This document shows, one piece after another, positions 1 through 32,411 of a stretch of 32,411 nt of DNA. A program made the translations under genes and the position numbers. The stretch is from Patescibacteria group bacterium (GTDB lineage Bacteria > Patescibacteriota > Patescibacteriia > Patescibacteriales > UBA12465): positions 1 through 32,411 of the forward strand of contig JAQWDY010000009.1 in assembly GCA_028705215.1 (NCBI GenBank), written 5' to 3'. The notes beneath the pieces were generated by a model. The model made no database searches. It saw only the letters and a program-made list of their open reading frames with translations, and was not told the origin of the DNA. Within the stretch, counting starts at the first letter, position 1. The number at the start of each line of letters is the position of its first letter.

Positions 1-1
1 G

Positions 2-72
2 CACGGGCGGCAGGAATCGAACCCACGCTAGAGGTTTTGGAGACCCCTGTACTACCACTATACGACGCCCGC
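2..72 (-). tRNA. tRNA-Trp (CCA anticodon)
   Basis: The minus strand folds as a cloverleaf. The seven-pair acceptor starts GCGGGCG and closes with one G-U pair. The anticodon stem GGGGT/ACCTC encloses the loop CTCCAAA, giving anticodon CCA (Trp). A T-arm with the loop TTCGATT follows. The discriminator is G, as usual for tRNA-Trp. The molecule ends at the window edge, so whether CCA is encoded cannot be seen beyond the first C. Confidence 0.93.
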
Positions 73-234
73 AATATTAAATTTTATTAATCTATCAACA
101 GTAAATATTTCCTTTATCATTCTACTATCTCCATATCTAATTGACAAGTAATCTTTATAGCCATCTTTCTTATTCCTATCAGTATGCGGTTTATTATATA
201 CAGAAAACTTATTTTTGCCAATACCAGTAATTTC
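61..234 (-). pseudogene. Possible coding remnant, 58 open codons
   Basis: On the minus strand a frame is open for 58 codons between a TAA at 235-237 and a TAG at 58-60, inside the tRNA-Trp 5' half. Its composition looks protein-like, with charged and aromatic residues (for example KDGYKDYLSIRYGD) instead of the Lys/Asn/Ile/Phe runs expected from AT-rich noise. There is no plausible upstream start, and the frame ends in the tRNA, so it would be a decayed fragment, perhaps left by an element next to the tRNA. I do not recognise the family. A chance ORF is a real alternative. Confidence 0.22.
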
Positions 235-436
235 TTACCAAAAAATTATTAACTCTAGACTATAATTATTATGTAAATAAAAATTAGCTTTTAATCTATC
301 CCCACCTGCTTTGACTTTTTTATTTAAAGTTTTTATTTTTTAGTTTCATATTATTAATACAACAAAGACATGATAAACAAAATAAAAACAGAGATGATCC
401 CTGTTCTTATTTTTTAACTAAAAAATCAGATTTATT
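73..436. other. Gene-poor gap between tRNA-Trp and rubrerythrin
   Basis: This is the only stretch over 300 bases without a confident gene. It is very AT-rich. Two things can be seen in it: a protein-like open frame on the minus strand (61-234) that has no start codon, and a rho-independent terminator (about 376-405) for the rubrerythrin gene. I see no tRNA, repeat array or second intact reading frame. Confidence 0.6.
376..405 (-). terminator. Rho-independent terminator after rubrerythrin
   Basis: On the minus strand the stem AACAGGGA / TCTCTGTT (8 pairs including one G-U, loop TCA, 387-405) is followed by a T-rich tail (TTTATTTTG). It lies 32 bases past the rubrerythrin stop codon, the right place to end that transcript. 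Confidence 0.75.
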
Positions 437-964
437 TTAGTAAGTTTCAATAAAGATTTCAAAGTGTTCTTGTTTGTGCAAACAAGCTGGACAAACAAGG
501 GGAGCCTCTTTGCCCTCATGAATATGTCCACAATTGTTACATTTCCATCTTTTTATTTCCGGCTTTTTAAAGACTTCTTCTTTTTCAATATTTTCTAACA
601 ATTTTTTATACCTTGCTTCATGGGCCTGCTCTACTCTGGCAACATTTTCAAATAATATAGCGATATCATTATGCCCCTCTTCTCTAGCTTCAAGTGCCAT
701 ACGAGGATACATCTCTTGATGCTCATAAGCCTCACCTGCAATCGCCGCTTTAAGATCAGACTCCACGTCATTTACCAGCTCTAATTTCTTTGCCCACAGT
801 TTAGCGTGCTCTTTTTCATTACGAGCTGTTTCTTCAAAAATATTAGCAATTTGCACATAGCCCGCTTTTCTAGCCACTGAAGCATAATAATCATACTTAC
901 TTCTTGCCATTGACTCTCCAGCAAAGGCCTCTTCTAAATTTTTCTTTGTCTTTTCTCCCAACAT
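437..964 (-). CDS. rbr: Rubrerythrin
   Basis: This is a 175-residue non-haem diiron protein that usually acts as an NADH-linked peroxidase, reducing hydrogen peroxide in the cytoplasm of anaerobes or microaerophiles. The N-terminal ferritin-like four-helix bundle carries the expected iron-ligand motifs: EAFAGES near residue 13, EETARNEKEH near 44, EAYEHQEMYP near 78 and ENVARVEQAH near 105. A C-terminal rubredoxin-like domain has two Cys pairs, CNNCGH and CPAC, which hold the mononuclear iron. Length and domain order are typical. No Shine-Dalgarno site precedes the ATG. The upstream neighbour ends only 4 bases away, so the gene may be read from the permease transcript and stops at the terminator downstream. 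Confidence 0.95.
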   Translation of the reverse strand: MLGEKTKKNLEEAFAGESMARSKYDYYASVARKAGYVQIANIFEETARNEKEHAKLWAKKLELVNDVESDLKAAIAGEAYEHQEMYPRMALEAREEGHNDIAILFENVARVEQAHEARYKKLLENIEKEEVFKKPEIKRWKCNNCGHIHEGKEAPLVCPACLHKQEHFEIFIETY

Positions 965-968
965 ATAA

Positions 969-2075
969 TTATTTTTTCTTTTTAACTTTCTTTTTTGCTT
1001 CTTCTAATTCTGAATCACAGTCATCTAAGTGATCACAAAATTCCATTTCATAAATATGAAAAATTGTAACAGCAAGAGCAACGATAAGTGGTCCCAATAC
1101 TACTCCCCAAAAACCAAACATAGCTATTCCTCCTAAAATAGCAAAAAGAACAAAAATTGGATTTACCTCTGCTTTACCTTTAATCATATAAGCGCGCAGT
1201 ATATTATCAGTTGAGCCAATAATTAAAAATCCCCAAATGAGAATAAATATTCCTTGCCAGATATTGCCGATAAGAAGATAATATAACCCCACTGGGATGT
1301 AAAATATCATTGAGCCAATATACGGAATAAGTGAAAGAAGGGCTACCAAAATTCCAGCTAAAAGAGCCGGAAAGCCAACAATAGCAAAACCAATTGCTCC
1401 AATTACACCTTGTGCCCCGGCTGTAACAAAGGTAGAAAAGAAAGTAGTATAACTAACCGCCCTAAACTTACGAAAAATTTCTTCATCATAACGATTAGGT
1501 AGCGGCGAGAGATACATGAGTTTTTTTAACATTTTCTTGCCATCAACAAAGAAGAAAAACATCGCTAGAATGATTAGAGCAAGAGAAATAATAAAATTAG
1601 TAGTTTCCTTAACTGCGATAGTCGCACCAGAAACTATCCAATTGCTTGATCTTTTTAAGATGTCTAAAAAGAAATTCTTAAAAGTTTCATTTTTTGAAGA
1701 TAGTTCCTCCAAGTTTAAATATTTTAAAGCACCACTTGAGAATGTATCACTACTTAAAACCGTTGCCATCGTATTTTCATTGAAAAACTCAACTGCCTGA
1801 GTATAAGCGACTGCCGATTTTTGTCCTGCATAAGTTATAATTCTAATTGCCGGCACTAAAATAATTAAAGCTAAAAGCACACACATTAAAAGGGCCGCTA
1901 AATTACGCGATCCTTTAAATTTCTTTACAAAATATTCGTAGGGGCGATAAAAAATTGAAACTAAAATCATTGCTACAAAAATTTCCGTCAAAAAAGGACG
2001 AAAAATTAAATAACAACCAATAAGCACCAACAAGACCAAGGTTAATAAAAAGGGCTTAGTAAGGTTTTTTGGCAT
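969..2075 (-). CDS. AI-2E family transporter (PF01594-type permease)
   Basis: This is a 368-residue polytopic inner-membrane protein with about seven or eight hydrophobic segments. It has the family layout: two N-terminal membrane spans, a cytosolic/amphipathic stretch (about residues 90-160), then a cluster of spans containing a Pro/Gly-rich segment (SLIPYIGSMIFYIPVGLYYL) and a late GFWGVVLGPLIVAL motif. Family members include the TqsA autoinducer-2 exporter and Na+/H+ antiporters; the substrate here is unknown. The C terminus is an acidic then Lys-rich tail. I chose the ATG at 2075. The frame extends to a TTG at 2129, but the added residues are not membrane-like and the ATG precedes the natural first helix. 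It lies between L33 and rubrerythrin in the same direction. Confidence 0.85.
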   Translation of the reverse strand: MPKNLTKPFLLTLVLLVLIGCYLIFRPFLTEIFVAMILVSIFYRPYEYFVKKFKGSRNLAALLMCVLLALIILVPAIRIITYAGQKSAVAYTQAVEFFNENTMATVLSSDTFSSGALKYLNLEELSSKNETFKNFFLDILKRSSNWIVSGATIAVKETTNFIISLALIILAMFFFFVDGKKMLKKLMYLSPLPNRYDEEIFRKFRAVSYTTFFSTFVTAGAQGVIGAIGFAIVGFPALLAGILVALLSLIPYIGSMIFYIPVGLYYLLIGNIWQGIFILIWGFLIIGSTDNILRAYMIKGKAEVNPIFVLFAILGGIAMFGFWGVVLGPLIVALAVTIFHIYEMEFCDHLDDCDSELEEAKKKVKKKK

Positions 2076-2137
2076 ATTGTTATTTTTTTTGTTTCGCGCC
2101 CTTAATTGGGCTGGAGATAGCGAGAACAAAAAATTAA

Positions 2138-2293
2138 TTATTTAGTTTCTTTATGAAGTGTGTGCTTCTTGCAGTGGTTACAAAATTTTGACATTTCTAA
2201 ACGCTCCTTCAAAGTTTTTTTATTCTTATGAGAATGGTAATTTACTGTCTTACACTCAGTGCATTCCAGCTTCATCATGTTATCTTGTGACAT
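2138..2293 (-). CDS. rpmG: 50S ribosomal protein L33
   Basis: The product is a 51-residue zinc-ribbon ribosomal protein of the large subunit. The sequence shows the family core LECTEC...NYHSHKNKK...[21 protein letters not shown], with two CxxC pairs for zinc. The in-frame ATG at 2323 would add ten residues ([10 protein letters not shown]) not found in L33 proteins, so the ATG at 2293 is preferred. A sigma-70-like promoter sits upstream at 2367-2395. Genes for rRNA or secE/nusG, frequent L33 neighbours, are not adjacent. Confidence 0.93.
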
Positions 2294-2366
2294 AGTCTTA
2301 TTTCTTGTACCCGCCTTTACCATGACTACTAGGAAAAATCGGGTAAAAATTAATTATTACAATAAT

Positions 2367-2395
2367 AGAATATATAAAAAACAGGTAAAAGTCAA
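2367..2395 (-). promoter_or_regulatory. Probable sigma-70 promoter of rpmG
   Basis: On the minus strand, TTGACT (2390-2395) and TATTCT (2367-2372) are separated by 17 bases. An overlapping TATATT with a 15-base spacer is an alternative -10. The site lies in the gap between the mutM stop and rpmG, so L33, the permease and rubrerythrin could form one transcript. Confidence 0.55.
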
Positions 2396-2409
2396 CTAGA
2401 CGGAATCAT

Positions 2410-3306
2410 TTATTTTTGACAATTTGGACAATAATGAGTACCCCTGCCAGCTAAACGACACTTTTCTATAACTTTTCCACAGCGCAAACAAATTGCGCCC
2501 TGACGGCCGTATACTTTAAGTAGTCTAGTAAAATTGCCCTTTTTCCCTTGGGAGTCAACATAATTATTAAAAGTAGTCCCACGATTATCAATTGCCTTTG
2601 CAATTACTTTATTAATACTTTTTATGAGTTTTTCAATCTCCTTTGTTTTTAGACTTTTTCCCACTCTTTGTGGTTTAATGCCCGCTAAAAATAATGATTC
2701 ATCAACATAAATATTGCCCAAGCCGGCAACTAGTTTTTGATTAAGAAGTATTGCTTTTATGCTACTTGTTCTATTTTTTAACAATGTTTTTAAATAAGAT
2801 ATTGTTAAATCGGGACTCAATGGCTCAGGCCCATAGTTTTTAGCTTTGATCTCTTCCATTCTTTTGCGACTGACAATTTCAAGATAACCAAAAAGTCTTA
2901 AATCGTTAAAATAGAGAAAGGCGTTAGCTGCAAAAACAAAAATAACCCGCGTATGCTTATTGGGTAAGGCGCCACCTATTGCCTTTAAAAATGACCCCTC
3001 GCTTAAACTATGCCCCCCAGCTACACTCTTTCTCCCTTGCACAAAAATCAACTGCCCTGTCATCTTTAAATGCACTAACAAAAACTGACCCTCTTTTTCA
3101 TCATCTTTTTTTTCTAAAGCTATTATCAATAATTTACCTCGCCTATCAATATCTAAAATTTTTCTATTTGTTAAATAACTTACAAAAAAGGCCGCCTTAT
3201 TGCGGACAGTTTTCTTATTATTTATGATTACGCTTTTTATCTTTTTTCCCTTTATGAAATCTACTAAATCGCGTCTTATTGTTTCTACTTCAGGCAACTC
3301 GGGCAT
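2410..3306 (-). CDS. mutM: Formamidopyrimidine-DNA glycosylase
   Basis: This is a 298-residue bifunctional base-excision repair enzyme that removes oxidised purines such as 8-oxoguanine and nicks the abasic site. The sequence shows the catalytic N terminus PELPEVET (Pro2 nucleophile, Glu3), the RRGKLL lysine near residue 58, the HLKMTGQL strand near 80, the helix-two-turn-helix segment AGLGNIYVDESLF near 190 and a C-terminal zinc finger with two CxxC pairs (CLRC and CPNC). It carries a short Gly/Ser-rich insertion near residues 90-110. It begins 2 bases after the stop of a 34-codon ORF that follows tRNA-Tyr, so translation may be coupled to that ORF. Confidence 0.96.
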   Translation of the reverse strand: MPELPEVETIRRDLVDFIKGKKIKSVIINNKKTVRNKAAFFVSYLTNRKILDIDRRGKLLIIALEKKDDEKEGQFLLVHLKMTGQLIFVQGRKSVAGGHSLSEGSFLKAIGGALPNKHTRVIFVFAANAFLYFNDLRLFGYLEIVSRKRMEEIKAKNYGPEPLSPDLTISYLKTLLKNRTSSIKAILLNQKLVAGLGNIYVDESLFLAGIKPQRVGKSLKTKEIEKLIKSINKVIAKAIDNRGTTFNNYVDSQGKKGNFTRLLKVYGRQGAICLRCGKVIEKCRLAGRGTHYCPNCQK

Positions 3307-3308
3307 AA

Positions 3309-3413
3309 TTAAAAAGAAATTAGCAAAATAACAACAATTGCTAATGATAGAAAGGCAATCGTTAAAAATTTTGCAATGCCTAGTCCAATTTTATCAGGAT
3401 TAATAAGTGGCAT
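3309..3413 (-). CDS. Putative 34-residue single-span membrane peptide
   Basis: An ATG-started frame of 34 codons plus TAA fits exactly between tRNA-Tyr and mutM, ending 2 bases before the mutM ATG. The first 12 residues are polar and Gly/Pro-containing (MPLINPDKIGLG). Residues 13-34 form one strongly hydrophobic helix (IAKFLTIAFLSLAIVVILLI). I know of no family for it. It could be a real micro-membrane protein or a leader that couples ribosomes to mutM. No Shine-Dalgarno site is visible, but most genes here lack one. It is too short for usual gene callers. Confidence 0.42.
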   Translation of the reverse strand: MPLINPDKIGLGIAKFLTIAFLSLAIVVILLISF

Positions 3414-3421
3414 AATAAATG

Positions 3422-3505
3422 TGGGCCGAGTAGGATTCGAACCTACGAAGGCACAAGGCCAGCAGATTTACAGTCTGCCCCAGTTGACCGCTTTGGTATC
3501 GACCC
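3422..3505 (-). tRNA. tRNA-Tyr (GTA anticodon)
   Basis: The minus strand gives an 84-base class II tRNA. The acceptor GGGTCGA pairs with TCGGCCC (one T-G). The anticodon arm CAGACTGTAAATCTG carries GTA. A long variable arm and the T-loop TTCGAAT follow. The discriminator is A and CCA is not encoded. A near-consensus promoter lies about 40 bases upstream. Confidence 0.96.
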
Positions 3506-3541
3506 CTTTTAATAACTATAAAGACTGTAAGATACTGCTTT

Positions 3542-3570
3542 ATAATAAATAATTTATATTTTTCTGTCAA
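3542..3570 (-). promoter_or_regulatory. Sigma-70 promoter of tRNA-Tyr
   Basis: On the minus strand, TTGACA (3565-3570, consensus) and TATTAT (3542-3547) have a 17-base spacer. The start point would be about 30 bases before the tRNA. With no terminator seen after the tRNA, the transcript may continue into the small ORF and mutM. Confidence 0.65.
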
Positions 3571-3582
3571 ACTTAAAACAAA

Positions 3583-3975
3583 TTAGCCTCCTATACCCTT
3601 AATCAAAACTCTGGTTAATCCATAAGCGGAAAACACAATAACTAAACCAATCGCTGACCACACTAAAATGTCTCTTCCCTTTTTCACTTTCTCAGCGCTG
3701 CCAGCTGATGTCATCCAAGTAATTCCCCCAAAAACAAACATAAGCAAAGCTAAAGATCCAACTACGCCCAATGCTGCATCTATCACTTTTCCAATTAATA
3801 TTTGCGGCGATGTTACTCCTGGTAAAGGATTTTTTAATTTTTCAACATTATCAGTTCCCATTGTGCCTTCTGTATTCTCATCTTTTACGTTCTCGCCCTC
3901 TGCCTTTACCATAGATACTGAAACTAATGGGATAAGGAAAAAGGATAAAACTAAAATAAAAATAATTTTTTTCAT
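3583..3975 (-). CDS. T4SS-type pilin-like small membrane protein
   Basis: This 130-residue protein has an N-terminal signal peptide (MKKIIF, a hydrophobic core, then a cut after VKA near residue 25). A Glu/Asn-rich mature N terminus follows, then two hydrophobic helices (about 60-88 and 103-127) separated by a short basic loop (SAGSAEKVKKGRDILVW). This layout and the loop sequence match the PF18895-like T4SS pilin family seen widely in Patescibacteria, related in architecture to TrbC/VirB2. No secretion-system ATPase or channel gene is nearby, so its role (pilus subunit or other surface function) is inferred. An extended -10 promoter precedes it. Confidence 0.75.
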   Translation of the reverse strand: MKKIIFILVLSFFLIPLVSVSMVKAEGENVKDENTEGTMGTDNVEKLKNPLPGVTSPQILIGKVIDAALGVVGSLALLMFVFGGITWMTSAGSAEKVKKGRDILVWSAIGLVIVFSAYGLTRVLIKGIGG

Positions 3976-4004
3976 AAATGTTTTATATCATTATTCTTGT
4001 CTTT

Positions 4005-4013
4005 ATTATAGCA
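4005..4013 (-). promoter_or_regulatory. Extended -10 promoter of the pilin gene
   Basis: The minus strand reads TGCTATAAT, a consensus extended -10 element, with the pilin ATG 29 bases downstream. No good -35 is visible, because the T-run of the preceding terminator occupies that position. Confidence 0.55.
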
Positions 4014-4018
4014 AGATA

Positions 4019-4055
4019 TTAAAAAATAAAAAAGAGGATTATTGCTAATCCTCTT
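4019..4055 (-). terminator. Rho-independent terminator of the 4060-5880 cassette
   Basis: A perfect 10-pair stem (AAGAGGATTA / TAATCCTCTT, loop of 4, 4032-4055) is followed on the minus strand by a T-rich tract (TTTTTTATTTTTT). It starts 5 bases past the stop of the 414-residue membrane protein. Confidence 0.85.
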
Positions 4056-4059
4056 AACT

Positions 4060-5304
4060 TTAAAAGATTTCGACAAATACTGTTTGTACGGTATCTGCCT
4101 TTACCTTAAACAAGGTGTAATCCTTATGAGGAATCGAGCTGCCCGAGGGGTAACGCGATCCATCAGCAAAAATTACTTCATATTTTCTTATATTCGAATC
4201 TATCGTATAGGAAAATTTTCTTGTTTTCGGCATACTAAGCCATGGCGTTTCTTCACCTGGGCGCAATAGCCAATGATGCAGCTTTCCGGGGCTAAGAAGT
4301 ACGTACCCGTTCATCTCTTTTTGCTCTTCATCATTACTTGACTTTCTTTTTTCTGATAAGTCTATCTCTGGAATCATTTCCCTGGGTGAAGTTACCTGGA
4401 TAAAAGGTGCTTCAATCAGATATTTTCCTCCGCCAACAAAACTTCCACTATCATTGGGCAATTGAATCTGCATAAAACCCATTCCATCATAGATTAACAC
4501 CGTGTCTTTGTCAGAAACCACTCTCACCATCAATCCTTGCTTCAATTCTTTTGAGATCACATCAAGTTGTGAGCCATTTTGAACATAAAGGGTGGAAACG
4601 TCTTTTAATAAAAGAGCGTAGGTGGTGCTAGCGACTGTCTCATTTTTTAAACTTGCTCTTCTTTTTCCAGCGTTAATTTTTTTACTCCAAGACTGAGCAT
4701 AGCGCACAGTTGAATTAAAATCTTCTGGGAAAAAGTGTTGCCAAGCTAAAATGATCAACATGATTACAACTAAAGGCAAAATGATCTTATCAATCACATT
4801 GAATTTAGCGGTAAGCCCAAAGGTGATAAAACCGAGAAAAGATAATCCAAGCAATAACTTGAAAGATAGCAAAGTTGGCCAAAATAATAACAAGAAGCCA
4901 AAGAAAGCTAAACTTACTACAAAGGTTTTTAATGAACGAGGAACAACTGTCTTCGCTCCAAAAATCCTTAGCATCAAACCCACTGGCATCCAAACCAGTA
5001 ACAACGTAACTATAGACAACAGAAATACTATCGCTGTAAAAATTGGTTGATTTATTAAAAGTGCCAATATCATCAGCACAATAACTATAGCAACCGTAAC
5101 CGTTACAACCAGACCGTATGCGCCTATAATTTTTCCGACCTTTTTTAGATTCTTTGTCGATGACTCTTTAACCTGAGGAAAATATTTACCAATAAGACCT
5201 GAAAATATTTTCAGATATCTACCAATAAATTCTCTCAATGGTTTATAAAAAATCAACAATAAAAGGAAGGAAAAGATCAATAAAAACCAAAATAAACCGT
5301 TCAT
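4060..5304 (-). CDS. Unknown membrane protein with C-terminal soluble domain
   Basis: I do not recognise this 414-residue protein. An N-terminal membrane span (2-22) is followed by a basic linker, then several hydrophobic helices between about residues 60 and 200. Residues about 215-414 look soluble and beta-rich, with short Gly-containing strands (LYVQNGSQLDV, LIYDGMGFMQIQL) reminiscent of SH3-like or double-psi folds. The start is fixed by the sequence GGAGGTGATTATG: an ideal Shine-Dalgarno five bases from the ATG at 5304 (a GTG at 5310 overlaps the SD and is unlikely). It lies 21 bases after the 5326-5880 gene and ends at a strong terminator. G+C is higher than in most neighbours, suggesting transfer. 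Confidence 0.8.
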   Translation of the reverse strand: MNGLFWFLLIFSFLLLLIFYKPLREFIGRYLKIFSGLIGKYFPQVKESSTKNLKKVGKIIGAYGLVVTVTVAIVIVLMILALLINQPIFTAIVFLLSIVTLLLVWMPVGLMLRIFGAKTVVPRSLKTFVVSLAFFGFLLLFWPTLLSFKLLLGLSFLGFITFGLTAKFNVIDKIILPLVVIMLIILAWQHFFPEDFNSTVRYAQSWSKKINAGKRRASLKNETVASTTYALLLKDVSTLYVQNGSQLDVISKELKQGLMVRVVSDKDTVLIYDGMGFMQIQLPNDSGSFVGGGKYLIEAPFIQVTSPREMIPEIDLSEKRKSSNDEEQKEMNGYVLLSPGKLHHWLLRPGEETPWLSMPKTRKFSYTIDSNIRKYEVIFADGSRYPSGSSIPHKDYTLFKVKADTVQTVFVEIF

Positions 5305-5318
5305 AATCACCTCCTTTT
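5305..5318 (-). promoter_or_regulatory. Unusually strong Shine-Dalgarno site
   Basis: The minus strand reads AAAAGGAGGTGATT directly before the ATG at 5304. This is complementary to about a dozen bases of the normal 16S rRNA 3' tail. Most other starts in the window (for example eno, tpiA, gyrB, def, fmt, clpB) show no SD, so this site stands out. Confidence 0.8.
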
Positions 5319-5325
5319 TAAATGT

Positions 5326-5880
5326 TTACAATTCAGATAACCATTTCTCGAAACTTGATCGAGCTTCAAGAAACTCATCAAGCTCTCTTTTTAAGTTAGA
5401 AACAACCGGTTTAGCTGTTTTTAAAGCCTCGTAAATCTGAGATTTACTTGCCCCAGAAGTTTCCAATATCTTCATAATCTCCCTCTGCCCATACTGGGCT
5501 AAATAGCCAATAATATAAGCGCCATTGACGTTTCCGTCTGCAGCTCTTACCTTGTCATCCGCGACTCCTTCTGGCACGATCAGCTTATCCTCGCCATGTC
5601 CAATGACGCGAATTATATTTTTCCTTTCCAATTCAGGAAAAATAGCAATTGCCCTTCTGACTTTCGCAACGCCTTCTTTTGAGGCAAGGCGCCAATAAAT
5701 AGCATAAGAGCAAGCTGTTAAAAACAGGTGCTCATCATCTTTGCCAAGGCCAAATAAATTGGCTTTGACATAATTTGCTCCGTCCTTTTTTAATTCTTCG
5801 CCCACATCTTGAAGCAAAGAAGAAACAACGCCTCCCAATGCGCCAGCTAAAATTCCTTTACCGTTAAATAAATTTTTCAT
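5326..5880 (-). CDS. Unknown 184-residue protein, first gene of cassette
   Basis: I do not recognise the family. The N terminus is Gly-rich and weakly amphipathic (GKGILAGALGGVVSSLLQ). The rest is predicted mostly helical and soluble, with a Gly/Val segment in the middle (IGHGEDKLIVPEGVADDKVRAADGN) and a charged helical end (NLKRELDEFLEARSSFEKWL). No signal peptide or catalytic motif is clear. It is driven by a near-consensus promoter and is followed 21 bases later by a membrane protein, so the two likely act together. G+C is visibly above the window average (around 40-45% by eye against about one third), suggesting acquisition from another genome. Confidence 0.78.
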   Translation of the reverse strand: MKNLFNGKGILAGALGGVVSSLLQDVGEELKKDGANYVKANLFGLGKDDEHLFLTACSYAIYWRLASKEGVAKVRRAIAIFPELERKNIIRVIGHGEDKLIVPEGVADDKVRAADGNVNGAYIIGYLAQYGQREIMKILETSGASKSQIYEALKTAKPVVSNLKRELDEFLEARSSFEKWLSEL

Positions 5881-5901
5881 GACTTACTTATTTTTGATTT
5901 G

Positions 5902-5923
5902 TTAATGTACTTTTATTAATGTA
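5902..5923. repeat. Direct repeat TTAATGTA x2, possible operator
   Basis: The octamer TTAATGTA occurs at 5902-5909 and 5916-5923, 14 bases apart. The second copy overlaps the expected transcription start of the cassette promoter. A related inverted element (ACATTAAATGT, 5972-5982) lies just upstream of the -35. Together they look like binding sites for a regulator, though AT-rich sequence makes chance repeats possible. Confidence 0.4.
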
Positions 5924-5928
5924 AAGAC

Positions 5929-5957
5929 ATTGTAGCATATAAACATATTTTTGTCAA
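5929..5957 (-). promoter_or_regulatory. Near-consensus sigma-70 promoter of the 4060-5880 cassette
   Basis: On the minus strand, TTGACA (5952-5957) and TACAAT (5929-5934) are spaced by exactly 17 bases, one mismatch from perfect consensus. The start point would be near 5922, giving a leader of about 40 bases. Confidence 0.85.
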
Positions 5958-5971
5958 GATTACTTTATATC

Positions 5972-5982
5972 ACATTAAATGT
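5972..5982. promoter_or_regulatory. Palindrome ACATTAAATGT upstream of the cassette -35
   Basis: An 11-base palindrome (five-base arms around a central A) sits 14 bases upstream of the TTGACA element. Its arm ACATT is shared with the downstream direct repeats read on the minus strand (TACATTAA), which supports a common DNA-binding protein. Confidence 0.35.
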
Positions 5983-6104
5983 TCTATATTTTACTTAATA
6001 TTAGCAATATAAGAAAATAATCTTAATAAGTTATAAAAGTATTGCTAGATATTGAATTTTTAATCACACAAATAGGTCAATAATTAATTATAGTCTTTAT
6101 CAAA

Positions 6105-6134
6105 AATTAAAAAAATCACTCGCCTGGAGTGATT
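6105..6134 (-). terminator. Rho-independent terminator after tRNA-Thr
   Basis: The 8-pair stem AATCACTC / GAGTGATT with a five-base loop (6114-6134) is followed on the minus strand by TTTTTTAATTTTTG. It ends the unit containing tRNA-Thr. The plus-strand side also has a modest T tract. Confidence 0.82.
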
Positions 6135-6145
6135 TTATTTCTCTG

Positions 6146-6218
6146 AGCCGTTGACCGGGATTGAACCGGTGACCTTCTCCTTACCATGGAGATGCTCTAC
6201 CAGCTGAGCTACAACGGC
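6146..6218 (-). tRNA. tRNA-Thr (GGT anticodon)
   Basis: The minus strand gives a 73-base cloverleaf. The acceptor is GCCGTTG/CAACGGC and the D-arm contains AGCTCAGCTGGTAGAGC. The anticodon stem TCTCC/GGAGA surrounds the loop ATGGTAA, so the anticodon is GGT. The T-arm loop is TTCAATC. The discriminator is T and CCA is not encoded. No separate promoter is evident, so it may be processed from the upstream operon transcript. Confidence 0.95.
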
Positions 6219-6263
6219 TTATTTAGAAAAAAGCAAAATACCTTTTCTCTTTTTTAAAATCTT

Positions 6264-7079
6264 TTATTCTTCACCGATTTCCTCTATCTCTCTTCGCCTT
6301 TCATCTAATTTATTATTTTCTGGATTTGCTTCAGACAAACGATTAAGATATTGCCAAGATGCAACTTTATCTTTTTTCATTATACTTAAATCCAAAATTA
6401 AATCAAGATAACGAGGGCTACTTGGCTCTATTTCCAAGGCTTCTAAAACATTGTCATAAGAAGCTGCAATGTTTCCTGCCTTTTTTTCAAGATTAGCAAG
6501 TGCAAAATAGATTTCTTGTGGACTTATACTTAATCTTCTCCCCTTTTCCTTATAAGTTGCCTTACTTAATTTTAAAGCGTACTCATAAGTTTGTCTTGCT
6601 TCAGGGTATTTTCGCAATTCCTTATACACTCCTCCTAATTCAAAAAATGCTGACAAATTTTTTTGATCTAAACTTATAATAACCACCAAGTTATTTTCCG
6701 CTTCAACAAATTTTTCCGCTTTAATAAATTCATCAGCTTGTCGCTTTAAATCCTTTAAGCGCTTTTCTTTTTTCTGAAAGGAAATATCTTTATTAACTTC
6801 ATGCTTGAGCTTCATTTTTCTTAAATTATCTTGTGCTCGTTTCAATAAATTTGATAAATTACTATTTATTTTCAAAAAAATATTACTAAAAAAACCGCTA
6901 AACTTAACCAGGTCCCTATCTAAACGCGCCTTAATTATCATATCCTTAAATTTAGCCTCCTTCTCTTTAGAAATATTTTCCACATCTAAAATCGCCAAAG
7001 CGGGAAATTTTCTTACCACAATAGCAATTATAATTATAAGAGAAATTAATATTAAAATAAGAGAGATTATTGTTATCAT
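6264..7079 (-). CDS. Membrane-anchored TPR protein
   Basis: This 271-residue protein has one N-terminal membrane helix (about 3-23). A Lys/Arg-rich juxtamembrane region and a probable coiled coil (about 80-120) follow. Residues about 110-265 then form several tetratricopeptide-like helical repeats (for example FFELGGVYKELRKYPEARQTYEYAL and YFALANLEKKAGNIAASYDNVL). TPR arrays are protein-binding scaffolds; the partner is unknown. It starts 6 bases after the tpiA stop and is followed by tRNA-Thr, so it is likely the last protein gene of the epimerase-tpiA operon. Similar proteins with one membrane anchor are common in Patescibacteria. Confidence 0.8.
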   Translation of the reverse strand: MITIISLILILISLIIIIAIVVRKFPALAILDVENISKEKEAKFKDMIIKARLDRDLVKFSGFFSNIFLKINSNLSNLLKRAQDNLRKMKLKHEVNKDISFQKKEKRLKDLKRQADEFIKAEKFVEAENNLVVIISLDQKNLSAFFELGGVYKELRKYPEARQTYEYALKLSKATYKEKGRRLSISPQEIYFALANLEKKAGNIAASYDNVLEALEIEPSSPRYLDLILDLSIMKKDKVASWQYLNRLSEANPENNKLDERRREIEEIGEE

Positions 7080-7085
7080 TATAAT

Positions 7086-7814
7086 TTATATATTTAACAG
7101 ACGTTTTAAACTTTTCGCTTGCAAACTAGCGCCACCAACTAATAAACCGGCGATATTTTTTTGTTTAATAAAATCATGAGCATTATCAGGCTTTACGCTG
7201 CCTCCATAAATAACAGCTAGACGCTTTCCTGTCAGCGCGAAAGCGCGTTCTGCAATATATTTATGCATTCTCTCAGCCTCTTCAGACTCCATTGGCTGAC
7301 CACTACCTATCGCCCAAACCGGTTCATAAGCTAAAAGTAAATCGCTTGCCTTTCTTATTTTAATTCCTTTAAGTGCATTTTTAAGCTGAGATGATAAAAC
7401 TGGCCTAGTGCGCCCGGTTTTTCTCTCTAAAAGGCTTTCTCCTAAACAAAGAATGGGTTTTAATTTTGCCTCAAGCGCAATCTTTATTTTTTGGTTTATC
7501 ATTGAATTATCTTCTTTAAAAATACGTCGCCTTTCACTATGACCAATAATAACATACTCTGCCCCCGCCGCTTTTATATCTAAGGCTGAAATTTCACCAG
7601 TGTAGGCGCCATGGTGATGAAAAGAACAATTTTGTCCCCCTGTCTTTATTTTAGTATCTTTTAAAATTTGAGTCGCTTGTGCAAGATTAAGAAAATCAGG
7701 GCAAACTATTAAAAAATGGCGATAGGCTTCAAAGGTGGAAATTTTTTCAAGTAAAAACTGAGTCTCTTTAAAAGTTAGTCCCATTTTCCAATTAGCAATG
7801 ATTATTTTTTTCAT
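7086..7814 (-). CDS. tpiA: Triosephosphate isomerase
   Basis: This 242-residue cytosolic TIM-barrel enzyme interconverts dihydroxyacetone phosphate and glyceraldehyde 3-phosphate. All catalytic landmarks are present: NWKM (Asn and Lys, residues 8-11), GHSERR with the electrophilic His, YEPVWAIGSG with the catalytic Glu and the start of loop 6, and the phosphate-binding GGSVKPDN and LVGGASL loops. Length is near the usual 245-255. It lies 15 bases after the epimerase gene and 6 before the TPR gene, all on the minus strand. The other glycolytic genes (pgk, eno) are about 5 kb away in a separate operon. Confidence 0.97.
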   Translation of the reverse strand: MKKIIIANWKMGLTFKETQFLLEKISTFEAYRHFLIVCPDFLNLAQATQILKDTKIKTGGQNCSFHHHGAYTGEISALDIKAAGAEYVIIGHSERRRIFKEDNSMINQKIKIALEAKLKPILCLGESLLERKTGRTRPVLSSQLKNALKGIKIRKASDLLLAYEPVWAIGSGQPMESEEAERMHKYIAERAFALTGKRLAVIYGGSVKPDNAHDFIKQKNIAGLLVGGASLQAKSLKRLLNI

Positions 7815-7829
7815 ACATTGTAATTTATT

Positions 7830-8756
7830 TTATTTAACCTGCGCCTTTGCCCAGTCAATCGTTTCTCTAATCCCTTGACCCAAATCAAATTTTGGTTCCC
7901 AATTAAGCACCGCCTTAGCCCGATCTCGACTTAGACAACTGCGCCTTTGTTCACCTAATTTAGCTGGTCTAAGATTTACTATAATTTTCTCGCCTAAAAC
8001 CTCTTCAATCTTTTCTCTTAGTTCCAAAAGACTAGTTTCTCGACCCATGCTAATATTTATTTCTCCACGACAATCGATTTCCTTTGCCTTTATTAACGCA
8101 GAGACAACATCATAAACAAAAACAAAATCTCTTGTTTGCTGACCATCACCATACATAACGCTAGCCTGACCTTTAATAGCATTATCAATAAAAATTGCAA
8201 TAACGCCCGCCTCTCCTCCCTTAAACTGTCGTGGCCCATAGACATTAGCAAAACGCAAAATCGTGTAATTTAAGTTATAGACCTGATAGTAATAATTAAG
8301 ATATTTCTCAAAGGCTAATTTATTAATTCCATAGGGAGACAAGGGATAAGTAGGCGCATGTTCTGTGGTTGGAATTTCTTCAGTTTCACCATAAATGGCG
8401 CCACCTGTAGAAGCAAATATTACTTTTTTCACTCCATATTTTTTTGCCTTATCTAAAATATTTAACCCTCCTAAAACATTAATTTGGTTGTCAAAGCTAG
8501 GGTTGGCAACAGAGGCGCGCACATCGATCTGGGCCGCTAAATGATAAACAAAATCAAAGCTTTCTGCTTTAAAAATTGCATCTATTTTCTCACTTGCTAT
8601 ATTAAGTTTCCAAAACTTCGCGCGTGGATTTATATAATCTCTTCTGCCTGAAGAAAGATCGTCAACAACTGTCACCTCGCAATCCTGAGCAATTAATCTA
8701 TCAACTAGGTTAGAGCCGATAAAACCAGCGCCCCCAGTAACTAATATTTTTTTCAT
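7830..8756 (-). CDS. NAD-dependent sugar-nucleotide epimerase (GalE-like)
   Basis: This is a 308-residue extended short-chain dehydrogenase/reductase. It has the NAD-binding motif TGGAGFIGSN at the N terminus, the acidic VVDDLSSG after beta-2, the catalytic Ser region STGGAIYGE near residue 120 and the catalytic YGINK (Tyr-x-x-x-Lys) near 145. It then has the NVYGPRQ and MYGDGQQTRDFVFVYDV motifs shared by UDP-glucose 4-epimerases and related dehydratases. Substrate specificity cannot be fixed, although UDP-hexose 4-epimerase is most likely. I prefer the ATG at 8756: the alternative at 8765 lies inside the -10 box of the apparent promoter, and the downstream ATG starts directly with the Rossmann motif. 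It heads the operon with tpiA. Confidence 0.88.
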   Translation of the reverse strand: MKKILVTGGAGFIGSNLVDRLIAQDCEVTVVDDLSSGRRDYINPRAKFWKLNIASEKIDAIFKAESFDFVYHLAAQIDVRASVANPSFDNQINVLGGLNILDKAKKYGVKKVIFASTGGAIYGETEEIPTTEHAPTYPLSPYGINKLAFEKYLNYYYQVYNLNYTILRFANVYGPRQFKGGEAGVIAIFIDNAIKGQASVMYGDGQQTRDFVFVYDVVSALIKAKEIDCRGEINISMGRETSLLELREKIEEVLGEKIIVNLRPAKLGEQRRSCLSRDRAKAVLNWEPKFDLGQGIRETIDWAKAQVK

Positions 8757-8763
8757 ATTAAAC

Positions 8764-8772
8764 ATAATAGCA
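8764..8772 (-). promoter_or_regulatory. Extended -10 promoter of the epimerase-tpiA operon
   Basis: The minus strand reads TGCTATTAT. The expected start point (about seven bases downstream of the -10) falls at about 8757, right at the ATG at 8756, so the mRNA would be leaderless or nearly so. No convincing -35 is seen, only a T-run. Confidence 0.45.
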
Positions 8773-8807
8773 CGATTTTAAGAGAAAAAAAAGCTTAAAT
8801 TACTAAC

Positions 8808-8836
8808 TTGCTTTTATCCTTATTTTTTGTTAAAAT
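8808..8836 (+). promoter_or_regulatory. Probable sigma-70 promoter of gyrB
   Basis: TTGCTT (8808-8813) and TAAAAT (8831-8836) are separated by exactly 17 bases. The start near 8843 leaves a leader of about 80 bases that contains a perfect 16-base palindrome and a short hairpin. Confidence 0.6.
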
Positions 8837-8859
8837 ATAGACATTAAGAATATCAAAAA

Positions 8860-8875
8860 ATCTGAAATTTCAGAT
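8860..8875. promoter_or_regulatory. Perfect 16-bp palindrome in the gyrB leader
   Basis: ATCTGAAATTTCAGAT is a perfect inverted repeat about 20 bases downstream of the likely gyrB start point. It could be an operator for a dimeric repressor or an RNA hairpin without a loop. No T-run follows, so it is not a terminator. Confidence 0.45.
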
Positions 8876-8922
8876 AAAAATAATCAACAAAATACCCTGT
8901 TTTTCAGGAATTTTATTTTTTT

Positions 8923-10935
8923 ATGAGCACAGAAAAAAAATCTAAACAAAACGACTACGGCGCCGATCAGATAACGGTTTTAGAGGGCCTTGATCCCGTT
9001 AGAAAAAGACCGGGAATGTATATTGGATCTACTTCCTCAGCTGGCTTACATCACCTAATTTGGGAAGTTGTTGACAACTCAATCGATGAAGCTATGGCTG
9101 GATATGCAGACACTATATCCGTTTCTCTTTTATCAAATGACATGATAAAAGTGGAAGACAATGGACGCGGCATTCCTGTTGGAAAACATAAAATAACTGG
9201 GGTCTCTGCTTTAGAAACAGTTTTAACCAAACTTCATGCCGGTGGAAAATTTGGAGGTGGCGGCTACAAAGTCTCTGGCGGCTTACATGGCGTCGGCGTA
9301 TCTGTGGTTAATGCTTTAAGTGAATATTTGCGAGCCGAAATTCATCTTGAAGGTAAAGTTTGGGAACAAGAATATAAATTTGGTAAACCGCAAAAAGCAA
9401 TTAAAGCTACTGGTAAAACAAATCGCACAGGAACAACAATTATTTTTAAGCCAGATTCAAGTATTTTTACAGAATTAGAATTTAACTGGGGAAAGATATT
9501 AGACCGTCTAAGACAACAAGCCTATCTTACCAAAGGGGTAACTATTAATGTTTTTGATCAAAGACATGGACATCGTGAAAAAAAGTATAAATTTCATTTT
9601 GAGGGCGGAATTAAGTCATATATAAAATCGTTACACCGCAATAAAAATGTTAAAAATGAAAGTATTTTTTATATAGATAAGGAAATAAATGATAATAAAG
9701 TAGAAATTGCCCTACAGTACAACGATGAATACAATGAAACCACGCTAGCTTTTGCCAATAACATCTATAACCCTGAAGGCGGTACTCATTTAGTTGGATT
9801 TAAAACTTCACTAACAAGAACTCTTAACAATTATGCTCGCAATAAAAACTTGCTTAAAGAAAAACAAGAGAATTTATCTGGTGAAGATGTTAGAGAGGGT
9901 CTAACAGCTATTATAAGCGTTAAACTTTCCGATCCGCAATTTGAAGGACAAACTAAGGGAAAGCTTGGCAACGCTGAAATGAAAGGCTATGTTGAAAGCG
10001 TTTTTGGAGAATATTTTAACACCTATTTAGAAGAGCATCCTAAAGAAGCTGAAGCTATTATTAGCAAATGCATTTTATCATCACAAGCTAGGCTAGCAGC
10101 TCGTACCGCTCGTGCTACCATTTTGCGCAAAGGCGCTCTTGAGGGCATGACCTTACCTGGTAAGCTAGCGGATTGCTCAAGTCGTAAAGCTGAAGAAAGT
10201 GAAATATACATCGTTGAAGGAGATTCTGCTGGTGGTAGCGCCAAACAAGGTCGTAATCGTAAATTTCAAGCAATTTTACCTTTACGTGGTAAAATTTTAA
10301 ATGTCGAGAGAGCTCGTCTTGATAAAATGCTAGCAAATAATGAAGTAAAAAACTTAGTAATTGCTTTAGGCACCAACCTTGATGATCAATTTGATATCAC
10401 AAAACTAAGATATCATCGTATCATTATTATGACTGATGCTGATGTCGATGGCGCCCACATTCGCACCTTACTTCTGACTCTTTTTTTCAGACATTTTAAC
10501 GGCCTTATTACCAATGGCCATGTTTATATCGCGCAACCACCTTTATACCAAATTAAAAAAGGAGCTAGTGTTCATTATGCCTACTCCGATGAGGAAAAAG
10601 AAAAAATAATAAAAAGTCTTGGTGGCATAAGTGAAGAAGTAATTGAGATTGGAGAAGAAAATGATGGCGATGAAAATGTAGAAATTGTAGAAAAAGAAAA
10701 CGCTAAGAAAAATATAAAAATTGGTATCCAAAGATATAAAGGTCTAGGTGAAATGAATCCTGATCAGTTATGGGAAACAACTATGGACCCTGCTCGTCGC
10801 ATTGTCAAACAGGTTACCATTGAAGACGCGGCTAAGGCTGATCAAATATTTGACATGCTTATGGGCAACAACGTTGCTCCACGTAAAAACTTTATTCAAA
10901 CACACGCCAAAAAAGTAAGGAACTTAGATATCTAA
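8923..10935 (+). CDS. gyrB: DNA gyrase subunit B
   Basis: This is the 670-residue ATPase subunit of the type II topoisomerase that introduces negative supercoils. The N-terminal GHKL ATPase domain shows VDNSIDEAMAG, EDNGRGIPV and GGLHGVGVSVVNALS. The transducer region carries QTKGKLGN. The TOPRIM domain shows IVEGDSAGGSAKQGRNRKFQA, PLRGKILNVE and MTDADVDGAHIRTL, and the tail has QRYKGLGEMNP...DPARR and the usual VRNLDI end. A Glu/Asn-rich insertion lies before QRYKGLG (about residues 567-595). Motifs favour GyrB over ParE. It is the first gene of a plus-strand unit with the DUF212 gene 21 bases downstream; gyrA is not in the window. Confidence 0.97.
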   Translation: MSTEKKSKQNDYGADQITVLEGLDPVRKRPGMYIGSTSSAGLHHLIWEVVDNSIDEAMAGYADTISVSLLSNDMIKVEDNGRGIPVGKHKITGVSALETVLTKLHAGGKFGGGGYKVSGGLHGVGVSVVNALSEYLRAEIHLEGKVWEQEYKFGKPQKAIKATGKTNRTGTTIIFKPDSSIFTELEFNWGKILDRLRQQAYLTKGVTINVFDQRHGHREKKYKFHFEGGIKSYIKSLHRNKNVKNESIFYIDKEINDNKVEIALQYNDEYNETTLAFANNIYNPEGGTHLVGFKTSLTRTLNNYARNKNLLKEKQENLSGEDVREGLTAIISVKLSDPQFEGQTKGKLGNAEMKGYVESVFGEYFNTYLEEHPKEAEAIISKCILSSQARLAARTARATILRKGALEGMTLPGKLADCSSRKAEESEIYIVEGDSAGGSAKQGRNRKFQAILPLRGKILNVERARLDKMLANNEVKNLVIALGTNLDDQFDITKLRYHRIIIMTDADVDGAHIRTLLLTLFFRHFNGLITNGHVYIAQPPLYQIKKGASVHYAYSDEEKEKIIKSLGGISEEVIEIGEENDGDENVEIVEKENAKKNIKIGIQRYKGLGEMNPDQLWETTMDPARRIVKQVTIEDAAKADQIFDMLMGNNVAPRKNFIQTHAKKVRNLDI

Positions 10936-10956
10936 ATTTACATCTATCAAAATAAT

Positions 10957-11388
10957 ATGTATATATATTTACTCGCTCCAATTGTTGCTTTCACAATCGC
11001 ACAAGGCTTAAAAATTATACTACGTGCCAGTGTGCGAAAAATTACTTGGCATGATATTTTTGCTTATTCTGATATGCCCTCTGGACATACTTCAGTGGTA
11101 GTTGCAATCACCACCATAATGGCTCTCGAGTTTGGAATTAACTCGCCCTTTTTTGCTATCGCCTTCGTTTTTGCCACCATTGTTATCGTTGACGCTATTG
11201 GCTTAAGAAATTATCTGGGTCTTCACGGAAAAACTATTAATATTTTAGTCAAAGATTTAGATGAAGATGATTTCTTAGATCACAACTACCCCAAACAATT
11301 AGAAAAAATAGGTCATACTCCCGCTCAAGTCATTGTTGGCGGCATAATCGGCATCTTAACTAGCTTAGGTTTTTTTCTCTTCTACTAA
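10957..11388 (+). CDS. Divergent PAP2-family membrane protein (DUF212)
   Basis: This 143-residue protein has four or so membrane helices. It carries the DUF212 signature: SDMPSGHTS (phosphatase-like SGH), DAIGLRNYLGLHGKTIN and a late GHTPAQVIVGGIIG segment. These resemble PAP2 phosphatase motifs II/III in rearranged form. Members are suspected lipid or undecaprenyl-phosphate phosphatases, but activity is not established for this family. It is 21 bases downstream of gyrB and is followed directly by a strong terminator, so the two are probably co-transcribed. Confidence 0.88.
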   Translation: MYIYLLAPIVAFTIAQGLKIILRASVRKITWHDIFAYSDMPSGHTSVVVAITTIMALEFGINSPFFAIAFVFATIVIVDAIGLRNYLGLHGKTINILVKDLDEDDFLDHNYPKQLEKIGHTPAQVIVGGIIGILTSLGFFLFY

Positions 11389-11403
11389 TATACTTCTAAA
11401 TAA

Positions 11404-11434
11404 TAAAAAACTCCGATAATGTCGGAGTTTTTTT
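11404..11434. terminator. Bidirectional rho-independent terminator
   Basis: The sequence AAAAAACTCCGA, loop TAATG, then TCGGAGTTTTTTT forms a stem of about 12 pairs with a GC core and T/A runs on both sides. It ends the gyrB-DUF212 unit on the plus strand and the long pgk-eno operon on the minus strand (whose last stop is at 11447). Confidence 0.92.
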
Positions 11435-11446
11435 ATTACCAGCAAA

Positions 11447-12349
11447 TTAAATTAAACTTTGAGCTAAAAAATTATTTTCTGCCTCTTCCCCTAAATTCAA
11501 TATTTTACAAATAGTAGGAGCGATATTATAAATTGAACCCATAGTTTCCAATAAACTCAAATCGCCTGATGGCGCATCTTTAGGGCCAATTGTTCTCCCC
11601 TTAAACTGATTACCAATCAATATAAAGGGAACGGGATTATCAGTATTTTTTTTATCTGGCATATCGGTCGCAAAATCTAACATCTTTTCGGCATTACCAC
11701 AGGTAGCGGTAATGATTAACACACCACCTTGATCTAAAATTTCATTTGTCAATTTTTTTATTAGTCTATTTAAATCTTCAAAGGCATTAGCTGTAGCTGA
11801 CATATTCCCTAAAGAAGCAAAATAATCAAGAATTGAGGCTGTAGCGACAATAAAATCATAAGAACCCGATTTAAAAGCTCGGGCTGACTCTTGAAATATC
11901 TTTTTCGTAGAAAAGTTAATATCAAAAGCTTGGTTTCTAGTAGCTGATGAAATGCTTAACCAATCTTCAGCCACTAATTTATCTTCCCGTCTGCCATTAA
12001 AAAAATAACTTAACGCTGCTAGACGCTCACTATCGAATATTTTAAGTTGTCTGAGATTATAACTAGCTAAAACTGAGCTCAAATCATTATAAATAATTTG
12101 CTCTTCCGAATTAACCAAGGATCCCGCCCCTAAAGTTAAATAACGATTATTCAAACTCCCTTTCACTGTATCTAAAATTATGGCTGGATATTCTTTAATT
12201 AGTTTTGAAATATAAGGGGTTTTAGCCAAACTAAGCGCATTAGCCTCACTTTCAGGAGCAATGCCCCAACCATCTAGTATCAACAAAAATACGGGACTAT
12301 CTGGCCTCATCTTCATTTCATTTAATTTGCCCTCCTCATCGCTATCCAT
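11447..12349 (-). CDS. Shortened, probably inactive iPGM-like protein
   Basis: This 300-residue protein is homologous to 2,3-bisphosphoglycerate-independent phosphoglycerate mutase (normally about 510 residues). Recognisable parts are LLILDGWG (residues 22-29), GAG...NSE...IIYNDL (74-90), ERLAALSYFFNGRRED (108-123), ITATCGNAEKM (213-223) and NPVPFILIG (238-246). The phosphotransferase domain normally between the second and third blocks is absent. Metal ligands known from the family appear replaced: the TADHGNAE motif reads TATCGNAE (Asp and His lost), the His after Asp403 is Ser179 and the His before the PVP motif is Asn235. Only Asp26, Asp175 and possibly Ser81 remain. It is translated 5 bases after eno. 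It may be a regulatory or structural pseudoenzyme, or an enzyme with altered chemistry. Confidence 0.8.
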   Translation of the reverse strand: MDSDEEGKLNEMKMRPDSPVFLLILDGWGIAPESEANALSLAKTPYISKLIKEYPAIILDTVKGSLNNRYLTLGAGSLVNSEEQIIYNDLSSVLASYNLRQLKIFDSERLAALSYFFNGRREDKLVAEDWLSISSATRNQAFDINFSTKKIFQESARAFKSGSYDFIVATASILDYFASLGNMSATANAFEDLNRLIKKLTNEILDQGGVLIITATCGNAEKMLDFATDMPDKKNTDNPVPFILIGNQFKGRTIGPKDAPSGDLSLLETMGSIYNIAPTICKILNLGEEAENNFLAQSLI

Positions 12350-12354
12350 AATAA

Positions 12355-13605
12355 TTATTCTATTATCTGCCCGATTTCTAATAATCGATTATACTTAGCA
12401 ACTCTCTCTCCTCGTGATAAAGAGCCGGCTTTTAGGTAATCAGCTCCCGTAGCAACCGCTAAGTCAACAATGAAATCATCGTTAGTTTCTTGGCTGCGAT
12501 GAGATACTATTATTTTATAATTATGATTTTGTGCCAATTTAATACATTCTATCGTTTCCGTGAGAGTTCCCACTTGATTAGGTTTGATAATTATAGAATT
12601 GGCAGTCTTTTTTTGCAAACCAAGACGCAGTCTTTCTATATTAGTTGCAAATAAATCATCGCCAACAATTAATAATTTTTCTCCTAACCGCTCCGTTAAT
12701 TTCTGCCAAGAATCCCAATCATTTTCAGCAATCCCATCCTCAAGATAAAGAAGTGGGTATTTTTCTAACCAATTTTCATAAAGCGAAATTAGACTATCAT
12801 TTACTAAGTAGGAGTTATCAAGAGCAAAAATATATTTACCCTTCTTTTCATCATATAACATTTCTGAGCCAATATCTATTCCCAAATGATAATCAAGTTT
12901 TGGTTCGTAACCTGCTCGTAAAGAAGCGGCACTTATTAATTCCAAGGCCTCAATACTAGAATTAAGTTCTGGGGCAAAGCCACCCTCTAAGCCCACATCA
13001 GTATCATAGCCCACTGCTTTTAATTCTTGTTTCAAAGATTTAAATACTTCTACCCCCTGCCTTATCATTTCCGCTATCTTCTTTTTCTTAGGAATATAGA
13101 GAAATTCCTGAAAATCTAAATTAGTATCGGCATGTTTACCGCCATTGAAAAAATTAAAAATTGGTATTGGCAAAGATGGTTTTTCATAATTATATTTCTT
13201 TTGCAAATAAAAATATAACTCTTCTTTCTGTTCTAAGGCGGCAACGCGTGCCACAGCCAATGAAACAGAAAGCATAGAATTAGCGCCTAAACTTGATTTA
13301 TCCTCACGACCATCTAACTCTATCATTTTTTTATCTATAGCTTCCTGCTGCCCTGCCTCCATGCCCACCAAGGCTGGTGAAATAATTTCATTAACCTTTG
13401 CTATCGCTCGTAAACGGCCATGACCAAAAAATCTTTTTTTATCAAAATCTATCATATCAAAAGCTTCATAAGAACCAACGGAAGTGCCGCTGGGTACCGA
13501 CGCTTTAGAGAATAGGCCGTTATCTAATTCCACCCTTGTTTCAATAGTTGGTTCACCAGTAGAATTAATAATTTCTCTGGCTGTTATTTTTTTTATTTTC
13601 CCCAT
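12355..13605 (-). CDS. eno: Enolase
   Basis: This is the 416-residue glycolytic enzyme that converts 2-phosphoglycerate to phosphoenolpyruvate. Catalytic and Mg2+ residues are retained: NGGKHADTNLDFQEF, GLEGGFAP (catalytic Glu present), GIDIGSEM (Asp), YLEDGIAENDW (Glu), VGDDLFATN (Asp), IIKPNQVGT (catalytic Lys), SHRSQET and KAGSLSRGERVAKYN. It is divergent: the usual SRGNPT is STGEPT, GDEGG is GLEGG and the flexible loop SGASTGEYEA is SGTSVGSYEA. It should still be functional. It lies 23 bases after pgk and 5 before the mutase-like gene. Confidence 0.95.
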   Translation of the reverse strand: MGKIKKITAREIINSTGEPTIETRVELDNGLFSKASVPSGTSVGSYEAFDMIDFDKKRFFGHGRLRAIAKVNEIISPALVGMEAGQQEAIDKKMIELDGREDKSSLGANSMLSVSLAVARVAALEQKEELYFYLQKKYNYEKPSLPIPIFNFFNGGKHADTNLDFQEFLYIPKKKKIAEMIRQGVEVFKSLKQELKAVGYDTDVGLEGGFAPELNSSIEALELISAASLRAGYEPKLDYHLGIDIGSEMLYDEKKGKYIFALDNSYLVNDSLISLYENWLEKYPLLYLEDGIAENDWDSWQKLTERLGEKLLIVGDDLFATNIERLRLGLQKKTANSIIIKPNQVGTLTETIECIKLAQNHNYKIIVSHRSQETNDDFIVDLAVATGADYLKAGSLSRGERVAKYNRLLEIGQIIE

Positions 13606-13628
13606 ATATAAATGTTAAATATTTATAA

Positions 13629-14789
13629 TTATAAACCTGGCATCTCTTCGCCTCCCAAATAAGACAACATTGCGCCACCTGCCGTGGAAACAAAATCAAC
13701 ATATTCAATCATGCGAATACTGCGCAACGCGGCTACTGTCTCGCCACCCCCAACAACTCCATAGGCATGACCAGAAGAGCGCGACGCTACCAAAATAGCA
13801 ATTGCTATAGTACCAGCGCGAAAATCAAGATCCTCAAATTTACCCATCGGCCCATTCCAAATTAAGGTTTGTGCTTCTTTTATATAGGCTGAATAGGCGC
13901 TAATAGTTGCCGGCCCAATATCGAAGATGGTATCAGTTTTTAAAACATTCTTTACATCTTTAGCCTGTACCCTGCCCTCTTTGGTTAAAACCACAACATC
14001 AAGCGGAAGTATAATTTTTTGCTTATATGATTTTTCTTTCATCATCTTTTTTATAATCTTTGCACTCTCTTCATCACACAGCGATTTCCCAATTTCTAAT
14101 TTATTATACTTTAAAAAACTATTAGCCAAGCCTCCTCCCAATAATATGCGAGTAGAATTTTTATAAAGATTGGCAATTAAGGGCGCCTTTGTCTTTATCT
14201 TTGCTCCCCCCATTATTACGACCAATGGCTTTTTTGGATTTAAAACTCGTTCAAAAGCTTTCAGCTCACTTTCCAACAATAATCCAGAGTAACTCGGTAA
14301 GTATTTTTTTATCGCAGCGACTGACGCCTGCTTACGATGCGATACGGCCAAAGCATCATTTATATAAATATCGGCTAAACTTGCCAACTCTTTAGCAAAT
14401 TTATCATCATTATCCAATTCTCCTTTTTTAAAACGTAGGTTTTCCAAAAAAATAATATCACCTGGCTTAGCACTTTTAATTTCTTTTTTTGTTACATTAC
14501 CTATTACTTCAGGGATAAACTTAATTTTTTTATCTAAAATTTTTGCTAAATATTTTGCAATTGGTTCAGTAGAAAGGTCTTCATTATAACGCCCCTTCGC
14601 CTTACCTAAATGAGTAGCAATAATAATAACTGTTTTTTTCCGCAAAAGAAATTCGATTGTTTTTATTACCTTATAAATCTTATAGTCATCAATTACTTTT
14701 TTATCTTTAATGGGAACATTTAAATCAACTCGCAGAAAAACACGTTTATTTTCTAAATTAGGCAAACTGGAAAATTTTTGCATGTTCAT
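13629..14789 (-). CDS. pgk: Phosphoglycerate kinase
   Basis: This 386-residue two-domain enzyme makes ATP from 1,3-bisphosphoglycerate. Motifs in order are RVDLNVP (substrate-binding), ATHLGKAKG, ENLRFKKGE, NDALAVSHRKQAS, MGGAKIKTKAP (nucleotide-binding side), LGGGLANSFLK, WNGPMGKFE, VGGGETVAAL and the C-terminal STAGGAM. Several are drifted from the norm (NDALAVSHR for NDAFGTAHR, DIGPAT for DIGPKT, STAGGAM for STGGGAS), but the active-site frame is intact. The start at 14789 (MNMQKF) has an alternative at 14783. Gaps to the neighbours are 5 and 23 bases. Confidence 0.96.
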   Translation of the reverse strand: MNMQKFSSLPNLENKRVFLRVDLNVPIKDKKVIDDYKIYKVIKTIEFLLRKKTVIIIATHLGKAKGRYNEDLSTEPIAKYLAKILDKKIKFIPEVIGNVTKKEIKSAKPGDIIFLENLRFKKGELDNDDKFAKELASLADIYINDALAVSHRKQASVAAIKKYLPSYSGLLLESELKAFERVLNPKKPLVVIMGGAKIKTKAPLIANLYKNSTRILLGGGLANSFLKYNKLEIGKSLCDEESAKIIKKMMKEKSYKQKIILPLDVVVLTKEGRVQAKDVKNVLKTDTIFDIGPATISAYSAYIKEAQTLIWNGPMGKFEDLDFRAGTIAIAILVASRSSGHAYGVVGGGETVAALRSIRMIEYVDFVSTAGGAMLSYLGGEEMPGL

Positions 14790-14794
14790 ATTAA

Positions 14795-15967
14795 TTATTT
14801 TTTAGCTTCTAATTTTATTTTCACACTTTCTTCTACGCCTGATCGCAAATAAACCACTGTAATTTCCTCTTCCGGTTTAAAATTAGTAAGGACACTGGAA
14901 AGATCATTGTTATAATCTAACTCTTTATTGTTAATCCAGGTAATAATATCCCCCGCTTGCAAACCAGCCATCGCCGCCGGACTTTTAGCTAATACCGCTG
15001 GCTCATTTTCACTCTCTTTCAAAAGCGCACCCTTATCTCGCTCCAAGCCGACAACCTTAACACGACTTAAATCAAGATAATTTAACCCTAAATAAGGTGG
15101 GTTAAAGATCTTATCAGAGAAAAAACTTTGCCAGTAATGGGTATAGGAAAAAGCAGGAATAAGTTCCCGATCTATACCAGCTATAGCTACTAAATCTCCA
15201 GCCAAATTAAAAACAAATGAATTCGCAAATCTTTCACTTAAATCACCCGCTAGACTTAAGCGAACATTTAAGCTATCGCCGCTTAATACGCCTTCTGGAA
15301 ATTCAATTGCTGAAACTGAGGTTAAATAAACACTATCGAAATCAGCAACCATAACAACTGATTGTCCCAGCGTTAAATCAGATCGTGAAGCAACTGGACG
15401 CACTGGCATATTTGTCGCTTTGGCTAAATGAAGAAATACTAAATTGCCAGGTAAATCTTCAAAATTAGAAACTTCATCAAATTCATAAATTTTACGATTA
15501 TTATCAATTGCGACATAATCATCCAAGACAAAATCAGTGGCAATATCGGGATTTAAAGAAGCGGCCACCCAACCATCAGAGGTAATAGAAAGAGCAATAA
15601 AATCAGGACGATTTAAATCATAAAAAGTTGCTTCCTTTAAATCAACCTCATTTTGTGACGATGCCTCATCTACACTATCTCCTTTTTTATACACTCGCAA
15701 TAGCGTTGATTGGATTGAAGTCATAGTTTCAGCCACCTTAACATCTTGATTAACAACAACTTTTTTTGCATCCCTAATTATTAAATTAGAACGATTGCTG
15801 TTTAAATCATTAATGTTAAATTCCGTGTTATAGTAAGAAGGATTAAAATCATTAAGTAAATAAGTGCGAATTACTATTTCGCCAGTAGCTCCAGCTATAA
15901 AGCCAAACAGAGTTGCCAAGATAATCATGGTTAATAAATTATTTTTTGATTTTTGTTTTTTTTCCAT
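14795..15967 (-). CDS. Membrane-anchored HtrA-like protein with PDZ domain, protease residues lost
   Basis: The 390-residue protein has an N-terminal membrane anchor (about 12-30), a linker, a chymotrypsin-fold-like region (about 115-285) and a PDZ domain (about 290-388, with SPAAMAGLQAGDIITWINNKEL). It follows DegP/HtrA order, but the catalytic triad seems absent. The His-bearing TNNHV position reads as SLNPDI, the DLAVLK position reads NLVFLHLA, and the GNSGGPL oxyanion loop reads ANSFVFN (a Ser remains without its Gly-Gly). It is probably an extracytoplasmic protein-binding scaffold. It is coupled 5 bases upstream of pgk and may form part of an envelope operon. Confidence 0.72.
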   Translation of the reverse strand: MEKKQKSKNNLLTMIILATLFGFIAGATGEIVIRTYLLNDFNPSYYNTEFNINDLNSNRSNLIIRDAKKVVVNQDVKVAETMTSIQSTLLRVYKKGDSVDEASSQNEVDLKEATFYDLNRPDFIALSITSDGWVAASLNPDIATDFVLDDYVAIDNNRKIYEFDEVSNFEDLPGNLVFLHLAKATNMPVRPVASRSDLTLGQSVVMVADFDSVYLTSVSAIEFPEGVLSGDSLNVRLSLAGDLSERFANSFVFNLAGDLVAIAGIDRELIPAFSYTHYWQSFFSDKIFNPPYLGLNYLDLSRVKVVGLERDKGALLKESENEPAVLAKSPAAMAGLQAGDIITWINNKELDYNNDLSSVLTNFKPEEEITVVYLRSGVEESVKIKLEAKK

Positions 15968-15986
15968 ATTTTTACAAAAGTAAGAG

Positions 15987-16751
15987 CTAAAACCAACGTG
16001 AAGTTAATAATAATATAATAATCATAATAAGACTAGAAAAAAGAGGAAATTTTATAAGCTGCCAGGTAAGTCGATCTCTAATAAATAGTCTCACTATTAA
16101 AAATAGCAAATAAAAATAAATAGCGCTAAGTAGTCCTAGAATATTAAAACTAAAAGGCAATAAATAAGTTACACCAGAAAGTTGCACAAAAGCAAGTAGG
16201 GCAACTATGAAAAGAAGGTAATTTTTCTTAAGATTTAAATTGCCAAGAATAAATGGTTGAAAAAATAAAGGAAAGACAGCTAGTGAAAAAAGGGCCAATA
16301 AGGGCCAAAAACTCCAACCTAAAAATACCGGCAAGCCATAAATTGAAGAAGCGAGAAAGAAAACTGAAAGTACTGAGCCCGCCATTAAAAATGTGTCCAA
16401 ACGGTCCATTCTATCAGGTGCGCCATAGCGAAAAAAATAATACAAATTCTTAAAATATATAAAGGCAAAATAAGCATTAATTAAAATTAAAAGTTGAACT
16501 ATGTAGAAATTAGGCAATAGAGTTTCATATAAAGATGAGGCTAAAAAGAAGATTAAAGGAAAATAGAAAAATAGGGGCCAAGTTACTTTTTTATTTCTTG
16601 TTGCTAAATTTTTTGTAGTTAGAACAATTAAAAGACTGCCTAAAGCTAAAGATATAAAAAAGAAATTAGGATAAAAAACAAAAAGTTCTCCCAGCCCGAG
16701 AAGTATCAGTGGTAAAATATAAAAAACCTTTTTTCCAGTAAAAAATTTCAT
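15987..16751 (-). CDS. Polytopic membrane protein of unknown function
   Basis: This 254-residue protein is almost wholly hydrophobic, with about eight predicted helices. Only short polar loops break it, such as TTKNLATRNKKVTWP (about residues 45-59) and RYGAPDRMDRLD (about 113-124). I do not recognise a family or a catalytic signature. It lies between the large lipoprotein gene (13-base gap) and the pseudo-HtrA gene (19-base gap), so a shared envelope role is a reasonable guess. Confidence 0.75.
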   Translation of the reverse strand: MKFFTGKKVFYILPLILLGLGELFVFYPNFFFISLALGSLLIVLTTKNLATRNKKVTWPLFFYFPLIFFLASSLYETLLPNFYIVQLLILINAYFAFIYFKNLYYFFRYGAPDRMDRLDTFLMAGSVLSVFFLASSIYGLPVFLGWSFWPLLALFSLAVFPLFFQPFILGNLNLKKNYLLFIVALLAFVQLSGVTYLLPFSFNILGLLSAIYFYLLFLIVRLFIRDRLTWQLIKFPLFSSLIMIIILLLTSRWF

Positions 16752-16764
16752 TTATTTGAATCTT

Positions 16765-19221
16765 TTAATAGTCTAGATTACAAAAATCATAAATACTTAC
16801 AAGCTCCTCTTCATAAATACAATAAGCTTCAAGTTCTAATTCTAAGGCACCAGCGCACATGGCATCACATTTTATATCATCATAAACTAATACTTGCTCC
16901 TCACTAACTATTTCCTCTTCTGGACTCACATCAAGCGCTTCTTCATCTATCATCGTATTATTACTTTCTGCTTCTGGCAACATTTCCTCTTCAAGCAGAC
17001 TATCATCTTGTAGCGGTATATATAGCTCAGGGTCTGCTTCCTGCTCCTCAGGGCCAATAATTAGCTCCTCATAGGACTCTTCTTGAATTGGTATAATTGG
17101 CTCATATTCAGGTTCAGTTATATTAACATTGGCGTTGACTAGATCATCTTCAAAACTTGGCGATAGGATCAACGATGCAATTTCTGTGCCGTCATTTAAA
17201 TTATTTATTTTCAAGTACTTATTAGAAACTGTAAATAAATAATTTTGCTCAATAAAGCTGCGTCTTACCGTATTATTTAAATAAGAAAAATTATGAGTAA
17301 TTTTTTCATTAGCAATTTGGCCGTTAGCAGAATGATCAATACGATACAATAAATTTAAAGTCCCGCTGGCATCAGCTGAGAAAACCAAAACTCCAGAGAA
17401 ACTTAAAACCATTTGGTCTTGAAAAGAAGTGGGAACAATAATTATTTTATTAGCAAAAATATTTGCCAAAGATTTGTAATCTTGTAAGGCAAAAGAATCG
17501 CTTGAATCATCGCCAATAATATAACTGCTTAGCTCACTTGGTTTTTTTAAATCACTAAAATCAAAAAGTGATAATTTTAATACTTCTGCTGACAAGGAAT
17601 CAGCTTCTGATTCTCTTTTTTCTTTTCCAAAAGCTAATAATTTTTCCCCCTTTAAATCAGCGGGATAAAAAGCAGAATAACCATTTACCTGTAACGCTCC
17701 TAAAATAGTTGGCTTTTCTATCTGCTGCCAATCAATAACATAGATCGGATCAGTTTCTTTGGTGGTAAACAAATAGCTTCTATTACTTAAAAAGTGGGCC
17801 CTTGCCAAGCTATTGCTTGTCACAATGTTTTCTAAGGCACCAACAATCTTTAATTTATCATCAAGTACATAAGCATTACTATATTCTTTAGGCTCACTTG
17901 AAAACAAAAGTGGCCACAGTTCTCCGCGTCTAGTAACAAGGCGTAAATAACCAGCCTCTTCATCGATAAAATTGCTCTTTAAAAAACGACCCGCGATCTC
18001 ACCATTCGCCTCATATTTAAGCTTTCCCTCAGCAGATGAAAATTTATACAAACTAATACCCTCTAATTCATAAGATAAGTCCTTAATTTTAGTTTTAACT
18101 GCTGAATTAATTTTAATTTGCGCTTCTTCTTTTTCTGCGGCTTCTAAAGTATCTAAATAATTTTTAAAAATAGGTTTTATTTTCTCAATATCATCGCCAA
18201 ACTGCGCCACCCTAATTGTATCATCAGATTCTAAATTATCAGCAAATAGTTCTTTTTGTACCATTATTTCTAAATAATCACGAGACAAATAATGTTCTTT
18301 TGCTAAATAAATATCATTGTTTTTACTTAAATAAAGACGATAACTATCATCTAATAAGTAAACCTGTCTTTTAATTGGCCCACTTGTTTGCTCAACGTCT
18401 AAAGCTATAACTGATAATAGTCCATAGCTATTATAGTTATGATTAAAGTAATAAATTTGACTACTTACACAATCTTCATTTAAAACGCAGCGGGAGTTAA
18501 TTCTTTTTCCTTTTACATAAATATCAGGCAATATATTATCCGCCTTATTATAATCAAGCTTATTGGTGGTTAAAAAATATAACTGTTTATCACTAATGTA
18601 CATGCCCGCGTAATCACTATTAAGCTCCACCTCTCTTTTTAGCTCCAACTTTAAAGGGTTTGAAATATCATAAATATATAAAATAGTGCGATTATTCTTA
18701 ACGCCAGCCACAAGCAAATTATTTTCAAAAATTTTCATTTCTTGGGCTTTAAAAAATAAATTTTTCTCACTTACTATAGAGGGGCTCGCTAAAGAAGTAA
18801 TTGATATAACCTGTATTTTTTCTTCATTTAGAATATAAACATAATCATCAGCGATTTGCACGCTATCGGGTTGTTTTGAAAAAACAGAAGAATCTGTTAA
18901 ATCTTTAATCGCTAACTGTCCAGTCGCGCCATAATTAACATCAAAAATTAACTGCTCCAAAGAGCTAGCTAAGGCAGGATTATTTTTTATAAAATCTTGA
19001 GCTGCTTTCAAGCTCTTAAATTGCCGTAACTCTCGCTTGGCATCGAGCTCTAAAGACTCATCGTTATTTTCTGTTTCATCTTTTGCGTCTTCTTTCTCTT
19101 CTTTTATCTCAACTGCTCCCTCACTTCTGTCTTTTTCCCAGGGGAAAGAAAATGTGCACCCACTGACAACAAAACTGATAAGTATAAATAAAGTGCTTAT
19201 TTTTATTATTTTTTTATACAT
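16765..19221 (-). CDS. Beta-propeller lipoprotein (PF09826-type)
   Basis: This 818-residue protein has a type II signal peptide with lipobox VVSGC (Cys22), so it should be lipid-anchored outside the cytoplasmic membrane. An acidic Glu/Asp-rich linker (about 35-60) follows. A long region (about 95-700) has repeating strands of the kind IQVISITSLASPSIV / LYIYDISNPLKLEL, resembling the secreted C-terminal beta-propeller family related to WD40. The C terminus is again very acidic (about 710-790), followed by a small Cys-containing knob (KCDAMC...YCIYEE...DFCN). No enzymatic motif is seen; a binding or structural role is likely. An extended -10 promoter lies just upstream, so it may be transcribed separately from the L,D-transpeptidase gene. 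Confidence 0.82.
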   Translation of the reverse strand: MYKKIIKISTLFILISFVVSGCTFSFPWEKDRSEGAVEIKEEKEDAKDETENNDESLELDAKRELRQFKSLKAAQDFIKNNPALASSLEQLIFDVNYGATGQLAIKDLTDSSVFSKQPDSVQIADDYVYILNEEKIQVISITSLASPSIVSEKNLFFKAQEMKIFENNLLVAGVKNNRTILYIYDISNPLKLELKREVELNSDYAGMYISDKQLYFLTTNKLDYNKADNILPDIYVKGKRINSRCVLNEDCVSSQIYYFNHNYNSYGLLSVIALDVEQTSGPIKRQVYLLDDSYRLYLSKNNDIYLAKEHYLSRDYLEIMVQKELFADNLESDDTIRVAQFGDDIEKIKPIFKNYLDTLEAAEKEEAQIKINSAVKTKIKDLSYELEGISLYKFSSAEGKLKYEANGEIAGRFLKSNFIDEEAGYLRLVTRRGELWPLLFSSEPKEYSNAYVLDDKLKIVGALENIVTSNSLARAHFLSNRSYLFTTKETDPIYVIDWQQIEKPTILGALQVNGYSAFYPADLKGEKLLAFGKEKRESEADSLSAEVLKLSLFDFSDLKKPSELSSYIIGDDSSDSFALQDYKSLANIFANKIIIVPTSFQDQMVLSFSGVLVFSADASGTLNLLYRIDHSANGQIANEKITHNFSYLNNTVRRSFIEQNYLFTVSNKYLKINNLNDGTEIASLILSPSFEDDLVNANVNITEPEYEPIIPIQEESYEELIIGPEEQEADPELYIPLQDDSLLEEEMLPEAESNNTMIDEEALDVSPEEEIVSEEQVLVYDDIKCDAMCAGALELELEAYCIYEEELVSIYDFCNLDY

Positions 19222-19241
19222 ATTTATTTTTTTTCTCTTAT

Positions 19242-19250
19242 ATTATAACA
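19242..19250 (-). promoter_or_regulatory. Internal extended -10 promoter before the lipoprotein gene
   Basis: The minus strand reads TGTTATAAT, a consensus extended -10 element, about 20 bases before the ATG at 19221. No good -35 is seen. It sits in the only sizeable gap (59 bases) of the long minus-strand gene run. Confidence 0.5.
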
Positions 19251-19280
19251 CACTTTAGCATTTAAAGCAGTGCCTTAAAA

Positions 19281-19964
19281 CTAGGGCAAAATTTTAACAA
19301 CATCGCCAACTTGTAAATGATTATAGACATATTCGGCTGCACCTATTCCTAAACGAATACAACCGTGAGAAACTGCCTGTCCTAGATGATCCTCTCCTTC
19401 ACGATATCCGCTAGGCCAAAATGGCAGCTCATGAATACCAATACCACCGCGTTCAAGGCCCAACCAAAAAGGCATCCATAAACCATAGGCACGACTCCAA
19501 GCCTTTTCAATCTTATTTATAATCTTAAAACTGCCAGTTGGCGTTGGCATTGATTTTTTACCAGTTGAAACTTTGAACTCACGCCATTTTATTTCTGCTA
19601 CAAAAAAAGATAATGTTTGTTCACTTAAATTTATTTCCACGCGCACCGGCAATTTATCCTTTATCTCTGAATTAGGATCAAAAGCATTATCAATTTCTAA
19701 AAAATCATTGTAACCATCGTTATCACTATCAGCCACAAAAGGATTAGTCTTAAAAACGTATTCAAAATAATCACTTAAACCGTCTCCATCAACATCACTA
19801 CTGTTTGCTCTTATAGGTTGCTTGTTATAAGGGGAGTAGCCCATCTTTATTTCTATCTCATCGCTATAACCATCGCCATCAGTATCTATCTCTGCTAAAA
19901 CAATGTTGCTAAATAAAAAAACGCTAAGTAGAACAAATATTATCGTTGTTATCTTCTTTGTCAT
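19281..19964 (-). CDS. L,D-transpeptidase (YkuD) with Ca-binding-type repeats
   Basis: This 227-residue exported protein has an N-terminal signal peptide (about 1-25). It is followed by three Asp-rich repeats of thrombospondin type-3 style (DTDGDGYSDEIE, DVDGDGLSDYFE and DSDNDGYNDFLE), likely calcium sites. The YkuD domain (about 100-227) has the active-site block GIHELP...SHGCIRL, with catalytic Cys202, His200 and Arg204. Family members cross-link peptidoglycan by 3-3 bonds or attach proteins to it, acting in the cell wall. It starts 2 bases after the glycosyltransferase-QueH gene, so translation is coupled to a cell-wall precursor gene. Confidence 0.93.
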   Translation of the reverse strand: MTKKITTIIFVLLSVFLFSNIVLAEIDTDGDGYSDEIEIKMGYSPYNKQPIRANSSDVDGDGLSDYFEYVFKTNPFVADSDNDGYNDFLEIDNAFDPNSEIKDKLPVRVEINLSEQTLSFFVAEIKWREFKVSTGKKSMPTPTGSFKIINKIEKAWSRAYGLWMPFWLGLERGGIGIHELPFWPSGYREGEDHLGQAVSHGCIRLGIGAAEYVYNHLQVGDVVKILP

Positions 19965-19966
19965 GT

Positions 19967-21538
19967 TTATTTTTTTCTTATTGAAAATTCACAACCACAA
20001 AATTTCTGTCTATACATACCTAAATTTTTTGCAAATTCTTGAGAATTGCGATAGGCATTTTCCGCCCTATAATCAGAATCTAAAAAAATGCTCTGATACT
20101 TTTTCTCCAAATCTTTCCCCATATTTTTTAAAGCATCTACATCCTTAAAAGGACTGTATAATAAACTAGTGCTAAAAAAGTCAAATTTTTTAGTTTTTGC
20201 TAGTTGAGCAGTTTTCTCTAAGCGATCAAAATAACAAATCCGACAACGCTCCCCCTTTTCTGGATCCGTTTCATAACCAGCTACTTTTTTTAGCCATAGA
20301 TCGTGCTTATAAGGGACAACAATCAAAGGAATAAGAAATTTTTTTGCCATTTTTTTTACATAATATAGACGTTTGTCATACTCCTCCTGTGACACTAAAT
20401 TAGGATTATAAAAAAACCAGGTTAAACGATATACTGGCTGTAGATAATTATAACTTATATAACTAGCACAAGGAGCGCAGCATACTTGTAGCAATAGCTT
20501 TGGTTTTTGTCTTTCATTTAGAAAATCAAGATAATGAAAAAGAGAAACTGTAATAATCATTAATAATAAAAGTAGGGCTAAGGCAAGAATTTTGCCCTTA
20601 GACTGCAAGAAAAGACCACTGACTCCAAATATTAAAGATAGAGAATAAAAAACCATAACAGTTTGTCGCTGATTCAAGCCTAGCGCCAATAAACGATGGT
20701 GCAAATGTTTTTTGTCAGCAAAACGAAAAGGATTTTTACCAACTAGAAGACGGCGCAGAATAGTCCAGGCAACATCTAAAATAGGAATACCCATAATAAG
20801 CAAGGCAATAGCAATCTTGCTGCCAGAGATTATAGATAAAACACCTAGAGCGTAACCTAAAAACAAAGAGCCGCCTTCGCCCAAAAAGATTTTAGCTGGA
20901 TGAAAATTAAAAATTAAAAAACCACAAGCCGCGGCCGCCAAGATTAAGGCAGCTAAGGCAATATCTGGTTGATAATAATTAGTTGTTAAAGTGAATAAAA
21001 AAATTATAATACTACCAATAGTGCCAACGCCAGTTACCAAGCCATCTACTCCATCAAGTAACTTGGTTGTATACATCATCCCTAAAAGCCATAATGAAAT
21101 TAAAAAAGGGCCTAATAAAAAATAATCTTGAAGATATATTAACCCTCCAAAAGGATTTGTAATTTTTTCAATCGTAACCCCCCCTATGATAAGCGCTCCA
21201 ATTGCTAATAGGGGAAAAATAATTTGCCATTTCGGTGCTAAATTATATTTATCATCTAATACTCCCCCTCCAGTTATAATCAGGCCACCAAAGAAAAAAC
21301 CAAGCAAATGACTCCACTCTAAGTTGCCTCCTAAAAATGATTTAGAATATATAAATAAGGTTAGAAAAAAAGCTAAAAAAATTGCCACTCCACCTAAAAG
21401 TGGCATCGCCTTTTTATGTATCTTTCTTGGACCTGGTTTATCAACAATAGAAAATTTAAGGGCAATTTTTTTTATCAATAAAGTGAAAACTACAGCCAAG
21501 GAAAAACTAATTATAAATGGAAAGATATAAACGTTCAT
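19967..21538 (-). CDS. WecA/MraY-like glycosyl-1-phosphate transferase fused to QueH domain
   Basis: This is a 523-residue single frame with two domains. Residues 1-340 are a polytopic polyprenyl-phosphate sugar-1-phosphate transferase, with KPGPRKIHKKAMPLLGG at the start, catalytic DDK at 95-97, LDGVDGL at 161-167, HPAKIFLGEGGS near 213 and HLHHRL at 278-283. Residues 346-523 match QueH (DUF208), the epoxyqueuosine reductase of tRNA queuosine synthesis: VCCAPCA at 352, an EYDKRLYYV helix, RCRICY, TSLLYSPFKDVDALKN, and FCGCEFS at the end. All characteristic Cys clusters are kept. There is no linker and no stop between the parts. The two activities are unrelated, so this is an unusual fusion. 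In the transferase the usual GDTGS loop is GEGGS. Confidence 0.86.
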   Translation of the reverse strand: MNVYIFPFIISFSLAVVFTLLIKKIALKFSIVDKPGPRKIHKKAMPLLGGVAIFLAFFLTLFIYSKSFLGGNLEWSHLLGFFFGGLIITGGGVLDDKYNLAPKWQIIFPLLAIGALIIGGVTIEKITNPFGGLIYLQDYFLLGPFLISLWLLGMMYTTKLLDGVDGLVTGVGTIGSIIIFLFTLTTNYYQPDIALAALILAAAACGFLIFNFHPAKIFLGEGGSLFLGYALGVLSIISGSKIAIALLIMGIPILDVAWTILRRLLVGKNPFRFADKKHLHHRLLALGLNQRQTVMVFYSLSLIFGVSGLFLQSKGKILALALLLLLMIITVSLFHYLDFLNERQKPKLLLQVCCAPCASYISYNYLQPVYRLTWFFYNPNLVSQEEYDKRLYYVKKMAKKFLIPLIVVPYKHDLWLKKVAGYETDPEKGERCRICYFDRLEKTAQLAKTKKFDFFSTSLLYSPFKDVDALKNMGKDLEKKYQSIFLDSDYRAENAYRNSQEFAKNLGMYRQKFCGCEFSIRKK

Positions 21539-21543
21539 ATTTT

Positions 21544-24213
21544 TTATAATTCCTTTGCTTTTTCTACCAAAATTTTTGCCTGACTGTCAATTAATACCTG
21601 GTCTCTCCGTTTTAATTCTGACGACAATATTTTATTAGCAATTTCATCTTCAACCTTTTCTTGTAGCAAACGTCGCATCGGCCTAGCGCCAAATTTTGGG
21701 TCATAACCTTCTTTAGCCAACAACATAACTCCCGCTTTATCAGCCTTAAGTCCAATTCCCTTTTTTTCTAAATTACTTTTAATCCCTTTTAGCATTAAAG
21801 TAGCAATTTTAAAAATATCGCGTTCACTTAAAGGTTTAAAAACAATAATGCCATCAAAACGATTAATGAGCTCTGGTCTCATTTTGTCTCGCAAATGCTT
21901 ATCAATCAACTCTTGCTTTATATCACTAATCTCCTTTTTATTTTTAATGCTATCTTGAATAAACTTAGCGCCAATATTAGATGTAGCGATAATAATAGAT
22001 TCAGCAAAACTTATAGTGCGCCCCTGACCATCAGTTAAGCGCCCATCATCTAGTAGTTGTAAGAATAAATTTAAAATATTAGGATTAGCCTTTTCAACTT
22101 CGTCCAATAAAATTAAAGAAAATGGTTTTTTTCTTACCGCTTCAGTTAAATAACCCAAAGAGCCATCAACATCTCCTATCATTTTTCTCACACTATCTTC
22201 ATGTTGGTATTCACTCATATCAACTCTTATCATATAATCTTCACTACCAAAGTATATTTCCGATACCGCCTTAGCTAATTCCGTTTTTCCGACTCCAGTT
22301 GGCCCTAAAAACAAAAAACTAGCAATTGGCCGTTTACTATCTTTTAAGGCGGCTCGTGCTCTTCTTAAACTAGCAGAAACAGCCTTCACGGCCTCCTCTT
22401 GATCAACCATGCGTCGATGAATCTCGGTTTCTAAATTAAGCAGCTTGCTTCCCTCTTCTTCTTTTAACTTTCCAGCCGGTATCCCCGTTTCTGCCTCAAT
22501 CGCCAATGCCACATCTTCTTGAGAGCAAAAAGGCTTCTCCGGATTATTAACACTATTTTTAGCTGATAATTGCGCAGCTTTTTCTAACAAATTAATCGCC
22601 TTTAAAGGAAGTGACTTATCTTTTAAATAACGTGAAGATAACTCGACTGCCTTTTCCAGGGCGCTATAAACAATATAAACATCATACTTTGACTCAAAAA
22701 AGCCGACCTTGCTTTCTAAAATCTGAATGGCTAAGTTTTTATCAGGCTCATCTACACCAACTGTAGTTAAAGCGGTTCCCAGCGCTTTATTTTCTATATA
22801 AAGAGAATAATTATAGTTAGTAATAGTCGCTAGACATAATATATGCTTCCTTGTTATTGCCTCTGATAGAACTTCTGATAAATCTAAACTTTCATCACTG
22901 CCCGCACTGATCCCCGCTAAATTTTCAATATTATCAATGTAGAAAATAATATTTCCTGATCGATTTGCCTCAGAAATACAAGCCAGTAAGCGATCTTGGG
23001 CGCCACTGGCAGTGGTGCCACTGACTATACGAGAAACGTCAATTTCCACCAAACGCTTATCTTTCATAAATTTCGGCACGTTTTCCGCCACCATCATCTG
23101 TGCTAAGCCGCCAATAATTGCCCCCTTGCCAACCCCGTGAGGACCAACTAATAAAACACCAGCGTGACCACCAATAAAATTTTCAAAAATCTCCTCTATT
23201 TCTTTTTGTCGACCAACACATAAGTCGAACTGCCCTGCTTTAGCTTTTAAAGTTAAGTCGTGAGAAAAACGATCAAGCGTTGGCGTTGCAATCGCCGTAT
23301 AGGAACGATTCATTCCTGAATCTGGTTTAAACAACGACAAACGACGATAATCTTGGTATCTTTCTCTTAACTGTCTATCAACCTTAAACCAAGCAACAGT
23401 ATTTAACACCTTATCCTTGTCCACCTCTAACTCATATAAAATCTCTGCTAATTCCTTATCTCTGTCTAAGCAGGCATAAATAATATTTAAAATATTAATG
23501 CTTTTATCTTGTTCGTAAAAAGAAGCGGCAAAAGCCTCTAACATAACTTCCTGCAGTCTTGGTGCCAATTCTCTTAAATTATCCCCCGTTACTGTTTTTA
23601 TAATTTGTCTATCTACCATATTTACCAATCTTTCCACATCAACATTTAAACGAATAAGCAAACTCTGCATCTGTCTATTTTTTAAAGCGGCCCGAAAAAA
23701 GTGAATGATATCAACTTGTGTTGGAATCTTAGAAGCTAACAAAAAGGCATCCTCTAATACTAGATAAGCTTCATCATCTAAAGTTTTGGCGATATTATAG
23801 CGCTTATTCTCTAACTTCTCCTTAGTAAAAAATCTATAATTAATTCTTTTTACCTTTTGACGACGACGACTATATTTAAAAATTAAATAAAGATCAAACC
23901 ACAGAGAGGTTAAAAATACAGAAATTAAAATATCACCTTGCGTCCAGAAAAAAAGAATAGTTAAAGGATCTTTTAATAAATAATCCTGATTAATAAAAAG
24001 CCAGAAGAAAAAAGAGGCCCAACCTAAAAAAATAATAAGCCAAGAAAAGAAACCAAGAATTTTATCAAGCTGACGCTTCGTACGATCAAGTGCGATTAAT
24101 GATTTTTTTATAGTTTTTTGCCAATATAAAAAGCGCCCTAAAAACCAAGCGCCCTGATTATTGCTCACACTATCTCTGCTAAACTCTAATTTTATTGACT
24201 TATTATACTCCAT
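21544..24213 (-). CDS. Membrane-anchored Clp-like AAA+ protein with degenerate first ATPase domain
   Basis: The 889-residue protein has two membrane helices (about 51-74 and 84-112), a Clp-N-like helical region (about 145-275), AAA+ D1 (about 320-500) and AAA+ D2 (about 595-880). D2 is canonical in its nucleotide motifs: Walker A GPTGVGKT (637-644), Walker B LLDE (702-705), sensor 1 TSN and sensor 2 GARPMRR. D1 is not: Walker A is GPHGVGKG (357-364, Thr lost), Walker B is YIDN (425-428, Glu lost), the arginine-finger segment ALERRF is ALGTAL and the KYRG pore motif is TASG. The D2 pore segment is also shortened. It overlaps the upstream small membrane gene by 11 bases. It is probably a membrane-tethered remodeller or scaffold. 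Confidence 0.85.
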   Translation of the reverse strand: MEYNKSIKLEFSRDSVSNNQGAWFLGRFLYWQKTIKKSLIALDRTKRQLDKILGFFSWLIIFLGWASFFFWLFINQDYLLKDPLTILFFWTQGDILISVFLTSLWFDLYLIFKYSRRRQKVKRINYRFFTKEKLENKRYNIAKTLDDEAYLVLEDAFLLASKIPTQVDIIHFFRAALKNRQMQSLLIRLNVDVERLVNMVDRQIIKTVTGDNLRELAPRLQEVMLEAFAASFYEQDKSINILNIIYACLDRDKELAEILYELEVDKDKVLNTVAWFKVDRQLRERYQDYRRLSLFKPDSGMNRSYTAIATPTLDRFSHDLTLKAKAGQFDLCVGRQKEIEEIFENFIGGHAGVLLVGPHGVGKGAIIGGLAQMMVAENVPKFMKDKRLVEIDVSRIVSGTTASGAQDRLLACISEANRSGNIIFYIDNIENLAGISAGSDESLDLSEVLSEAITRKHILCLATITNYNYSLYIENKALGTALTTVGVDEPDKNLAIQILESKVGFFESKYDVYIVYSALEKAVELSSRYLKDKSLPLKAINLLEKAAQLSAKNSVNNPEKPFCSQEDVALAIEAETGIPAGKLKEEEGSKLLNLETEIHRRMVDQEEAVKAVSASLRRARAALKDSKRPIASFLFLGPTGVGKTELAKAVSEIYFGSEDYMIRVDMSEYQHEDSVRKMIGDVDGSLGYLTEAVRKKPFSLILLDEVEKANPNILNLFLQLLDDGRLTDGQGRTISFAESIIIATSNIGAKFIQDSIKNKKEISDIKQELIDKHLRDKMRPELINRFDGIIVFKPLSERDIFKIATLMLKGIKSNLEKKGIGLKADKAGVMLLAKEGYDPKFGARPMRRLLQEKVEDEIANKILSSELKRRDQVLIDSQAKILVEKAKEL

Positions 24214-24583
24214 AGAAGGATACTAATTGAAAAAACAAGGATAAAAACAAAAAAATAGGCCCAGCAAGCCATAATAAAATACTAACAATAAAAACAATTA
24301 ACCAAAATATAAGAAAAAGTCCCCGAAAAATTACTTGAATTAACCTTACAAAAAAACTAATAATTCTTCCTGCCCAATCATATTGTCCATACATGGGAAC
24401 AAGGATATTCTTTAACCAAATAGAAAAACCAAGCGCCTTTTCTCTTTGACATAAAAAACGCCAACCTTTTTTTATCATTTCCAAAAACCCCACGCTGTAC
24501 CACCAGATTGGAAAAATGACTATATCAGAGATGATTTTTAAAATTATTTGGCTACCGTAAGTCAAAAAATTATGTTTAAACAT
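24203..24583 (-). CDS. Small membrane protein coupled to the Clp-like gene
   Basis: This 126-residue protein has about three hydrophobic segments (about 10-35, 72-95 and 95-122), with a basic, polar middle (KKGWRFLCQREKALG). It has no known motif that I recognise. Its stop overlaps the start of the membrane-anchored Clp-like gene by 11 bases, implying coupled translation and perhaps a shared membrane complex. It is the first gene of the minus-strand run, opposite clpB. Confidence 0.72.
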   Translation of the reverse strand: MFKHNFLTYGSQIILKIISDIVIFPIWWYSVGFLEMIKKGWRFLCQREKALGFSIWLKNILVPMYGQYDWAGRIISFFVRLIQVIFRGLFLIFWLIVFIVSILLWLAGPIFLFLSLFFQLVSFYGV

Positions 24584-24602
24584 AAAACAAATTTATATTT
24601 TT

Positions 24603-24631
24603 ATTTTATCATAAAAGCAAAATTCTAACAA
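24603..24631 (-). promoter_or_regulatory. Promoter of the Clp-like/small membrane protein operon
   Basis: On the minus strand, TTGTTA (24626-24631) and TAAAAT (24603-24608) have a 17-base spacer. TG precedes the -10 (TGATAAAAT), so it is also an extended -10. The start of the 126-residue gene is 19 bases downstream. Confidence 0.55.
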
Positions 24632-24677
24632 TTAATAAATTAAATAAAATAAGAAAATATTATCATTCCTATTACTG

Positions 24678-24706
24678 TTGACACTTGGAAATTATTATAT
24701 TAAGAT
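24678..24706 (+). promoter_or_regulatory. Sigma-70 promoter of clpB
   Basis: TTGACA (24678-24683, consensus) and TAAGAT (24701-24706) are separated by exactly 17 bases. The expected start point (near 24713) lies in the CIRCE element that follows. Confidence 0.8.
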
Positions 24707-24710
24707 AGGG

Positions 24711-24737
24711 TTAGCACTCTAATATAAAGACTGCTAA
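24711..24737 (+). promoter_or_regulatory. CIRCE element (HrcA operator)
   Basis: TTAGCACTC, nine bases, then GACTGCTAA matches the CIRCE consensus TTAGCACTC-N9-GAGTGCTAA with a single mismatch (the G of the second half-site reads C). The position, over the start point of clpB, fits repression by HrcA with release on heat shock. The hrcA gene itself is not in this window. Confidence 0.9.
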
Positions 24738-24761
24738 ATTAATAAAAATTTTAATTTAAAT

Positions 24762-27401
24762 ATGTTTAATAAATTTACAGACAAATCGCAAGAAGTAATA
24801 ATTAATTCGCAGATAATTGCGTCCGATTACGGTCAAGGCAATATTGAAGCTTTACATATATTTTTAGCACTCTTAGAGCAGAGTGAGGGGTTGGTAAAGC
24901 CAATTTTAGAGAAATTAAAAATAGACCCCGAACAAATGGAAGCACAAATTGTTAAAGCCTTAAACGATCTTCCCAAGGGCAAGGTTAATAAAAGTGATGG
25001 CCCAATTCAAGCGGTATCTGGAACTGCTGAAACAGCAACTATTTTAGAACGAGCAAAAAAAGAGGCTGATGGCATGAATGACGAGTTTATTTCAACTGAA
25101 CACATTTTTCTCGCCCTTATTGGCGTCCCTACTGCTGCCCAAAATATCTTGCTTTCTTTTAAGGTAGAATACGATAAAGTAAAAGAGATATTAAAAGATT
25201 TGCGCGGCTCACAAGTAATTAGTGACCCCTTCCCTGAAAATAAGTATAGGGTGCTGGAAAAATACACCACCAACTTAACTGAAATGGCTCGACAGGAAAA
25301 ACTAGATCCTGTGATTGGTCGTGATCAAGAAATAAGGCGCATCATGCAAGTTCTGCTACGTCGCACTAAAAATAATCCCGTACTAATTGGCGAGGCAGGA
25401 ACAGGAAAAACGGCTATTGTTGAAGGTTTGGCACAAAGAATCATTTCTGGCGATGTTCCTGAAAACCTGAAAAACAAAGAAATAATTACTCTTGATTTAG
25501 GCGCCTTAATAGCAGGTGCAAAATTTCGTGGTGAATTTGAAGATAGGCTAAAGGCGGTTTTAAAAGAAGTAAAATCTAATAATGATAAATTTATAATATT
25601 TATCGATGAGCTTCACACTTTAATTGGCGCTGGCGCCTCTGAAGGAGCAATGGACGCCTCCAACATGTTAAAGCCCGTCTTAGCCCGCGGTGAATTGCGT
25701 ACTATTGGCGCTACCACCACTAAGGAATATCAAAAATATATTGAAAAAGACTCTGCCTTAGAACGTCGTTTTCAACCAATATATGTCGCTGAGCCCAGTT
25801 TAGACGATACCATATCCATGTTACGTGGTTTAAAGGAAAAATATGAGGTCCACCATGGTGTTCGTATTACTGATAACGCGGTGATTGCGGCTGCTAAATT
25901 ATCAAATCGTTACATTAGTGACCGCTTCCTGCCCGATAAAGCAGTTGATCTAATCGATGAAGCGACTTCATCGCTGCGCATGGAAATTGATTCCATGCCA
26001 GATGAACTTGATCAATTAAAACGAAAGATAAAGCAATTAGAACTAAATAAGGCGGGGCTACAAACTAGTGAAAATAAAAAATCTAGTAAAATTCGCAATA
26101 TAAATCAAGAGTTAGCAAAACTAAAAGAAAGAGCTAACCAAATAGAGCTGCATTGGAATAATGAAAAAAATATAATTTCTGATATCAGAAAATCAAAAAA
26201 AGAAATTGAAGATTTAAAAATTAAGGCCGAAATTGCCCAAAGACAAGGAGCTGATTTAAATGAGGTGGCAAAAATTAAATACGGCCTTGTCCCTGAGCTC
26301 GAAAAAAAGATTGACACCTTGCAAGCTGAACTCTTAAAAATTCAAAAGAAAGGCCAGCGCATACTAAAAGAAGAAGTTGATGAAGAAGATATCGCTAAAG
26401 TGGTCGCTCGCTGGACAGGGATTCCAGTTAATAAAATGTTGCAAGATGAAATTAAAAAACTAAGTAATGCTGAAGAGTTTATAAACCGCGCGGTTGTTGG
26501 CCAAGAAGAAGCAATTAAAGCAATTGCTAATGCTCTACGTCGCTCTCGTGCTGGCATTAATGAAGAAAAAAAACCGATTGGCTCCTTTCTTTTTATTGGC
26601 CCTACTGGTGTAGGAAAAACTGAGTTAGCTAAAGTTTTAGCTAAATTCATGTTCAATGATGAAAAATCATTAATTCGACTTGATATGAGCGAATTTATGG
26701 AAAAGCACTCAGTTGCTAAAATAATTGGCTCACCACCTGGATATATTGGGCATGATGAAGGCGGACAGCTTAGTGATAAGGTTAGACGTCGACCATATAG
26801 CGTTGTTTTATTTGATGAAATTGAAAAAGCGCATCCTGATATGTTTAACATCCTATTACAAATTCTCGATGATGGCCGCTTAACAGACTCCAAGGGACGC
26901 GTAGTTAATTTTAAAAATACTATTATTATCATGACCTCTAACTTAGGCAATGAGGTAATTAAACAATACTCCATTGGCTTTAATGCTGATGATGAAAAAC
27001 CAAATTCAAAAATAAGACAAGAGGAAATGAAAAATAAAATAGATAGTATTTTAAAAAAGAATTTCAAGTTAGAATTTCTAAATCGCATTGATGAAACTGT
27101 ACTCTTCCAAAATCTAACCCCTAAGGCTCTAGAAAAAATAGTTGATTTAGAGTTGATTAAAATTGAAAAAAGATTAGCAAATAAAAATATCAACCTCAAG
27201 ATTGGGGTAAAAGTGAAAAAGATGCTAGCGGAAAAAGGATATGATATTACCTTTGGTGCTCGTCCTCTAAAAAGAATCATCCAAAATCTTATTCTTGATG
27301 AACTGGCCCTGGAAATAATTGAAGGCAAAATTAATGAAGGTGCTAAGGTAAAAATCAATCTTGATAGTAAGAATAGAGTTGAAATAATTAGTCAAAAATA
27401 A
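24762..27401 (+). CDS. clpB: ClpB disaggregase
   Basis: This is an 879-residue hexameric AAA+ chaperone that extracts proteins from aggregates with DnaK. It has an N domain (1-150), D1 with [31 protein letters not shown] pore and ALERRFQP arginine fingers, a long coiled-coil M domain (about 400-540), and D2 with [29 protein letters not shown] pore and GARPLKR sensor 2. The long M domain separates ClpB from ClpC. All catalytic residues are intact, in contrast to the Clp-like gene transcribed away from it. A CIRCE operator overlaps its start point, so it is probably heat-inducible. No Shine-Dalgarno site is seen. Confidence 0.96.
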
Positions 27402-27422
27402 GGTTAAAATGAGGTTAAAATA
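27401..27422 (+). repeat. Tandem 11-bp repeat after clpB
   Basis: AGGTTAAAATG is followed at once by AGGTTAAAATA (10 of 11 identical). The first copy starts on the last base of the clpB stop codon. It looks like a small slippage duplication with no evident function. Confidence 0.6.
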
Positions 27423-27455
27423 ACAAAAATCCAAGTCTTTGGATTTTTGTTTTTA
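27422..27455 (+). terminator. Rho-independent terminator of clpB
   Basis: A long stem ACAAAAATCCAA / TTGGATTTTTGT with loop GTCT (27423-27450), followed by TTTTT, ends the clpB transcript 21 bases after the stop. Confidence 0.9.
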
Positions 27456-27468
27456 TATCCCCGCTCTG

Positions 27469-27497
27469 TTGCTTCAAACAGCTAAATATATTATAAT
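27469..27497 (+). promoter_or_regulatory. Sigma-70 promoter of the 27519-30660 unit
   Basis: TTGCTT (27469-27474) and TATAAT (27492-27497, perfect) are separated by 17 bases, with the first ATG 21 bases downstream. It follows the clpB terminator and would drive the secreted repeat protein and the genes after it down to def. Confidence 0.75.
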
Positions 27498-27518
27498 AAA
27501 AACACTTTAATACTAAAA

Positions 27519-29039
27519 ATGAATTTAAAAAACAAACACATGAAAACACCTTATTTAGTTATAAATTATTTAATTTTAATTTTTGTAATTCTACCTTTTT
27601 TCTCTGTTCCAACTAAGGCACAAAGCCTCATTGATCCTGATTTTGATCCAAATAATATAATTTCCGACGATGAAATTTTAAATACTGATTCCATGACTTT
27701 AGTGGATATTCAAAATTTCCTACAAAAAAATAATAGCTACCTGGCAAATTACATAACAGCCAACAGCAACGGAATCATGAAAACAGCGGCTGAAATTATT
27801 TATGACGCTACTAATCGTAATTTTGATTGCGATGGTGTTATTTTAAGCGAGACCCCAACCGAAGAAGAAAAGAGATTAAAATGTCGCACCATTAAAACCA
27901 TTAGTCCTAAATTCATGTTGGTGCTTATTCAAAAAGAATCAAGTTTAATTGAAAATTCTAATCCTACTCAAAATAATTTAGATTGGGCAACCGGTTATGG
28001 CTGTCCCGATAATTGGGCTTGCAACCCCTACTATAAAGGTTTCGGAAAACAGATAAACAGTGCCGCCTTACAATTTCGCGCTTACATGAAAGAACCTCAA
28101 AATTATAATTACAAAGCTGGACAGGCTTACACTTTTACCAATCCCTATGGCACCATATCTCAAGAAAAAATGACCGTTATTCCTCAAAACCAGGCAACAG
28201 CCGCTTTATACAACTACACGCCCCATGTTTTTAATGGTAATTACAATGTATATCGTTTATTTAAACGTTATTTTCCAGAAGAAACAAATAATGTACCTTC
28301 TCAACCCAAACTATATCCTGATGGATCATTATTAAAAACAGCTGATAATCCTGGCATTTGGTTAATTGAAGGTGGTGTTAAAAGACCATTTTTAAATTAT
28401 GCGTCCTTTATTTCTCGCTTCTCTCCTAATCAAATAATTATCACTAAACCAGAAATACTCGCCGCCTATCCTCAAGGTGAAAATATTAAATTCCCAGATT
28501 ATTCCTTAGTACAAACTCCTAATGAAACTATCTATTTACTAGTGGGCAAGGAAAAGCGCCCCTTCGACAGTTTGGAAACCTTTAAGAGAATTGGTTTTAA
28601 TGCCGACGAAATAGAAGCTGCAAGTATATCCGAATTGGACGGCTATATAATTGGCAATGCGATTACCGCTACCTCTACTTATGTCACTGGCGCTCTTTTG
28701 CAAGATATTACCACCGGCGGTGTTTACTACGTTGAAAATGGAACCAAGGCCCCTCTTCTTGACAAAGCCTTTCTAACCACAAAATACAAAGGGGAAGATA
28801 TTATCAAGGTAAATCCAGAAATTCTAGAAAAATACGTTAAAATTGACCCTATTTTATTTCCTGATGGAACCCTGCTAAAATCTAACTCCTTCCCTGCTGT
28901 CTACTTAATTTCTAATGGCAAAAAAAGAGTATTCGTTAATGGAGAAATATTTAAAAGTCTTGGTTATAGTGATGCTAATATAATCACAGTATCCTCTCAA
29001 GTGCTTTACCAATATCCTCTTGGTGAAGCAATTCAATAA
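27519..29039 (+). CDS. Secreted protein: lysozyme-like domain plus four ~60-residue repeats
   Basis: The 506-residue exported protein has a signal peptide ending near PTKAQ (about residue 35). Residues about 55-250 resemble a lytic-transglycosylase/lysozyme-like fold, with a possible catalytic Glu in LVLIQKESSL, a Cys-containing CPDNWACNPY loop and FNGNYNVYRLFKRYF. Residues about 258-505 are four repeats, each built on (F/Y)PDGSLLK...(V)YLI..G.KRPF....F...G(Y/F)...I......L..YP.G. The third is the most drifted (TGALLQD...VYYVENGTKAPL). They probably bind cell wall or another surface ligand. ATGs at 27519 and 27540 are both possible. The gene ends 1 base before the next one. Confidence 0.78.
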   Translation: MNLKNKHMKTPYLVINYLILIFVILPFFSVPTKAQSLIDPDFDPNNIISDDEILNTDSMTLVDIQNFLQKNNSYLANYITANSNGIMKTAAEIIYDATNRNFDCDGVILSETPTEEEKRLKCRTIKTISPKFMLVLIQKESSLIENSNPTQNNLDWATGYGCPDNWACNPYYKGFGKQINSAALQFRAYMKEPQNYNYKAGQAYTFTNPYGTISQEKMTVIPQNQATAALYNYTPHVFNGNYNVYRLFKRYFPEETNNVPSQPKLYPDGSLLKTADNPGIWLIEGGVKRPFLNYASFISRFSPNQIIITKPEILAAYPQGENIKFPDYSLVQTPNETIYLLVGKEKRPFDSLETFKRIGFNADEIEAASISELDGYIIGNAITATSTYVTGALLQDITTGGVYYVENGTKAPLLDKAFLTTKYKGEDIIKVNPEILEKYVKIDPILFPDGTLLKSNSFPAVYLISNGKKRVFVNGEIFKSLGYSDANIITVSSQVLYQYPLGEAIQ

Positions 29040-29040
29040 T

Positions 29041-29838
29041 ATGGCCATCATAAAAAGTTATTTACTGCCTCATTCCCCCCTACTTATTCCTGAAATTGGC
29101 AAAGCTAATCATGGTTTAATGCAAAAAACAGCCTTAGTTTATGAGAATATTAAAACAGAATTAAAAAATAATAAAATTGATTCTGTGGTAATCATAACCC
29201 CTCACGGGCACGAGCAAATTAATAATTTTTTAATTAATTGTTCGCCTGATTTAGATATTAATTTCCAGGATTTTGGCTTTATACCCCCTAAAACAACTAT
29301 AAAAGGCGACATCCCTTTAGCTGATCAAATTAAAAATACTCTACAAGAAGAATTTCCCCTAAAACAAGTGTCTTATTTAACTCTTGATTATGGTAGCGGC
29401 ATCCCTCTGTATCTACTTAAAGAACAAAGCTATGATTTTAAAGCCTTAACTATTACTCCCACCAGTGATTTAGACTTAAATATTCAAGCTGCTTTTGGTG
29501 AAAAATTATATCCTATTTTAGAAAACAGTCCCAAACGTATCGCCCTTATTGCTTCTGGGGATTTATCTCATCGTCTAATGCGAAAATCTCCTGGTGGATA
29601 TTCCCCCAAGGGACCAAAATTTGATAATAAAGTAATAGAATATTTAAGTTACCCGGAAACTGCACTTAACAATCTTCTTAACATGGATAAAAACATAATA
29701 TTAGCCGCCAGTGAATGTGGCTTAAAACCTATTTTAATGCTTTTGGGTGTTTTAAAAAATAAAAGTTGGAAACCAGACATACTTGCTTATCAAACTGATT
29801 TTGGTGTAGGCTACTTAAGCTTAGAATTTGTTTTCTAG
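29041..29838 (+). CDS. Class III extradiol dioxygenase / MEMO-like protein
   Basis: This 265-residue protein starts MAIIKSYLLPHSPLLIPEIG, typical of the LigB-like domain found alone or next to AMMECR1 (AmmeMemoRadiSam system). Other family blocks are TPHGHEQ, SGDLSHRL...GGYSPKGPKFD and ASECGLKP, which include the His, Asp and Glu residues that form the metal site in dioxygenases. The true substrate is unknown; MEMO homologues may not be ring-cleaving enzymes. The ATG at 29041 is preferred over 29020, since the earlier start overlaps the preceding gene and the N-terminal motif begins right after. No AMMECR1 or radical SAM partner is adjacent. Confidence 0.82.
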   Translation: MAIIKSYLLPHSPLLIPEIGKANHGLMQKTALVYENIKTELKNNKIDSVVIITPHGHEQINNFLINCSPDLDINFQDFGFIPPKTTIKGDIPLADQIKNTLQEEFPLKQVSYLTLDYGSGIPLYLLKEQSYDFKALTITPTSDLDLNIQAAFGEKLYPILENSPKRIALIASGDLSHRLMRKSPGGYSPKGPKFDNKVIEYLSYPETALNNLLNMDKNIILAASECGLKPILMLLGVLKNKSWKPDILAYQTDFGVGYLSLEFVF

Positions 29839-29870
29839 CGCTTAAAAGAAAAAATAAAAAAAATAAAAAT

Positions 29871-30152
29871 ATGAAAGAAGATGATACAAAAAATAATTTT
29901 TCTTCTTTTTCCGAAATATTTAAAAATAAAAAAACCGTTAAACCACCTGCCTACCCCTGGCAAGATTTAGCTCTTAAAATTATTACTGAATTAGGAATCC
30001 CCAACTTTAAGAAGTCTTCGGTTTTTAAAATCTGTAAAGAATTGCCTGCCCACGTTGTAAAAAGAGCAGCTGATGACACTAAAGAATTGTGTCCTGGCGG
30101 CAACAGCTGGCAATACTTTTTTAAAGTAATCGACAGTATAAAGAAAAAATAA
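29871..30152 (+). CDS. Small conserved-looking protein of unknown function
   Basis: The 93-residue protein has a polar, low-complexity N terminus (about 1-25), then a compact domain starting KPPAYPWQDLALKIITELGIP and continuing NFKKSSVFKICKELPAHVVKRAADDTKELC. It looks like a small helical, perhaps nucleic-acid-binding domain, and I recall similar unnamed proteins in Patescibacteria, but I cannot name a family. It is followed by def after 4 bases, so it is probably co-translated with it. Confidence 0.72.
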   Translation: MKEDDTKNNFSSFSEIFKNKKTVKPPAYPWQDLALKIITELGIPNFKKSSVFKICKELPAHVVKRAADDTKELCPGGNSWQYFFKVIDSIKKK

Positions 30153-30156
30153 TTAT

Positions 30157-30660
30157 ATGGCAAAATTATTAAATATTGTATATCATCCTAACCCTATACT
30201 ACGGAAAAAATCAGAAGAAATTGACATTAACGATTTAAAAAGTGGCAAATTGCAACAACTCCTTTTAGACATGGAAAGAACCATGAAAGAAAAAGATGGC
30301 GCTGGTCTTGCCGCTCCACAGATTGGAAAAAATATTAGATTAGTCGTTATTAGTCACAATGACAAAACGCTGTTCTTAATTAATCCTAAAATTACAAAAA
30401 AATCTTGGGCTAAAGAAACAGAAGAAGAGGGATGCTTATCAGTTGTAAATAAAAAAGGAGAGATAGTTTTTGCCCCTGTTAAAAGACACAAAAAAGTAAA
30501 CTTCACTTATTTTGATGCTAAGGGTAAAAAAAAGACTCTAACTGCAGAAAAAATGCTAGCTAGAGCGGTTCAGCACGAGATAGATCATTTAAACGGAATT
30601 CTTTTTATTGATTATCTTGAAAATCTTCCAGCCGGCATAGAGGCTGAAAGCAATAACTAG
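30157..30660 (+). CDS. def: Peptide deformylase
   Basis: This 167-residue metalloenzyme removes the N-formyl group from nascent proteins. All three motifs are intact: GAGLAAPQIG (motif 1), EEGCLSV (motif 2, with the Cys ligand) and QHEIDHLNG (motif 3, HExxH). Its last 72 bases overlap the 3' end of the convergent dedA gene. The functional partner fmt lies about 0.6 kb downstream on the same strand. It ends in TAG. Confidence 0.97.
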   Translation: MAKLLNIVYHPNPILRKKSEEIDINDLKSGKLQQLLLDMERTMKEKDGAGLAAPQIGKNIRLVVISHNDKTLFLINPKITKKSWAKETEEEGCLSVVNKKGEIVFAPVKRHKKVNFTYFDAKGKKKTLTAEKMLARAVQHEIDHLNGILFIDYLENLPAGIEAESNN

Positions 30661-31212
30661 AAACCAGCCGATTTCATGATAATAGAGGGCTAACAATTCT
30701 TGATTAGAACCAATAAAATAACCCAAACCGGCCAAAACACATACCCACAAAAAAGAACCCAATGTCGTATAAAGTAAAAAACTACCCAAGGGCATTTTTG
30801 AAAACCCAGCTGGAATAGAAACGAGTTGTCTTATAACCGGTATTAAACGACCAATAAAAGTTGCCGAAATAGCATTATCAAAAAAATATTTTTCTGCCTT
30901 CTGTATTTTTTCTGGACTGATAAATAAAAATTTAGCGAAACGATGATTAGCGAGTTTATAAATTAAGGGTCTGCCCAGATAATAACCCAAATAGTAATTT
31001 ATCAGAGCGCCTATTACAGAACCTATAACCCCTGCTATTATAATAAGCCAAATATTCATCTGCCCTAAACTAGCTAAGTAGGCAGCCGGCGGGACAATGA
31101 TTTCTGAAGGCATGGGCACAAAAGAACTTTCAATTGTCATTAAGATGCCTACGCCGATATAGCCTAAGTCCTTAGTAATACCTAATAAAAAAGCAAAGAA
31201 GCTGTTTAGCAT
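30589..31212 (-). CDS. DedA family membrane protein
   Basis: This 207-residue polytopic protein is of the DedA/SNARE-associated family (PF09335), recently linked to lipid-carrier (polyprenyl-phosphate or phospholipid) translocation. Family marks are SSFVPMPSEIIVPPAAYLAS near residue 29, a GAxxNYYLGYYLGRP block, and FIGRLIPVIRQLVSIPAG near residue 118 with its conserved Arg. The reading frame runs 72 bases into the antisense of def before its TAA, a convergent overlap. Its 5' end faces fmt across 42 bases. Confidence 0.9.
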   Translation of the reverse strand: MLNSFFAFLLGITKDLGYIGVGILMTIESSFVPMPSEIIVPPAAYLASLGQMNIWLIIIAGVIGSVIGALINYYLGYYLGRPLIYKLANHRFAKFLFISPEKIQKAEKYFFDNAISATFIGRLIPVIRQLVSIPAGFSKMPLGSFLLYTTLGSFLWVCVLAGLGYFIGSNQELLALYYHEIGWFLVIAFSLYAGWKIFKIINKKNSV

Positions 31213-31254
31213 AACGATAAGTTAATAAGCTTTATAATACCATAATTATACTCT
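31213..31254. promoter_or_regulatory. Divergent dedA/fmt promoter region
   Basis: Only 42 bases separate the two start codons. On the plus strand a perfect TATAAT (31233-31238) lies 16 bases before the fmt ATG. The same AT-rich block read on the minus strand gives TATTAT or TATAAA elements for dedA. -35 elements are not clear, so this is a suggestion. Confidence 0.35.
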
Positions 31255-32211
31255 ATGTCCAAGGTAACTAATAATAAAATAATAAACGTTGTTTTTATGG
31301 GCACTCCCGAATTTGCCATACCCGGACTTAAAGCTTTAATTGCAAATTCTCGCTACAATGTGAAAGCTGTCTATACTAAAGTAGATAAACCTCGGGGTAG
31401 AGGAAAAAAACTTAGCGCCTCTCCTGTAAAAATTTTGGCACAAGAACATAATATTCCCGTTTACCAACCTAACTCTTTAAAGACGGAAATACATAATATA
31501 GCAAAAATTAATCCTGACCTTATTGTTGTTATTGCTTATGGCAAAATTTTACCTAGAGAAATCTTAGAATTACCACGCTATGCCTGCATTAACGTGCATG
31601 GCTCACTACTTCCTCTCTACCGCGGCTCTGCCTGTCTTAATGCGCCAATTATAAATGGAGATAAAAAAACTGGCATTAGTATAATGAAAATAAATGAGAG
31701 CATGGATACTGGACCAATTTTAAAACAATTTGAAATTGAATTAAACTCTAATTCCAACCTAGAATACGTACACAACACCTTATCAAAACTAAGTGGTCAA
31801 GTTTTGATCCCAACCCTAAATGACTGGATTGATGGTAAATTAGAAATAATGTATCAAGATAATGATAAGGCAAGTTATGTGAAAATGTTAAAAAAGGAAG
31901 ACGGAAAAATAGATTGGCAAAAAAAAGCTATCACAATAGATCGTTTAATACGTGGCCTTAACCCCTGGCCAGGCACTTTTACTCACATTAATAACAAATT
32001 AATTAAGATAATCACTGCTCAAGTTGCGCCAAACTCAATAAATAAAAATCATAAAGTTGGTGAAGTGTTTCTTGAATCTGGGCACTTGACAGTAAAGTGT
32101 GGACAAGGTAACTTATTTATATTGAAATTACAAATTGAGGGCGGAAAAATTATGTCATCTTCTGATTTTATCAGCGGACATAGCGATATTATTGGCCAAA
32201 TATTAAAATAA
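31255..32211 (+). CDS. fmt: Methionyl-tRNA formyltransferase
   Basis: This 318-residue enzyme adds formyl from 10-formyl-THF to initiator Met-tRNA. It has VVFMGTPEFAIPGLKALI at the N terminus, the KPRGRGKKLSASPVK loop, the catalytic block INVHGSLLPLYRGSA (Asn, His, SLLP), the MDTGPIL motif carrying the catalytic Asp and a C-terminal OB-like domain starting near GLNPWPGTFT. The usual RGAAPIQWAI is RGSACLNAPI. It is followed 7 bases later by tRNA-Glu on the same strand. Confidence 0.96.
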   Translation: MSKVTNNKIINVVFMGTPEFAIPGLKALIANSRYNVKAVYTKVDKPRGRGKKLSASPVKILAQEHNIPVYQPNSLKTEIHNIAKINPDLIVVIAYGKILPREILELPRYACINVHGSLLPLYRGSACLNAPIINGDKKTGISIMKINESMDTGPILKQFEIELNSNSNLEYVHNTLSKLSGQVLIPTLNDWIDGKLEIMYQDNDKASYVKMLKKEDGKIDWQKKAITIDRLIRGLNPWPGTFTHINNKLIKIITAQVAPNSINKNHKVGEVFLESGHLTVKCGQGNLFILKLQIEGGKIMSSSDFISGHSDIIGQILK

Positions 32212-32218
32212 ACCAAAT

Positions 32219-32290
32219 GGTCCCTTCGTCTAGTGGTTAGGACACCAGGTTCTCATCCTGGCAACAGGGGTTCGATTCCCCTAGGGACTG
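32219..32290 (+). tRNA. tRNA-Glu (CTC anticodon)
   Basis: The 72-base cloverleaf has acceptor GGTCCCT/AGGGACT, D-arm GTCT/GGAC, anticodon stem CCAGG/CCTGG around TTCTCAT (anticodon CTC) and T-arm AGGGG/CCCCT with loop TTCGATT. The discriminator is G and CCA is not encoded. It probably shares the fmt transcript. Confidence 0.95.
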
Positions 32291-32295
32291 CTAAG

Positions 32296-32328
32296 AAAAA
32301 AGAACGCTTTTAGTTTGCGTTCTTTTTT
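32296..32328. terminator. Bidirectional terminator after tRNA-Glu
   Basis: A stem AAAAAAGAACGC / GCGTTCTTTTTT (12 pairs, nine-base loop) with A/T runs on both sides. It can end the fmt-tRNA-Glu unit and also the minus-strand gene that enters from the right edge. Confidence 0.88.
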
Positions 32329-32341
32329 AAATTTTAAATAA

Positions 32342-32411
32342 TTAAAACGTTTTTGCTATTTCCGAAAGCGCCCTTTGAATTGATGCCGCTAAACTCGGAT
32401 TCAGATGTTCT
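32342..32411 (-). CDS. 3' end of an unidentified gene (partial)
   Basis: On the minus strand a frame that is open at the window edge ends at TAA (32342-32344). Its last residues are EHLNPSLAASIQRALSEIAKTF, which look like an ordinary soluble helical C terminus. It is followed by a terminator. Too little is present to name it. Confidence 0.5.
   Translation of the reverse strand, partial: EHLNPSLAASIQRALSEIAKTF

Follow-up and report, generated by a model that had tools for sequence, protein, structure and literature searches.

Genes and domains at the locus

The window (the whole stretch of DNA that was analysed, 32,411 nucleotides) belongs to a Patescibacteria genome of 746 kb that is 99% complete in 36 contigs. 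DNA of the region gave no match to plasmids. The locus is made up of a compact run of genes on the minus strand, and at its centre is a single ORF, present in one copy in the genome, that runs from ATG to TAA and holds two complete domains in frame (Table 1). The N-terminal part is a WecA/MraY-type transferase with 11 predicted transmembrane helices, and this is followed by a linker of about 6 residues and a complete QueH domain. A sequence-only reading of this DNA had described two complete domains in one frame, and this is borne out, as both domain profiles were matched and the Cys clusters of QueH are intact; its coordinates and domain limits also proved accurate.

Table 1. Features of the wecA-queH locus, in window coordinates
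Feature	Position	Strand	Basis or remark
Clp/Hsp100-type AAA ATPase, 889 aa	21544..24213	(-)	upstream operon gene, 5 bp before wecA-queH
Fused wecA-queH gene	19967..21538	(-)	523 aa; same fusion in 26 family genomes
WecA/MraY-type polyprenyl-phosphate HexNAc-1-phosphate transferase domain, residues 1-340	20519..21538	(-)	Pfam PF00953, Foldseek, hydropathy and charge
DD motif, D95-D96, in LDDKYNL	21251..21256	(-)	
DGVD of TTKLLDGVDGL	21044..21055	(-)	order-specific; Lys where MraY has Asn (NLTDGLDGL)
E221 of FLGEGGS	20876..20878	(-)	Glu for metal-site Asp of MraY (FMGDVG); nearly order-wide
HLHHR motif, residues 278-282	20693..20707	(-)	
Junction linker, residues 341-346, within NERQKPK	20501..20518	(-)	short, basic; no conserved in-frame start codon
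QueH epoxyqueuosine reductase domain, residues 347-523	19967..20500	(-)	Pfam PF02677, E 2e-56; Foldseek to TmQueH
CCAPC, residues 353-357	20468..20482	(-)	
CRIC, C432 and C435	20234..20245	(-)	
CGC, C514-C516	19991..19999	(-)	
L,D-transpeptidase (YkuD) with TSP3 repeats	19281..19964	(-)	downstream operon gene, 2 bp after the fusion

Throughout the window's family, and in several others of the order, the AAA ATPase stands upstream of wecA, a conservation of gene order that is by itself no proof of co-transcription. Two Hsp100-type ATPases lie side by side but divergent in the window (21544-24213 and 24762-27401), one of them a ClpB and the other, the 889-aa protein, a ClpA/ClpC-like protein with an N-terminus that looks membrane-spanning. 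Two further genes at 24203-24583 (126 aa) and 15987-16751 (254 aa) are without a Pfam match and recur in the operon across families.

The Pfam QueH profile matches residues 348 to 521 over positions 1 to 174 of its 175, scoring 191 bits against a cut-off of 23.5. All of the QueH cysteines are present (C353, C354, C357, C432, C435, C514, and C516), and the conserved clusters for the iron-sulphur centre (CCxxC/D, CxxC, and CGC) are complete. Alignment with QueH from Thermotoga maritima (7LC5/9DCO) gave an E value of 1e-28. AlphaFold2 was run on the window protein with 29 related sequences; in the resulting model the QueH half has pLDDT values mostly above 90, and Foldseek places it on 7LC5 with a target TM-score of 0.90 at 36% identity, the fold being that of QueH. 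The last transmembrane helix of the model (residues 317-344) runs straight into the first QueH strand (residues 347-352).

The transferase half is matched by Pfam Glycos_transf_4 at residues 79 to 238 (E 2e-27, 96.5 bits against a cut-off of 27) and aligns with MraY structures at E values of up to 5e-8. Its predicted fold is MraY-like (Foldseek target TM-score about 0.7), in a model where this half has pLDDT values of about 46 to 90 and only three sequences behind it. Scores fall below the curated cut-offs both for WecA of enterobacterial common antigen (TIGR02380, 122.7 bits against 326) and for MraY (TIGR00445, 67.7 bits against 192), and the domain is therefore named WecA-like rather than WecA proper. 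The DD, DGxDG, and HLHH motifs are present, but FLGEGGS has Glu in place of Asp, and TKLLDG has Lys in place of Asn. Both altered motifs are found across nearly the whole order, and the changes are independent of the fusion. Given these altered catalytic residues, transferase activity is something that we infer from the sequence. A second, more distant PF00953-type gene, distinct from the transferase half, lies on contig C11 of the window genome and is probably MraY.

Hydropathy and charge give a topology of 11 helices with a cytoplasmic C-terminus. With a count of 11 helices (G022), loops 1, 3, 5, 7, and 9, which carry the motifs, lie with the QueH linker on the same positively charged, cytoplasmic side. 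This agrees with the earlier suggestion that the join could tether tRNA modification to the membrane; such tethering would be its physical consequence, since the 11-helix topology places QueH in the cytoplasm.

The join is real and old

Joining of two ordinary genes by a frameshift, a missing stop, or a misassembly would be another explanation of the ORF, and some relatives do have a stop at the junction (G012, G008, and G015). It can practically be dismissed and is refuted by independent assemblies. The same two-domain architecture, for which the sequence-only reading proposed a search among relatives, was found in frame in 26 of the 30 QueH-bearing genomes of the window's family, among them two that are assembled in a single contig (G003 and G023) and an independent assembly of a close relative at 88% identity (G006). 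The split genes nest within fused relatives, and there is no conserved start codon in front of QueH. Among the 22 codons examined at the junction there is no conserved in-frame ATG, GTG, or TTG, and six fused genomes have none at all. Thus, QueH is probably not made as a separate protein, and production from an internal start was set aside on the same grounds.

The suggestion that this might be a recent gene join is contradicted by the family-wide occurrence of the fusion, by identities of 53 to 60% between genera, and by the tree described below. Both halves are under strong purifying selection; dN/dS between close pairs, where dS is unsaturated, is 0.06 to 0.11 for the WecA half and 0.04 to 0.10 for the QueH half. 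WecA-QueH is a real, old, family-wide two-domain protein whose architecture is new and whose domains are each ordinary.

Several longer frames were also considered. The 660-aa single frames in three genomes (G038, G047, and G049) proved to be sums of neighbouring frames and not one ORF, the true structure being wecA followed by vanZ-queH or by vanZ and queH. Frames of 777 to 1540 aa in G003, G026, G034, G479, and G480 were not used as evidence for longer fusions, and those that were read through (G003, G026, and G034) cross stretches of N. In G028 (L010 / L245), WecA-QueH runs in frame into the YkuD signal peptide and domain, giving about 808 aa with no ATG between QueH and YkuD, a possible triple fusion.

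Distribution and origin of the fusion

A total of 79 QueH proteins were read from all 111 genomes of the order. WecA-QueH accounts for 26 of these, all in the window's family, and a fusion of QueH to a VanZ domain accounts for 21. In 13 cases a separate vanZ ORF lies immediately upstream of queH or overlaps it, 3 are split WecA / QueH pairs from the window's genus, 1 is cut by a contig end, and 15 stand alone. Many sister-family genomes have QueH joined to the VanZ domain (PF04892), which was matched with E values of 2e-11 to 6e-7 in three examples and more weakly in two others. Of the 60 relatives, those with VanZ all belong to other families than the window's and have one copy each, and 12 of the 15 matches lie in or beside queH; no vanZ was detected in the 36 sampled genomes of the family with WecA-QueH. 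In a sample of the phylum, other QueH frames are 179 to 288 aa long apart from fragments, and the two longest that are readable (288 and 248 aa) carry no membrane domain. The sole polytopic membrane fusion among 105 readable loci from bacteria and other Patescibacteria was on a contig of the window's own family. A Desulfurellales MAG (JALUBE010000058.1, L113 1931-3088) has an RNase HII apparently fused in frame to QueH in a protein of 385 aa, as judged by sequence motifs; this fusion is unrelated to those of the order.

The surroundings of these genes offer a route to the fusion. In other families the AAA ATPase, wecA, vanZ, and queH follow in that order, often with gaps of a few bases or with overlaps. 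The window's family lacks the vanZ module, and its QueH is attached to WecA. Predictions published for VanZ link it to lipid-carrier glycan metabolism (PMC12419801), a paper whose main text makes no mention of QueH. As VanZ and WecA are both tied to this metabolism, QueH sits in an envelope operon. The sequence-only reading had called the join unexpected; the surprise is tempered by partners that neighbour each other in a compact operon and by the VanZ-QueH proteins of sister families.

A tree of 50 WecA proteins brings the fused family together except for the divergent, weakly placed G025. Within the fused family nest the splits (G012, and G008 with G015) as well as the losses of QueH. The QueH tree agrees in outline, its deep forks having low support. 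A single origin of the fusion, close to or at the base of the window's family, is likely, though it is read from a tree with weak support at the family base and with G025 outside at low support. In an operon of the form AAA ATPase - wecA - (vanZ) - queH, vanZ would have been lost together with the stop of wecA and the start of queH. Close relatives with separate genes and a stop between them had been proposed as grounds for rejecting the join. Such relatives do occur, but on the tree they are later splits of an older fusion, so the join is not refuted, while the case for a required tether is weakened.

The QueH half and the queuosine pathway

The earlier reading had pointed to queG, a separate queH, tgt, and queA as the genes to look for elsewhere in the genome. 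The fusion is the only QueH of the window genome, which has both Tgt and QueA. No QueG was found in any of 60 relatives, while nine control genomes gave QueG matches. Of these 60, 54 have Tgt and 51 have QueA. The presence of QueA and QueH agrees in 43 of 46 genomes that are at least 90% complete (Fisher p = 9e-5, a value that overstates independence, as the genomes are related and the family holds about 2 to 3 separate losses). The three exceptions are matters of assembly: a run of N that starts at the junction (G011), a contig that ends inside wecA (G013), and a fragmentary genome (G036). In the window's family, queA is present in all 27 genomes with QueH. In three others (G002, G005, and G014) QueH has been cleanly deleted while wecA is intact, queA is absent, and tgt is kept. 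In G002, ykuD directly follows wecA, whereas G005 and G014 lack ykuD along with queH, so that no fewer than two distinct deletions have occurred. One genome from elsewhere in the order has the arrangement queA-queH-tgt (G037).

This co-occurrence makes it almost certain that the QueH half works as an epoxyqueuosine reductase, because it is the sole QueH, there is no QueG, tgt and queA are present, and the domain is lost in relatives without queA. Alternatively, QueH could have taken on a new substrate, such as a WecA-pathway intermediate that is lipid-linked or a nucleotide sugar, in line with the earlier proposal of a new function for the fold. Such a role would fit the fusion with an envelope enzyme, and also the sister-family fusion with VanZ, for which an action on the head groups of lipid carriers has been predicted (PMC12419801). 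The idea is nevertheless very improbable given that this only QueH, in genomes without QueG, disappears together with queA while wecA stays, and that it retains the QueH fold and every Cys ligand. Since loss of QueH tracks loss of queA, a new function was discarded.

QueF and QueT are absent from all 60 sampled genomes of the order, and YhhQ/QPTR is found in 16 of the 60, despite the presence of Tgt, QueA, and QueH in the clade. Most of these bacteria, the window's among them, would thus need some other preQ1 importer. Neither membrane partner of QueH is supported in this role; the fused family keeps the pathway without a detectable VanZ, and genomes that lost QueH and QueA keep WecA.

Does the tether matter?

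The explanation that we favour, and hold to be probable as a whole, is one polypeptide with two enzymes that have separate jobs, in which the fusion came out of the operon and the tether is tolerated. The N-terminal 11-helix domain would be the cell's WecA/TagO-type transferase, loading sugar-1-phosphate onto polyprenyl-phosphate at the cytoplasmic face of the membrane. Within a few residues of the same face, the C-terminal QueH would act as the cell's only epoxyqueuosine reductase and complete queuosine in tRNA after Tgt and QueA. The main consequences of the fusion, as predicted from sequence, would be co-translation of the two enzymes and tethering of QueH to the membrane. Although tolerated and long retained, the tether appears not to be required, since the gene was re-split at least twice and the QueH half was deleted at least twice with WecA intact. 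From these later events in the window's genus it follows that the cell can do without the tether and that the two activities can be separated. A membrane-tethered tRNA-modification enzyme is most simply explained by operon compaction.

It is possible, if on balance unlikely, that the tether was selected because placement at the membrane improves or regulates the action of QueH, WecA having replaced VanZ as the anchor. The benefit could lie, for example, in a membrane electron donor for the iron-sulphur cluster or in a coupling of translation capacity to envelope synthesis. Two polyprenyl-pathway membrane partners occur in one order (26 WecA-QueH and 21 VanZ-QueH, with 13 more that have vanZ as the immediate neighbour, against 15 QueH alone), and two different membrane proteins joined to QueH are more than a purely incidental reading predicts. 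The other Patescibacteria and other bacteria sampled show no membrane fusion, no vanZ was detected in the 36 sampled genomes of the WecA-QueH family, as if the anchor had been swapped, and the fusion has been retained through divergence to 53 to 60% identity. On the other hand, several families of the order have a solitary QueH, at least two splits of the fusion fall in the window's own genus, and compact operons ease fusions by loss of a stop, ykuD also being in frame in G028. The topology is consistent with either a selected or an incidental tether. A broader proposal, also possible but unlikely, is that attachment of QueH to the inner membrane through any available polyprenyl-pathway protein (VanZ in some families, WecA in that of the window) is an adaptation of the order that couples envelope synthesis to the decoding capacity of tRNA or to redox chemistry.

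Tolerated or selected, the fusion would mean, if it is real at the protein level, that queuosine is finished at the membrane in these tiny-genome, Falkowbacteria-type Patescibacteria. The natural series of fused, split, deleted, and VanZ-anchored forms makes a ready comparison of function against mere compaction in reduced genomes.

Comparison with known systems

No description of WecA-QueH or VanZ-QueH was found in the openly accessible literature, which leaves their absence from the literature unproven, and none of a tRNA-modification enzyme fused to a polyprenyl-phosphate transferase was found in the searchable literature. Each half has well-known relatives. The QueH half resembles T. maritima QueH (PF02677/DUF208, 7LC5) in its full-length domain, Cys motifs, and predicted fold, although Cys357 stands where the T. 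maritima protein has an Asp (D13). Like the QueH family in general it goes with Tgt and QueA and replaces QueG. Unlike the other QueH proteins sampled, which are mostly about 180 to 250 aa long and have no membrane domain, it makes up the C-terminal portion of a polytopic membrane protein. The transferase half shares with WecA, TagO, and MraY (PF00953) the 11 predicted transmembrane helices, the DD, DGxDG, and HxHH motifs, and an MraY-like predicted fold. It differs from MraY in having FLGEGGS and TTKLLDGVDGL in place of FMGD and NLTDGLDGL, and from all three in carrying QueH at its C-terminus.

The closest counterparts are the VanZ-QueH proteins of sister families, in which QueH likewise begins a few residues after the last transmembrane helix and is encoded in or near the same operon. 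They are anchored by a VanZ/lipocone domain of about 120 aa, whereas the anchor in the window's family is WecA. Fusions of Tgt to transporters, which have been used to find transporters of queuosine precursors (PMC11130926), are similar in that an enzyme of the queuosine pathway is joined to a membrane protein. In those fusions the partners are Tgt and a transporter, whereas here they are QueH and a polyprenyl-phosphate transferase that gives no sign of carrying preQ1.
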